DNA from: Desulfoscipio gibsoniae DSM 7213
GTDB lineage: Bacteria; Bacillota; Desulfotomaculia; Desulfotomaculales; Desulfallaceae
Assembly (NCBI RefSeq): GCF_000233715.2
Contig: NC_021184.1
Span: 4,212,001 to 4,276,000 of the forward strand
Length of the DNA: 64,000 nt
Direction: 5' to 3'
Shown: positions 1 through 64,000 of the stretch, piece by piece
Numbering within the stretch: the first letter of the stretch is position 1
How the letters are laid out: the number at the start of each line of letters is the position of its first letter
Notes under the pieces: generated by a model
What the model saw: the letters and a program-made list of their open reading frames with translations, nothing else
Told to the model about the DNA's origin: nothing
Databases searched by the model: none
Translations under genes and position numbers: made by a program

Positions 1-608
1 ACATAAATATTTAGCATAACCGGTCTGATGATAAGTATAATTGCGCTGCCGAGCATTACAATGTGGATACCGGCTCCGATTTCAACAAGAATTATCACTA
101 AAACCGTATTAATAATTGTCGTAAATATTTGCAACATTGAAGCTATATACCTTTTCTGATCCGCCTGCAGTAAAACTTGGTAGGTGATGCCAAAATAATA
201 TTGTACAAATGTACTGGCACCGATAATTAACACCAGTATAAAAGTAAACAGCCATTCAAAATCATTCCCTACCAAAAACGGGAATAGTCCTGCGACAAGT
301 AGGGAGTATCCAATAAATATTAACGCTATTATTTTAAAAAAATTTTCCGTCGCTTTAACGATAGCACTAACCGAATCTGAATTATTATTTGCCAATGGTT
401 TATAAAGGGCTGCTCTCACAACACCGCCCACACCAAACTCAAGCAGAGTAATATACCCTAAAAACTGTTTTATGGAGTATACCAACCCATTAACACTTGA
501 ACCAAATGATCCTATGATCAGTCTTGGGATGATAAAACCACAGATTATTGTCAGTATCTGTAATGCCAATGAGGCTACGGTATTATACAATGCTTTTCTG
601 CTGCGCAT
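1..608 (-). CDS. Polysaccharide flippase, Wzx/MATE-like (3' end beyond window)
   Basis: The minus strand is open from an ATG at 608 to the window edge, giving about 202 N-terminal residues. The protein starts MRSRKALYNTVASLALQ and runs through several hydrophobic segments. The pattern of a basic N-terminus, then helix 1 (LQILTIICGFIIPRLII) and a glycine-rich helix 2 near LLEFGVGGVV, is typical of oligosaccharide flippases that move lipid-linked repeat units across the membrane. An AAGGAAG ribosome site precedes the ATG. The gene lies 14 bp downstream of a glycosyltransferase on the same strand, which fits a surface-polysaccharide operon. The exact substrate cannot be told and the C-terminus is outside the window. 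Confidence 0.8.
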   Translation of the reverse strand, partial: MRSRKALYNTVASLALQILTIICGFIIPRLIIGSFGSSVNGLVYSIKQFLGYITLLEFGVGGVVRAALYKPLANNNSDSVSAIVKATENFFKIIALIFIGYSLLVAGLFPFLVGNDFEWLFTFILVLIIGASTFVQYYFGITYQVLLQADQKRYIASMLQIFTTIINTVLVIILVEIGAGIHIVMLGSAIILIIRPVMLNIY

Positions 609-622
609 GTTAAACTCTTCCT

Positions 623-1522
623 TCAATGTTTTACGGAAAAGAAAAACTTGGCGATATACTTCAAGTAGGCAAGATTACGCTTAACCGCAAATGGGGCCAG
701 CTTAACGGACTGCCAGTATATTGCTATTGTTTTTCTTCTATCACCCAGTAGAAGATAAAATGGAGTGAGCATCATCAGCCGTACACTTTTAGCCTTCCTG
801 TGGGTATTTAAGTAGTCCTCATATTTTTTATTAATGGCCTGTATACCTTGAAGCTTACTTTCAGGATTTGTGCTAATTCTCTCTCCGTCATGAGCATAAT
901 AAATAACCAGTGGCTCATCTACAAAATTAACCTGATACTTAAGCGATATTCTCAGCCACATATCGTGGTCTTGCGATGATCGCATAGCGGTATCAAACAG
1001 CCCGCATTCTTCAAAGCACTCCCGCCTGACCAAAACAAAAGAAGTTGAGCCGATAAAGTTGCTTAATATTAAATCGTCAAAAACGCTGCCAACCAAATTT
1101 TGCCCGGGAATCAACCTGGTGGTTTGAGTTGTGGCATCAAAAATTTTATATCCACAATATACAATACCAATACTTGGACCGGTCATCTTAGCCATTTGCT
1201 TGTGCAGTTTTTCCGGCAACCATTCATCGTCATCATCCAAAAAGGCAATAAATTTCCCCCTGGAAGCCTCAATGCCCGTGTTTCTTGCCGCACAGCCGCC
1301 CATGTTTTGCTCATGTTTAATATAGCTTACGCGACGATCATTCAAGCTTTTTATCGTTGCTTCAACCGCTCCCCGTTCAGCAAAATCAGCCGGACTATCA
1401 TCTACAACTATTATTTCTATATTTTTGTAGGATTGGTTTATCACACTCTCCAAAGCTCTCTTCACCATTGGCGGTGGACGTTTATATGTAGGAATTACCA
1501 CACTGATCAAAGATTCTTCCAT
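623..1522 (-). CDS. Glycosyltransferase family 2
   Basis: A 299-residue GT-A glycosyltransferase that transfers a sugar from a nucleotide-sugar donor. ISVVIPTYKR opens the fold at about residue 6, IIVVDD lies at 37-42, and the acidic metal/donor-binding run FLDDDDEW is at 94-101. There is no signal peptide, so it acts at the cytoplasmic face, probably building the glycan exported by the adjacent flippase. I chose the ATG at 1522 over a TTG three codons upstream because GGGAGAGG lies 10 nt before the ATG but only 1 nt before the TTG. Donor and acceptor are unknown. Confidence 0.88.
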   Translation of the reverse strand: MEESLISVVIPTYKRPPPMVKRALESVINQSYKNIEIIVVDDSPADFAERGAVEATIKSLNDRRVSYIKHEQNMGGCAARNTGIEASRGKFIAFLDDDDEWLPEKLHKQMAKMTGPSIGIVYCGYKIFDATTQTTRLIPGQNLVGSVFDDLILSNFIGSTSFVLVRRECFEECGLFDTAMRSSQDHDMWLRISLKYQVNFVDEPLVIYYAHDGERISTNPESKLQGIQAINKKYEDYLNTHRKAKSVRLMMLTPFYLLLGDRRKTIAIYWQSVKLAPFAVKRNLAYLKYIAKFFFSVKH

Positions 1523-1608
1523 AATAAGCAAGCCTCTCCCGGGGATTCATTACCAGCCTGAGTTATAATACGTTAAAATGAACAAGGATGTTACAAAACC
1601 GGGGGCAG

Positions 1609-1868
1609 GACAGGGGGACGTTTCGTTTGTCTCATCCAATGGTGAGACATAAGGGGACGAGACTGGGGGTTGTTTCATTTGTCTTAACAGATGGGGAACA
1701 GTGGTGGACGGGAAAGTTTCATTTGACTTGGGGGGAGGGAATTCAAAGGGACACAAAGACGAGATAATAGGAGTTTTCGTTTGTCTTTGAAATGAAATAA
1801 CGATTACGGAAAGGTGGTGGGGCGGAACAAGAACGTTTCCACCTAAGACACACGAAACGCCCCCCTGT
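1609..1868. repeat. MITE-like element A, copy 1
   Basis: Imperfect terminal inverted repeats of about 25 bp bound this intergenic block. The left arm begins GACAGGGGGACGTTTCG, and the reverse complement of the right arm begins GACAGGGGGGCGTTTCG. Inside are further degenerate GTTTC-TTTGTCTT motifs and no credible gene. A second copy follows the biotin operon. It appears to be a non-coding mobile repeat; the family is not identified. Confidence 0.6.
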
Positions 1869-1877
1869 CTCCCCTTA

Positions 1878-1931
1878 ACGTTAACCAGTATCAATAATTA
1901 GGTTTACATTTACTTTGTACTTTGGTAATAT
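1878..1931 (+). promoter_or_regulatory. BirA operator overlapping the biotin-operon promoter
   Basis: Two half-sites, ACGTTAACC (1878-1886) and GGTTTACAT (1901-1909), are separated by 14 nt. This matches the BirA consensus TTGTTAACC-N14/15-GGTTAACAA at 7/9 and 7-8/9 positions. The right half-site overlaps a -35 TTTACA (1903-1908), followed after exactly 17 nt by a -10 TAATAT (1926-1931). Biotinyl-AMP-loaded BirA bound here would block RNA polymerase, so bioFDA should be repressed when biotin is plentiful. The match and spacing are visible; the regulation is inferred from the family. Confidence 0.8.
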
Positions 1932-2064
1932 TTATTAAAGGCTTTTTATTATCAATTAATCGTCAACCTGAAAGACTAATACAGTTAACAATCCCATAAG
2001 GAAATGGCAATGAAACGAACCTAATCAGAAGGCAGGCTTTTATTGAAGTTTAAAAGGAGCATAT

Positions 2065-3231
2065 ATGGAATTTATAAAAGAGGAGTTAACCAGTCTCAAA
2101 CAATACGGCATTTACCGCGACCTTAAAACGATGGTCGAATCCCAGGCCCCCCGCACAATGGTTAACGGCAAAAAGTGCATCTTATTATCGTCTAATAATT
2201 ACCTGGGGTTAACTGAACACCCGGATTTAATAACAGCCGCCAGGAATGCTATAAGTATTTGGGGCACAGGTGCGGGGGGTTCCCGTTTAATCAGCGGCAA
2301 TTTCAGGATCCATGAAGAACTGGAGGAAACCATTGCCCACTTTAAAAATACAGAATCAGCAATTGTCTTTAATAGCGGTTACATGGCTAATATGGGAACG
2401 ATAACCGCGCTGGCCGGAAAAGAGGACATCATCTTCAGCGATGAGTTAAATCATGCCAGCATCATTGACGGCTGCCGGCTTAGCCGGGCAAAAACCAGAA
2501 TATACCCCCATAAAAACACCGGTGTCCTTGAAAAATTATTACAAAAGTCTACCGGTTACCGACGGCGTCTTATAGTAACTGACGGGGTTTTCAGTATGGA
2601 CGGCGATCTGGCCCCGTTACCCCGTTTAGTAGATTTGGCAGAAAAATATAACGCTGTATTAATGGTAGACGATGCCCATGCGACCGGAGTATTGGGGCGC
2701 CGGGGTGCCGGATCGGCGGAACATTTCGGTTTGGAAGGAAAAATTACTATCCAAATGGGTACCTTAAGCAAGGCAATAGGGAGCACAGGCGGCTATGTCG
2801 CCGGCTCCCATGATTTAATTAATTACCTTAGAAATAAAGCACGTAGCTTTATTTTCTCCACTGCTCTTCCCCCTTCTGTAATCGCCACTGGATTAGAGGC
2901 TTTTAGGGTTTTACAAAAATACCCCCGGATTCGGGAAAATCTACATAATAACGCTTTCTACCTCAGAACCGGATTAACGCAAATGGGCTTTACAATTCTA
3001 TCCGAAGAATCACCCATAATACCTGTATTAATAGGTGATGCAAATAAGACGATACAAATGGCCCAATTACTTTTTTCCCTGGGCGTATTTACCCCGGGAA
3101 TTAGGCCGCCCACAGTGCCGCCAGGTACGAGTAGAGTAAGGGTTACAGTGATGGCCACGCACACCCGGGAAGAATTGGACACGGCCTTGCACGCCTTTGC
3201 GCAGGCCGGCCAAACACTGGGCGTTATCTAA
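2065..3231 (+). CDS. bioF: 8-amino-7-oxononanoate synthase
   Basis: This 388-residue, PLP-dependent alpha-oxoamine synthase condenses pimeloyl-ACP or pimeloyl-CoA with L-alanine in biotin synthesis. It is cytosolic. Visible features are SSNNYLGLT (42-50), the glycine-rich GTGAGGSR near 67-74, VDDAHATG at 201-208 holding the pyridine-contacting aspartate, and the Schiff-base lysine in TLSKAIGSTGG (K236). Length is normal for the family. AAGGAG lies 7 nt before the ATG. It is the first gene of a bioF-bioD-bioA operon. A closely related alternative, 2-amino-3-ketobutyrate ligase, is made unlikely by the bioD/bioA neighbours and the BirA operator. Confidence 0.93.
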   Translation: MEFIKEELTSLKQYGIYRDLKTMVESQAPRTMVNGKKCILLSSNNYLGLTEHPDLITAARNAISIWGTGAGGSRLISGNFRIHEELEETIAHFKNTESAIVFNSGYMANMGTITALAGKEDIIFSDELNHASIIDGCRLSRAKTRIYPHKNTGVLEKLLQKSTGYRRRLIVTDGVFSMDGDLAPLPRLVDLAEKYNAVLMVDDAHATGVLGRRGAGSAEHFGLEGKITIQMGTLSKAIGSTGGYVAGSHDLINYLRNKARSFIFSTALPPSVIATGLEAFRVLQKYPRIRENLHNNAFYLRTGLTQMGFTILSEESPIIPVLIGDANKTIQMAQLLFSLGVFTPGIRPPTVPPGTSRVRVTVMATHTREELDTALHAFAQAGQTLGVI

Positions 3232-3373
3232 TATTTCTTGGATTGTTTTTGGGGAACCAGCTATAGAGCTAATTATCAACCAAAATCTTCTCATGCGGCG
3301 TTCCACAACCTAGATGAACATCAGCCTGATGCCATTTTTCATTAAGACTACTTTATGGATAGGAGCGAAAACC

Positions 3374-4096
3374 ATGCATGGTTTTTTTATCACCGGAACC
3401 GACACCGGTGTGGGTAAAACCGCCATTACCGCCGGACTGGCGGCAAATCTTAGACAAAGAGGACTTAACGTAGGAGTTATGAAGCCACTTCAAACAGGCA
3501 GTCAAAAAGCCGAACAAGGCTGGATTTCCATTGACGCCTTATATTCCATGCAGGTAGCAGGAATTACCGATCCTATGGAATTGGTCAGCCCATACTGTCT
3601 GGAACCACCTATGGCACCGCGCCTAGCGGCTGAAATTTCGGGTATTAATATTGAATTGGAAAAAATCAGCCGTGCTTACCGGGAGTTGTGCAATAGACAT
3701 GAATTTATGTTGGTGGAAGGTGCCGGCGGCATCATGGTGCCTATTACAGGCCGTTTTCTAATGGCCGATTTGGCTAAATTGCTTGATTTACCAGTGTTAA
3801 TCGTGGCTAGGCCTGGCCTGGGAACGGTTAATCATACATTACTAACTGTCGAATACGCAAAATCAAGTGGCCTTCGAGTCGCTGGAATTATTATCAACGA
3901 TTTCAAGCAAAGTGAGGCCGGCACGGTAGAAAAGACAAACCCTGATCTAATTGAAGAGTTAGCCCAAGTCCCTATAGTCGGCATAATACCTCATGACAAC
4001 GATTTGGATGTGGATACATATAACCCGGGCCAGGTCACTAAACTGGTTGGGGAAGGAATCAATTGGAAAAAGTTTATTAGCCTGCTTACTAACTAA
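3374..4096 (+). CDS. bioD: Dethiobiotin synthetase
   Basis: This 240-residue ATP-dependent carboxylase closes the ureido ring of dethiobiotin. The P-loop GTDTGVGKT is at residues 8-16, followed by VMKPLQTG with the conserved substrate-contacting lysine, and VEGAGGIMVP is the second conserved loop. The frame is open 20 codons upstream, but AGGAG at 3361-3365 positions the ATG at 3374, and MHGFFITGTD is the normal N-terminus. The gene lies 142 bp after bioF and 22 bp before bioA. Confidence 0.94.
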   Translation: MHGFFITGTDTGVGKTAITAGLAANLRQRGLNVGVMKPLQTGSQKAEQGWISIDALYSMQVAGITDPMELVSPYCLEPPMAPRLAAEISGINIELEKISRAYRELCNRHEFMLVEGAGGIMVPITGRFLMADLAKLLDLPVLIVARPGLGTVNHTLLTVEYAKSSGLRVAGIIINDFKQSEAGTVEKTNPDLIEELAQVPIVGIIPHDNDLDVDTYNPGQVTKLVGEGINWKKFISLLTN

Positions 4097-4118
4097 AAGT
4101 TAAATTAGGAGGATTACA

Positions 4119-5498
4119 GTGAAGAATTATAAACCAGAACAATTAGAACGATGGGATAAGCAATATGTTTGGCACCCTTTTACCCAAATGCGCCAATGGC
4201 AAAAGGAAAGGCCGCTAATAATTGAAAAAGGTGAAGGCAGCTATCTTTATGATGTAGAGGGCAACAAATACCTGGATGGCATCTCCTCGCTGTGGGTTAC
4301 TGTACACGGGCACCGAAAAAGGGAAATTAACCAGGCCATTATTGAACAATTGGACAAACTGGCCCACAGCACAATGCTAGGCCAAGCCAATATAACATCA
4401 ACTTTATTGGCTCGTAAATTGGTAGAAATAACACCAGAGGGACTTAATAAGGTTTTTTATTCCGAAAGTGGATCCACCGCAGTGGAGATTGGGCTTAAGA
4501 TAGCTTACCAGTACTGGCAGCAACAAGGAGAAGAAAAAGATAAGGACAAGCGTAAATTCGTGTCTTTAGTAAACGCTTACCACGGGGATACTATCGGTTC
4601 GGTAAGCGTTGGCGGCATTGACCTATTCCATAAAATATTTGCGTCGTTGTTATTTGAAACTATAAGCGCACCGTCTCCCTACTGTTATCGCTGCCCCCTG
4701 AATTTAAGTAAAGAAAATTGCTCAATGGAATGCGTTAATGAGATGGAGTCCCTTTTAGACCGCCATCACCATGAAATAGCCGGGGTGGTGATAGAACCCG
4801 TGGTGCAAGGAGCGGCTGGTATGCTTGTTGCGCCGGATGGCTATTTAGCTAAAGTAAGGGAACTTTGCAACCGATATAATGTTTTGCTTATTGCCGATGA
4901 AGTGGCTGTAGGGTTTGGGCGTACCGGGAAAATGTTTGCCTGTGCTCACGAAAATGTAAGCCCGGATATAATATGTCTGGCCAAAGGAATTACCGGCGGC
5001 TACCTGCCCCTAGCAGCTACTATGACCACCAACGAAATATATAATGCTTTTCTGGGGGAAGTATACGAATGTAAAACCTTTTATCACGGGCATACCTACA
5101 CCGGAAATCCAGTGGCCTGTGCCGCCGCCCTGGCCAACCTGGAACTATTCGAAAAGGACAAATTAATTGAAACTTTACAGGGAAAAGTTACTTTATTCAC
5201 GGAAGGTCTAAAAAGATTTAAAGAGCTACAACACGTTGGTGATGTACGTCAAAAGGGGTTAATGGCAGGCATTGAAATCGTGGAAAACACTGCCACCAAA
5301 GAACCATTTCCGGTAAAATACAATATCCCCCACCGCATTGTCCTGGAAGCTAGAAAAAACGGTTTAATTATCAGACCGCTGGACAATGTTATGGTACTCA
5401 TGCCCATTCTTTCCATGAGCTTGACAGAACTTACACAGGTTTTAGACATTACTTACGCTGCAATTAAAAACGTTACAGAGGAGGAGACTCTTTGCTAA
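4119..5498 (+). CDS. bioA: Adenosylmethionine-8-amino-7-oxononanoate aminotransferase
   Basis: This class III PLP aminotransferase of 459 residues converts 8-amino-7-oxononanoate to 7,8-diaminopelargonate. The N-terminal WHPFTQM motif is diagnostic for BioA. The PLP lysine is K289 in CLAKGITGGYLPLAAT, and ADEVAVGFGRTG is the cofactor-binding loop. It starts at a GTG seven bases after AGGAGG. bioB (biotin synthase) and genes for making pimelate are not in this operon, so the final steps must be encoded elsewhere or the cell relies on uptake. Confidence 0.95.
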   Translation: MKNYKPEQLERWDKQYVWHPFTQMRQWQKERPLIIEKGEGSYLYDVEGNKYLDGISSLWVTVHGHRKREINQAIIEQLDKLAHSTMLGQANITSTLLARKLVEITPEGLNKVFYSESGSTAVEIGLKIAYQYWQQQGEEKDKDKRKFVSLVNAYHGDTIGSVSVGGIDLFHKIFASLLFETISAPSPYCYRCPLNLSKENCSMECVNEMESLLDRHHHEIAGVVIEPVVQGAAGMLVAPDGYLAKVRELCNRYNVLLIADEVAVGFGRTGKMFACAHENVSPDIICLAKGITGGYLPLAATMTTNEIYNAFLGEVYECKTFYHGHTYTGNPVACAAALANLELFEKDKLIETLQGKVTLFTEGLKRFKELQHVGDVRQKGLMAGIEIVENTATKEPFPVKYNIPHRIVLEARKNGLIIRPLDNVMVLMPILSMSLTELTQVLDITYAAIKNVTEEETLC

Positions 5499-5511
5499 AG
5501 ATGGGGGGGGG

Positions 5512-5692
5512 GAGACAGAGGGACGTTTCGTCTGTCTTATTGAGACAAAGGGACGTTTCGCTTGTCTTAGAAGGATGTGAAAGGACGTGGGAACGTTTGT
5601 TTTTCTTATATTAAACTTTCCATGATATCTTTGCTCCTCGTCTGGCCCCCCACACAAGACACATGAAACGTCCCCATGTCTTACCATGTCTA
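5512..5692. repeat. MITE-like element A, copy 2
   Basis: This block is related to the element upstream of bioF. The left part carries GAGGGACGTTTCGTCTG and, 30 nt later, AAGGGACGTTTCGCTTG. The right arm, read on the minus strand, is GGGGACGTTTCATGTGTC. It begins 14 nt after the bioA stop, so two copies bracket the whole biotin operon. No gene is seen inside. Confidence 0.55.
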
Positions 5693-5747
5693 TCTTTACG
5701 AGTGGCTTATACTGTGGTAATATACAGGCAGTTTTAAATAAAAGGTT

Positions 5748-5784
5748 TCCGGTCGCAGACACCCGGATTAACAAAACAAGGAGG
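5748..5784 (+). ncRNA. preQ1-I riboswitch (short, translational type)
   Basis: The stem TCCGG/CCGGA encloses the loop TCGCAGACAC and is followed by TTAACAAAACAAGGAGG. This closely follows the preQ1-I aptamer of Thermoanaerobacter tengcongensis, including the A-rich tail that forms the H-type pseudoknot. The end of the tail is the Shine-Dalgarno of the downstream gene (AAGGAGG, 8 nt before a TTG start), so preQ1 binding should hide the ribosome site. The match is seen in sequence; translational control is established for this class. Confidence 0.88.
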
Positions 5785-5792
5785 CGGTTTTT

Positions 5793-6467
5793 TTGCGCTT
5801 ATTTCCCATTTTAATGGCTATGTTTGTCACTATCTTGCTGGTTTCAAACACTGTGGCGGTTAAAATAACCCATGTTGGACCTTTTTATTTTGACGGCGCT
5901 ACAATTCTTTTTCCAATAGCTTATATATTTGGAGACATATTGACTGAGGTATATGGATATAAGCGTAGCAGAATTGTTGTCTGGACCGGGTTTTTAGCCT
6001 GCATGATTATGTCATTGATTTACTGGCTGGTTGGCATACTGCCTGCCGCCAGCGATTGGTATCAACAAGATGCCTATATGGCAATTTTAGGTCAAACACC
6101 AAGGATAGTAGTTGCGAGTTTGATTGCCTACCTGTGCGGTGAATTTATTAATGCCTTTATACTGGCTAAAATGAAAATCGCCACCAAAGGGCGGTTTCTC
6201 TGGACCAGAACTATTGGCTCCACAATGGTGGGCCAGGGGGTAGACACAGTCTTATTTGTGATCATAGCTTTTTCAGGAATTATACCGGCCAACCTTTTAA
6301 TGTATATGATTATATCAAATTACGTATTTAAGACAGCTTTTGAAATTTTGGCCACTCCCCTTACCTATGCCGTAGTCGGGTTTGTTAAAAAAGTAGATTC
6401 CGTAGATTATTACGACGATGATACTGACTTCAGTCCATTCAGAGTCTCCTTTAAAGACTTGGCATGA
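5793..6467 (+). CDS. Queuosine precursor transporter, YhhQ family
   Basis: A 224-residue integral membrane protein with about six transmembrane helices. The family signature is seen in LVSNTVAVKI near the N-terminus and in FGDILTEVYGYKRSR at about residues 47-61. Family members import queuine/preQ0/preQ1-type precursors of tRNA queuosine. The preQ1-I riboswitch that covers its ribosome site strongly supports a precursor-uptake role. The start is a TTG positioned by AAGGAGG. The C-terminal acidic tail (YYDDDTDF) is cytosolic and unusual but short. It appears to be a single-gene transcript ending at the hairpin near 6611. Confidence 0.9.
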   Translation: MRLFPILMAMFVTILLVSNTVAVKITHVGPFYFDGATILFPIAYIFGDILTEVYGYKRSRIVVWTGFLACMIMSLIYWLVGILPAASDWYQQDAYMAILGQTPRIVVASLIAYLCGEFINAFILAKMKIATKGRFLWTRTIGSTMVGQGVDTVLFVIIAFSGIIPANLLMYMIISNYVFKTAFEILATPLTYAVVGFVKKVDSVDYYDDDTDFSPFRVSFKDLA

Positions 6468-6610
6468 ACCTCCTCAGAAACAATACCGGAGGCTACTTAT
6501 TGCAAGGTTTCTATCCATTAAAAGCTGCCTTGCTATTCACCGATACATTACGCCGCCTTTTCCGGCGTTAAATTTTTGACCATGTATACACAAGCATTTG
6601 TGACGGCAAA

Positions 6611-6643
6611 AAGGGATTCCCAACCCGGGGAATCCCTTATACT
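6611..6643. terminator. Bidirectional intrinsic terminator
   Basis: The stem AAGGGATTCC/GGAATCCCTT has a short loop. Downstream on the plus strand is CTTTTT, and the minus-strand stem ends CCCTTTTTG. It sits between two convergent genes and can serve both. Confidence 0.7.
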
Positions 6644-6680
6644 TTTTGACTGATATGCCAACGTATAACGTTTTTTTTAA

Positions 6681-6947
6681 TCAGGGGACTCTTTTTATTG
6701 AAAAAACAACTGTATTTTCATTATCAGGACACTGAAGTACTTTTACTTGATTAATCCAATCATCAGCGGGTGTTTCTCTACAAGCAGCCGTAAGGTACGG
6801 GAACATCGCTGATAAGGCATAAAGGCAAAGGGGAGCATTATCCTGCGGGGTAATTACAGGGTCATTAAAGATAAACTTTTGGCCTACCTGGCATCCAGCC
6901 GAGCAATACCCTTTAACCGATTGCACTTCCAACTCCAATTGAGCCAT
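6681..6947 (-). CDS. Small TIGR04076-family protein
   Basis: 88 residues. The pattern VKGYCSAGCQVGQKFIF at the N-terminus, followed by P-x4-APLCLYALSAMFPYL and a later single cysteine, matches the TIGR04076 family of small cysteine-containing proteins common in anaerobes. Function is unknown; the four cysteines could bind metal. A GGAGGG ribosome site precedes the ATG. It is a lone gene, convergent with the queuosine transporter and divergent from the potassium operon. Confidence 0.8.
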   Translation of the reverse strand: MAQLELEVQSVKGYCSAGCQVGQKFIFNDPVITPQDNAPLCLYALSAMFPYLTAACRETPADDWINQVKVLQCPDNENTVVFSIKRVP

Positions 6948-7147
6948 ATTTTAAACCCTCCTTGGTTAAGTTAATTATCAGATAATTCTATAAAGATGCA
7001 TATTTTCCTTTATATTTGGAAAACTGGCCCCACAGGCCAGGCACCAACGTTAAATTTTCAACTTTCAACACCCGGCATCAGCGTTAAAAATAGTTGTATA
7101 TTTACCCAAATGGGAGTAATATTTGATTTGTAAAAATTTAATAACCA

Positions 7148-7257
7148 AACGCTGAATTCCTGATCAAACGGGGAAACCAATTTTTTGGGGTTAATCCACA
7201 AATATGTGGTAGGGTTACACTTCGACCCGCATCCGTCAGCTAACCTCGTAAGCGTTG
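7148..7257 (+). ncRNA. c-di-AMP riboswitch (ydaO/yuaA class)
   Basis: The core elements of the ydaO aptamer occur in order: P1 AACGC...GCGTT, GCTGAATTCC, ACGGGGAAACC, TTTTGGGGTTAATCC, a variable stem, TAGGG, and CCCGCATCCGTCAGCTAAC. These parallel the T. tengcongensis structure sequence (GGGGUUAAUC, UAGGG, CCCGCACCCGACAGCUAAC). The terminator that follows and the KtrA/KtrB genes downstream fit the known logic: c-di-AMP binding terminates transcription and lowers potassium uptake. Confidence 0.9.
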
Positions 7258-7310
7258 AAGTGCTGTTGGGTTATATTTACAGGATTTATCCCACGGGATC
7301 ATCCGCAAAA

Positions 7311-7340
7311 GCTAACGGCACATATGCCGTTAGCTTTTTT
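7311..7340 (+). terminator. Riboswitch expression-platform terminator
   Basis: The perfect stem GCTAACGGCA/TGCCGTTAGC is followed by six T, between the c-di-AMP aptamer and ktrA. The arm GCTAAC is also present in the aptamer's 3' part (CAGCTAACC), which offers a possible alternative pairing partner. Confidence 0.85.
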
Positions 7341-7374
7341 ATTGTCTCTAATTAAGTTTAGGGGGGCATCTCTA

Positions 7375-8028
7375 ATGAAACAATTTGCAGTTATAGGGCT
7401 TGGAAGATTCGGGTCGAGTGTGGCTAAAACTCTATCCAAAATGGGTTATGACGTACTGGGTATTGATATTGATGAAGAAATGGTCAATAGTATGGCTGAA
7501 GACCTAACATATACTGTAAAAGCCGATACCTTAGATGAGCAGACCCTAAAATCACTTGGCATCAGGAATTTTGATGTAGTAGTTGTTGCCATCGGAAGGG
7601 AAATACAGGCAAGTATACTGGTAACGGTTATGTTAAAAGAAATGGGGGTAAAAAAAGTAGTTGCTAAAGCCCAGACTGAGATACATGGTAAGGTTTTGGA
7701 ACGGGTTGGAGCGGATAAGGTGGTTTTCCCGGAACGGGATATGGGCGAAAGGATAGCCAAAGCCCTGGTGTCCAAAAACATTTTGGATCAAATTGTCCTA
7801 TCACCCGAATATAGTCTGGTGGAAATGGCAGTGCCGCCGGGTTTTATTAATAAAACTCTTGAGAAATCAGGTGCCCGTCAAAAATATGGCATAAGCATAT
7901 TAGCCATTCGTAGAGGTTCCGATGTCATTATTTCTCCCAATGCCAGTAATATCATGCTGGAGGGCGATATTTTGGTCGTTATAGGTAGGAATGATAAATT
8001 GGGCAAATTTGAAACTATAGATATATAG
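7375..8028 (+). CDS. ktrA: KtrA/TrkA-type potassium channel gating protein
   Basis: 217 residues. An RCK_N domain with Rossmann nucleotide-binding motif GLGRFGSSVAKTLS (8-21) and the acidic GIDIDEE strand end is followed by an RCK_C (TrkA-C) domain from about residue 135. Such proteins form octameric rings that bind ATP/ADP, and in this family c-di-AMP at RCK_C, to gate the membrane subunit KtrB. The ATG at 7375 is preceded by AGGGGGG; the frame upstream overlaps the riboswitch and is not coding. It is co-transcribed with ktrB after a 127-bp gap holding a repeat. Confidence 0.92.
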   Translation: MKQFAVIGLGRFGSSVAKTLSKMGYDVLGIDIDEEMVNSMAEDLTYTVKADTLDEQTLKSLGIRNFDVVVVAIGREIQASILVTVMLKEMGVKKVVAKAQTEIHGKVLERVGADKVVFPERDMGERIAKALVSKNILDQIVLSPEYSLVEMAVPPGFINKTLEKSGARQKYGISILAIRRGSDVIISPNASNIMLEGDILVVIGRNDKLGKFETIDI

Positions 8029-8031
8029 TTT

Positions 8032-8092
8032 CCGGGAAGCATGCAGGAAGCATGGGGACGGTTCTCTTGCTTCCTACCCTGTGCTTCCTTAC
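8032..8092. repeat. REP-like element B, copy 1
   Basis: Contains GGAAGCATGGGGACGGTTC followed by TCTTGCTTCC, an imperfect inverted repeat, plus flanking GGAAGCA and TGCTTCC halves. A related copy lies at 22022-22076. It resembles palindromic intergenic repeats of clostridia; family assignment is inferred. It sits inside the ktrA-ktrB operon. Confidence 0.55.
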
Positions 8093-8155
8093 ACTGTACA
8101 CCAGCCTTGTCGAAATTATATATCGGAATCGATAGTTTTATTGGAGGAATAAACA

Positions 8156-9490
8156 TTGGTTATAAAAAAGAGGATTAACCCTCCTCTCTTCATTATTCTG
8201 GGTTTTGCTGTAATTATATTAATTGGCACGGTTCTTTTGGCTCTCCCCGTGTCATCGTCTTCCGGAAACAGCCTGGGTTTGTTAGATTCATTATTTACAG
8301 CAACCTCCGCTGTATGCGTAACAGGACTTGTTGTTTTTGATACGGGAACCAAGTATTCTTCATTTGGTGAAATAATAATTATGATTTTAATACAGCTTGG
8401 CGGATTAGGATTTATGATCTTTGGTGTGACCACCGCGGTTTTGTTGGGGAAAAAAATCGGTTTAAAACAAAGGCTGCTAATACAAGAATCAACTCATGCA
8501 ATCTCAACCGCCGGGCTGGTAAAGCTGAGTTTAAATATCCTGATCATTACCCTGGTTTTTGAAACGGTTGCAACTATAATTCTTACCGTTCGCTGGTATG
8601 GTGAAATGGGGTTATTCAAAGCCGTTTATTACGCATTGTTTCATTCGGTTTCCGCCTTTAATAACGCAGGCTTTTCCCTGTGGCCAGATAGTTTGACCCG
8701 TTACGTAGGAGACCCTGTTGTAAACCTGGTAATATCGGCTCTGTTTATTACAGGTGGGATAGGTTTTATCGTAATCATGGATCTTTATGTAAAACGTCAA
8801 TGGCAAAAGCTATCACTAAATTCTAAAATTGTTCTGGTAACTTCCGGACTACTCAGTGTGGCAGGTTTCGTTGTCGTGTTTATACTGGAGTCTTTTAACT
8901 CTCAAACCTTTGGAGAATTGAACTTTAGTCAAAGATTATGGGCTGCTTATTTTCAGGGAGTTGTGCCAAGAACAGCAGGCTTTAATACCATTGAAATTGG
9001 ACAAATGATAGCTGCATCTCAGCTTTTCATAATCTTTTTAATGTTTATTGGTGCATCTTCGGGTTCCACTGGTGGGGGTATTAAAACAAATACGTTTGCA
9101 ATTCTAATTTTATCCCTTTTTGCAATTACTCGAGGCAGAAACGAAATATCTGTCTTTCACAGAACAGTTACTGTTGAAATAATACTAAGGTCACTGGCAG
9201 TCATAATAGCATCTATGGGAGTTATTATCACGGCATCCTTTTTACTGACCATAACAGAGCATAGCACACAGAGAGACTTCCTGGAAATCCTATTCGAGGC
9301 CACTTCCGCCTTTGGTACGGTAGGTCTTTCCATGGGTTTAACGGGTGATTTATCACCTTTGGGTAAATTAATAATCATTATAACGATGTTCATAGGACGC
9401 TTAGGACCACTAACAATGGCCTTCGCCTTAGCTCAAAAAGGTATTAAACCTAAAATCCGCTATACCGAGGAGAAAATTTTAATAGGTTAA
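8156..9490 (+). CDS. ktrB: KtrB/TrkH-type potassium uptake membrane subunit
   Basis: A 444-residue membrane protein with repeated membrane-pore-membrane units. The P-loop/filter segments SAVCVTGLVV (about 51-60), FNNAGFSLW, PRTAGFNTIE and SAFGTVGLSMGL each hold the conserved filter glycine. With the cytosolic KtrA ring it forms a K+ (Na+-coupled) transporter. The start is a TTG 8 nt after GGAGG. The upstream c-di-AMP riboswitch is expected to control both genes. Confidence 0.93.
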   Translation: MVIKKRINPPLFIILGFAVIILIGTVLLALPVSSSSGNSLGLLDSLFTATSAVCVTGLVVFDTGTKYSSFGEIIIMILIQLGGLGFMIFGVTTAVLLGKKIGLKQRLLIQESTHAISTAGLVKLSLNILIITLVFETVATIILTVRWYGEMGLFKAVYYALFHSVSAFNNAGFSLWPDSLTRYVGDPVVNLVISALFITGGIGFIVIMDLYVKRQWQKLSLNSKIVLVTSGLLSVAGFVVVFILESFNSQTFGELNFSQRLWAAYFQGVVPRTAGFNTIEIGQMIAASQLFIIFLMFIGASSGSTGGGIKTNTFAILILSLFAITRGRNEISVFHRTVTVEIILRSLAVIIASMGVIITASFLLTITEHSTQRDFLEILFEATSAFGTVGLSMGLTGDLSPLGKLIIIITMFIGRLGPLTMAFALAQKGIKPKIRYTEEKILIG

Positions 9491-9502
9491 AAAACCTAGA
9501 TG

Positions 9503-9646
9503 TTATCTATCTGCTTTGTTTATTCTTTTCCACAAAAATTGAAAAAGCTCCACGATTTTTACATATTTAGCAGCAATAGATATAAAAATTTTTACTACTA
9601 ATATGGATAACAATATGGCGAGTAAGTAATTTAATATATAATTCAT
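9503..9646 (-). CDS. Small membrane protein, unknown
   Basis: A 47-residue reading frame with ATG start, preceded by GAGGGG six bases upstream. The product starts MNYILNYLLAILLSILVV, has one hydrophobic helix and then a basic, amphipathic tail ending RINKADR. No family is recognised. The good ribosome site and membrane-protein composition support it, but its length makes chance plausible. It converges with ktrB. Confidence 0.4.
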   Translation of the reverse strand: MNYILNYLLAILLSILVVKIFISIAAKYVKIVELFQFLWKRINKADR

Positions 9647-9750
9647 GATCTACCCCTCAATAAATAATCATTTACGAAAAAAAATAATAATTGACGAAAT
9701 AAAAAACTGTCAATTAAACACTCACATCTCATGTTGATTGTTTTTGTCTG

Positions 9751-9924
9751 TCAATCTTGATGCAAATTGGGTTGTATGAGGCCCAATTGGGCTCTGGTTA
9801 TATCAAACTCCGCCCTCAAAAACGGAGCCAGGGGGCCCCAGGCATAAGCGCCCAGGGACATAGCCAACTGGGAAAGTGTTAAAAGACCGAGGATTACCCA
9901 ACAGTAACTATTGGCACTTTTCAC
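9751..9924 (-). pseudogene. MFS transporter, N-terminal remnant
   Basis: From a GTG start behind GGTGGGG the frame reads KSANSYCWVILGLLTL, then SQLAMSLGAYAWGPLAPFL and RAEFDITRAQLGLIQ, and stops after 57 codons. This is the first transmembrane helix and loop of a major facilitator transporter; family members have about 400 residues. The rest is absent: the frame ends within low-complexity DNA. It lies just downstream of the arsenic operon. The specificity of the lost transporter is unknown. Confidence 0.7.
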
Positions 9925-10125
9925 CAGCCCCCCACCTTACCTTAGATTTATTGCCCCACAACCTCTTAGGACTATGAGGATTAATTCAGGATAGACCACC
10001 ATGCCCTGTAGCAGCACCATCAGATGATAAAATTACCTAACGCTATTTTCAGGAGACCAGCATATGCCCAGCATAGATCCAGCCAAGCCGCCGCCGGAAT
10101 TTTTAATTCCTCAGGCTATCATTCT
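9925..10125. other. Gene-free spacer between MFS relic and arsM
   Basis: No convincing gene or RNA. Minus-strand translations show short hydrophobic stretches in shifting frames (for example LMVLLQGMVVYPELILIVL), possibly further decayed membrane-protein DNA, but not enough to name. Confidence 0.3.
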
Positions 10126-10917
10126 TTATTCCTTTACCGCCTCAATTATATAAGAAGCAACAAAGTCTTCAATATGCTTGTCTGGTGCCCATGACTTTAC
10201 AATCTCTTTACTATTATACTTAGGCGTCATCTTAATATCCTTGAAGCCCGCGCTTTGCAGCATGGTTTTGATGTCTTCAATATATTCAGCGCCACCAATA
10301 CAGCCGGCAATCAATGCCAGGTCCTGTTTAATATTTTGGGGTATTGGCGCTGTAGCAACAACGTCAGATGTTGACAGACGCCCACCAGACTTGAGTACCC
10401 TGAAAGCTTCTTTAAATACCTGCTCTTTATCCAGGGAAAGGTTGATTACACAATTTGAGATGATAACATCCACCGATGCATCGGCTGCAGGCAAATGCTC
10501 AATTTCCCCCAATCTGAATTCCACATTGGCATATCCACTTTGCTCGGCGTTTTTTCTGGCTAGCTTAATCATATCGGGTGTCATATCAACCCCTATGACA
10601 TACCCGCTGTCGCCCACCTGCCTTCTGGCCAGGAAACAATCAAAACCTCCTCCGCAGCCAAGGTCAAGGACTGTTTCCCCTTCTTTAAGAGCCGCTATGG
10701 CGATGGGATTGCCGCATCCCAAACCCATGTTGGCTTCAGATGGCACATTTAAAAGATCATCCTTGGAATATCCTATTTTAAAGGACGTTGCAGTGACATC
10801 CAGCGGAACACTGCTACAGCTGCAGCCCCCACCGCAGCATCCTTCCCCGGAGCCTTTCATCGCAACCTCTGCATAATTTTTACGTATAAATTCCCTGATA
10901 TCTTCTTTGTCTTTCAT
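10126..10917 (-). CDS. arsM: Arsenite S-adenosylmethionine methyltransferase
   Basis: 263 residues. A cysteine-rich N-terminus (GCCGGGCSCSS) is followed by the class I SAM-binding motif VLDLGCGGGFDCFLA, GVDMTPDMI, and the ArsM-type cysteines in GLGCGNP, ISNCVINL and AGCIGGAEY, which ligate As(III). It methylates arsenite to volatile or less retained forms in the cytosol. The internal ATG at 10917 has GAAGGTGAT upstream and gives the normal N-terminus; longer reading is not supported. It is the last gene of the leftward ars cluster. Confidence 0.9.
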   Translation of the reverse strand: MKDKEDIREFIRKNYAEVAMKGSGEGCCGGGCSCSSVPLDVTATSFKIGYSKDDLLNVPSEANMGLGCGNPIAIAALKEGETVLDLGCGGGFDCFLARRQVGDSGYVIGVDMTPDMIKLARKNAEQSGYANVEFRLGEIEHLPAADASVDVIISNCVINLSLDKEQVFKEAFRVLKSGGRLSTSDVVATAPIPQNIKQDLALIAGCIGGAEYIEDIKTMLQSAGFKDIKMTPKYNSKEIVKSWAPDKHIEDFVASYIIEAVKE

Positions 10918-11099
10918 TAAATCACCTTCCAATTTTTTATGGCCTACAGATTTTTTATAGATAAAAGCAGTTTTTAAACCTACAGGGCTTTCATATATAA
11001 AGATGCAGTATAATAAAAAAAGACGCAAATTTTGGTGCCAAAGGGCTCCCGGCGAAATGCGCCCAGTCATACCACAAGGGTTTTATAATCCCGCAACAG

Positions 11100-11816
11100 C
11101 TAGCCCTTTCCCGTTCTGATAATGGCAGCAAATTCACCAGGCAGGCCGGCCTTTTCCACGGCCCTGGCGGCAGACTCATAGTCGTAGGGGACTTTAACAA
11201 AATCCACTTGGATATCTTGGCCGATGTTAATAAGGACATACACCGCCCGGGGATCTCCGTGTTTTGGCTTGCCAGCGCTGCCGGCGTTAATAATGTGCCG
11301 GCCTTCAACAATCCGGTGGTACGGCAAGTGGGTATGGCCGCACACCAGCACGTCGGCGTCCGCTTCCTGAAGCATGGGCAGCAGATCGCCGGCGGGAATG
11401 TCCTCGTACAGGTATTCGTTTAATTGCCGCGGGCTGCCGTGTACAAACAATACGCTGCGCCCCTCGATTTCTTTGCTGATCCTGTCCGGCAGGTTCAGCA
11501 TGAATTCCTTACTTGCTTCACTGGTGTTTTCCATGGTCCAGGAAATCGATTTAACACCTGCTTCCATGGCCTTTTCATCTTTATAATCGCACCCGCAAAC
11601 CATACGACGGTTAGCAATGGCATCGTCATAATTGCCCATTACGGTTATTATGGCGTTATCCCGTATGGCCTGCACCACCGCATCGGGATAAGCCCCGTAC
11701 CCCACCAGGTCGCCCAGACAGACCACCAGGTCCGGTTCGCGACCCGGTATGTCGGCCAAAACCGCATCCATGGCATGTTTGTTGCCGTGGATATCCGAAA
11801 ATACTGCTATCCGCAT
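11100..11816 (-). CDS. Metallophosphoesterase, YfcE-like
   Basis: A 238-residue calcineurin-type phosphoesterase. The metal motifs are in order: FSDIHGNKHA (D/H), LGDLVGYG, MGNYDD (Asn replaces the usual NHD start; N-Y-D here), FVHGSPR and CGHTHLPY. It probably hydrolyses a phosphodiester or phosphomonoester with Mn2+ or a similar metal; substrate unknown. AGGAGG precedes the ATG. It sits between arsR and arsM in the same direction, with 39 bp to arsR, so it is likely co-transcribed with arsenic resistance genes. Confidence 0.85.
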   Translation of the reverse strand: MRIAVFSDIHGNKHAMDAVLADIPGREPDLVVCLGDLVGYGAYPDAVVQAIRDNAIITVMGNYDDAIANRRMVCGCDYKDEKAMEAGVKSISWTMENTSEASKEFMLNLPDRISKEIEGRSVLFVHGSPRQLNEYLYEDIPAGDLLPMLQEADADVLVCGHTHLPYHRIVEGRHIINAGSAGKPKHGDPRAVYVLINIGQDIQVDFVKVPYDYESAARAVEKAGLPGEFAAIIRTGKG

Positions 11817-11855
11817 AGCTAATCCTCCTACCGCCAGCCACATGGCCAGCTCAAT

Positions 11856-12224
11856 TTATTTTTTATTTGCCCTAAGGCAGGAGTACATTTCATTTTCAAT
11901 GCGTAAACAGGCATCGTAATCACGGTGTAGCTGCCGGTTTTCCAGGTTGTTACGTATTTGATCAAATAAGTCATTATAGATGGACACAAATCCCCGGGCA
12001 AAGGCTTTTTGATTTAGAGAATAAAATACCCAGCGGCCATCTTTGTCATCACGTACTATGCCGCTTTTCTTTAAAATCCTGAGGTGGTGGGAAACGGCCG
12101 GTTGAGACATGGCGAGCTCATCCATGATTTCGCAGACACACATATCCCGTTGCGATAACATCATGATAATTTTTAGCCGTGTTTCATCAGCTAAAAGTTT
12201 TAAAAAATCCAGCACTTCCTTCAT
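11856..12224 (-). CDS. arsR: Arsenic-responsive ArsR-family repressor
   Basis: 122-residue winged-helix regulator. The recognition helix SQPAVSHHLRILKKSGI is preceded by the CxC of RDMCVCEIMDEL (C29, C31), the arsenite-sensing pattern of ArsR-type sensors. Additional cysteines C106 and C116 lie in the C-terminal helix. GGAGG lies 6 nt before the ATG. Arsenite binding should release it from the operator upstream of the operon. A decayed copy of its C-terminus lies at 21177-21300. Confidence 0.93.
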   Translation of the reverse strand: MKEVLDFLKLLADETRLKIIMMLSQRDMCVCEIMDELAMSQPAVSHHLRILKKSGIVRDDKDGRWVFYSLNQKAFARGFVSIYNDLFDQIRNNLENRQLHRDYDACLRIENEMYSCLRANKK

Positions 12225-12280
12225 TATTTTCCTCCAAATATACAGCCGGGAGCAACGTCGCATCCCGGCTAACATGTTTC

Positions 12281-13345
12281 CTATCTGGTCGGCAGCACCC
12301 CGGGTTGGAAATATTTCCGTTTAAAAGAAAGGGCCACGTTGACCAGCCAAATCATCACGGGCACTTCGATCAGCGGACCGATTACCGCGGCAAAAGCCTG
12401 GCCGGAATTGATGCCGAACACCGCCACGGCCACTGCGATGGCCAGTTCGAAGTTATTGCTGGCAGCAGTAAAGGAAAGGGTTGTGGCCTGTTCATAATTG
12501 ACCCCCATCTTTTTACTCATAAAGAACGAAAATAGAAACATAATTAAGAAGTATATGACCAGCGGTATGGCAATCCTAACCACATCCATCGGCAGGGCCA
12601 CGATATAATTACCCTTCAAGGAGAACATAACCAGGATAGTAAATAACAAAGCGATTAAAGTTAAAGGTCCGATTTTAGGCATAAACTGTTTGTCATACCA
12701 TTCCTTGCTCTTCACCGGCATTAAGGTAAACCGGGTAATAATGCCTGCTAAAAAGGGTATGCCAAGGTAAATAAATACGCTCTTGGCCACTTCCGCCATG
12801 GAAATGTGTACTTCCAGGGACTCCAGTCCAAACCACCGTGGCATCAAAGTAATGAACAGGTAAGCGTAGACTGTAAAGAACAGCACCTGGAAGATGGAGT
12901 TTAACGCCACCAGAGCGGCGGCGTACTCGGAATCGCCTTTGGCCAGTCCGTTCCACACAATCACCATCGCAATGCAGCGAGCCAGACCGATGAGGATAAG
13001 ACCTACCATATATTCCGGGTAATCCCTCAAAAAAAATATGGCCAGAAAAAACATCAACAGTGGGCCGATAATCCAGTTCTGCACCAGGCTGAGTCCCATG
13101 ACCCTGACGTTGGTAAACACTCTGCCGATTTCCTCATACTTTACCCTTGCCAGGGGCGGGTACATCATTATAATCAGGCCGATGGCAATGGGGATGTTAG
13201 TGGTGCCCACCTGGAACCTTCCCCAGAAATCGGCTATTTGCGGGTATATGTAGCCGCCCGCCACTCCCACTGCCATCGCCAGGAAAATCCATAGGGTTAA
13301 ATACCGGTCTAGAAAATTTAATTTGCCAGTTACTGAATCGGGCAT
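12281..13345 (-). CDS. acr3: Arsenite efflux permease ACR3
   Basis: 354 residues with about ten transmembrane helices of the BART superfamily. The family signature [16 protein letters not shown] (about residues 122-137) contains the essential membrane cysteine, and [13 protein letters not shown] near the C-terminus holds the conserved glutamate. It exports As(III) thiolate/antimonite across the membrane driven by proton motive force. The ATG is preceded by GGGGAGG. Order is small Cys protein, acr3, arsR, phosphoesterase, arsM. Confidence 0.94.
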
Positions 13346-13410
13346 ATCATTTTAGCCTCCCCATGTAATTAAAATATAAAAGTTATTTTATATTTTAGCC
13401 AAAAATAAAA

Positions 13411-13686
13411 TTAGCAATCTTTAATCCAGCCGTTTTCATTTAACTTGCTTACGTACTCCCTGTATAAAGCCTCGGCATACCTTTCCCTGGCAGAACCGGG
13501 AATATAATTGGCGGAAGCAACCCTTTGCAGCAGTTCTTTTTTAGCATCTTCCTCGGGAAGCGGTTCCATTGAGCGCACCTCGGCCATAATTAAATCTAAC
13601 CCTAATATGCCCATTGTGCCGGTATCTAATTTTATCTTATATATCTTCGGCGCCCGGGGATCACAGCAATTAGCCAGTCTTTGCAC
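13411..13686 (-). CDS. Small cysteine protein heading the ars operon, unknown
   Basis: 91 residues, not recognised. It has NCCDP at residues 6-10 and ends in DC, so a C7-C8 pair and C91 could form a soft-metal site. The middle (KIKLDTGTMGILGLDLIM) looks like a small beta-alpha fold, and the C-terminal half is helical (YAEALYREYVSKLNENGW). The start is uncertain: the GTG directly abuts AAAGGGG, and an in-frame TGA lies four codons upstream. It is the first gene after the operator and lies 65 bp before acr3. An arsenic metallochaperone role would be speculation. Confidence 0.7.
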   Translation of the reverse strand: MQRLANCCDPRAPKIYKIKLDTGTMGILGLDLIMAEVRSMEPLPEEDAKKELLQRVASANYIPGSARERYAEALYREYVSKLNENGWIKDC

Positions 13687-13703
13687 CCCCTTTCAATAAA
13701 GCT

Positions 13704-13725
13704 TATATAAAAGTACATTTATATA
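13704..13725 (-). promoter_or_regulatory. Candidate ArsR operator
   Basis: Perfect 8-bp inverted repeat TATATAAA/TTTATATA with a 6-nt spacer, directly upstream of the ars operon. AT-rich palindromes of this form are typical ArsR-family sites. Binding is inferred from position and symmetry. Confidence 0.5.
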
Positions 13726-13945
13726 TTACAGCAAACAACGATACATAATAATTTGCTTATATAATAATTACCTGTAGGTTTCATGTCAACAGCATGGTTG
13801 TTAAATATTTGTTAGCTTTAAGTAACTTCTACGGGCAGGCAACTATCTGCCTGGACCAAAGGCATTCGGCGCAAGACGGGCTGTTGCCCCAGCAATCAGC
13901 GTCATTGTTGTCCACAAATATGGTTCGCTTAACTGGGGAATAAAA

Positions 13946-14047
13946 GACTATCAGCCGATCCAGTCTCAAATGATCAATAACATCGAGCGAGCGCTGGATG
14001 AGATGAAGAGGTAAGACTTTAAAGGAAGGCAGAATCGAAGGCAGAAC
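13946..14047 (+). pseudogene. Rpn-family nuclease C-terminal remnant
   Basis: Translates to DYQPIQSQMINNIERALDEM, KR, stop, then in another frame KEGRIEG-like codons. The same block occurs at 22130-22330 (DYQLIQPN, NMITNIERTL, EGRIEGKLKGK). This is the C-terminal tail pattern of Rpn/PD-(D/E)XK recombination-promoting nucleases. The last codons of the ATPase gamma gene overlap it on the opposite strand. Confidence 0.55.
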
Positions 14048-14957
14048 GTTTTCCAGCGCTGGAATACTTTGGGGTACCTTGTGTGGACGCCTCCCTGCCG
14101 GCGACAATGTCGAGCAGTTCCTCGGTGATGGCGCTTTGGCGCCGGTGGCGGTAAACCGCGTGCAGCTCATCCAGACGCTCGCCGATATTGCGCTCGGCCA
14201 CCTGCATTGACGCGAGACGGCTGGCGTTTTCGCCGGCCAGGGACTCAACGAGGGCCCGGTATATAGACATAAACAGATACTCGCGAACTAAAGACGCGAA
14301 TAACCGCTCCTGGTCCATTGTAAAAACCGGCAGCACCCGGTTGGGCCAATTTCTACGAGTCAGCGCGTGGAGCCAGGCCTGGTCCAGAGGAAGCAGGTGG
14401 CGGGCCAGCGGGCGGTAGGAAGCGCCGGACTGCGGTACATTGAAAAAAAGGGTGACCCGCTCCACGCGCCCCTGCCCGTGCAGCTCTTCCAGTTTGGCCA
14501 GCAGGTCCTGGACTGCAGCGGTAACCCCCTGGAGGGATTCCGGGACGCTAAACAGTGCCGTGACCGGCTGGCCTGCTTCTTCCAGATGGACGTGCGCCCG
14601 CGCACCCACGCAAATCACCGCCCTGCGCTCCCGCCTGGGCTCCAGCTGCGCCATCGTCTCCAGGGCATATGCCGCGATCTGGTCGTTAAAACGGCCGCAC
14701 AAGCCCTGGTCGGAACCCATTACGACGGCGACAAGGCCCTCTTTTGGTTGCCCCGCCTGTGCCGCTGCCTCATACAGACCTTCTTTCAAGACCACATACA
14801 GACCCAGCTCAATAGTCCGGAAATAGTCATTCAGCGCCCCGGCCGCCCTTTCATACTGGCGAATGCTTACCGCAGCCAGAGTTTTCATCGTCCTGACCAC
14901 CGCCTGCAGATCTTCCATGCCGGCGATGGCTCCCCGGATATGCTCAAGAGTTTGCAT
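14019..14957 (-). CDS. atpG: N-ATPase gamma subunit
   Basis: 312-residue central-stalk subunit coupling rotor to catalytic head. The coiled-coil N-terminus TMKTLAAVSIRQYERA and C-terminal AITEELLDIVAG are the conserved ends; VVMGSDQGLCGRFN is the signature of the Rossmann core. The last gene in a complete N-ATPase operon, one base after alpha. After the normal end near LDIVAGREA it has about 20 extra residues (ending SAFDSAFL) that run antisense over an Rpn relic, suggesting the original stop was lost. Confidence 0.9.
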   Translation of the reverse strand: MQTLEHIRGAIAGMEDLQAVVRTMKTLAAVSIRQYERAAGALNDYFRTIELGLYVVLKEGLYEAAAQAGQPKEGLVAVVMGSDQGLCGRFNDQIAAYALETMAQLEPRRERRAVICVGARAHVHLEEAGQPVTALFSVPESLQGVTAAVQDLLAKLEELHGQGRVERVTLFFNVPQSGASYRPLARHLLPLDQAWLHALTRRNWPNRVLPVFTMDQERLFASLVREYLFMSIYRALVESLAGENASRLASMQVAERNIGERLDELHAVYRHRRQSAITEELLDIVAGREASTQGTPKYSSAGKRSAFDSAFL

Positions 14958-14958
14958 C

Positions 14959-16476
14959 TTATTCCTCCACGATCATGTGCACGACCCGTAAAGCTTTTTC
15001 AAGCAGAGCTTGCCGGTCTTCATTACGTATTTTTTCCCCGCTCTCAATGTGCCGGCTTAAGGCGGGCATTTCTTCCGCGACAGCCCTGGTTAAGGCCAGG
15101 GCTGCCTCTCCGATCCGGTCCAGGGGTAGTTCGTCAAAGCTCCCCCCGGTCACGGCCAGCAGAACTGCAATTTGCTCTGGAACCGGTATGGGTGCGTACT
15201 GGGGCTGCTTCAATATCTCCCGCACGCGCCAGCCCCGCTCGAGGGTTTTGCGGGTGCTTTCGTCCAGGCGCATACTAAACCTGGAGAATACCTCCAGTTC
15301 TTCGAACTGGGCGTAAGACAGCCGCAGGTCCCCGGCTACTGCCCGGTAAGCGGGCAATTGGGTTTTTCCACCCACCCGGGATACGGATTTACCCACGTCC
15401 ACCGCCGGCAGCACCCCTTTTTGGAACAAGTCAGGGGAAAGGTATATCTGCCCATCGGTAATGGAAATCAAATTGGTCGGGATATAAGCGGCCAGGTTTT
15501 GCGCTTCGGTCTCGATAATGGGCAGGGCGGTGAGAGAACCCCCTCCGCGCTGCTCCCGCAAATGGGTGGAACGCTCCAGGAGGCGGGAGTGAATGTAGAA
15601 GATGTCGCCCGGAAAAGCCTCCCGCCCCGGCGGACGGCGCAGAAGAAGGGAAAGCTCACGGTAGGCCTGGGCGTGCCGGGTAAGGTCGTCATAGACAATA
15701 AGCACGTCGCAGCCCTGCTCCATGAAGTACTCCGCCATCGTGGTCGCCGCATAGGGGGTAATGAACTGCAGCCCCGGCGGGTCCGACCCTTCCGCCACCA
15801 CCACGGTGGTGTAATCCATAGCGCCATGGTGCTGCAGATCAGACACCAGTTTGGCCACCGCCGCCCCCCTCTGGCCCACTGCACAATAAACGCACAATAC
15901 CTCCTTCCCCTTCTGGTTGATGATCGTATCCAGGGCAATGGCAGTTTTGCCGGTCTGGCGGTCGCCGGCGATGAGCTCCCGCTGCCCGCGCCCCACGGGG
16001 ACCATAGCATCTACAACTTTCAGCCCGGTTTGCAGGGGCACAGTCACCGGGGCGCGGTCCAGGATGGCCGGTGCCTCCCGCTCCGCCGGACGCCGCCCGC
16101 GGGCGCGCACCGGACCCCGGCTGTCCAGGGGACGGCCGATAGCGTCGACGACGCGGCCCAGCAAGGCCTCGCCAACCGGGACGTCCAACACCCGGCCGGT
16201 CCTTAACACTGTATCGCCAGCCTTGAGCTTCCCGCTGTCCCCGAGCATTACCACGCCAACCTCGCCAGGGTCCAAATTGTAAGCCATTCCCCAGAGTTCC
16301 CCGGGAAAGTGGAGCAATTCGTCCAATTGAACGTTGGGCAAGCCCTCCACCCGGGCAATGCCCCCGCTGACATAGGTCACCGTTCCCACTTCCCGGCCCC
16401 GCAGCTCTGCACGGCAGCGGTTCAGCGCCGTTTCAAAGGAGCGGTCAAGCTCGTTTAATACGGTGGTCAGTTCCAT
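14959..16476 (-). CDS. atpA: N-ATPase alpha subunit
   Basis: 505-residue non-catalytic nucleotide-binding subunit. Walker A is [31 protein letters not shown] carries the alpha-subunit signature (usually VSRVGGAAQ). It is hexameric with beta in F1. The start ATG is behind GAGGTGACC and lies 8 bp after the b-delta gene. Identity is clear from length, motifs and operon order. Confidence 0.95.
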
Positions 16477-16484
16477 AGGTCACC

Positions 16485-17276
16485 TCAGCTAGCTTCCTTT
16501 TCCTCTTTTTCAGGCAATATTTCTTCATCCAAGACCCGGGCAAACGACTCCTTCAGCCGGTCCAGGTAATTGTCCAAATGCCAGGCCACCTGTCTGCCGT
16601 GGGCGGTCATTTCAAGCCCGGCAATCAGGCCCGGCACAGTTTCAAATCGCAACTCAATGTCACCCGCAATGACCTCCCGGATCGTGCTGTCCACTTTTGC
16701 ACGCATTTCCGGATCGATTTCAAAAGCGCTGCGCAGCACCACAACTCCCCCCGACTGGCCAATGGCCTGCGCCAAAAGGCTCCGCTCACCAGGGTCGATG
16801 GCCCGGAATTGCTGCATGAATGCTTCAATCATTTGCTGGTTTAGCTTTACGCCGGCCAAGTCACGCAATGCTTGTTTGGCCACCGCGTACACCTGCTTCC
16901 CGGCACTGCGGCGCAGATCCAGGAGCAGAGTGTTCTTTTGCTCCTGAAAGGCCTCGTACCACCTGGCCTGTGCGGCATTGACCTCATTCCTCGCCCTATT
17001 CGACAAGTCTTTGCGCAGGGCTTCCGCTTCCTCCCTGACGCTGGCGAGCATAGCCGCGCTCTGTTCTTCCAGCTCACGCAGCTTTTGGCGGAAGGCCTCC
17101 GCCTCGGCCCCGGCATCTTTTTCCTTCTGCGCGGCTTTTTCCAGCCGGGCTGCAATCCCCGCCTCCCGCTGGTCCATGTTGCGCAGTATGGGGCCATAAA
17201 GAAAGCGTTTAAGCAGTGCTACAAAGATTAAAAAATTGATCACCTGGGCCAGTACCGTAAACCAATCAACATGCAT
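16485..17276 (-). CDS. atpF: N-ATPase b subunit with delta-like C-terminus
   Basis: 263 residues, about 100 longer than usual b. One N-terminal transmembrane helix (VLAQVINFLIFVALLKRFLY) leads into PILRNMDQRE and a long charged coiled coil to about residue 140. From about 150 on it has a delta-like C-terminal region (VVLRSAFEIDPEMRAKV... RFETVPGLIAGLEM). N-ATPase operons lack a separate delta gene, and this extension supplies that role in the peripheral stalk. It contacts the alpha N-terminus. Confidence 0.92.
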   Translation of the reverse strand: MHVDWFTVLAQVINFLIFVALLKRFLYGPILRNMDQREAGIAARLEKAAQKEKDAGAEAEAFRQKLRELEEQSAAMLASVREEAEALRKDLSNRARNEVNAAQARWYEAFQEQKNTLLLDLRRSAGKQVYAVAKQALRDLAGVKLNQQMIEAFMQQFRAIDPGERSLLAQAIGQSGGVVVLRSAFEIDPEMRAKVDSTIREVIAGDIELRFETVPGLIAGLEMTAHGRQVAWHLDNYLDRLKESFARVLDEEILPEKEEKEAS

Positions 17277-17283
17277 GTTATGT

Positions 17284-17562
17284 CTAACCTCCCATTTTAG
17301 ACACCGCTATATTCCAGAAGGGGTTGGCAAAGATCAAAATCAGCGATACGACGAAGCAGTAAATGGCCACGGACTCAATCATGGCCAGGCCGACAAAAAG
17401 GGTCCGGCTGATGGTGTTGGCTTCGTCGGGCTGCTGGGCGATAGCGGACAGGGCCTGCGCCACAGCCCGCCCCTCAGCCAGAGCAGGGGCAATGGAGCCG
17501 ATGGAAATGGTCAAGCCTGACATAATCATGGCAACAGCCCCAATTATTCCGAGTGTATCCAT
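17284..17562 (-). CDS. atpE: N-ATPase c subunit (proteolipid)
   Basis: 92-residue helical hairpin forming the rotor ring. Helix 1 contains GSIAPALAEGRAVAQAL and helix 2 contains MIESVAIYCFVVSL. The E-S-x3-Y arrangement in helix 2 matches the Na+ ligands of Na+-translocating c rings, but helix 1 has Glu where Ilyobacter has Gln32, giving two carboxylates per hairpin as in other N-ATPases. The ion is therefore uncertain. The ATG at 17562 is preceded by AAAGGAGAAAG; an upstream in-frame start would add hydrophilic residues not seen in the family. Confidence 0.94.
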   Translation of the reverse strand: MDTLGIIGAVAMIMSGLTISIGSIAPALAEGRAVAQALSAIAQQPDEANTISRTLFVGLAMIESVAIYCFVVSLILIFANPFWNIAVSKMGG

Positions 17563-17563
17563 A

Positions 17564-18274
17564 TCAACTTTCTCCTTTCCCGGGCTGTTGCCCGGCCTGT
17601 TCTTTTTCAGCATGGGCAGTAGCCGCTGAGGCGATGTACACCATCGCCAGGACGGCGAAAATATAGGCCTGAATCAACCCCACCAAAAGCCCCAGCACCT
17701 GCATGATGATGGGAAAGAAAAGGGGGGCAATACTCAGCAGGATGGCGATGATGACGCTGCCGCTCATAATGTTGCCGTAAAGGCGGACGGCCAGAGAGAC
17801 GGTTCTGGTGAACTCCCCGATAATGTGAAAGGGAAGCATGATGAAGGAAGGCTCGATATAATGCTTGACATACCCCCGCAGCCCGTTGCGGGCGACTCCA
17901 TAAAAGGGAACGCTCAACAAAACGCAGGCAGCCAGCGCCACCGTCGTTGACAAAGAGCCCGTCGGCGGCTCGTAGCCAGGGATGATGATTAACAGGTTGG
18001 AAGCAGCGATAAATAAGAAGAGCGACCCCACGAAGGGCAAATACCGGCCCGGCTCCTGGCGGCTGATGTCGCGGATCTGATCCCGCATCAAGGTGACCAG
18101 AGCCTCCAGCAAATTCTGCCAGCGTGTTGGATGAAAGTCACCGGTCATCCGCCGGGTCGCCAGCCACGACCCCAAAACAAGCACCCCCATCACCAGCCAG
18201 GTAAAAAAAATAGTGGCGTTTAAGGTAACCGGACCCCAGTGCCAGAATATAATCTCGTCAGGACTCAGGCGCAT
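17564..18274 (-). CDS. atpB: N-ATPase a subunit
   Basis: 236-residue stator channel subunit with five to six helices. The conserved arginine lies in FTRTVSLAVRLYGNIMSG (helix 4), followed by GLIQAYIFAVLAMVYIASA, the signature C-terminal helix. An ATG at 18274, 8 nt after GGGGAGAGG, is preferred over a GTG three codons earlier. It overlaps the end of atpR by 17 nt and abuts the c gene, which suggests translational coupling. Confidence 0.94.
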   Translation of the reverse strand: MRLSPDEIIFWHWGPVTLNATIFFTWLVMGVLVLGSWLATRRMTGDFHPTRWQNLLEALVTLMRDQIRDISRQEPGRYLPFVGSLFLFIAASNLLIIIPGYEPPTGSLSTTVALAACVLLSVPFYGVARNGLRGYVKHYIEPSFIMLPFHIIGEFTRTVSLAVRLYGNIMSGSVIIAILLSIAPLFFPIIMQVLGLLVGLIQAYIFAVLAMVYIASAATAHAEKEQAGQQPGKGES

Positions 18275-18584
18275 CTCTATCACCTCTCCCCCCTGAACCT
18301 ATTGCCGCTGTATGGCAGGCCGGCCGGAGCTGCCGCACCAAGATTAAACGTGCCGTCACAAAACCGGCCAGGCAGGCCAGAATACACTCCCACTGGCCTG
18401 CCATTACCAGGTAAAATCCCCAAAGGCAGCCCCCCGTGCGGACGACAAAGCTGCCCGCAGCAAGGAGCCCCGGCCGCCTTGCCACCGGCAGGCGGCGCAC
18501 CGTCAGCCAGAGTCCGCCAAAGTAAAATAAGCCCAACCCCAGCCCCACCGCAAATATAATTAGCCAAGAAAGCGCGACAGCCAC
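18258..18584 (-). CDS. atpR: N-ATPase accessory subunit AtpR
   Basis: 108 residues with three predicted helices (VALSWLIIFAVGLGLGLFYF; VVRTGGCLWGFYLVMAG; CILACLAGFVTARLILV). The pattern G-x-FYFGGLWLTVRRLP and the conserved arginine helix match AtpR, a membrane protein found only in N-ATPase operons and thought to help c-ring assembly. The frame is open to 18674, but the GTG at 18584 has AGGAG nine bases upstream and gives the family's normal length and start (VAVALSWLII). Confidence 0.85.
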   Translation of the reverse strand: MAVALSWLIIFAVGLGLGLFYFGGLWLTVRRLPVARRPGLLAAGSFVVRTGGCLWGFYLVMAGQWECILACLAGFVTARLILVRQLRPACHTAAIGSGGRGDRDAPES

Positions 18585-18748
18585 TGCACGCCACTCCTGT
18601 CCTGTGCCTGGCTTGATCAGCCGGCATGATACTTGTTTAAACAATAATCTTTTGTACTCAGACCGAACTATCACGCAGGGCCTGACACCGGCCGGGAACT
18701 TAGAACGGTAGTCTTTTGTGCTCAGTTTGAGACTATACCCACCGCTTG

Positions 18749-18845
18749 AGAGGTAGTTTGTAAAGCTACCTCTGCTTTCTTTCCCGCTTCAGCCGGTAAC
18801 CAGTGGAATTACCTGCGCTTTCTTTCCCGCTCCACCCAGTACCAG
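18749..18845. repeat. Intra-operon hairpin and atpQ tail duplication
   Basis: GCTTTCTTTCCCGCT plus about 14 flanking bases occurs twice (18774-18803 and 18817-18845). The right copy is the 3' end of atpQ; the left copy would encode GYRLKRERKQR-stop, an echo of the AtpQ tail WYWVERERKRR-stop. Beside it is a perfect stem AGAGGTAG/CTACCTCT (18749-18773). The long untranslated gap between atpQ and atpR is unusual in a tightly packed operon. Confidence 0.6.
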
Positions 18846-19112
18846 GCATTAATGCAGCCCGCCAAAAGGCCGCCGACCAGCAGCATCAAGGTCCACGAAA
18901 ATGGACCAGGCCATCTGGCGTCAATCCAGACACCCAGGGCAACGCCGAGCAAAGCGGGGATCGTCACTGACCACCCGACCATGCCGAACATACCCAGCCC
19001 GAACCAGATGCTCCGGGCTTGCTCCTGCCTTGCTTTCATTTTGCGCATTTCCTTTTTCTGGATTTGGCGAACCAGATCGTCTGCAGCCTTACCGGCATCC
19101 TTATCATGATAC

Positions 19113-19120
<8 letters not shown>
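18809..19120 (-). CDS. atpQ: N-ATPase accessory subunit AtpQ
   Basis: 103 residues. A charged N-terminus (about 35 residues, coiled-coil-like) precedes two helices: GLGMFGMVGWSVTIPALLGVAL and FSWTLMLLVGGLLAGCINAWYW. The GWSVTIP-LLGVALGxWID motif is the AtpQ/AtpI-like signature, one of the two N-ATPase-specific membrane proteins. It overlaps the epsilon gene by 8 nt. Confidence 0.88.
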
Positions 19121-21176
<2,056 letters not shown>

Positions 21177-21300
21177 TTATTTAGTTGCTTTATTCATAGA
21201 TTTCATTTCTTTTTCAATCCGCAGGCAGGCAACGTAATTACGTTCAACCCGCCGTTTTTCCAGATTATTGCATATTTGATCAAATAAATCATTATGGTAA
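21177..21300 (-). pseudogene. ArsR C-terminal remnant
   Basis: A 40-codon frame ending in TAA reads HNDLFDQICNNLEKRR, VERNYVACLRIEKEM and MNKATK. It aligns with the C-terminus of the intact arsR product at 11856 (YNDLFDQIRNNLENRQ... YDACLRIENEMYSCLRANKK), about 60% identical. The DNA-binding half is missing: upstream sequence is unrelated. It indicates a second, lost ars locus or duplication. Confidence 0.75.
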
Positions 21301-21465
21301 CAATCTACTGCGTTTAAGGGATTGCTGGAAATATATAAAGATCACATGAAGAAAATCGGCACAGTCAAATATTACCACGAACAGGCCAAATTACCCAGAT
21401 ATTAGGGAAAGCACGATGACAATGTGTTGCTTGGGCCAGTGGGAGAGAGATAGCAAAATGAATTA
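21301..21465. other. Unassigned spacer
   Basis: Short reading such as DHMKKIGTVKYYHEQAKLPRY on the plus strand hints at decayed coding DNA, but no family can be named. Confidence 0.25.
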
Positions 21466-21951
21466 TCACTCACCGTTAAGATGTGAATTTAGTCTAATAT
21501 TTCCAATCCTGATATATGAAAATGCTGCTATAGAAAACCAAATTAAAAAGGTTACCGGAGCGAAATATATATAATTACCTATATACTCATACATGCCTAA
21601 TCCTTGTAATACCAATCCAACCATGTATCCAAACATAGAAAAACCAGCTACATATGGCAATAAAAATGGTATTCTGACTGGCAGAAAGTAAAAAAACAAC
21701 ATGAACGCGAACATCCACGATATAGGTGTCCAAAACGTAAATATACCCCAAATACCAAAAGGGCCTAAATGAAAATACTTATATAAATTGAGCACTGGCC
21801 CAGTTATTAATAAAACTATAATGTCTCCAATTGCCCCAAAAATAAAGCCATAAATTAAATACTTTTTAAATTCAGGCCTGGGGATTATAGCGTATGCTGC
21901 AATTCCAAACAGTAAAGCTTTATAAAAAAAGAAAATGCTTTTTCCAAACAT
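21466..21951 (-). CDS. Conserved membrane protein, unknown
   Basis: 161 residues, mostly hydrophobic, with about five transmembrane helices (for example YKALLFGIAAYAIIP, YLIYGFIFGAIGDIIVLLIT, WMFAFMLFFYFLP, FLIWFSIAAFSYI). Helices are separated by short loops, and the C-terminal tail is short and polar. GGGAGGG lies 7 nt before the ATG. No function can be assigned; similar small multi-pass proteins are frequent in spore-forming Firmicutes. Codon use is AT-rich compared with the ATPase operon. Confidence 0.8.
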   Translation of the reverse strand: MFGKSIFFFYKALLFGIAAYAIIPRPEFKKYLIYGFIFGAIGDIIVLLITGPVLNLYKYFHLGPFGIWGIFTFWTPISWMFAFMLFFYFLPVRIPFLLPYVAGFSMFGYMVGLVLQGLGMYEYIGNYIYFAPVTFLIWFSIAAFSYIRIGNIRLNSHLNGE

Positions 21952-22021
21952 GCTTTTCCCTCCCTATAATATACTCCAAAACTATTATTTACTGATAAGT
22001 TTAAGGTTATGAATTAAATTT

Positions 22022-22076
22022 GGAAGCACGGGGAAGCAAGGGAACGGTTCCTCTGCTTCCTTTCCTCTGCTTCCTT
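22022..22076. repeat. REP-like element B, copy 2
   Basis: GGAAGCACGG, GGAAGCAAGGGAACGGTTC and CTCTGCTTCC repeat in opposed orientation. This is related to the element in the ktrA-ktrB gap; both contain GG(G/A)ACGGTTC between GGAAGCA and TGCTTCC arms. Confidence 0.55.
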
Positions 22077-22099
22077 TTGATTAACTTGATGTTATTCGC

Positions 22100-22440
22100 A
22101 TGGCCACAAATATTGAGCGCTTAATTAAGGAGTTCAAGTGACTATCAGCTGATCCAACCTAACGCTGGTCAACAAATCCTTGAAAGTGAACGTGTACTGG
22201 ATGAAACCAAACCCCAGGATGTGGAAAATATGATCACCAATATTGAGCGGACGCTGGTGAGATGAAGAGGCAGGCCTTATTAGAGGCAGGATCGAAGGCA
22301 AACTTAAAGGTAAAGTTGAGATTGCAAAAATTGCTTTGAAAAATGGCTTCAATGCGAATGACGTAGTAGAAATAACTAGATTATCCATGATACAGTATAT
22401 TGGAACTCAAGAAAGCACTGCAAAACTAGCAAACTTTTGA
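22100..22440 (+). pseudogene. Rpn-family nuclease remnant
   Basis: Broken frames give ATNIERLIKEFK, DYQLIQPN, QDVENMITNIERTL and finally, in one frame to the stop, EGRIEGKLKGKVEIAKIALK followed by NGFNANDVVEITRLS. The tail EGRIEGK plus xxGFxxxDVVEITxLS is typical of Rpn-type PD-(D/E)XK proteins (YhgA-like). The catalytic domain is lost and stops interrupt the frame. Confidence 0.7.
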
Positions 22441-22522
22441 ACAAATTGTCGCCTTGTTGTTCCATCGCTTAGATGAGCAATATGGTTGCCATTTCAATAA
22501 TACTGGCAATAGGTATAATCAA

Positions 22523-22593
22523 GGTTTGGCCTTACCGCGATTTTATGGACACTCAGAACGTGTGATACAATAAAATCACGGTAAGGCCAAACC
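22523..22593. repeat. 24-bp inverted repeat downstream of the CRISPR array
   Basis: Arms at 22523-22546 and 22570-22593 are perfectly complementary except one position (GGTTTGGCCTTACCG... / ...CGGTAAGGCCAAACC) with a 23-nt loop. A perfect 16-bp palindrome, ACCGTATTAATACGGT, follows at 22591-22606. It may be a MITE, a transposon scar or a transcript-end structure for the leftward array; no T-run follows the stem in that direction. Confidence 0.7.
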
Positions 22594-22676
22594 GTATTAA
22601 TACGGTAATATAATATATATTACCTGTTTCAATTCCTCATGCACTTATACATATAGTAAAGGCCAAAAGGGGAATA

Positions 22677-29878
<7,202 letters not shown>

Positions 29879-30046
29879 GCTTCCATTATAAACCCTTGCC
29901 ACACAAGGGTTTATAACCTTAATTTCGCGAACATTACATGTTTAGCTTATTTTTTGTCTACATTTTAACAGCAAAACCCGCTTAAACCATTACAAATAAA
30001 CCTCTGCGATAACTCCAGACTTTTTATGTTCGCTTATGGTTCGCAC
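29879..30046 (-). promoter_or_regulatory. CRISPR leader
   Basis: The AT-rich 168-bp spacer between cas2 and the first (newest) repeat, on the strand giving pre-crRNA. It contains AAGCGAACATAAAAA-type sequence near 30020-30035 and, 8 nt from the repeat, a perfect 12-bp inverted repeat TATAAACCCTTG/CAAGGGTTTATA (29887-29915). It should hold the array promoter and the integration anchor; neither is proven. Confidence 0.8.
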
Positions 30047-30334
30047 TTAAACAATGATTGTCCCCTCGGGGTCAAATGTTTGTCTGGCCCCAACGTGTTC
30101 AACTCTTCTTTTCCAGTTGCTCCCTAAAAAATAATATCTCAGGCTATCTTCATCCTTGTTAATAATACCTTCAAGCTTATTTTTTAATGCTGCAAACTGC
30201 GCTGGATCCAGTAGACATTCAAATACCGAGTTTTGCACCCGCTGGCCATAATTAACACACTGCTTGGCTACGTGACGCAACCTTTTTTTCCCGGCTTCAG
30301 TAGTAGTGCTCACGTCATAAGTGACCAATACCAT
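30047..30334 (-). CDS. cas2: CRISPR-associated endoribonuclease Cas2
   Basis: 95-residue ferredoxin-like protein of the spacer-integration complex. MVLVTYDVSTTTEAGKKRLR at the start contains the conserved aspartate (D7), and SVFECLLDPAQF and SLRYYFLG are the usual strands. The ATG at 30334 follows GGGGGAG; a longer start would add a non-family extension. Its stop adjoins the leader, and it lies 16 bp after cas1. Confidence 0.95.
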   Translation of the reverse strand: MVLVTYDVSTTTEAGKKRLRHVAKQCVNYGQRVQNSVFECLLDPAQFAALKNKLEGIINKDEDSLRYYFLGSNWKRRVEHVGARQTFDPEGTIIV

Positions 30335-30350
30335 CAACTTAAACTCCCCC

Positions 30351-31382
30351 TTATTTCCAAACAAACGGAGGGTACCTATCCAAATCGCCTCTTAAATGCC
30401 TGGCCAATAGTAACGCCTGCGCATATGGCAGTAAACCGGCGGGTATTTTTTTATTCAGAAAAGGATGGGTTATCTCCTCCCGCTTTCTTTTTTGCCAGGC
30501 CTCAATTACTGCCTTCCTGGCCGTGTCTTTCATAACCACACCGCCGGATTCTTTTTTTATAAAACCATCACCGGTCACTTGCCGCCTATTAATTAGACTC
30601 AATGCTAGCCTGTCCGCCATGTACGGGCGGAACTCTTCCATCAGATCCAGGGCCAAGCCAACCCGGCCTGGCCGGTCACGGTGCAAAAAGCCCACGTAAG
30701 GGTCAAGTCCTACCGTTTCCAGCGCAGCCCGTGCCTCATGCAAAAGCAGGCTGTATAGAAATGACAGTAGCGCATTAAAGTTATCTAACGGTGGTCTGCG
30801 GTTCCTGCCTTGTATATAGAAGTATTCCTTTTGTGCTACGATTAAATGATTAAGTACTGAGAAATACTCTCTAGCAGATTCGCCTTCAATACCTCTTACC
30901 TCGTCAAGATGAATTTCCTTATTAACCCGTAAAACATTACGCGCCAATATTTTACTGACATTGACAACCTGGGCGGCATCAACCTTTTCTCCATAATCAC
31001 TGATAAACCGCCGGAGCACTGTCCTGCAATTGGCAAGCTTGCCGATGATAAACATTGATGCAATTTGAGCGGAATCATGATCAGAATCAGCCAACCGGTA
31101 TTGTTTTCTTCTTAACAGCACATTGCCTTTAGGCGATCCGTGAACAGTAGCCTGATGTTTGCCGCTGGCAGTCAAAAATGACACTGTAACACCTTTTTCG
31201 ACACACATACCCAATAAAGCCGGACTTGCCCCCATATACCCGAAGGTAACGATACCCTCCAGGTAGTGAATGGGAGTTCTAAAAGCCTCTTGATCCTGTA
31301 TTCTTACAACAAGGTTCTCCCCATCCTTTACCAGGTACGCCTCGGGGTTAGTAACGTAGAGGACATTAAGCATTTTTCTCAT
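30351..31382 (-). CDS. cas1: CRISPR integrase Cas1 (type I-C)
   Basis: 343 residues. Metal-binding residues are found in the expected order: E in GIEGESAREYFSVL, H in LLLHEARAALETVGLDPYVGFLH, and D in RVGLALDLMEEFRP. GFLHRDRPGR and the C-terminal IKKE/Y region are typical of I-C Cas1. It cuts and joins new spacers at the leader-repeat junction with Cas2. The start ATG is 7 nt after GGGGGTG. Confidence 0.96.
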   Translation of the reverse strand: MRKMLNVLYVTNPEAYLVKDGENLVVRIQDQEAFRTPIHYLEGIVTFGYMGASPALLGMCVEKGVTVSFLTASGKHQATVHGSPKGNVLLRRKQYRLADSDHDSAQIASMFIIGKLANCRTVLRRFISDYGEKVDAAQVVNVSKILARNVLRVNKEIHLDEVRGIEGESAREYFSVLNHLIVAQKEYFYIQGRNRRPPLDNFNALLSFLYSLLLHEARAALETVGLDPYVGFLHRDRPGRVGLALDLMEEFRPYMADRLALSLINRRQVTGDGFIKKESGGVVMKDTARKAVIEAWQKRKREEITHPFLNKKIPAGLLPYAQALLLARHLRGDLDRYPPFVWK

Positions 31383-31397
31383 GCCCGTACACCCCCA

Positions 31398-32057
31398 TTA
31401 TTCATTAGCCATTTCGTCAAACAAGCCGGTTAAATATTTTTCAGCTTTTTTATTGCCCTTGGCTAGATCAGGGACGCAGATACCGGCCATGGAACAATTT
31501 TTGCACCGTTTATCTTTTACGGGCAGGGGGGTTATGCCCCGGGCAAAATTTTGATGCATTTTATCCGCCAACTCTTTAACCCTCCCCCGAAGGAAATCAT
31601 CAAACTGTACTTTATGCCTGCGTTTTGTTTCACCATAATACAAATAGCCATACTCCAACTGAATATCAAGCATTTCTTCCAGGCAGATGGCCTGGGCGCA
31701 CAATTGTACCTCATCCCTGTCATCAGGCTTTGGCTTGCCCCTTTTATATTCAACTATACTATAGCTATGGTTTGTTTTACTTTTTGGCAACTTGTGCAGT
31801 TCAATTACATCCGCTACCCCATACAAGCCAAGTGTTTTGGAAACTAGAGGCACAGAACGTATTGTTTTAACATCACCACGAACTTCTGTAAAGTAAGGGT
31901 CGTCCGCCCTTTGGTGTAATATTTTACCTTCCACCGTACGCACATTATCCACCCACTGGTTTTCCACGTGGATAAGTGCCCACTGCCTTTCACAAAAGGC
32001 AAAATGCTGAATGCCAGATAAGGACAGCAGGTCTTCTTCCTGATCATATTTTTTCAT
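31398..32057 (-). CDS. cas4: CRISPR-associated exonuclease Cas4
   Basis: 219 residues. Iron-sulphur cysteines are at CERQW (near residue 22) and CKNCSMAGIC (near 186-195). The RecB-like nuclease core is in GVADVIEL and IVEYKRGKP, holding the D and ExK residues. Cas4 trims prespacers and selects PAM-bearing ends with Cas1-Cas2 in type I-C. It is spaced 1 bp from cas7 and 15 bp from cas1. Confidence 0.95.
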   Translation of the reverse strand: MKKYDQEEDLLSLSGIQHFAFCERQWALIHVENQWVDNVRTVEGKILHQRADDPYFTEVRGDVKTIRSVPLVSKTLGLYGVADVIELHKLPKSKTNHSYSIVEYKRGKPKPDDRDEVQLCAQAICLEEMLDIQLEYGYLYYGETKRRHKVQFDDFLRGRVKELADKMHQNFARGITPLPVKDKRCKNCSMAGICVPDLAKGNKKAEKYLTGLFDEMANE

Positions 32058-32058
32058 A

Positions 32059-32925
32059 TTACTTTTCGGTTAGCTTAACCCCTGCGGGAACAGCTGCCGC
32101 ATTAACTGTCACTTCATAATCACTGTAAGCCCTGGCCGGCCGGGTTAAGTCTTTTTTGGCAACCGTAACGAGCTCAAATAGCTTGTGCGCGGGGGCATTG
32201 CCCAGCGCTGTCTCATGTTCAAATATAACCAGTTTTCTTGCAGCCATTTTCCCCCTGGCCGCCGACCGGTCATGGTCAAACATGTTAATCAGCGCCTCCC
32301 AGAGCAGCTCAAGATCATCGGTGGTAAAACCTGTTTTTTGCGCCAGATTGGCGGACACAAACCCTTCAGCCCGATAGAGTCCATAGGGTACAATGTGCTT
32401 GCGTCCCATTTCCCTGTCTTTTTTTTCGGCATCCTTTTCTGAGGTTACCGCCATTCGTGTGATGGTAATCTCCTGCTGAATAATGGGATCCATGCTGCGA
32501 GCGAAATTAATTTGAACGGGGCCGCGTACCTGACCGCAATTGACCTCCGTAGTCATTACTGCACCAAAAGAGCGAATATCATAAAAATGATGACACATAA
32601 AATCCGTAACTTTTTTGGCATCCGCTTCATTCTTGGGTAATTTCTTTGATTCCGGCTTAAGCTCATAATGTTCGTAAGCTTTCTTGTGCTGGACATTTAG
32701 TACTGCCCCCTCGCGCACGTAGATGTCATAACCTTCGTTCCCACCTCTTGCTATATCCACATAGTTACGTATTTTTCTCTTTAAGCACACGTCGGTCACC
32801 AGCCCAAGGCCGGTTTCAGCATCAATGCGCGGCATATTTCCGGCATCTGGATCACCGTTGGGATTTCCATTTTCTACATCAAATAATAATACAAACTCAT
32901 ATCGATTTTTAATTGCTTCCGCCAT
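32059..32925 (-). CDS. cas7: Cascade backbone protein Cas7 (Csd2)
   Basis: 288-residue RAMP protein that polymerises along the crRNA. The N-terminus NRYEFVLLFDVENGNPNGDP is the Csd2/Csh2 signature; RSFGAVM, VNCGQVRGPVQINFARSMDP and GLYRAEGFV are other conserved blocks. Overlaps cas8c by one base (stop/start), suggesting coupled translation and the high dosage needed for the backbone. Confidence 0.95.
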   Translation of the reverse strand: MAEAIKNRYEFVLLFDVENGNPNGDPDAGNMPRIDAETGLGLVTDVCLKRKIRNYVDIARGGNEGYDIYVREGAVLNVQHKKAYEHYELKPESKKLPKNEADAKKVTDFMCHHFYDIRSFGAVMTTEVNCGQVRGPVQINFARSMDPIIQQEITITRMAVTSEKDAEKKDREMGRKHIVPYGLYRAEGFVSANLAQKTGFTTDDLELLWEALINMFDHDRSAARGKMAARKLVIFEHETALGNAPAHKLFELVTVAKKDLTRPARAYSDYEVTVNAAAVPAGVKLTEK

Positions 32926-34733
32926 TAATTAACACTCTCCTTTTTCTCGGATTTGATAAAAAGAGCCTGGCGCTGCTGGTAATAGCCAAGGACAAATTGC
33001 CCTTGATCCTCAATGTTTAGGTAGGCCGGGAAACAATCAATGGCGGATATTACTTCCTCAATCCGCTTGTCGGTATACCGGCCATATTCGGCTTTGGAGA
33101 TGTGGTGTTGAGCAAGTCTTAATAAAATAGGGAAAACTGAGCTCGGAGATGCGGAAGCCGATCCAAAATACCTGTCTCTAATAGTCGAATTTATACCAGG
33201 ATTGGCATCCTCCTGCGCTTTTTCCAGCAAGGCAAACAGACGTCCCAACAGATACCCCGTGTTATTGTTTGACTCATTTAAAGCCACAGTTAAATCCACC
33301 TCGTTTCCTTTGTTATAGTAGCGGCGGTTCCTGGCCAGAAATGCTTTTATGGCGGCCGCCCGCACATAATTTACTTCCTGATCCGCCCTTATCCGGGAAA
33401 TAATTGCGTTATATAAGGCCGTTGAATAAGGCATGCCGGTAAGTATGGAGCGCATTAGCAGGCCGCCCAAAAGCGGGGCGATTCTTTTGGTATCCCTTAG
33501 CGGTGCAGTTTCTTTTAGGAGCATGCTAATTGAAATAAAGTCCGGATCATTGTCATATCTTTTTACGATGGCCATATCGGCATAATGCTGACCTATTTTT
33601 TCTATAAATTTTACATATGGGTCCATGTGCCAAAAACGCACCGCCAGACGACTGGCATTGGGGGCTAAACCCAGTATGTAAAAGTTGGTGTCCCAATTAA
33701 CCCCTACCAGACCCTGGCCAACGGGTTTACCAGCCCTGACCCGCTGAAATATATCATGCATAAGTTTTACCGTTTGAGGATCCCTAACTACCTGAAAGCT
33801 GTTTTTATTTTCTTTTTCCTTTTTAGCATCGCTTTCCTCGCCAACCGGGAAAAACAGCGCCCCCAGCAGGTCTTCCTCCAGGCCGCCCGTGGAACATTCC
33901 GCCCAAAAAACAGTTGTGGTGTCACCGATTCTAACCCGGTGCTTAGCATTGCTCAGCAGGTAATTCAACGCAGTAGTATAACCAAATGTCGCTTCCTCGC
34001 CTACCGGCGCGTTAAAGCTCTGCTTTTTGCCATAAGAAGTAAAAGCATCAAGGTTGAAGGAAACCAGCGAAGCCCCGCTGGTCTGAGCCCCGGTCACACC
34101 TTTTATATTAGGGTGTAAACGGGCTATACCCGTGTCCTTTCCGGTAACCAGGCATTGCATATTTATGTTAGAAGCTTGACCCGACCGGTACATTTCCCAG
34201 GCATCCACCATCGCCTTATTTTCATGTAAATAGCCAGTCGCCCCCTCCAGTTTAAACACCAGATTCAGGCCTTCGGACAGTTCGTCAATATGCCTGGATA
34301 TCACAGGATGCTCCAGTGCACCGGTAATATCCCAGCTGTGCAAAAACTCCAAAAGTGCTGTCGCACCTTCATCAGCTACATTACCCAGTATTTGATCATG
34401 TTTTTGCACAAATTCTTGAAAGCATTTTTTAATTCTATCTAGTTTTACTGTTTTACCTTTCTGCCCCAGGCCCAAAACATAAGTACAGTTGTCACATAAA
34501 AAGTTGGCAAAAATATTAACTGCTCTTTTACCTTGTTCCGGCACTGTCATATCTCTAGATACCAGCTTTTTATCCCGTTCCACCCTCAGATCAAGAATAT
34601 CCAGCAACCGGCCCTGCCTGGAAAGCACCAGGCAGTAACCCACTTTCACTTTATTAAAACCAGGTCGGCTAACCCCGGAATCCGGGTCATTTAATAGCGT
34701 TTCGTAGTGTCTATAGAGCGCGTTAATAATCAT
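32925..34733 (-). CDS. cas8c: Cascade large subunit Cas8c (Csd1)
   Basis: 602 residues, the usual size of Csd1. Starts MIINALYRHYETLLNDPDSG and contains the family blocks KVGYCLVLS, CLVTGKDTGIARLHPNIKGV and WDTNFYILGLAPNASRLAVRFW. It recognises the PAM (TTC in characterised I-C systems) and recruits Cas3. In I-C systems an internal start can give a small Cas11c from the 3' part of this gene; I could not pick the site by eye. Overlaps cas5c by 4 bp. Confidence 0.95.
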   Translation of the reverse strand: MIINALYRHYETLLNDPDSGVSRPGFNKVKVGYCLVLSRQGRLLDILDLRVERDKKLVSRDMTVPEQGKRAVNIFANFLCDNCTYVLGLGQKGKTVKLDRIKKCFQEFVQKHDQILGNVADEGATALLEFLHSWDITGALEHPVISRHIDELSEGLNLVFKLEGATGYLHENKAMVDAWEMYRSGQASNINMQCLVTGKDTGIARLHPNIKGVTGAQTSGASLVSFNLDAFTSYGKKQSFNAPVGEEATFGYTTALNYLLSNAKHRVRIGDTTTVFWAECSTGGLEEDLLGALFFPVGEESDAKKEKENKNSFQVVRDPQTVKLMHDIFQRVRAGKPVGQGLVGVNWDTNFYILGLAPNASRLAVRFWHMDPYVKFIEKIGQHYADMAIVKRYDNDPDFISISMLLKETAPLRDTKRIAPLLGGLLMRSILTGMPYSTALYNAIISRIRADQEVNYVRAAAIKAFLARNRRYYNKGNEVDLTVALNESNNNTGYLLGRLFALLEKAQEDANPGINSTIRDRYFGSASASPSSVFPILLRLAQHHISKAEYGRYTDKRIEEVISAIDCFPAYLNIEDQGQFVLGYYQQRQALFIKSEKKESVN

Positions 34734-35395
34734 TTAACCGTCACCCCTTCCTGTACCCGGGGCACTTCGATTAAGCCATCTTTCATGCTGGCCCTGAAAA
34801 AGAGGGGATTCATGCCATCCCCATGGTCAATATCCCAAAGCATCCACCCCAAATCTTGCTCACCCCGAAGCTGAGAGTGCGGTAACGGTTCTCCTTCTTC
34901 AATTAGGCGAAAGCTGGCCGGGAACTCCCGGCAGCCCAGGTAGGGTTGTTGAAAACACTGACCCTGCCTGGCCCTGCGCGTAATAATGGCATAATGCTTT
35001 TCCGGCGTATCTTGGGACCCCGCTTCTGCGGTCATTTCAAAATGTGCTTCAATTACGTAAGCCACATTCCGTAACAGCAGGGTGGCCCTCTGCTGGCGAT
35101 CTTGTGAAGCATACTGGCACAGCACCATGGGATTACCTTTCATAGCTTTTTTGACGTTTCCAGCAGGGATTTTGCCTCCCACCTCATTGCGCCTTACATT
35201 ATCAAAACGGATCTCGTTAAGTACGAGTATACTATCTACCACCCACTTAATGGCCGGTTTCCAGTGCAGGGATTCCAGTATGCCCCTGGCGGCGGATGGG
35301 GTCATTACATCGTAACTGACCCTTTCCACTTTCATTTCCGGCCTGGTAAAGCAGGCATAATTCCCCCAGACCAATAGCCGGATACCATAACCCAT
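34730..35395 (-). CDS. cas5c: crRNA-processing subunit Cas5c (Cas5d)
   Basis: 221-residue RAMP protein. VSYDVMTPSAARGILESLHWKP is the diagnostic segment near residues 26-47, and REFPASF with LGWMLWDID form the C-terminal half. In type I-C it replaces Cas6, cutting the repeat stem and holding the 5' handle. No cas6 is seen here, which fits. 18 bp after cas3. Confidence 0.95.
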   Translation of the reverse strand: MGYGIRLLVWGNYACFTRPEMKVERVSYDVMTPSAARGILESLHWKPAIKWVVDSILVLNEIRFDNVRRNEVGGKIPAGNVKKAMKGNPMVLCQYASQDRQQRATLLLRNVAYVIEAHFEMTAEAGSQDTPEKHYAIITRRARQGQCFQQPYLGCREFPASFRLIEEGEPLPHSQLRGEQDLGWMLWDIDHGDGMNPLFFRASMKDGLIEVPRVQEGVTVK

Positions 35396-35413
35396 GTGAT
35401 TTCACCCCTTTTC

Positions 35414-37615
35414 CTAAATAATTAAAGTGTCGTTTAAAAACATGCTTTCCGTAAATGGATTAAGACCTGTTTTCCGGCTATAATACTTGATAAACACCTC
35501 CTCCTTAAGCACATAAAATGTTTCGGCAATCACTTCCAAAGCCTGGTTGTTAACTAGCTCATTAAACTCATTTTCATAAACTCCCACACCATAGCGCTGC
35601 AGTTTTCTGGCATATGTGCCGGGGAAAGGGCTGAACTTGGCTTGGGCTAGCGTTTTATTACAGGCTTCGCCCCACGGAATTATTATGGGAACAGTATTTT
35701 TGTCTATTATTTTGAACTTGTCGGCAATGGTTCTGAAAGGAAACTTTAATTGTTTTTCCTGTTCCTTTATTTCGGCCATAATACCCTCCTTATCCAACAG
35801 AGCGGTATCCACGTCGTATAAAGAAGAAAAGTATTCCTTAACACCATCGAGCCCCAGGGGATCCGAAAGGCGCTCAAAGACCATACCGCCCAGAGAGGCC
35901 GTCCGGGATAGCCACCCCCTGGGCAGGCCATGCTTTTCCGCTGGCCAAAATACAAATAACCGGCCAAATGGCAATAGACCTTCCCTGTTGCAGCGGCCTG
36001 CCGACTGGGCAATGGAATCAATACCCGCCATACTCCGGTAAACTACGGGAAAATCCACATCCACCCCTGCCTCGATTAGCTGGGTGGACACCACCCGGCA
36101 CACCTGCCCCTTTTTCAACCTATCCTTGATTATCTTAAGTGTTTCGGATCTGTGTTCCGGACACATCCGGGTGCTCAGGTGGAAAGTCCCCTCAGCAGAA
36201 ATCTGTTCATACAACAGCCGGGCATGTTTTTTTGTATTGACAATACACAACACCTGGTGGTAAGCGGTTAACCTTTCCGCCAAATCATCATCGACTACCG
36301 TACCAATGTTACACACTTTAACCCTTTTGAAGGCTTGGTATAACCCGTCCGGGTCGCCTATAATTTCTACAGGTTTAACACCATTGGGCAGAAGTTGCCC
36401 AATGGCTGGCTGAGTTGCTGTACATAGCACGATAGTGGTTTTATAGTTGGTTACCAGTTCGGATAATGCATTCAGGCATGGTTTTAAAAAACCGGTAGGA
36501 ATCATCTGAGCCTCATCAATAATAATGACGCTATTAGCAATATTATGGATTTTTCTACACCGCGAACTTCTGGCCGCAAAAAGTGACTCAAAAAATTGCA
36601 CGTTGGTGGTAGCAATGACAGGCATGTCCCAGTTTTCCGCGGCCAGTTTCAATTTTTGCCCGACGTCGGAGGCATACTCGGTATCGCTATCCTCCTGGTC
36701 TTGCTGCGGATAGGTAAAGTTACTATGGTGCTCAAGCACTTGCTCAATACCAAGCACTTTCCTAAAAACATCCGCATTTTGTTCAATAATGCTGGTATAT
36801 GGTATGACGTATATTACCCGTTTTTGGCCATACTGTAGGGCATGTTTTAGAGCAAAGCTCAGGGAGGACAGCGTTTTTCCGCCACCGGTGGGCACGGTAA
36901 GGGTAAAAAGACCAGAGGCGTGTCGAGCTTTCTCCCTGCAGTGGGCCAGAATTTGGGCCCGCCACCGATTCACTACGGTATCCGGCGCTTTAGCGCACAT
37001 ATCATCTAGAAACCAGTCCAGTTTAGAAGATAATTCACCCAGCGCATATTGATTGTTACGGGCAGCTGACTTTGCCGGGCAGGCATACTTTTCTGTATCC
37101 AAAAAATCTGCATCCACCAGGCATGAGTATAAAAACCGGATCAGAAACTGCACACTGAATCCCGCGCCACAAACGGGCCTGATGGCGGGGAAACTTACCT
37201 CCCCCGCAGGCGGCAACTCTATTTCTCTGAAAAACGCACTATAATCATTTAATCTTTTATTTAATCTAGCGGCCAGCGATGACTCGTCCGCTGCACTGCC
37301 CCAGTCGGGAAGGCCGCAGTGATGACCGGCAATGATATAGGCTAAAATCCTTCCCACCGGGCCATACCGTTTTTCCGCTTCAACCGCCCCTGCTGTAGAA
37401 TGATCAACCTTAATAATCCGGCCCTTTAAGCGTTCTTGGAATTGAACAGAATATTTACCCATATCATGCATCAACCCGGCCAAGTAAGAAATCTTTTCAG
37501 CTCCCCAAGGTTTTGCTGAAATAGACGCTGTTTCACCGGCGTGTTCAAGGTGATCCTTTAGCAACTGCCACTGGCTGGCCGGCTTGTCTTTATCAGAATG
37601 AGCAAAGTATGTCAT
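35414..37615 (-). CDS. cas3: Helicase-nuclease Cas3 (HD-DExH, type I-C)
   Basis: 733 residues. The N-terminal HD nuclease has HLEHAG (near 22-27), LMHDMGKYS (H50-D51) and DHSTAGA. The superfamily 2 helicase follows: Walker A TVPTGGGKTLSS, DEAQM for motif II, SAT-equivalent CTATQPAIG, and QLIEAGVDVDFPVVYR with QSAGRCNREG for motif VI. It degrades target DNA after Cascade binding. The ATG at 37615 (MTYFAHSD) is preferred to a GTG four codons earlier; GGATGG lies upstream. First gene of the cas operon. Confidence 0.96.
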   Translation of the reverse strand: MTYFAHSDKDKPASQWQLLKDHLEHAGETASISAKPWGAEKISYLAGLMHDMGKYSVQFQERLKGRIIKVDHSTAGAVEAEKRYGPVGRILAYIIAGHHCGLPDWGSAADESSLAARLNKRLNDYSAFFREIELPPAGEVSFPAIRPVCGAGFSVQFLIRFLYSCLVDADFLDTEKYACPAKSAARNNQYALGELSSKLDWFLDDMCAKAPDTVVNRWRAQILAHCREKARHASGLFTLTVPTGGGKTLSSLSFALKHALQYGQKRVIYVIPYTSIIEQNADVFRKVLGIEQVLEHHSNFTYPQQDQEDSDTEYASDVGQKLKLAAENWDMPVIATTNVQFFESLFAARSSRCRKIHNIANSVIIIDEAQMIPTGFLKPCLNALSELVTNYKTTIVLCTATQPAIGQLLPNGVKPVEIIGDPDGLYQAFKRVKVCNIGTVVDDDLAERLTAYHQVLCIVNTKKHARLLYEQISAEGTFHLSTRMCPEHRSETLKIIKDRLKKGQVCRVVSTQLIEAGVDVDFPVVYRSMAGIDSIAQSAGRCNREGLLPFGRLFVFWPAEKHGLPRGWLSRTASLGGMVFERLSDPLGLDGVKEYFSSLYDVDTALLDKEGIMAEIKEQEKQLKFPFRTIADKFKIIDKNTVPIIIPWGEACNKTLAQAKFSPFPGTYARKLQRYGVGVYENEFNELVNNQALEVIAETFYVLKEEVFIKYYSRKTGLNPFTESMFLNDTLII

Positions 37616-38180
37616 AATGTACACCATCCTTTACAGGTCACTATTAGCAACTAAGTAATTTGTATTCACCCTCTGTGCAAGCCAAGTTGCTACCATAACA
37701 ATACACTCACACCCGGACTACATTTTGTCACACTAAAAATATTTTTAAACTATTTAACCATCATAGTTAACACCTACCGGAATTGTCTTATTATGTATTG
37801 TAATATTTCGACATGAATTTATTAAAGCCTGCAAAAAATCTCAATTATTGGTTGTTAAGAAAGATGTTTTTTATCATTTACAAAGAAATAGCACCAAATG
37901 CTTTGTTTTACATGAATTTTGCCCAAAATTTGTCGTATGTTTATAATATAACTTGATTGCAACATTAAGCTATCCAAGAATATCATCAGCGACTTAACAA
38001 AAAACCAGGCCATGCACCTGACTTAAATTAATAACATCAATACCTCTTCGTTTTATTGTCATTACATCATTATGGAATTCCATCAAGTCAACCTATAATA
38101 AAAACCGACAATGTTTTTAGCATTATTTTGCAGGAAATGCTAATGCTCATCAAGAATTGTATAATCCCGAGGTGATACGC
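37616..38180. other. Spacer upstream of cas3, no gene
   Basis: AT-rich sequence between divergent cas3 and the Spo0E-like gene. It must hold the cas promoter, but no clean -35/-10 pair could be assigned. A short palindrome TGGAATTCCA lies near 38073. Nothing else is recognised. Confidence 0.35.
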
Positions 38181-38333
38181 ATGTCTCGGGAGGAAATAAT
38201 AGCAGAAATAGAACGCCTGCGTGCCAGGATGTATGATCTGGTCGACGCAGGCGCAAATTATGACGATTTAATCTTGGCCAGCCAGGAGCTGGATAGGTAT
38301 ATAGTAATGTACCACATAGCCGCCAGGTTTTGA
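38181..38333 (+). CDS. Spo0E-like sporulation phosphatase
   Basis: 50-residue protein beginning MSREEIIAEIERLRARMYDL and ending with SQELDRYIVMYHIAARF. Two helices and the S-Q-E-L-D signature define the Spo0E family of aspartyl-phosphate phosphatases that dephosphorylate Spo0A~P and delay sporulation. GAGGTG lies six bases before the ATG. The size is normal for the short family members. It implies a spore-forming host. The target could be another response regulator. Confidence 0.88.
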   Translation: MSREEIIAEIERLRARMYDLVDAGANYDDLILASQELDRYIVMYHIAARF

Positions 38334-38570
38334 CTCTCACACCATTAGACTCAGCTGTGACGGCTGCTCCGACACTGACTGTCTCCTGGTTTAATTCCTT
38401 TATCGATCCACCGGCTTTCACTCTTTGATAAGAACATGCCGGGCTAACAAGGCCCGATTTGCAGCTATTCATAATGGTAGTTAAAAGCATTATAACCATC
38501 CTCAATTTTATCAATATAGCTTGCTAGACCTAAGCCACTTGCTCAAGCTGAACACCACCAGCCCGTGGGT
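38334..38570. other. Spacer, no supported gene
   Basis: The minus strand has a frame starting near 38472 (MNSCKSGLVSPACSYQR) that continues antisense through the Spo0E gene and lacks family resemblance; I do not call it. Confidence 0.3.
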
Positions 38571-38632
38571 AAAAAAGAAACCTCCCTGGCTAACTAAACT
38601 AACAGTTCAATCGCCAGCAAGGTTTTCTTTTT
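38571..38632 (-). terminator. Terminator after chemoreceptor 1
   Basis: The minus-strand stem AACCTTGCTGGC/GCCAGGGAGGTT is followed by TCTTTTTT just after the stop of the chemoreceptor gene. Confidence 0.8.
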
Positions 38633-38654
38633 TACATTCTCGTTTTACCCTTGA

Positions 38655-40256
38655 TTAAGCCAGCTTAAAACGTTTAGATAACTCATCCAATTCCCCCGCT
38701 AAACCGGCCAAACTCTGCGTAGTGGAGGCAACCTCTTCCATGGTAGCTGTTTGCTCTTCAGTTGCTGCAGCCACATTTTGCACCCCTGAATTCATCTGCT
38801 CAATTGCCACTGCCACTGACTGTATATCATCCGCCATATTTTGAACAGCGCTAATAATTTTTTCTATGGTTACTCTTACTTCCCGTACTACCTGTGACCC
38901 GGTTTCCACCTGGGTTCCACTTTGCTGCATGCTTTCAACAGCTTTTTTCGATTCATGTTGGATAGAGGTTATGAGAATGTGGATTTCTTTGGCTGCCCCG
39001 GCGGACTGTTCAGCTAACTTTCTAACTTCATCGGCCACCACTGCAAAACCCCGACCGTGTTCACCCGCACGGGCCGACTCTATGGCTGCATTCAAAGCCA
39101 GTAGATTGGTCTGATCGGCAATGCTGGTAATAAGCTCAACAATTTGAGTGATTTTACCGGCAGATTCACTTAAACCGCTAACAACTTTTCCACTGCTTTC
39201 TGTCGTCTCTTGTATAATATCCATCTGGGCAACAACGCTGTCAAGTCCTTCGTTCCCTTCCTTTGCATGGGCAGCAGCCTGGGCGGAAACATCGGAGATA
39301 TGTTGGGCATTGGCGGCAACCTGTTCCACAGTGGAGGCAACTTCGCCAACAGTGGAGGCGGTTTCCGTAGCTGCTGCTGATACATTTTCAGCACTGGCGG
39401 ACAGCTCGGCGGCGGACGAGGCAACTTTCTGCGACTTTTCCTGAAGCTGCCTGGTGATATCTTTAAGGTTATGCAGCATATTATTGAAAGACTCAGCTAA
39501 ATGGCCCACTTCATCTTTTGTTCTCACCTTGATCTCTTTTCCCGTAAGGTCACCTGTGGCTATTTTAGCCGCTTCAGTATCGACCAAACTTATAGGATTG
39601 GCAATCATGCGAGCAATAAGGAGGGCAATAACTAAACCCAATATTATTATTATTAATACTACGATATTTGAGGTAGTAATTATTTCCCGAACATTATCAG
39701 TATTTTGATTACCACCTTCTTCAAGCAACTTGGACTCATATTCACTGAAAGTTTGAGCAGCAGTGTCTAAATCCGTAATCGTTTTTTGGTTGGCTGCAAA
39801 AAAATCCGTAATTTTCTTTTGGGCAATAGCCCGTTCTTTTTCGCTTTGAGCTGATTCACGGGCACTTATCAAAGGAACTAATTGATCTAACATAAGTTTC
39901 CTATAAACATCGGCTTTAGTTTTATAGTCATTAATTAATTGCTTACCCTCGTCAGTTGACATCAATGGGGCGATCTTATCAATTAGCTTAATGCTGTTAT
40001 CTAAAGATGCTTGGATTTTAGCCGGGCTGTCAGAATTACCATCTATAATGTAACCCCTAACGTTAACGGCTGCCATATTAAACCCTGCTCTGGCTGATTC
40101 GGCATAAATATAACCATAAGCTTTTTCGTTTATCAGTGCACTGTAGTTATCATCCATCGTTTTCATTTTATCAATAAGGTATAAACAAGAACCGAGCATC
40201 AACAATAAAACAACCCCGAAACCCAATAAAATTTTTCCCTTAATGTTTAATTTCAC
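38655..40256 (-). CDS. Methyl-accepting chemotaxis protein, four-helix sensor
   Basis: 533 residues. One N-terminal transmembrane helix ([20 protein letters not shown]) and a second near 195-215 ([16 protein letters not shown]) bracket a 170-residue all-helical periplasmic (4HB-type) sensor. HAMP follows ([23 protein letters not shown]), then the signalling hairpin with tip [20 protein letters not shown] and [18 protein letters not shown]. Ligand unknown. The GTG start is five bases after GGGGGTG. It is downstream of a second receptor, but a terminator separates them. Confidence 0.93.
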
Positions 40257-40474
40257 AACAACACCCCCGTAATATGGTCATTAAGGATTATCTAACAACG
40301 AACATATATTGATTTTATACCGTCATTTAATAAATTTACCCTTTTTCTAAAATATGTTAAACCATGCTTTATATGCAGTCAATTCTACAAAATAAATTAT
40401 TACCCTTCATAATATAAAAAAATTGTTGAATTTTTCCTCTATAAGTATAACCGGGGGAAATAAAAGGGGAACCA

Positions 40475-40514
40475 TTAAAAATCCCCCACCTGCACTTTGC
40501 CAACAAGTGGGGGA
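40475..40514 (-). terminator. Terminator after chemoreceptor 2
   Basis: Minus-strand stem TCCCCCAC/GTGGGGGA with TTTTT following, 30 bp past the stop of the upstream receptor gene. Confidence 0.85.
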
Positions 40515-40543
40515 ATAATGTTTAACCCTGATAAAACATTTAG

Positions 40544-42424
40544 TTAATCCTCAATCTCAAACTTGACTATTCCTTGCTGCAGTTCATCTGCCAAATTAGC
40601 CAGATTCTGAGCGGCACCGGCCACCTGCTGAATAGCCCTGACAACCTGATCGCTGGCACCGCTAAGCTGCCTTGTGTCCTCGCTGGCTTGCATGGCACCG
40701 GCAACAGCTTGTTTAATCATATCCGTATTTTTTTCCACAGCCCCGATAATCTGGCTCAAGGAGGCACCGGTCTGTCCCGCCACTTGCACGCCCCCGCTAA
40801 CTTCATCGTTCCCGCGTTCAATGGCTGTTACAGCTTCCCCAACCCCCGACTGGATATCTTTAATCAATACCTTAATCTCATGGGCAGCACTGGCCGATTG
40901 TTCTGCCAGTTTGCGCACATCTTCCGCCACCACAGCAAATCCCCGGCCTTGCTCCCCGGCCCTGGCAGCTTCAATAGCTGCATTTAAGGCTAAAAGATTG
41001 GTCCGGTCGGCAATATTGGTGATAGTGCTGATAATCTCGCCAATTCGATTGGATTGTTCGCTAAGTTTATGCACAGTTTGATAGACATTTTGAGAAGCGG
41101 TGTCAATAGCATTTATCTTATCTACTGTTTTTAATACAGCCTGATTGCCTTGCTCCGCTATCTGACGCATTTGCTCGGATTCCTGGGATACTACGGCCAA
41201 ACCTTGTGCACACCGATCCGACACTGACGAAACCTGACTTGTAGTGCTGGCCACTTCTTCGATGGAGGCGCTTACCTCTTCGCTGGAGGAAACTAATTCC
41301 TGGCTATATGCTGCCAGCCGCTGGGAATAAACTTTAATATCTGCGATAATCTCTCTTAAATTGTGCACCATAGTGGCCACCGCACCGGCCAAAACACCTA
41401 CTTCATCCTTGCTTTTAACTGTTTCAACTTGCTGCGTCAGATCTCCCTCGGCCACGGCCTTAACAACTGCACCGAGCCTGGTTAAAGGTCTAATAATGAT
41501 GGTGGTAATCATTAAAGTGGATATCAGTATTATCAACACTGCGGCAACAGCCTCTACCTGTGCAAACCTCAATTCACCGGCCAATTCCGTGATTACTTTT
41601 GAGCGGTCGTTAATTATCTTTATAAAGCCAACCGGCTTACCGCTATAATCCTCCAACGGGACTATGAGTGCCGCCTTGCGATTGTCATCCACATAAAAGG
41701 TTTTAGCCTTTTTGGCGGACAATACCGCGTTAATATCATTTTCGTTTATTGAATAATGATCTTCTTTCGTGGTAGACACCAGCAAGCCTTCCTGGTCCTC
41801 CCAGGATACGCCGGAACTACCCTTGCTGTATATGTAATAATCCCCGCCCATTTGTTTTTGCCACTTTTCCAATAAGGTGGCGTTAAGCCCGGGGCCATAT
41901 TCCACGCTGCCCACTTGTTCACCCTGGTACATTACCGGCATCACCACCCGGAAACCAAAGCCGGCCTTGCCCTCCTCCAGGCCCTGCACTGTTTTACCGG
42001 TTTTGTTGCACTCTAATACCGTATGACGAAAGGACGACAAATCATCACCATATTTATCCGGCTGATGTAACCGTAAAAAAGATATAGCCGGAGCCAGGTG
42101 AAATTGAAATTGTTCTATACCTTCCTGACTGGTCTCCTGGTATATCGGTAGAGTTAAAGCAAGCAGTTTTTCACGGTCTTGTTCGGCAAAAGCTTTTTGA
42201 ATTTCCGGATTGGCAGCTACCGCTTCCAATCCTAGCCTGGCCTGGTTAAAAACATTATCCATATCGGCCAAAACACGCTGCGCTACCAGTTCATAAATTT
42301 GACTTTCCTGGTCTAACTGCATAGCCACTTTGTTTTTGTAATCCTGGTAAATTATCAGGATTAATACCAGTGAAATAATGATCGTTATCGGTGCTATAAT
42401 TTTAAAACGAACACTGTTTCCCAT
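40544..42424 (-). CDS. Methyl-accepting chemotaxis protein, Cache-type sensor
   Basis: 626 residues. The first membrane helix is [17 protein letters not shown] (about 9-25). A roughly 270-residue extracellular region contains Cache-like features ([45 protein letters not shown]), then helix [23 protein letters not shown], and the signalling domain with [20 protein letters not shown]. Its Cache pattern resembles receptors for small carboxylates or amines, but the ligand cannot be read. GGGGGGTAAA precedes the ATG. Confidence 0.93.
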
Positions 42425-42739
42425 TTTACCCCCCTAACATACTAAAACCCTACTGCAGTATTACAGGACTGTGGAGTTATAACTGTTGAAGATACTATCA
42501 GCTATCAAATCCTATTGTTTAATACTTATAAGTACCCACGTGTAAAAATCTTTACCTCACCGCTTTCCCCCTTGTCTTAAAATTAATCTCAGGCAAAAAA
42601 TACATATTACACTAGCATGAAACTATCAAATATTTACCATAGTTAATGTCAACATAACGACATTTACTATGTCATATATACGACATTTTGCTTCACATAT
42701 AGCCCAAATTCCACAAATTCTATCTATTTGTCTCAACTT

Positions 42740-42865
42740 TCATACATGATTGAAGCCGCCGGCGTCAATTGCTTCAGCCAATGTCGGCGGGATATCCACG
42801 TTATAGGCTTTGCCGTAAACCGCATTATCCGGCGCACGCCCTTTACTATATAAAAATTCATTTCA
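42740..42865 (-). pseudogene. Unidentified coding remnant
   Basis: An open stretch without a usable start ends in TGA and reads YSKGRAPDNAVYGKAYNVDI then PPTLAEAIDAGGFNHV. The GC content is higher than the flanking spacer and the frame looks protein-like, but the family is not recognised. The rest of the spacer 42425-42956 is AT-rich and without genes. Confidence 0.35.
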
Positions 42866-42956
42866 CAATCCTACCATACCGGCTATCCATGATATAATAC
42901 CGTAAGGAAGCAGAACAGAATAAACAATTTTGATCTTTTAATTGCAGAGGTAGCAG

Positions 42957-43742
42957 ATGATAAATTTACTAATAGGACTGGCGGCAGGGTTCTTCGGTGG
43001 GCTTGTGGGCCTCGGCGGCGGAGTAATCATGATCCCCCTGATGGTGGGCATACTAAAAATGAGCCAGCACAAGGCTCACGGCACAAGTCTTGTAGCGCTG
43101 GTGTTCACAGGAATATCAGGAGCATTCACCTACGCCCTAAATGGTTCGGTGGATATACTTGCCTCGTTGCTTTTGGCGTCCACCGCCATATTTACCGCCA
43201 GGGCGGGCGCGCGCTTTGCCAATGCCCTTCCGGAATGGAAGCTCAAGAGATCCTTCGGCGGGTTTTTAATCCTGGTCTCCCTGCTCTTGCTTTTGAAACC
43301 TTACCTGTACCATGTTGCCGAGCCCGACACGGGTTGGCTAAAAATATCAGTTCTCTTATTAACAGGAATTTTCACCGGCTTTCTCTCCGGTATGATGGGG
43401 GTTGGAGGGGGTACGATCATGGTACCTTCAATGGTGCTGATCATCGGCTTCACCCAGTACGCCGCCCAGGGCAGCTCCCTCCTGGCCATGGTCCCGGTGG
43501 GAATAGCAGGGGCTTATACTCACTGGCGTTTGGGGAATGTCAGCACCGGTATATTGCCGGGATTAATCCCCGGAATTCTATTAGGCACGTACCTGGGCGG
43601 CTCTCTCGCCTATATCCTGCCTGAGGAGGTATTACGCATTATCTTCGCCGCCGTACTGATATGGACGGGGGCAAGATATTTAAGAACACCAAAACCTTCG
43701 CCTGATGAGGAATCAATTGCAGTGGGAAATCGAGTAGGGTAG
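42957..43742 (+). CDS. TSUP (TauE/SafE) family anion exporter
   Basis: 261 residues, seven to eight membrane helices in two homologous halves. Each half opens with a glycine-rich motif, GFFGGLVGLGGGVIMIPLM (about 11-29) and GFLSGMMGVGGGTIMVPSM (about 141-159), followed by HGTSLVALV and AQGSSLLAMVP. Family members export sulfite, sulfoacetate or similar sulphur or organic anions. GAGGTAG precedes the ATG. A deleted copy of this gene lies at 54405-54556. Confidence 0.9.
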   Translation: MINLLIGLAAGFFGGLVGLGGGVIMIPLMVGILKMSQHKAHGTSLVALVFTGISGAFTYALNGSVDILASLLLASTAIFTARAGARFANALPEWKLKRSFGGFLILVSLLLLLKPYLYHVAEPDTGWLKISVLLLTGIFTGFLSGMMGVGGGTIMVPSMVLIIGFTQYAAQGSSLLAMVPVGIAGAYTHWRLGNVSTGILPGLIPGILLGTYLGGSLAYILPEEVLRIIFAAVLIWTGARYLRTPKPSPDEESIAVGNRVG

Positions 43743-43956
43743 CGCCGCAGTATTTTCTGTAGCGTTATCCTCCGGGTAGAAGGGCTGCGCAATTCGCAGC
43801 CCAGATCCCCACGGAATCAGGCGTGCAGATTTCCCGCACCTGGCTCTTCAGAACTTGTTTCACAGCATTGCGTATCTCTGCATATCTTGATATGATATTT
43901 TGATAACTGGCCGCAATATCGGAAATGTCTCCCGAATTTGCATCAATGTTTACCTA
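43743..43956. other. Spacer with possible coding relic
   Basis: The minus strand is open for about 45 codons (DANSGDISDIAASYQNIISR, then YAEIRNAVKQVLKSQVREIC). No start or family is clear. It may be a decayed gene. Confidence 0.25.
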
Positions 43957-43997
43957 AAAAATCTCTACCAATATTTTAAAATTTGGTAGAGATTTTA
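43957..43997. terminator. Bidirectional terminator
   Basis: AAAATCTCTACCAA pairs with TTGGTAGAGATTTT, flanked by A-rich left and T-rich right sequence. It lies between the convergent TSUP and DUF6506 genes. Confidence 0.8.
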
Positions 43998-44060
43998 TGT
44001 TTTGTTAAAACCTTTTCCAAGCAGAAAGCCCTATGATAATTTGGTAGCTGAACGAGTTAA

Positions 44061-44360
44061 CTAAAATATTGTGTCGCCGCTTTTTCCATTTAAACCCGGG
44101 TGCACATCGAAGCGTACCGCGCCTACAGCTACATCCCCGCCCGCAACCCGGACGGCTCTGGCTACTCCCTCGTGACCGAAGCCCCCGCACAGTTCAATGG
44201 CTTTGACCCCTTCGGCAACCAACTTTTTGATGACCTCTTCGGCTGCTTGGTAGTCTTTTACACCTACCACTTTCAATTCCACCTCCGGAGTTTGCACCTC
44301 GGACTTATGTTGGGTGGGTTCGGCACCGGGTGCTAAAAAAATAAACGCAGCTTTAAGCAT
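44061..44360 (-). CDS. DUF6506-family small protein
   Basis: 99 residues beginning MLKAAFIFLAPGAEP. The later part, VVGVKDYQAAEEVIKKLVAE and GVKAIELCGGFGHEGVARAV, matches the DUF6506 family of small alpha/beta proteins found in many anaerobes. GGFGHEG is its best-kept motif. Function unknown. A GGAGG site lies 8 nt before the ATG. It is a single gene. Confidence 0.8.
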   Translation of the reverse strand: MLKAAFIFLAPGAEPTQHKSEVQTPEVELKVVGVKDYQAAEEVIKKLVAEGVKAIELCGGFGHEGVARAVRVAGGDVAVGAVRFDVHPGLNGKSGDTIF

Positions 44361-44714
44361 AAAAAAACCTCCTTTTTACATTTCCTAGAGAATTATAATG
44401 CAAAACATATGCCTGAACATGTAAGCTTTAAATTTAAGCAGGTGCTGTCCACGGCTACACCGGTATTAGAACACTATCCCATAAACGAACATTTTGAAGC
44501 AAGTTCTTAATTTAGGGGGAGATTTCAACTCCCCCCTAAATTTTAGAACTGCAAAATCCATGACTTAGTTGGTATTGTACTCCCACTTATAGAAGTGGGA
44601 GACTTACGCCAAGTTAGTCAGGTCAAAATGTGTAATTTCTTTAATTATTCCTTGAAATAAGTACTAGAGCTAGATACACTAATATTAAATATAATTGATA
44701 AATTAGAAAAGATT
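44361..44714. other. Spacer with two strong hairpins
   Basis: Two stems are seen: AATTTAGGGGGAG/CTCCCCCCTAAATT (44509-44542) and CTCCCACTT/AAGTGGGAG (44580-44601). The second, in the form CTCCCACTTCTATAAGTGGGAG on the minus strand, resembles end structures of IS200/IS605 elements. No transposase gene is present. It may be an insertion scar. Confidence 0.4.
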
Positions 44715-44743
44715 TTGTCAATTAATCTGGAAGTAATTGTATT
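44715..44743 (+). promoter_or_regulatory. Possible promoter of the sigma-54 activator gene
   Basis: TTGTCA and TGTATT are separated by 17 nt, about 105 bp before the ATG. Only moderately close to consensus. Confidence 0.35.
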
Positions 44744-44847
44744 AAACGGACACATAGCCAGACACTCATAACGCTTGGTGTGCACTTCGATGCCAACCTC
44801 TACGGGAATATTGTACAAGTATCATTGATTGGGGGGTCTGGGAAAAC

Positions 44848-46953
44848 ATGGTGGTAAGTTCTACACGGCTGAATAAAAAGAAAAAACTAGAAAAATATTG
44901 GGAAGGCTTTATTACCTCTGACAAATTTGATTTAAGCCAGCTAAACAGTACCATAGCTTCATCCTGGCAAAGATGTAAAGAGGCGGAGGTAAACCCCCTG
45001 GGCGGTAAGTGTGATCGCATATTCGGGCGGGACCGGCTGGAACAGCTGTGGGAGGCCAATAGAATACTTTTGGAAGTGGCTGCGCCTGTAATTGAGTCGG
45101 TATATTACACTGTTCAGGGGTCTGACTTCATGGTGGTGCTGGTAAATAACGAGGGTATTATACTTAAAACAATGGGTGATTATCAAACCCTTAGCAGCGC
45201 GGAGCGGTTAAATTTTAGACAGGGGGCCGTTTGGACGGAAGATTCGGTGGGTACCAATGCCATAGGCACCTCATTGACATCCGGTATTCCCATCCAGATC
45301 ACCGGCCCTGAGCATTTTTGCTCCCATCACCATGTCTGGACTTGCTCGGCAGCACCCATACGCGATCCGGAGGGGCATGTGCTGGGCTGCTTGGATATGT
45401 CGGGACCCTATGATAAAATGCACCCGCATACGCTGGGCATGATTGTAGCGGCGGCTCAAGCCATTGAATACCAGCTGCGCAGAGAATTGTCCAAAAGTGA
45501 ATTGGAATTGGCGCTTAAAAAGTTGACAACAGCGGTAGATACGGTTAACGACGGAATAATCTATATTAATAAAGATGGAATAATTACCGATGCCAATATT
45601 CCCGCCTGCAACTTGCTGGGCCTGTCGCATGGTAAATTAAAGGGGATGCGGTTCAATCATGTACTGGGCGGCGATATCGCTTCCGGCTGCCTAACGGCTG
45701 GAGCTTCAGCAAATGGGGAGGATTTTATTATCTCCGCTCCTCCGGGCAGGTTGGTTTGCTCTATCAAGACCATTACCCATAATAACGGCACAATAGGCGG
45801 CGCTGTGGCTGTTATCCGTATCCAAAAGAATGGCGCTAAAGGGCCAGTAAGCTATTGCACCGGCGGGAAGATGAAAGTTGCCGGTGGCCCAAGGACTGAT
45901 ACCGGTTCCGGCAACGGCCTTGTTCGGTCTTCCGGTGGGGTATCTGCCGGCACCACCAGCCGGCAAGCCAATCCTTTCAATGGTATTATAGGCTGCAGCC
46001 GGCCTATTTGCGCTGCGATTAATCTGGCCCGGCGGGCGGCGGCCTGTTCCTCCACCGTGCTGCTGCTGGGGGAAAGCGGCAGTGGCAAGGAAGTATTTGC
46101 CACGTCCATTCATATGGCAAGTGACCGCCGCCAGGGCCCCTTTATTCCGGTTAACTGTGCATCGCTGCCCAGCGGGTTGATCCAAAGCGAGCTATTCGGC
46201 TATAGCGGAGGATCGTTTACAGGCGCCAAGCGAGACGGTCAACAGGGCAAATTTGAGCTGGCTAACGGCGGTACACTGTTTTTAGATGAAATCGGCGATA
46301 TGCCGTTGGACATGCAGGCCAATTTACTGCGTGTACTTCAGGAAAAAGCGGTGATGCGGGTTGGTGGCAGCAAAATGATTCCTGTGGATGTACGGGTGAT
46401 AGCCGCCACCAATAAGGATTTGTTTCAGGAGATGCAACAGGGCCGCTTTCGGGAAGATCTTTTTTACCGGATTAATGTGCTTTGTATTGAAATACCTCCC
46501 TTGCGGGACAGGGGCGCAGGCGACCTGCAGCTGCTCACTCAACATTTGCTGGTTTCCATTGCCGCCAGGCTGGGAAGGCCGGTATGCAAAATTGACTCCG
46601 CAGCAATGGAGATGCTGGCGGAGTACCACTGGCCGGGTAATGTGCGAGAACTGGCCAATGTGCTGGAGCAGATGCTGATTATCACCGATGACGATGTTAC
46701 CCGGGTGGAACATTTACCGCGTTACCTGCAAAAGTCGGCCCGGGATTCGAAAGGATTGGCCGGGCAGGTTTCCTGTGCACCGGAGGAATCAAGAAGCAGT
46801 AATCCGGTAAGTACACTGGAACAAATAGAGAAACAAGCTATTCGAGAGGCGCTGCAGTGTTTTGGCGGCAATATCAGCCGAACGGCACAGGCGCTGGGTA
46901 TAGGCCGGAACACACTGTATGGAAAACTAAAAAAGTATGATCTTAATGATTGA
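44848..46953 (+). CDS. acoR: AcoR-like sigma-54-dependent activator
   Basis: 701 residues. A GAF-type sensor lies at about 60-215 ([18 protein letters not shown] is the AcoR-family signature), then a PAS domain (230-330), and an AAA+ sigma-54 interaction domain (about 375-610) with Walker [11 protein letters not shown], the sigma-54 contact loop GSFTGA (Ala-to-Ser form of GAFTGA) and Walker [11 protein letters not shown] Fis-type HTH ends the protein ([19 protein letters not shown]). It activates acetoin or related catabolic operons at -24/-12 promoters. Such a promoter lies 280 bp downstream, before the E1 gene. The effector is inferred. Confidence 0.92.
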
Positions 46954-46974
46954 GCAAAGGATAAGATTGGATAG

Positions 46975-47016
46975 AAAATACTGGCTGCCAGTAATAAAAG
47001 CAGCCGGTATTTTTTT
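46975..47016 (+). terminator. Terminator of the activator gene
   Basis: The stem ATACTGGCTGC/GCAGCCGGTAT is followed by seven T. Confidence 0.85.
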
Positions 47017-47046
47017 GCCCAATAACAAGAGCTCCAGAAAGTACAC

Positions 47047-47168
47047 GCTGTTCGAGTTATGACCATTGTACGGTTTCCGAACAGCAATATCGTAATAGCA
47101 ATATTTTTGTGGCTTAGAACATTTTGTATTGCCAAGCAAAACTACAATTGTTCAACGATAATCGAACA
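47047..47168 (+). promoter_or_regulatory. Enhancer half-sites for the sigma-54 activator
   Basis: Two inverted pairs share the same half-site: GCTGTTCG (47047-47054) with CGAACAGC (47078-47085), and TGTTC (47149-47153) with GAACA (47164-47168). They lie about 80-200 bp upstream of the -24/-12 promoter, the usual distance for activator binding. Assignment to the adjacent regulator is inferred. Confidence 0.65.
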
Positions 47169-47232
47169 GTTTTGCGTACCGGCTTTCTTCAAAGGTAAGG
47201 TTATTCTTTACTGTTTTTGGCGTTTTGCTTTA

Positions 47233-47248
47233 TGGCATTGTCCTTGCT
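47233..47248 (+). promoter_or_regulatory. Sigma-54 (-24/-12) promoter
   Basis: TGGCATTGTCCTTGCT fits the consensus TGGCAC-N5-TTGCW, with GG and GC exactly 12 bases apart. It lies 60 bp before the E1-alpha start. The only visible activator is the adjacent AcoR-like protein. Confidence 0.88.
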
Positions 47249-47307
47249 TAGACAAAAAAGTGTTTTAAATCTTCCAACAAGATTTAATTAAGTTAGGAGG
47301 GAAAGTT

Positions 47308-48270
47308 ATGGCATTAACTAAAGAAGAAATGATGGAGATGTACCAAAGGATGCTGTTGATCCGGGAGTTTGAAGACTCAGTGGCCAATGTTTTTTCTCAG
47401 GGGCAGATCCCGGGTTTCGTACACCTGTACGTGGGAGAAGAGGCAGTGGCGGTAGGGGTCTGCAGCAATCTCAGCGACCAGGACTACATTGCCAGTACCC
47501 ACCGTGGCCACGGGCACGGTATTGCCCGGGGAGCTTCAGTGGACAAAATGATGGCGGAAATCTTCGGTAAAATTGACGGTTACTGCAAAGGTAAAGGTGG
47601 TTCTATGCACATTGCCGATGTGGAACTGGGCTTTTTGGGTGCCAACGGTATCGTTGGAGCCGGTCTGCCATTGGCGGCGGGAGCGGCCTTTGCCAACAAA
47701 TATTTAAACAATAATGGGGTGGCGGTTTGTTTCTTTGGTGACGCCGCTTCCAACAGGGCGACCTTTCATGAAGCGCTGAACCTGTCCAGCATCTGGAAGC
47801 TGCCGGTGGTATTTGTCTGTGAAAATAACATGTACGGCATTTCCATGTCCCAGGAGCGGCACCAAAATATCACCGATGTGGCGGACCGGGCCACAGCTTA
47901 CGGTATTCCCGGCCTTACTGTGGATGGTAACGACTTGATGGCAGTTTACGAGGCTTCGTCGGAAGCGGTTAAACGGGCGCGGGCAGGAGAAGGCCCCACC
48001 CTCATTGAGTGCAAAACTTACCGACACCGGGGTCACTTTGAAGGCGATGCCTGTGTGTACAGAAGTGAAGATGAACTTAACCAATGGAAAAAGAAATGCC
48101 CCATTAAGCGGTTCGCTGCCAGGCTTTTGGAAATGGGCTTGGCCGGTCAGGATGAGCTGGACAAGATCAACGAGCAGGTAAAAGAACAAATCAAAAGTGC
48201 CCTGGAATTCGCCCGGCAAAGTCCTTTGCCCGATATAACAGAGCTGACCAAGGATGTTTATTGTGATTAA
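47308..48270 (+). CDS. acoA: Acetoin/2-oxoacid dehydrogenase E1 alpha subunit
   Basis: 320-residue thiamine-diphosphate enzyme half. The ThDP motif is FFGDAASNRATFHEALNL... FVCENN; GDAASN stands in for the more usual GDGASN and RA for QG. GHGIARGASVDKMMAEIFGK and GKGGSMHIAD are conserved E1-alpha segments. With E1-beta it decarboxylates the substrate (or cleaves acetoin) and passes the acyl/acetyl group to the lipoyl arm of E2. TAGGAGGG precedes the ATG. The AcoX-like gene and AcoR-like regulator favour acetoin over pyruvate. Confidence 0.9.
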   Translation: MALTKEEMMEMYQRMLLIREFEDSVANVFSQGQIPGFVHLYVGEEAVAVGVCSNLSDQDYIASTHRGHGHGIARGASVDKMMAEIFGKIDGYCKGKGGSMHIADVELGFLGANGIVGAGLPLAAGAAFANKYLNNNGVAVCFFGDAASNRATFHEALNLSSIWKLPVVFVCENNMYGISMSQERHQNITDVADRATAYGIPGLTVDGNDLMAVYEASSEAVKRARAGEGPTLIECKTYRHRGHFEGDACVYRSEDELNQWKKKCPIKRFAARLLEMGLAGQDELDKINEQVKEQIKSALEFARQSPLPDITELTKDVYCD

Positions 48271-48308
48271 AAAATTAATTAGCAATTTATCTTGAAGGGG
48301 TGATTGAT

Positions 48309-49280
48309 ATGTTGGAAATGACTTATTCACAAGCCATCAACGCAGCTCTCAGGGAAGAAATGAGACGGGACGGCACAGTGTATATTCTGGGTGAAGACGT
48401 GGGCGTTTTTGGCGGCTGTTTTGGTGTAACTGTTGGATTAATTGATGAGTTCGGTGCCCAGCGGGTAATGGATACGCCCATATCAGAAACCGCTATTATG
48501 GGCAGCGCCGTAGGCGCGGCCGCGGCCGGACTGAGGCCTGTGCCTGAAATTATGTTTGTCGATTTTATGGCCGTATGTTTGGATGAATTTTTTAACCAGG
48601 CCGCTAAAATGAGGTATATGTTCGGCGGCAAAGCCAGGGTGCCCGTAACCCTGCGTACTGTGTGCGGGGCCGGAGTGGGGGCCGCGGCCCAGCACTCCCA
48701 GAGCCTGGAGGCCTGGTTTACCCATATGCCCGGGGTGAAAGTGGTGATGCCATCCACGCCGGCTGATGCCAAAGGTTTACTGGCGGCCTCAATTCGGGAC
48801 GACAACCCGGTAATTTTTATCGAGCATAAAGTGCTTTACGGTTTGTCCGGTCCGGTTCCGGAAGGGGAATACACCATACCCCTGGGCAAAGCCGACATCA
48901 AGCGTCCGGGTGGGGACGTTACCGTGGTGGCCACCTCCATGATGCTGCATAAAGCGCTGGCTGCGGCTCAAACTCTGGCCGGTGAAGGGATAGAAGCGGA
49001 GGTTATCGACCCTCGCACACTGTCACCTTTGGACAAGGATACCATACTGGAATCCGTAGCTAAAACCGGCCGTTTGGTAGTTGTGCATGAAGCAGTAAAA
49101 ACCGGCGGGTTTGGCGGGGAAATAGCCGCCATAGTGGCAGAGGAAGGATTTGATTACCTGGATGCGCCTATTAAGCGGGTGGGCGCCCCCTTTACTCCCG
49201 TGCCTTTCAGCCCGCCCCTGGAAGCGGCCTACATTCCCGATGAAAATAAGATCATTGCTGCTGTCAAAGAGCTGTTATAA
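48309..49280 (+). CDS. acoB: Acetoin/2-oxoacid dehydrogenase E1 beta subunit
   Basis: 323 residues. ILGEDVGVFGG near residue 27 and the transketolase Pyr-domain segment MDTPISETAIMGSAVGAAA hold the glutamate that activates ThDP. The C-terminal transketolase domain has VTVVATSMMLHKAL and EVIDPRTLSPLD. The ATG at 48309 is placed 8 nt after GAAGGGG; a GTG three codons earlier would overlap that site. Confidence 0.92.
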   Translation: MLEMTYSQAINAALREEMRRDGTVYILGEDVGVFGGCFGVTVGLIDEFGAQRVMDTPISETAIMGSAVGAAAAGLRPVPEIMFVDFMAVCLDEFFNQAAKMRYMFGGKARVPVTLRTVCGAGVGAAAQHSQSLEAWFTHMPGVKVVMPSTPADAKGLLAASIRDDNPVIFIEHKVLYGLSGPVPEGEYTIPLGKADIKRPGGDVTVVATSMMLHKALAAAQTLAGEGIEAEVIDPRTLSPLDKDTILESVAKTGRLVVVHEAVKTGGFGGEIAAIVAEEGFDYLDAPIKRVGAPFTPVPFSPPLEAAYIPDENKIIAAVKELL

Positions 49281-49307
49281 ACAGAGGGATTAGAGAGGAA
49301 GAGATAT

Positions 49308-50330
49308 GTGTCATCTGTGGGCATAATAGCCAACCCGGCCTCCGGTAAGGATATCCGCAGGCTGGTGGCCTACGCCACGGTATTTGATAATAATGAAAAA
49401 GTAAATTTGATCAGAAGAGTGCTGCTGGGTTTGCATGCGGTGGGAGTACAGAGGGTTCATTTTATGCCCGATTACTTTGGCTTTTGCCACCGGGTCATGG
49501 ACGGCCTGGCCGGGCAGCACCGGCCCGCGCTGGAAATCAGCTTGCTGGATATGCCTGTAGAAGCCAGCCAGTTGGATTCCCGGCGGGCAGCTGCCCTGAT
49601 GACCGGCGCCGGGGTACGGTGTATCATCACGTTGGGCGGGGATGGAACCAACCGGGTGGTGGCCCGGGGTGCCGGCGAAGTGCCGCTGCTGCCCATTTCC
49701 ACCGGCACCAACAATGTATTTCCCGTCTTGGTGGAGGGAACTATTGCCGGTTTGGCAGCGGGGCTTCTGGTTACCGGGGCGGTCCGGCCGGAACAAGCGC
49801 TGGTGCGAACCAAAAAATTAGTGATTTATATTAATGGCCGGCCGGTGGATAGCGCACTTATTGATGCCGTGGTGCTGTCGGACCGGTTTATCGGCTCCCG
49901 AGCGGTTTGGGAAGTAGATAAAATCAAGCAAATAGTGGTTACCAGGGGAGCTACCACCAATATCGGCATTGCTTCCGTGGCCGGCGGCATCCGGCATATC
50001 GGCATGAAGGAACCATTGGGCATGCACATAGTGGTAGGCGGTGATAACACGCCGCTGCAGGTTAAGGCTGCTATCGGGCCCGGCCTGATCAGGAGAGTGC
50101 CGGTGGCCCGGCATGAACTGCTGAGTCCCGGACAAAGGGTTACGGTGCTGGAAAATCCATGTGTAATAGCGTTGGACGGGGAGCGGGAAATTCAAGTTAA
50201 CCGGGGTGACCGGGCCGAAGTGGAACTTTCCCCGGCCGGACCTCTGGTAGTGGATATAAACCGCACCATGTCCACGGCTGCCGCCGGGGGAGCGTTTAAG
50301 ATTAATACTATTGACGGAGTGAGTGATTAA
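49308..50330 (+). CDS. acoX: AcoX-like NAD kinase-family protein
   Basis: 340 residues. The ATP-NAD kinase fold is seen in GIIANPASGKDIRRLV (4-19), the GGDGTNR motif in IITLGGDGTNRVVA (about 104-117), and ISTGTNNVFP. AcoX proteins accompany acetoin dehydrogenase genes (acoXABC in Cupriavidus), and their reaction is still undefined. The GTG start lies after GAGAGGAAG; the out-of-frame ATG just before it is not used. One base separates its stop from the ATG of the E2 gene. Confidence 0.85.
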   Translation: MSSVGIIANPASGKDIRRLVAYATVFDNNEKVNLIRRVLLGLHAVGVQRVHFMPDYFGFCHRVMDGLAGQHRPALEISLLDMPVEASQLDSRRAAALMTGAGVRCIITLGGDGTNRVVARGAGEVPLLPISTGTNNVFPVLVEGTIAGLAAGLLVTGAVRPEQALVRTKKLVIYINGRPVDSALIDAVVLSDRFIGSRAVWEVDKIKQIVVTRGATTNIGIASVAGGIRHIGMKEPLGMHIVVGGDNTPLQVKAAIGPGLIRRVPVARHELLSPGQRVTVLENPCVIALDGEREIQVNRGDRAEVELSPAGPLVVDINRTMSTAAAGGAFKINTIDGVSD

Positions 50331-50331
50331 C

Positions 50332-51927
50332 ATGGCAAAAATTGTTTTAATGCCCAAATTGGGATTAACTATGCAAAAGGGTAGAATAACAAGCTGGCTA
50401 AAAAATGAAGGAGAGCAAGTAGAGCAGGGCGAACCATTGCTGGAAGTAATGACTGAAAAAGTCAACATTAAAGTGGAAGCTCCCTTTAGTGGAACGTTGT
50501 ATAAAATTATCGGCGAAAAGGGCAAGACACTGCCCATATCGGTGCCAATTGCAGTGCTGGCCGAGGAAGGCGATACGGCAGGCGATTTGGAAACAACCGT
50601 GGCCCAGGCTCAGGAGGACTTGCGGCAGGCCCTGTCCGCACAGGATCAGGCAACAGATACTAAAAAAGCTGAGTCCAAGCCCGTCAAGCCCTTCGTGGTG
50701 CTCAGCGGCAACCGTAAAGTATCACCCCGGGCGGCCAAGTTGGCCCGCGAGGCCGGTGTGGACGTCAACTTGATCAGCGGCTCGGGATCAGGCGGCCGGT
50801 TGGTGGAAGAGGATGTCCGTGCTTACCTGGAACAGGTACAGGGAGGCGATAAAACACAGCTGATGCCTATTGACGGCATGCGGGCGGTTATCGCCGAAAG
50901 AATGTCCGCCAGCAGAAAACAGGCGGCTCTTGTTACAATCATGGAAGAAATAGACGTTACGCCCCTGGGGGACGTGCGCAGCCAGCTCAACGGGCTGGAT
51001 AAAGCAGGCAAATTAAAGTTCTCATACACTGACTTGATAGTTAAGTTTGTGGCCCAGGCGCTTACGGAATATCCCATGGTTAATACCCGCAGTTCGGATA
51101 ATGAAATCGAGATGTCGGAACATATTAACGTCGGGGTAGCCGTAGCCCTGGAAAACGGCCTGGTGGTACCCAACATTAAAAACGCCCACCGGCTGTCTCT
51201 GGAGCAAATTTCAGCCAAAATTAAAGACCTGGCAGCCCGTGCCCGCAACAATGAACTGGAGCCCCGGGAGGTGGAGGGCGGCACCTTTACCGTAAGTAAC
51301 CTGGGAATGTTCGGTGCGGAAGGATTTACACCCATCATCAACCGGCCGGAAACAGCTATTCTGGGGGTGGGCGCCATGCGCGCCAAACCGGTGCTCAAAG
51401 GCGGACGGCTGGAGAAGTGCAACTTAATGACTTTAAGCCTTTCTTTTGACCATAGAATTATTGATGGTTCTTTGGCAGCGGAGTTCTTAAGCAGACTGCG
51501 CGAAATGCTGGAAAGTCCGCATCCCTGGTTCGAACTGGAGCCCCGGAGCAGCGGAGACAATGTGCTGGCCGGTGGCGGCAGCACCCCGGTGCAGATTCGC
51601 AAAGCTTACCAGGATGGCATTAGTAAGTTGATGGAAACAGCACCCGATGCGGTGCTGGGTTTTTCCGCCCTGACAGAAGGTGTTATGTTTGATGACGGTG
51701 AGATTTCCCGGTTAAATAAAGAACTTATACTGGTGGCCCTGGCAGTATATATTAAATGTGAATATTGCATCGCTGCGCATGTCTACAACGCGCTGGAACA
51801 AGGGGCCAGCCCCGAACAGATTCTGGAGGCGGCCAATGTATCCGTATTTTTCGGAGGTGGCGCGGCGCTGGCTCATAGTGCCGTTATGGTACAGGATTGC
51901 CTGGAGGCTTTTGCCAACAATAGTTGA
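50332..51927 (+). CDS. acoC: E2 acyltransferase fused to an AhpD-like domain
   Basis: 531 residues. The lipoyl domain (1-75) has the lipoylated K43 in VMTEKVN. A peripheral subunit-binding domain (about 122-165, KVSPRAAKLAREAGV) and the acyltransferase domain (about 180-405) with DHRIIDG follow. The C-terminus from about 425 is not E2: it reads ISRLNKELILVALAVYIK, then CEYCIAAHVY, the AhpD/carboxymuconolactone-decarboxylase pattern with C476, C479, H483 and an upstream Glu. AhpD is a thiol peroxidase reduced through lipoyl-E2 in mycobacteria, so the fusion may link the lipoyl arm to peroxide or disulphide reduction. Confidence 0.9.
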   Translation: MAKIVLMPKLGLTMQKGRITSWLKNEGEQVEQGEPLLEVMTEKVNIKVEAPFSGTLYKIIGEKGKTLPISVPIAVLAEEGDTAGDLETTVAQAQEDLRQALSAQDQATDTKKAESKPVKPFVVLSGNRKVSPRAAKLAREAGVDVNLISGSGSGGRLVEEDVRAYLEQVQGGDKTQLMPIDGMRAVIAERMSASRKQAALVTIMEEIDVTPLGDVRSQLNGLDKAGKLKFSYTDLIVKFVAQALTEYPMVNTRSSDNEIEMSEHINVGVAVALENGLVVPNIKNAHRLSLEQISAKIKDLAARARNNELEPREVEGGTFTVSNLGMFGAEGFTPIINRPETAILGVGAMRAKPVLKGGRLEKCNLMTLSLSFDHRIIDGSLAAEFLSRLREMLESPHPWFELEPRSSGDNVLAGGGSTPVQIRKAYQDGISKLMETAPDAVLGFSALTEGVMFDDGEISRLNKELILVALAVYIKCEYCIAAHVYNALEQGASPEQILEAANVSVFFGGGAALAHSAVMVQDCLEAFANNS

Positions 51928-51947
51928 TCGGGGGATGTGTTAAGCAA

Positions 51948-53558
51948 TTGAAAGGAACGGAGGAGAAGCTTACAATTCGTCGGGTCCTTGTATTGGACCT
52001 GGCTACGGAAGACTATTTTCGCACTTTGGAACTGCAGCGGGAGCTGCAAAAGCAGCGTATGGAAGGAGCCATACCGGATTGTTTGCTGGTGCTGGAGCAC
52101 CCGCCCACTTTCACCCTGGGACGGGCCGGGGGCGCTGACAATATACTGGTAAATGAGGACCGGCTGGCCCGTGAGGGTATCGGCGTATACAACGTTGAGC
52201 GGGGCGGCGATGTTACTTACCACGGGCCGGGCCAACTGGTAGGTTACCCCATACTGGACCTGAAAAATTATGGACGTGATGTGCACAGGCTGGTGGAACG
52301 CCTGGAGGAAGTGCTGATTCGCACCCTGGCCGCCTTTGGTATTACTGCCGGCCGCCGAACCGGGTTGCCCGGAGTGTGGGTAGATAAGGCTAAAATAGCC
52401 AGCATCGGACTGGCCATAACCAGGTGGGTGACTATGCACGGCTTTGCCCTTAATGTACAACCGGATATGCGCCATTTTGGGATGATTAATCCTTGCGGAT
52501 TACAGGGGGTGACGATGACCTCCATGTCCGGTTTATTGGGACGCCAGGTCAGTCTGGAGGAGGTAAAAAGCCGGGTGGTGGAGGAAATGGCCGGAGAGTT
52601 CGGCTGGGAACTGCTGCAGAGCGATTACCGGGTTGATGCGCTGCTGCAGAGGCTGGGCCTGGTGGCCCGAAACTTCCGGCCGGGCTGGCTCACGGTGGCG
52701 ACGCCGGGACCGGGGGTGCTGGAGGGTATGACCGGTCTTTTTGAACGTTGCGGGCTGCACACTGTATGCGAGGGGGCTTGCTGCCCCAATGCGGCCGAAT
52801 GCTTTGCCCTGGGCACCGCCACTTTCATGATCCTGGGGGACACCTGCACCCGTAATTGCCGGTTTTGCTCGGTAAGCAAGGGAACACCCGGGACGCCGGA
52901 CCCCGGGGAACCCCTGGCGGTGGCTGAAGCAGTGCGGGAATTGGGTTTGCGTCATGCAGTTATTACCTCCGTTACCAGGGATGACCTATCCGATGGTGGA
53001 GCGTGCCACTTTGCGAATATGATTCGCGCAGTACACCGCCTGAATCCCCATACTACAGTGGAAGTGCTGGTGCCTGATTTTAAAGGCTCGGAAGAAGCTC
53101 TGGCCGAAGTGCTGGCGGCCCGGCCCGAAGTGCTGGGCCACAACCTGGAGACCGTGCCCCGGCTTTATAAGCAAGTACGTCCGGGTGCCGATTACCGACG
53201 TTCGCTTGAACTGTTGGCCCGGGCTCGGGAAATTGCCCCGGGGGTGGTCACCAAGAGCGGGCTAATGTTGGGATTGGGCGAGGAGTTCGGTGAAGTGTTG
53301 GCTGTTTTGGACGACCTGCGGGAGGTCGGATGCGCTTACATAACCATCGGTCAGTACCTGCAACCGTCAACGGACCAACTACCGGTGCATGGATTTATAC
53401 CACCGGGAATATTTGCTCATTACCGTGAGGAGTGCCTGCGTCGCGGATTCAAACGAGCCGAGTGCGGCCCCCTGGTGCGCAGTTCTTACCACGCCGCCTC
53501 CCCTGATGCGCCGGAAGTAGACCTCCATGCCGCCGGCGCGGCATTATCGGCAGGATGA
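51948..53558 (+). CDS. LipB-LipA fusion: octanoyltransferase plus lipoyl synthase
   Basis: A single frame of about 536 residues. The first ~230 are LipB: VLEHPPTFTLGR, RGGDVTYHGPGQLVGYPI, GLPGVWV, the catalytic lysine in KIASIGLAI and cysteine in MINPCGLQG. The rest is LipA: the auxiliary cluster cysteines in CEGACCPNAAECF, radical-SAM CTRNCRFCSV, and C-terminal RSSYHA. Together they transfer octanoate from ACP to E2 and insert two sulphur atoms. No stop or frameshift separates the halves. The start is uncertain (TTG at 51948; TTG at 51924 overlaps the E2 stop). The E2 gene directly upstream is the obvious client. Confidence 0.92.
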   Translation: MKGTEEKLTIRRVLVLDLATEDYFRTLELQRELQKQRMEGAIPDCLLVLEHPPTFTLGRAGGADNILVNEDRLAREGIGVYNVERGGDVTYHGPGQLVGYPILDLKNYGRDVHRLVERLEEVLIRTLAAFGITAGRRTGLPGVWVDKAKIASIGLAITRWVTMHGFALNVQPDMRHFGMINPCGLQGVTMTSMSGLLGRQVSLEEVKSRVVEEMAGEFGWELLQSDYRVDALLQRLGLVARNFRPGWLTVATPGPGVLEGMTGLFERCGLHTVCEGACCPNAAECFALGTATFMILGDTCTRNCRFCSVSKGTPGTPDPGEPLAVAEAVRELGLRHAVITSVTRDDLSDGGACHFANMIRAVHRLNPHTTVEVLVPDFKGSEEALAEVLAARPEVLGHNLETVPRLYKQVRPGADYRRSLELLARAREIAPGVVTKSGLMLGLGEEFGEVLAVLDDLREVGCAYITIGQYLQPSTDQLPVHGFIPPGIFAHYREECLRRGFKRAECGPLVRSSYHAASPDAPEVDLHAAGAALSAG

Positions 53559-53664
53559 AAAAGGATGGCAAGGGTCAACGAATTGATAAGAGCATAACAT
53601 ATGTGACTATGAATAGGCTCTTGACCCAAGCTATTTAATTTCTTTTAGAGGAGGGAGTAGTAAT

Positions 53665-54357
53665 ATGGGACAATTGTTTGACGCTCTGGCTAACAATTAC
53701 GATGGCTGGTACCTGGCTCCGGCGAGCCGGTTTGCCGACCGGGTGGAAAAAGACGCCGTACTGGGCTATCTGGAAATTAAAGATGGCATGAGTGTGCTGG
53801 ATATCGGCTGCGGCACCGGTAACTATACTCTGCTGCTGTCCCGACAGGGTCTGCGGGTGACGGGGCTGGACATCTCTCCCGGCATGCTGGCCAGAGCGCG
53901 GGCCAAGGCGGAGGAAGCGCATTTGGATGTAGAACTGTTGCAGGGGGATGCTACAGCCCTGCCTTTTGGGGATAACTCATTTGATGCTGTGCTTTCCGTA
54001 TCCGCCCTGGAATTTATGCCCCACCCGGATAAAGTCCTGCGGGAAGCTTACAGAGTGCTTAAACCCGGCGGCCGGCTGGTGGTTGGGGTGCTGGGGCAGG
54101 ACAGTGCCTGGGGCCGCTATTACGCGGACAAAGTCCGGCGGAATCCCGGCAGTGTTTTTAGCCAGGCCAAGCTGTATACCCTGGAGGAACTGCGCAGCGC
54201 CATGCCCGGCGCAGGAGTGCAAGCCCGGGCGGTATTATTTACACCGCCGGATTTTGATTATACCAACGAACAGGCGGCGGCCGAACTGGAAAACGCTGCC
54301 CGGCAGGACGGCCGTACCGATGGTGGTTTTATTTGTGCAATGGTGATAAAGGGGTAA
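53665..54357 (+). CDS. Class I SAM-dependent methyltransferase
   Basis: 230 residues. Motif I is VLDIGCGTGNYTLLLS (about 37-52), then GLDISPGMLARARAKA, and LQGDATALPFGDNSFDAVL, the UbiE/Methyltransf_11 arrangement. The N-terminus LFDALANNYDGWY is typical of these enzymes. Substrate unknown. GAGGAGGGAG precedes the ATG. It is 106 bp after the LipB-LipA gene and may be read from the same promoter. Confidence 0.88.
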   Translation: MGQLFDALANNYDGWYLAPASRFADRVEKDAVLGYLEIKDGMSVLDIGCGTGNYTLLLSRQGLRVTGLDISPGMLARARAKAEEAHLDVELLQGDATALPFGDNSFDAVLSVSALEFMPHPDKVLREAYRVLKPGGRLVVGVLGQDSAWGRYYADKVRRNPGSVFSQAKLYTLEELRSAMPGAGVQARAVLFTPPDFDYTNEQAAAELENAARQDGRTDGGFICAMVIKG

Positions 54358-54404
54358 ATTATATTAATGCTCGGGTAGGTTTTAGCATGGCTTTCGCCAT
54401 ACCC

Positions 54405-54556
54405 TAACGGCAGGGTTCTTCGGAGGGCTTGTGGGCCTCGGCGGCGGAGTAATCATGATCCCCTTGATGGTGGGCATACTAAAAATGAGCCAGTACAAGG
54501 CTCACGGCACAAGTCTTGTAACCTTCGCCTGATGAGGAATCAATTGTAGTGGGAAA
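54405..54556 (+). pseudogene. Internally deleted copy of the TSUP exporter gene
   Basis: The first ~120 bases match 42977-43097 of the intact TSUP gene with only a few differences. The sequence then jumps directly to its 3' end (ACCTTCGCCTGATGAGGAA, as at 43694-43712). About 600 bp between are missing and the start codon is lost. It is a recent duplication followed by deletion. Confidence 0.92.
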
Positions 54557-54561
54557 AGAAG

Positions 54562-54589
54562 AAAAGAGCAGCTAAGCCTGCTCTTTTTT
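54562..54589. terminator. Bidirectional terminator
   Basis: AAAAGAGCAG/CTGCTCTTTT hairpin followed by T on the plus strand and preceded by an A-run. Between convergent transcripts. Confidence 0.8.
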
Positions 54590-54613
54590 ATCAATCCGGC
54601 AGTTGACCTATTA

Positions 54614-56014
54614 CTATCCCTTACCATTCCAGCAGTATGTACAGATTTTATCCTTATTTATACCGATTGCATCAAGCATGTCATGTAAGTTTTGGTATTT
54701 TAACGTTGAAAAGTTGAGTATTTTTCTAATGCTATTCACCATACAATTGTACTTTTCATTTGTCGGATCACAATATGCTTCAAATGATTCCGGTTCTTTT
54801 CCTTCAATTTCAATGATGGCCTGTCTTGCTACAAGATCCATTTCCGACCGTGAAGATGAAAAATTTAAATATTTACAACCAAATACAAGAGGCGGGCAAG
54901 CTGATCGAACATGAACTTCACGGGCGTTACATCTATATAGCAAATCCACCGTTTCTCTCAACTGTGTGCCGCGAACAATTGAATCATCGCAGAAGAGCAG
55001 CCGTTTACCGGAAACTAGATCAGGTATAGGCATCAGTTTCATTCTTGCAACAAGATTTCTTATAGTCTGATCCTGCGGCATAAAACTCCTGGCCCAGGTT
55101 GGTGTATATTTTATGAAGGGACGCCCCAAAGGTATTTTGGATTGGTTTGAATAACCGATGGCATGTCCGGTACCCGAGTCAGGTATACCGGCAACCATAT
55201 CGATTTCTACATTGTCGTTTTCGGCCATGGCTGCACCATTTCTATAACGCATAACCTCCACGTTCATTCCCTCGTATGTTGAGGATGGGTAGCCGTAATA
55301 GACCCATAAAAAAGCACATATTTTCATTTTATCCCTGGGGGGCGCAATTTTCTCAATTCCATCCGGTGTCAAATAAATGATTTCCCCTGGGCCAAGTTCA
55401 TAATTAAAGCGATATCCCAGGTTTGCAAAAGTACAGGATTCAAAGGAAACGCAGTATGAACCTTCTTTTTCACCTACAATTAAAGGCGTTCTACCAAGTT
55501 TATCCCTTGAAGCATAAATCCCTTGCGGTGTTAAAATCAAAATCGAACAGGATCCCTCAATCATTTCCTGCGCTTTTAATAAACCATCCTTGAAAGAGTT
55601 TTCCTGATCTATAATCACAGACACAAGTTCAGTAGGGTAGATAGCACCCCTGTTAGTTTCTAAAAAATGGGCATGTTGATTGGCGAACGCTTTATCGACT
55701 ATTTCATATAAATTATTGATTCTTCCTACTGTACTAATGGCGTATTGACCAAGGCGCGAACACACAGTCAAAGGCTGAGGTTCTGTATCGCTTATGCATC
55801 CTATACCCATATTGCCTTTTAAATTTGATAGCTCAGATTCAAATTTTGCTCTAAACTGAGTATTTTTAATGTTATGAATGGCTCTGTTAAAACTGTTTCC
55901 GCTCCATACCGCCATCCCACCCATACTAGTTCCCAGGTGCGAATGGTAATCCGTACCAAAATACACATCATTGACACAATCTTCCTTCGAAACAACACCA
56001 AAAAATCCACCCAA
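54614..56014 (-). CDS. PurF-like amidophosphoribosyltransferase paralogue lacking Cys1
   Basis: 466 residues with the two PurF domains: an Ntn-type glutaminase fold (GTDYHSHLGTSMGGMAV, GNMGIGCISD) and a phosphoribosyltransferase with PRPP loop LLFCDDSIVRGTQLRETV. True PurF starts M-C-G-I and uses that cysteine to hydrolyse glutamine; here the start is (M)GGFFGVV, so the nucleophile is replaced by glycine. The TTG start is ten bases after AAGGAG and no upstream alternative supplies a cysteine. It ends CTYCWNGKG. Ammonia-dependent activity or another role is possible. No purine genes are nearby. Confidence 0.85.
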   Translation of the reverse strand: MGGFFGVVSKEDCVNDVYFGTDYHSHLGTSMGGMAVWSGNSFNRAIHNIKNTQFRAKFESELSNLKGNMGIGCISDTEPQPLTVCSRLGQYAISTVGRINNLYEIVDKAFANQHAHFLETNRGAIYPTELVSVIIDQENSFKDGLLKAQEMIEGSCSILILTPQGIYASRDKLGRTPLIVGEKEGSYCVSFESCTFANLGYRFNYELGPGEIIYLTPDGIEKIAPPRDKMKICAFLWVYYGYPSSTYEGMNVEVMRYRNGAAMAENDNVEIDMVAGIPDSGTGHAIGYSNQSKIPLGRPFIKYTPTWARSFMPQDQTIRNLVARMKLMPIPDLVSGKRLLFCDDSIVRGTQLRETVDLLYRCNAREVHVRSACPPLVFGCKYLNFSSSRSEMDLVARQAIIEIEGKEPESFEAYCDPTNEKYNCMVNSIRKILNFSTLKYQNLHDMLDAIGINKDKICTYCWNGKG

Positions 56015-56079
56015 ACCAACTCTACTCCTTAAAATGTATTATTAACTGACATGTTTTGTGTATATAGAATTACACTTTT

Positions 56080-56107
56080 ATTATAATATTGTAATACTTT
56101 TTTACAA
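56080..56107 (-). promoter_or_regulatory. Promoter of the PurF-like gene
   Basis: On the minus strand TTGTAA, 16 nt, then a perfect TATAAT, about 65 bp before the start codon. Confidence 0.7.
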
Positions 56108-56216
56108 ACATGGTATCATAATAAGTGGCACTTCATACAATCCCATGCGCCTTATATCATATGCCTAAGAAAATAACGGCATCGGGGCAAAGTTCTTAAT
56201 CCAGGGCTGTAAATTA

Positions 56217-57035
56217 TTATAAAAAAAGCTCTGGTTCTCTCCTACGAGTCAAATTAACCTCCAATTCATATTTATGCCTTAAATAATCTTTATCATCAAA
56301 ATACTTTGCTTGAGTGGGGCATTTTTTAATACAAGCACCACATTTAATGCAGATTCCGTTTAATTTTGATACATCTTCATAATCAATGGAACCAACTGGG
56401 CAGATATTTACGCAAAGTTTACAATCAATACAATTACTATTTGTTTTTGGAGTAACCTTTCTAATATCAACAGGGATACCATCTTCATTTTTGGGCATAT
56501 AGTGTTTTCTATAGGGATTATTTCCTCTCACAACTATGCTCTGAATTTTATTTTGGGTTGTTAGTTTGCTGTATATTTGATCCGCAAAGTCACTTACTAT
56601 AGCCATATCTTTTTTATCAGGTCTGTTTTTGGCAAGAATTCTGGAAAATGAGTGTTCCCCTATAAATGCACCGCCTGCAATAACTGTAAAACCATTTAAT
56701 TCAAGGATGTCCTTTAATTCTATTAAAGCATCGTCATAATCTCTATTTCCATAAACAACTACGGAAATTGCTAACGCGCCATTACCTTTAATAGAATTCA
56801 GGTATTTTAGCAAAATATTAGGAACCCTTCCCGCATAAACCGGAACCCCTATAATAACAATATCTTCTCGCGCAAAAAATACTGCTTCTTTTCTAACCTC
56901 CGGCAATGTAAAATCAATATTATTAATAATCATTTCTCCATCAATCTTAGCTGAAATTTTCTTTCCTATTGCAGATACAATTTTTTTAGTTGTACCTGTA
57001 GGACTAAAATACATTGTATTTAATTTATTATTCAT
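56217..57035 (-). CDS. EFR1-type flavodoxin-ferredoxin protein
   Basis: 272 residues. A flavodoxin-like domain starts with YFSPTGTTKKIVSAI (FMN phosphate loop, about 9-23) and contains VPVYAGRVPNILLKYL. Two 4Fe-4S clusters close the protein: CIDCKLCVNICPVG and CIKCGACIKKCP. This matches EFR1-family electron-transfer proteins of anaerobes; partners are unknown. The ATG at 57035 is chosen behind GGATGG. The frame stays open to 57236 upstream (RVFPVLLTSSVLFLTQLAK), but that part is unlike the family and is probably relic DNA. Confidence 0.87.
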   Translation of the reverse strand: MNNKLNTMYFSPTGTTKKIVSAIGKKISAKIDGEMIINNIDFTLPEVRKEAVFFAREDIVIIGVPVYAGRVPNILLKYLNSIKGNGALAISVVVYGNRDYDDALIELKDILELNGFTVIAGGAFIGEHSFSRILAKNRPDKKDMAIVSDFADQIYSKLTTQNKIQSIVVRGNNPYRKHYMPKNEDGIPVDIRKVTPKTNSNCIDCKLCVNICPVGSIDYEDVSKLNGICIKCGACIKKCPTQAKYFDDKDYLRHKYELEVNLTRRREPELFL

Positions 57036-57341
57036 AATAAACATCCATCCATTATCTATATTTTTTGAAATTTTATTATTAGTACTTGAATCAACAACGT
57101 AAAGCTCAGTGAGATATGAGTTTCTTCGCAAACAGTAAACCGCCTTTGCCAATTGAGTCAAGAAGAGCACTGATGATGTAAGCAGAACGGGAAACACCCG
57201 TAATGAGAGGCATGCCAGTTTCCCAACATACCCCATGATCCAAAAGCCATAACATTGTTAACAGGTCTTCTGAACTGGAGAGCTATTTTTTTTATTTAAT
57301 TCTATGATATTGTTTGTGATCCTCTTCCTATAACTAAAAAT

Positions 57342-57551
57342 ATGAAAAAAACTATGCTTTACAACACCTCATCTCCCCAGGACCAGCAGGAAATGATTAA
57401 AACTAAAAAAGGCCTGGGCGAATTTATGGGTAACAGCATGTTCGTCCTGGCGGGGATAATTGCAGCGGGGGCTGTTTTAAAATATTTTGGTCTGGAAAAG
57501 GCCGCAGCTGTCTCTTATTCCATTGCATTCAAACTCCCCTATGTATATTAA
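57342..57551 (+). CDS. Small membrane protein, possibly truncated
   Basis: 69 residues with one or two hydrophobic segments. YNTSSPQDQQEMIKTKKGLG followed by EFMGNSMFVLAGIIAAGAVL resembles the C-terminal half of DUF3784-type small membrane proteins (YNTLSxxEQ... FMGK). No ribosome site is seen before the ATG and the usual first helix is absent, so it may be a gene fragment. Confidence 0.4.
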   Translation: MKKTMLYNTSSPQDQQEMIKTKKGLGEFMGNSMFVLAGIIAAGAVLKYFGLEKAAAVSYSIAFKLPYVY

Positions 57552-57847
57552 AAAATTCTCCCTTCGGTGGACCATAGTTTTAACTCTTTATGGGCAGAGA
57601 AAAATAAAAAATACAGATCACCATCCACAAAGCGTGGCATTGATCTGCATATCAACTTTAAAGATAGACGGATAGAAACGGGTAACGTAATATGATATAT
57701 GTCCCTTCTTCCATGATTCGTAAAAATAATCACAACAAAAAAGCCCACTCTTGTGGATGGTATAATATTACCGCTTTTTCGTTATTAGCTTACCTTATAC
57801 AAACAAAGTAGATGGATTCTGTTTCCCCTACCCAAGGAATAAGATTA
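57552..57847. other. Spacer, no gene
   Basis: No supported gene, RNA or repeat. AT-rich sequence between the small membrane frame and a convergent methyltransferase. Confidence 0.4.
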
Positions 57848-58453
57848 TTATAACATAAAAGTCCTTTTCCGCATAAGACAAACCCAGGCTCTAGGAGGGT
57901 TTGGGCTGTTAGATCCAAAATGGCTTGAAACGAGCGAAAGTATCTCAAAGTAGGGTTCCACAGAGTTAACAATATCCCTTGCAGTCCGCTGCGGTGGACC
58001 TGGGCCAACACGCTGTTCATCGGCGTTGCCAACAATACTCAACCATAGGCCATCTTTTTCTAAATGAACGGCTACATTTTCAGCAAAGCTCTTCCGTTCT
58101 TCATCTGATTTAAATGAATGAAAACAGCCTCTATCAAATGCAAAGCCAAATGGCGTCCCTTCAATTTTGTTTTTATAGAAGTCAATTACATTAAAGGTAC
58201 ATTTGACATCAGCTTTTAGGGCTTTCTCTATAGCCTTCTGTATGGCAATCTCCGAAGTATCAATACCTATCACATCAAAGTTATTTTGGGAAAGCCATAT
58301 GGAGTTATCGCCGGTCCCGCATCCAATATCCAGCGCTTTACAGGGTTTTATGGCCATCGTGGTTACAGTCTGAATAAGATTGAAATCAGGTTTGCCAATA
58401 TTCCAAGGAGTATCACCCGCTTGATATCTTTTCTTATAACGTTCCTCTATCAT
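57848..58453 (-). CDS. Class I SAM-dependent methyltransferase, TPMT/TehB-like
   Basis: 201 residues. It opens with the W-N-x-G-x-P motif (GDTPWNIGKPDF, about 13-24) typical of thiopurine/thiol/tellurite methyltransferase-like enzymes, then motif I ALDIGCGTGDNSIWL, GIDTSEIAIQKA, and DRGCFHSF. Small-molecule substrate unknown; halides, thiols or metalloids are candidates from the family. GGAGGTAG precedes the ATG. It is a single gene. Confidence 0.85.
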   Translation of the reverse strand: MIEERYKKRYQAGDTPWNIGKPDFNLIQTVTTMAIKPCKALDIGCGTGDNSIWLSQNNFDVIGIDTSEIAIQKAIEKALKADVKCTFNVIDFYKNKIEGTPFGFAFDRGCFHSFKSDEERKSFAENVAVHLEKDGLWLSIVGNADEQRVGPGPPQRTARDIVNSVEPYFEILSLVSSHFGSNSPNPPRAWVCLMRKRTFML

Positions 58454-58863
58454 AATTTTGTGCTACCTCCTATAGCCATAACGTAACATTCAGTGACGAA
58501 CCACTTTCGGCGCATTGATTGGAACAAATTGCTAGGTGGTTTTAGCACTATTATATATTATTTTAAAATTAAAGTAACGCCTTTCCACCCAAAAGAAGGC
58601 TGCAATTTTTTAGCTGATGGACCAGTCAAATTATAGGATATCCTTATCAAGTCTTAGCTGCGAGGGTTGATTATTGATGGCACCAATATTGAACGACTGA
58701 CTAAAGTAATTACAATTTTACTGCCAGCTAAAATTTTTCGCCCCGAAAAAAAATTTGTATCCATAAGGCAAACCAGCTAATGCAGAAAAAAATTTATCTA
58801 AATAATACCTTCATTAATAAAGGCTTTTTTGAACATTTTTATATTCTATAATCTCATTTTCCT
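58454..58863. other. Spacer with a short Rpn-like echo
   Basis: No gene. Around 58677-58712 the plus strand reads GTNIERLTKVIT, recalling ATNIERLIKE in the Rpn relic near 22103. The rest is AT-rich. Confidence 0.3.
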
Positions 58864-60282
58864 TTAATCGTTTCTCTTTTTCTCTTTTGATATGGCTTTT
58901 TTATTGGAGATATTTGCGGGTAGAGGTTTGGCATATACAGTTATTTTTCCAAGCATTTTAGCTGGAAGCACTTTAAAAACATAATAAAGGATCAAGTAAA
59001 AGGCCGTTAGTATTAAACCGACATATAGGCCTGAGCCCTGTCCCGGAATAAAAGGCATGGTTAGTATAACAACTATTAGACCTGTAATAGCTAATAAAGA
59101 GCTATAAGGGAAACCAGCCAATTGGCAATTACCCTGAGGGGGACAGCCATTCATTTTCCTGTAACGGTAATGGGTGGCTAAAATTATTACATAGGCAAAT
59201 AAAAGAGAAAAACCACCGGCACTGACCAGAAAGATATACATCTGTTCCGGCAATATATACCCCAAGCCCACAGAAGCCAGCATGGCAGCACCGGAGAAAA
59301 TGATGCCACGCAGGGGTATATCACCACGGTCTTTCAAAAAAAAGGGCGCATGTCCTGCGTCTGCCAGCGACCGAACCATCCTACCCAAACCAAATGTAGC
59401 TGCCAGCATAGTTGAAAGAATAGCACTGACCAAAATTACGTTAATGGAGCCGGCAGCCCAGTTCAAACCACCGGCGGTTAAAGCTGCAACCATTGGGCTT
59501 ACTTCTTCGGTGAGGGTTCCCGTCGGTGTAAGCGGGAGTAACGTGGCAATCACGGCACAGTACAGTCCCACCAGGCTTATCACTGTGAACTTTATAGCCC
59601 TGGGTATGGTTTTATGAGGTGTCCGGGCCTCCGAAGCGGCTAACCCTATTGTTTCAAATCCGGCATAGCTAAAGAGCACAATTAACATGCTTCCGGCAAC
59701 CCCTGCTATGCCTCCCGGGAAAAGCGGTTCCCGGGTCAGAACTCCCAGTCCAACAGGGGCCTTTTGAGGAATTAGTCCCACTATCAAAGCTACAGCCAGG
59801 CCTATAAAACCTATTAAAGCCCCCAGTTTTATAGCCGCCAGACCGCCCTCCAGGCTGCTTAAAAGCTTTGCTCCCAGTAAATTTAAAAGAGTAACTGCAA
59901 CTATGATTAAGATGGCTAAAACAAACAATGGAACTTCTGGTATCCAAGTTTGCAAGAAGATTGACGCTGCCGTTGCTTCACTTGACATGGCCAGGATCAA
60001 GCCTGTCCAATAGACCCAGCCCACCATAAACCCAAGCCACGGTCCAAATAATTGTTCCGAATAAGTTCTAAAAGAGCCGGGCTTAGGATCGGCTACTGTC
60101 ATTTCGGAGAGTGCCGTTAGAATTATATAAACTAATATACCTCCCAGAATAAAAGCCGGCAAAATTGCCGGGCCGGCGGCTCTAATTGCTATTGATGAAC
60201 CTAAAAAAAATGAACCTCCAACAACAGTTCCAAGTGCCAGCATGGTTAGCTGCCATGCAGATAAACCATTATTTTGTTTCAT
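58864..60282 (-). CDS. APC-superfamily amino-acid permease
   Basis: 472 residues, about twelve membrane helices. The unwound helix-1 motif GTVVGGSFFLGSSIAIRAAGP (about 18-38) and helix 6 FSYAGFETIGLAASEARTPHKTIPRAI are the APC signatures. It imports or exchanges amino acids or polyamines; substrate unknown. The C-terminal tail (NKKAISKEKKRND) is basic and cytosolic. AGGAG precedes the ATG by ten bases. Confidence 0.9.
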   Translation of the reverse strand: MKQNNGLSAWQLTMLALGTVVGGSFFLGSSIAIRAAGPAILPAFILGGILVYIILTALSEMTVADPKPGSFRTYSEQLFGPWLGFMVGWVYWTGLILAMSSEATAASIFLQTWIPEVPLFVLAILIIVAVTLLNLLGAKLLSSLEGGLAAIKLGALIGFIGLAVALIVGLIPQKAPVGLGVLTREPLFPGGIAGVAGSMLIVLFSYAGFETIGLAASEARTPHKTIPRAIKFTVISLVGLYCAVIATLLPLTPTGTLTEEVSPMVAALTAGGLNWAAGSINVILVSAILSTMLAATFGLGRMVRSLADAGHAPFFLKDRGDIPLRGIIFSGAAMLASVGLGYILPEQMYIFLVSAGGFSLLFAYVIILATHYRYRKMNGCPPQGNCQLAGFPYSSLLAITGLIVVILTMPFIPGQGSGLYVGLILTAFYLILYYVFKVLPAKMLGKITVYAKPLPANISNKKAISKEKKRND

Positions 60283-60387
60283 AGGACAAAAACTCCTCGA
60301 GATATTTAGCTATAGATTTAATATGTACAGAGTGCTGTCCCTGGATACGTAAAAACCCGTATTTCTTCAGTGGCTAAAAGCTAATAC
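60283..60387. other. Spacer upstream of the permease
   Basis: Presumably contains the permease promoter on the minus strand; not resolved. Confidence 0.3.
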
Positions 60388-60501
60388 AATCTGATGTTTG
60401 CCATAACCTGCAGGAGAAGCTGGCACAGGTTTCGTCTGTGGCAATTGGTATGGATGTATTGATCACTTCGGCTATGTCGAAGGACGGGTATAAAAGTATT
60501 C
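60388..60501 (+). pseudogene. Partial copy of rsgA
   Basis: This ~114-bp block matches 61249-61362 of the intact rsgA (shared runs include TTTCGTCTGTGGCAATTGGT, as well as CACTTCGGCTAT and GTATTC) at roughly 85% identity. It corresponds to the middle of the GTPase domain only. It lies about 300 bp before the real gene in the same orientation. The remainder to 60797 shows no gene. Confidence 0.9.
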
Positions 60502-60797
60502 AGTTTACATTCAAAACTTGAGGGCTGTGACTACCTTTTCCGCTACTCCTGATCGAGGAAATTTCAAAAGGGCCAATCGACCTTCCAAAATTTACCAAAG
60601 GCTACCAACCCTCTGGTTATCATCTGAAAAATCATATATACTATTGGCAATCATGACGAAAGGGGATGTTGATTTATGTACAAAACAACGGATATTGCAG
60701 TCATTCTATATAACAGGGAGGTGTGTGTAAAGTAAAATAAACACATTGAACCTCCCAAAAGGTGATTATGAATATCATTTTTTAGGAGGAAATTATT

Positions 60798-61874
60798 TTG
60801 GATAATATGCTAAAAAAATATGGTGCAAGTGAACGTTTTATACAGGAGGCAACCCTATATCCAAATTTGGCTATTGGCCGAATTTGTTCGCAATACAAGG
60901 ATTTATATAAAGCAATTACCCACCAGGGGGAGGTTGCAGCGGAAATATCCGGCAAGTTTCGATATGCAGCGACCCGCTTATCCGATTATCCCGCAGTGGG
61001 AGATTTTGTTATGCTTGACCGCAGCGATAATAAAAATGGAAACGCAATTATTCACCATGTTCTTACCAGAAAGAGCTCCTTTGAGCGTAAGGCGGTGGGA
61101 ACAGTGAATGATACACAGGTAGTTGCCGCAAATATTGACACGGTATTTCTTTGCATGGCACTGAATAATGACTACAATCTGCGCCGGCTGGAGCGTTACC
61201 TATCTATCGCGTGGGACAGCGGAGGTACTCCTGTAGTTGTGCTGACCAAATCTGATATCTGCCATAACTTACAGGAGAAGTTATCAGAGGTTTCGTCTGT
61301 GGCAATTGGTGTGGATGTTTTGGCCACTTCGGCTATATCAGAGGACGGATATAACAGTATTCTGTCACATATTCAGCCCGGGAAAACCGTAGCTTTTATT
61401 GGCTCATCCGGTGTAGGTAAGTCTACGCTAATTAATCGCCTGGTAGGTGGGGAAATTCTGCAAACCAGCGATATCCGCAAGGATGGTAAAGGCAGACATA
61501 CCACTACAAGGAGACAATTACTGGTTCTTCAAAATGGTGGAATTGTCATTGATACACCCGGAATGCGAGAGCTGGGGGTTGAAAGCGCTGATTTTTCAAG
61601 AGCATTTGCAGATATTGATAAGCTGGCAGAGCAGTGTAAATTTCGAGATTGTACTCACCAAAGTGAACCGGGGTGTGCAGTGCAAAGGGCTATCCAAGAT
61701 GGTACACTTGCAGAAAAACGATTGGAAAGTTACCTAAAGCTTAAAAAAGAAGCAAAATACGATGGACTAAACTCAAAGCAGATTGAAACAGAAAAAATTA
61801 ATGCTATGTTTTCCGGTTTGGGCGGTATGAAAAACGCCAGGAAATTTATCAAAACAAAGAGTAAAAGAAGATAA
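60798..61874 (+). CDS. rsgA: Ribosome small subunit GTPase RsgA (YloQ)
   Basis: 358 residues. An N-terminal OB domain, then a circularly permuted GTPase: VLTKSDI (G4) comes first, followed by G1 GSSGVGKSTLINRLVG and G3 DTPGMREL, and the zinc-binding CKFRDCTHQSEPGC. It checks 30S subunit maturation and is a known stringent-response target. The start is a TTG eight bases after AGGAGG; the ATG four codons later lacks a site. No operon partner is seen. Confidence 0.94.
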   Translation: MDNMLKKYGASERFIQEATLYPNLAIGRICSQYKDLYKAITHQGEVAAEISGKFRYAATRLSDYPAVGDFVMLDRSDNKNGNAIIHHVLTRKSSFERKAVGTVNDTQVVAANIDTVFLCMALNNDYNLRRLERYLSIAWDSGGTPVVVLTKSDICHNLQEKLSEVSSVAIGVDVLATSAISEDGYNSILSHIQPGKTVAFIGSSGVGKSTLINRLVGGEILQTSDIRKDGKGRHTTTRRQLLVLQNGGIVIDTPGMRELGVESADFSRAFADIDKLAEQCKFRDCTHQSEPGCAVQRAIQDGTLAEKRLESYLKLKKEAKYDGLNSKQIETEKINAMFSGLGGMKNARKFIKTKSKRR

Positions 61875-61906
61875 TAAAACTGTAAAACCACAGTATATAC
61901 TACTGC

Positions 61907-61941
61907 AAAGGCCAAGAAGTCTAACTCATTTCTTGGCCTTT
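61907..61941 (+). terminator. Likely terminator after rsgA
   Basis: Perfect stem AAAGGCCAAGAA/TTCTTGGCCTTT, 33 bp past the stop; the T-run is short. Confidence 0.6.
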
Positions 61942-62096
61942 AGTCATACCCTCCTTGCCCTTTATCATTTCACCTCGTAAAAACAATTCCTTGGGTTTTC
62001 TTGTGGCTACACAAGCATTAATCCCCTCCGCAATTAACTAGACTCTATCTTGCTAATGATCAGTCAGTTATATACTATGGGGAAAATGAAGTGAAA

Positions 62097-62291
62097 TCAT
62101 GTTTTCGCATCTTTTATTTCCGTTAAGATTTTCTCTATATTACGAACCCTACGTCTAATGTCATTGATAATAGAAAATAAGTATATTAATAACACTATGG
62201 GCATGATTAAAAATACGACCAGCAGTATAAAATTTAATATCTGAACTGCAAACGTCATATTTAAACCAAGAGATTCAATCAGGCTGCCCAT
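62097..62291 (-). CDS. Small membrane protein, unknown
   Basis: 64 residues. One long hydrophobic helix (ILNFILLVVFLIMPIVLLIYLFSI, seen in two overlapping halves) is followed by a basic amphipathic helix (NDIRRRVRNIEKILTEIKD). Such one-helix proteins with a coiled tail sometimes accompany sigma/anti-sigma genes. GGGAGAG lies upstream of the ATG. It is 28 bp downstream of the sigma-like gene, so likely the last gene of that cluster. Confidence 0.65.
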   Translation of the reverse strand: MGSLIESLGLNMTFAVQILNFILLVVFLIMPIVLLIYLFSIINDIRRRVRNIEKILTEIKDAKT

Positions 62292-62319
62292 TTGGCTTCT
62301 CTCCCTTCATAATTGAAAC

Positions 62320-62811
62320 TTACTTCGCGATAGGATATTTTTCAGGCGGTCTTCTTTGACTCGGTAGCGGAGCTAATTGTTTTCGTAGCTCCCACCGTCC
62401 CGCATTCAGCAGCCGGGTTACAGCTATTTTTTCTATACCGGTCAACTCTGCTATCTCGGTATAATTTAATCCTAATACCTCTCGCAAAACGAGTACTAAC
62501 CTTTCTATGGGCGACAGAGTTAATAGTGCTTCTTGAATTTTGTCTGTGCTATTGTCTTTTGCCGGCGGGCTGCTTTTAGCTTTAGGTAAATTTTTGCCCG
62601 GGCTGGATGTGGTTTTGTTTCTATATATTAAACACAGGTTTTTCAAGGCTATGTTTATAGATATATTACCATTTAATGCGTTAAAAACGGCTGTTAACAG
62701 TTCTTGGGTTTTATTGTGACTACCGGTTAATCTATAACCTGTGTTGTAGAGTAAATTTACTATTTGCTCGGAAGAATTACCCTGCTTAGACATTTCTCCC
62801 AGTTTGGGCAT
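62320..62811 (-). CDS. Sigma-70 region 4-like protein
   Basis: 163 residues. The C-terminal half has a clear sigma region 4: LTLSPIERLVLVLREVLGLN followed by YTEIAELTGIEKIAVTRLLNAG. Region 2 is degenerate (QIVNLLYNTGYRLTGS), and the linker is rich in S, P and K. It may be an ECF-type sigma factor with a weak region 2, or an accessory DNA-binding protein. It lies 30 bp after the DUF4179-like gene and GAAGGGGAAGGG precedes the ATG. Confidence 0.75.
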   Translation of the reverse strand: MPKLGEMSKQGNSSEQIVNLLYNTGYRLTGSHNKTQELLTAVFNALNGNISINIALKNLCLIYRNKTTSSPGKNLPKAKSSPPAKDNSTDKIQEALLTLSPIERLVLVLREVLGLNYTEIAELTGIEKIAVTRLLNAGRWELRKQLAPLPSQRRPPEKYPIAK

Positions 62812-62841
62812 GGTCCCTTCCCCTTCTCGTTTAAAATTCGG

Positions 62842-64000
62842 TTAACGTGCGACATCAAGTTCAAAATCAACCTTGGGCATCCTCTCCCCCACACTTCTCA
62901 ATTGCAAAGTAACCCGGTCGTTCTCAGGCATGGGGAAAGATATTTTGACATGATTATCATCAAACCATTCCATACGGATATGCTTATGCCAGAATTCTTG
63001 ATCTTTAATATGAAATTCAGGGCGGTAATAATAAGGCGGTTTATCCCCGATCCCTTTAAAACTGAAGTAACAAACCAACTGATTATCCTCTATAACAGCC
63101 TTTTCCAAGCTATAAGTAATAACCCCGTAGTTAAAAACTCCGCTTAATGCTTGTTCCCCCTGGCGGGGACAGTTGAACTCCATTGTTTGTTCATTTTCCG
63201 TGAAGCGGTACAGGTACAGCGGCGGTGAGGTCAGCTTTAATTCCCTGGCCGAGGGGTCTACAGGTTCAAAGTGGAACGAGCCCGTAATCCCACCCGTTAC
63301 GGGGTCGGTTTGGGTGCGGGTTTCATTGAGCTTGATTCTTTTACCGTTGGTTTCGTCAATTAGATCCGCCCAGTGACCGGGTAAGAAGGCACCGTATTCT
63401 TTGATCATCGGTGCCGGCGGAGTGCTGCTACCCCGGCTTTCCATGCTGGTGGGCCCATTGGGTCCCATAACGGTATACATGGGACTGTCCAGCCCAATAC
63501 CCACACCGGCTATGGACGGGTCCTGCGGCCAGCGTACCCGGAAAAAGATAATGCTTTCGGATAGGCCCAGCACTGCCCGGTCCAGGGCCATCTCTACCGG
63601 CTCTATGGTTTTTTTCAGGTTGGGGTAAAACTCCCTGGTGTTTTGGGCCACTAAAGTAGGGTCGACTGGTATTTCAAACTGCGTTTCCCCCGGCATTTCA
63701 CCAGTGCTAAAGGACAGGGTTAATTTCTGGGCATCCAGATTAACCGGCTCCAGATCGTATACAAAATATTTACCCTGTATGCCCCTGCCGCCCCGTGGGT
63801 CATAATGCACACCTTTATCGTCGGCCATGTTGATATAGATATTGCTGTCTCCCTCCAGTTGCGGGTCGATACTATAAAAAACGGTGGTCCGGGCGGAATC
63901 CAGCAATATTTTATCTACTGTGATGGTATAGGGACCTAACTTTTTTGACTGGTTTACCTCTGTAAAGAGATCCATCTGCTTGGCCTGTTGGAATGACGGG
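62842..64000 (-). CDS. DUF4179/DUF5643-like protein (5' end beyond window)
   Basis: At least 386 residues; the frame runs past the window edge and the ATG at 63975 looks internal (FQQAKQMDLFTEVNQSKKLG is continuous coding). The motif VNQSKKLGPYTITVDKILLD is the start of the extracellular beta-sandwich repeats of DUF4179-type proteins, which usually have a membrane helix and cytosolic anti-sigma segment before it. That part is outside. The neighbour with sigma region 4 supports a sigma/anti-sigma pair. Confidence 0.75.
   Translation of the reverse strand, partial: PSFQQAKQMDLFTEVNQSKKLGPYTITVDKILLDSARTTVFYSIDPQLEGDSNIYINMADDKGVHYDPRGGRGIQGKYFVYDLEPVNLDAQKLTLSFSTGEMPGETQFEIPVDPTLVAQNTREFYPNLKKTIEPVEMALDRAVLGLSESIIFFRVRWPQDPSIAGVGIGLDSPMYTVMGPNGPTSMESRGSSTPPAPMIKEYGAFLPGHWADLIDETNGKRIKLNETRTQTDPVTGGITGSFHFEPVDPSARELKLTSPPLYLYRFTENEQTMEFNCPRQGEQALSGVFNYGVITYSLEKAVIEDNQLVCYFSFKGIGDKPPYYYRPEFHIKDQEFWHKHIRMEWFDDNHVKISFPMPENDRVTLQLRSVGERMPKVDFELDVAR

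Follow-up and report, generated by a model that had tools for sequence, protein, structure and literature searches.

A lipoyl-E2 with a C-terminal CMD/AhpD-like domain in an acetoin dehydrogenase-type operon without E3

Lipoyl-dependent dehydrogenase complexes are conventionally described as E1, E2, and E3, and E3 passes the electrons of the lipoyl arm to NAD+. The aco operon of Desulfoscipio gibsoniae DSM 7213 examined here encodes an E2 that continues into a CMD/AhpD-like domain, and no E3 was found within the operon. This raises the question of how its dihydrolipoyl arm would be reoxidized. The operon lies in a window of 64,000 nucleotides (the whole stretch analyzed, to which all unprefixed coordinates refer), itself within one contig of 4,855,529 bases, the complete genome. 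An initial annotation had read the protein as an E2 with a peroxidase-like extension, whose lipoyl arm might serve both acyl transfer and the reduction of peroxide or disulfide.

The frame at 50332-51927 on the forward strand (acoC::CMD) encodes an E2 acyltransferase of 531 amino acids with no internal stop in translation; the mechanical ORF start is a GTG 9 bases upstream, at 50323, a small correction. Pfam places Biotin_lipoyl, E3_binding, 2-oxoacid_dh, and CMD domains in this order, every one above its cut-off. In the lipoyl domain (residues 5-76; 50344-50559, +), the motif TEKVN contains K43, a lysine invariant in 8/8 sequences and probably lipoylated. It is followed by the E3-binding (peripheral subunit-binding) domain (residues 129-163; 50716-50820, +) and by the acyltransferase core (residues 175-398; 50854-51525, +), whose H374 and D378 are likewise invariant in 8/8. 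Lipoyl, E3-binding, and catalytic domains and the DHR..DG motif place the protein in the E2 acyltransferase family, and AcoC and the E2s of acetoin and 2-oxo acid dehydrogenases have the same domains and core. Among the NCBIfam matches listed, no E2 equivalog model reached its cut-off with the fused E2, and the AcoC model NF011457 (372 positions), which we take to represent the alpha/beta-hydrolase type, covers just residues 2-114. Unlike hydrolase-type AcoC, the window's E2 ends in CMD, a distinction that the initial annotation had drawn correctly.

A variable linker of low identity among homologues (residues 403-420; 51538-51591, +) leads to the CMD/AhpD domain (residues 438-516; 51643-51879, +), recognized by Pfam CMD (PF02627) with E 1.9e-16 and 60.2 bits (cut-off 23). 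The NCBIfam domain model ahpD_dom (TIGR00778) matches residues 457-503 with 42.1 bits against a cut-off of 27.8. The nearest NCBIfam CMD families both remain under their cut-offs; these are the arsenosugar-associated peroxidase-like TIGR04169 (52.1 vs 120 bits) and the peroxidase-related TIGR01926 (30.9 vs 81.8 bits).

The motif C476-E-Y-C479-x3-H483 and the upstream glutamate, here E464, were found by alignment at the places claimed for them, with Y478 between the cysteines. A profile of 22 CMDs aligned its positions 38-102 with residues 106-170 of Mycobacterium tuberculosis AhpD (1gu9) at E 4.9e-5. Over this stretch of equal length, a simple offset sets E464, C476, C479, and H483 on AhpD residues 118, 130, 133, and 137, which are presumably its catalytic residues, and the AhpD layout E-x11-C-x2-C-x3-H is present in the CMD domain. 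Unlike AhpD, the fused domain has no histidine between the two cysteines: the place of AhpD His132 (known from the title of 1me5, 'H132Q mutant') is taken by Tyr478, and tyrosine stands there in 15/15 readable aco-linked CMDs.

Modeled alone, the domain adopts the all-helical CMD fold with six helices (pLDDT 79.7), and the expected AhpD-like fold thus stood up to structure prediction; the full-length model of the fusion, built from 9 sequences, had a mean pLDDT of 43.6, too low to interpret. The top Foldseek matches were structures of the CMD/AhpD family, one of them below E 0.001 (5dik, E 1.4e-4). A second aligner gave Z 14.3 against 1vke (94 aligned residues, rmsd 5.5 Å), 14.1 against 1p8c, 11.1 against 5dik, and 4.8 against 1gu9, where unrelated helical chains scored up to 10.5. 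Its nearest relatives of known structure carry the annotation peroxidase-like or unknown. Fold and E/C/C/H spacing are what the fused domain has in common with M. tuberculosis AhpD and the CMD/AhpD family; AhpD is a chain of 177 amino acids, and the fused domain is one CMD unit of ~110, joined to E2. By profile, modeled fold, and tetrad, the domain is a member of the CMD family, and its identity as an AhpD is putative.

To follow the spread of the fusion, we searched 100 genomes of relatives (own included), 113 genomes of the class, and 398 of the phylum. Full-length fusions were present in 8 of the 100, and the class search returned the fused frame in the same 8/113 genomes, with no other E2 at E 1e-70. 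Three further full-length fusions from the phylum bring the number to 11 (G224, G140, and G181 were taken to be the MAG loci L028-L030 and counted once). Since the fused frame recurs in 11 genomes, it is not an assembly error, and the covalent union of an AhpD-type domain with a lipoyl-E2 is upheld. A contig scan gave 11 loci, 8 of them fused and 3 distant (L031-L033), the latter left unused. No viral contig matched the CMD alignment. CMD matches occurred in 174 plasmid records, the best from Acetoanaerobium, and 0/22 E2 matches in plasmid records at E 1e-60 spanned 80% of the fusion.

The E/C/C/H tetrad is intact in 11/11 fused proteins and in 4/4 readable split partners, in which the CMD is encoded by a gene of its own; the cysteines have thus been retained in homologues (a fifth split partner, in G208, is partly masked and stands outside this count). 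Of the 7 free CMDs aligned with these proteins, 3 lack the glutamate and two of these also the histidine (L016, L021, L022). In the 7 class homologues, identity to the window's protein is 68-95% in the CMD, 56-94% in the core, and 28-89% in the linker. The four most distant show 68-76%, 56-81%, and 28-39%, respectively, and the most distant of all 68%, 56%, and 28%; in three of the others, the core is better conserved than the CMD. With CMD identity near that of the core and linker identity far lower, the CMD seems to be constrained about as strongly as the core. E2::CMD is a real and conserved lipoyl-E2 variant that, within the reach of our searches, is undescribed; we found no paper whose title describes this architecture in a search that left most subscription journals outside.

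The gene order of the window's operon (acoR, E1 alpha, E1 beta, acoX, E2) is that of an acetoin dehydrogenase. An acoR-like sigma-54 activator of 701 amino acids (44848-46953, +), with GAF, AAA, and Fis-type HTH domains in Pfam and no NCBIfam equivalog above cut-off among 25 matches listed, precedes acoA (E1 alpha; 47308-48270, +; Pfam; TIGR03182, 401.3 vs 393.85 bits) and acoB (E1 beta; 48300-49280, +; Pfam; PRK09212, 392.9 vs 321 bits). The next gene encodes 340 amino acids with an NAD kinase-like domain (49308-50330, +; Pfam NAD_kinase, 8.8e-11), and we presume it to be acoX from its position. After acoC::CMD comes a LipB::LipA fusion of octanoyltransferase and lipoyl synthase (544 amino acids; 51924-53558, +; Pfam and NCBIfam), whose mechanical start overlaps the acoC end. 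By gene order, the E2 is of the acetoin type, with acetoin or a 2-oxo acid as putative substrate. The acoR-A-B-X order is common to acetoin operons; unlike known AcoC operons, the window's operon has an E2 with an extra C-terminal CMD and no E3 gene after it. All eight class operons share the order A-B-X-C::CMD. Each has an acoR-like gene close by and encodes LipB plus LipA, the last two fused in 7/8 and separate, upstream of E2, in G056.

Two minor features accompany the operon. A pattern search located a sigma-54-like -24/-12 element, TGGCATTGTCCTTGCT (47233-47248, +), ~60 bases upstream of acoA; the element fits an acoR-type activator and is weak alone, because 9 sites in the window score equally (7 on + and 2 on -). 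Divergent from acoR lies a gene for a 99-amino-acid DUF6506 protein (44061-44360, -; Pfam), homologues of which recur beside aco operons, both CMD-bearing ones and one with E3 (L124).

To compare how aco loci across the phylum end, we centered a survey on acoX, so as not to select by CMD or E3. acoX was present in 33/398 genomes, and in 27/33 the stretches examined included an aco E2; G266, G458, G304, G397, G418, and G256, with no aco E2 on the stretch, were left out. After the aco E2 (n=27), E3 followed in 10 and CMD, fused or as the next gene, in 11 (6 fused and 5 with CMD as the next gene), with neither in 6 and both in 0, the last figure referring to the stretches fetched, whose downstream view differs between loci. 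Eight of the E3-type loci were seen on the stretch, and 2 (G166, G123), whose stretches stop at E2, were assigned from coordinates. G311 has two E2 genes, with E3 after the second. Of the 6 loci with neither, G146 stops at a contig end, and in G208 the main acoX match and the E2-CMD lie on different contigs. The chance of no overlap between CMD and E3 would be 9.5e-4 if rows were independent, which they are not. In a tree of E2 proteins (G432 left out for its broken E2; rows of G166 and G123 incomplete; long branches flagged for G182, G146, G294, G311, and others), fused E2s formed one clade (100/100) and split E2s another (99/96), joined at 88/85, with E3-type E2s scattered. Given this topology, the exclusion between CMD and E3 may be one event, not eleven, and the pattern may go back to one exchange of E3 for CMD and one fusion, retained ever since.

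We then asked for E3 in whole genomes. In the window's genome, no match to the lipoamide dehydrogenase model TIGR01350 reached the cut-off (101/101 candidates scored; best 148.6 vs 408.8 bits), and in a draft genome of ~80 contigs, G010, none did either among 59/72 candidates scored (best 144.9 bits). By eye, the five best E3-profile ORFs of the window's genome had no redox motif GGTCxNxGC and resembled CoA-disulfide reductases or other flavoproteins. A DNA pattern for the E3 redox motif gave 0 sites in both genomes and 1-2 sites, at the E3 genes, in each of 8 other genomes searched. By these searches, the window's complex appears to have neither a dedicated nor a shared E3.

Other lipoyl proteins were also not found. 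The window's genome gave 3 GCV_H matches and G010 gave 4 weak ones; all 3 of the former and the 2 viewed of the latter were biotin carriers of 70-91 amino acids with EAMKM. A genuine GcvH was detected in neither genome, and the biotin-carrier motif led us to reject small GcvH-like carriers as electron takers in D. gibsoniae. Each genome gave one E2 match. With one E2 and no GcvH, the fused E2 is the sole lipoyl protein found in the window's genome and G010, and we found no further client for the adjacent LipB::LipA. The idea that fusion genomes always lack E3 was rejected as well: E3 is encoded elsewhere in 14/16 CMD-type genomes (9/11 fusion and 5/5 split), in G012, G025, and G171 within a glycine-cleavage-like cluster (GcvH by profile, GcvT/GcvP by eye). 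Such an E3 could serve the complex in trans. The E3-binding domain retained in the fused E2 also counts against replacement of E3, although E3-binding domains can also bind E1.

The longer CMD-type operons provide additional insight into a potential electron acceptor. Eight of the 16 CMD-type operons (3 other fused and 5 split) also contain GcvH-like lipoyl proteins, together with lipoate ligases except on the stretch of G286, where none was seen. Seven of these 8 encode an FAD-binding GlcD-like protein and a CCG iron-sulfur protein, in place of which G478 has HdrC-, HdrB-, and HdrA2-like genes. The GcvH/FAD/CCG set occurred in 0/8 E3-type loci seen downstream. Nor was it observed next to the aco operon of the 8 class genomes, the window's among them (the contig of G047 stops right after LipA); GcvH-like carriers and CCG/Hdr proteins are absent from the 64-kb window. 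According to PMC6067878, CCG is the signature of the non-cubane cluster in Hdr-type sites that handle disulfides. The closest parallel is the sHdr-LbpA system of sulfur oxidation described there, which pairs a lipoate-binding protein with an Hdr-like complex, with GcvH-like carriers beside CCG/Hdr-type proteins and E3 proposed to reoxidize the carrier. In contrast, the carriers of the longer operons lie within aco operons without E3, and the window's operon is not of the sHdr-LbpA type. The gene set of the longer operons resembles a route for electrons out of dihydrolipoyl into iron-sulfur and flavin chemistry.

In two side observations from such operons, HdrA2-like (930 amino acids), HdrB-, HdrC-, and GcvH-like genes follow a free CMD in the aco operon of L191:2000-6546 (-), and a lipoate ligase is joined to a DUF116-like tail in CMD-type aco operons of L105:4796-7306 (-), L106, L107, and L191, the tail being Pfam-checked for L107 and assigned by similarity for the others. 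The L105 protein is also joined to LipA.

Starting from the domain make-up, its conservation, the operon position in E3's place, and two genomes in which neither E3 nor GcvH was detected, we infer electron flow, its direction, the acceptor, and the substrate as follows. E1 (AcoA/B) would cleave the substrate and acetylate the lipoyl arm, and the E2 core would move the acetyl group to CoA, leaving dihydrolipoyl, as in the respective families. Bypassing E3, the arm would then reduce the C476-C479 disulfide in the fused CMD with its two electrons, and the resulting CMD dithiol would pass these on to another acceptor of the thiol/disulfide or iron-sulfur kind. For the related operons, this acceptor is probably the GcvH-like lipoyl carriers, followed by FAD/CCG iron-sulfur proteins or an HdrABC-like complex; in D. 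gibsoniae, an acceptor is postulated. If electrons leave in this way, the CMD would replace E3, and the complex would be uncoupled from NAD+. The fused domain and the lipoyl arm are very probably dithiol/disulfide partners; that the CMD stands in for E3 as electron exit in this operon type has slightly better than even odds. The full reading is tentative, with a probability of roughly 0.42: an E3-free lipoyl dehydrogenase complex in which dihydrolipoyl electrons would pass through an AhpD-like dithiol domain to thiol/heterodisulfide-type iron-sulfur chemistry, past NAD+, allowing a sulfate reducer to cleave acetoin (or a 2-oxo acid) by means of a single lipoyl protein and without lipoamide dehydrogenase.

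Free CMDs beside lipoyl genes are independent links between the two and count in favor of this reading. In Desulfotruncus arcticus (L248:4604-9431, +), a free CMD (38% identity to the fused domain) precedes genes for a lipoyl protein of 98 amino acids and a lipoate ligase, with an interrupted frame for E3 between them. In Acetoanaerobium noterae (L256:6983-10076, +), a free CMD (39% identical) is followed by a lipoyl::E3 fusion of 577 amino acids and a lipoate ligase, and G027 has, on one contig, a partial CMD match together with a fragment of E3 and a lipoyl protein of 77 amino acids. The free CMDs L249 and L251-L255 had no lipoyl neighbor among the query genes used, and this CMD subgroup therefore accompanies lipoyl proteins sometimes, not always. 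The cassettes L248 and L256 share with the fusion a related CMD beside a lipoyl domain, and they contain lipoate ligase; they differ in their free-standing CMD, the lack of an E1/E2 core, and the presence of E3, fused to lipoyl in L256 and with its frame interrupted in L248. Because E3 is present, the cassettes would allow either electron direction; a CMD next to E3 suits the AhpD direction and speaks against E3 replacement. As a separate observation, a free CMD of genome G027 (L252:6383-10564, -) lies near genes that by eye are Hdr-type-like, one of them weakly similar to a CCG protein.

The AhpD direction would make the fusion a peroxide defense, with the lipoyl arm reducing the CMD and the CMD a peroxiredoxin or hydroperoxides, on electrons from E3/NADH or from substrate via E1. 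AhpD itself is coupled to lipoyl-E2, as stated in PMC12028322, and the shared fold and active-site layout, like the CMD-lipoyl-E3-LplA cassettes, are consistent with such a role. Unlike the AhpD system, however, the 8 region proteins given to Pfam include neither AhpC nor any other peroxiredoxin, profile and motif searches found no E3 in the genome, and the CMD occupies E3's operon place rather than standing beside E3. The host, Desulfotomaculum gibsoniae Groll, is moreover listed as an obligate anaerobe in PMC4148979, in whose searched main text the terms acetoin, pyruvate dehydrogenase, glycine, lipo-, heterodisulfide, catalase, and peroxid- are absent. We consider peroxide defense unlikely. 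For the double role that the initial annotation had given the lipoyl arm, the partnership of lipoyl and CMD is supported by gene order beyond the window's operon, whereas peroxide reduction driven by E3 and NADH is unsupported, since no E3 was found, no peroxiredoxin is among the 8 region proteins given to Pfam, and the host is listed as an obligate anaerobe. The E3 partner of the proposed peroxidase assay with E3 and NADH seems to be missing from the host, as judged from its genome. The fused domain may well work like AhpD coupled to lipoyl-E2, in a direction that may be the reverse of AhpD's.

Alternatively, an unrelated flavoprotein, thioredoxin-reductase-like or of the CoA-disulfide-reductase/rhodanese type, might act as E3 in trans, with the CMD a mere adaptor or protective accessory. 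Thioredoxin-reductase-type dihydrolipoamide dehydrogenases occur in amino-acid-fermenting anaerobes, and our literature search for them found no paper. By eye, the genome's two best E3-profile matches resemble CoA-disulfide reductases with a rhodanese tail, and a Pyr_redox/rhodanese protein adjoins the CMD-lipoyl-E3 genes in Desulfotruncus arcticus (L248). This explanation leaves the CMD in E3's operon place and the GcvH/CCG genes unaccounted for, and we regard it as quite unlikely. A structural role, in which a CMD oligomer assembles or anchors the E2 core and the cysteines are leftovers, would suit a C-terminal domain behind a variable linker and the oligomeric nature of CMD proteins, and is highly improbable given a tetrad invariant in 15/15 readable aco-linked CMDs and decayed in 3/7 free ones, and a CMD that is a separate gene in 5 genomes.

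The missing E3 is more interesting than the peroxidase idea. If electrons do leave through the CMD, there would be a second route to reoxidize dihydrolipoyl, with an AhpD-like domain in E3's place, and the link between AhpD and lipoyl-E2 would be recast as a general dithiol relay, not a mycobacterial antioxidant specialty. The genome also encodes a second, remote CMD protein near base 504451 (L003:1402-1698, +), which by eye adjoins a carbon monoxide dehydrogenase-like gene.
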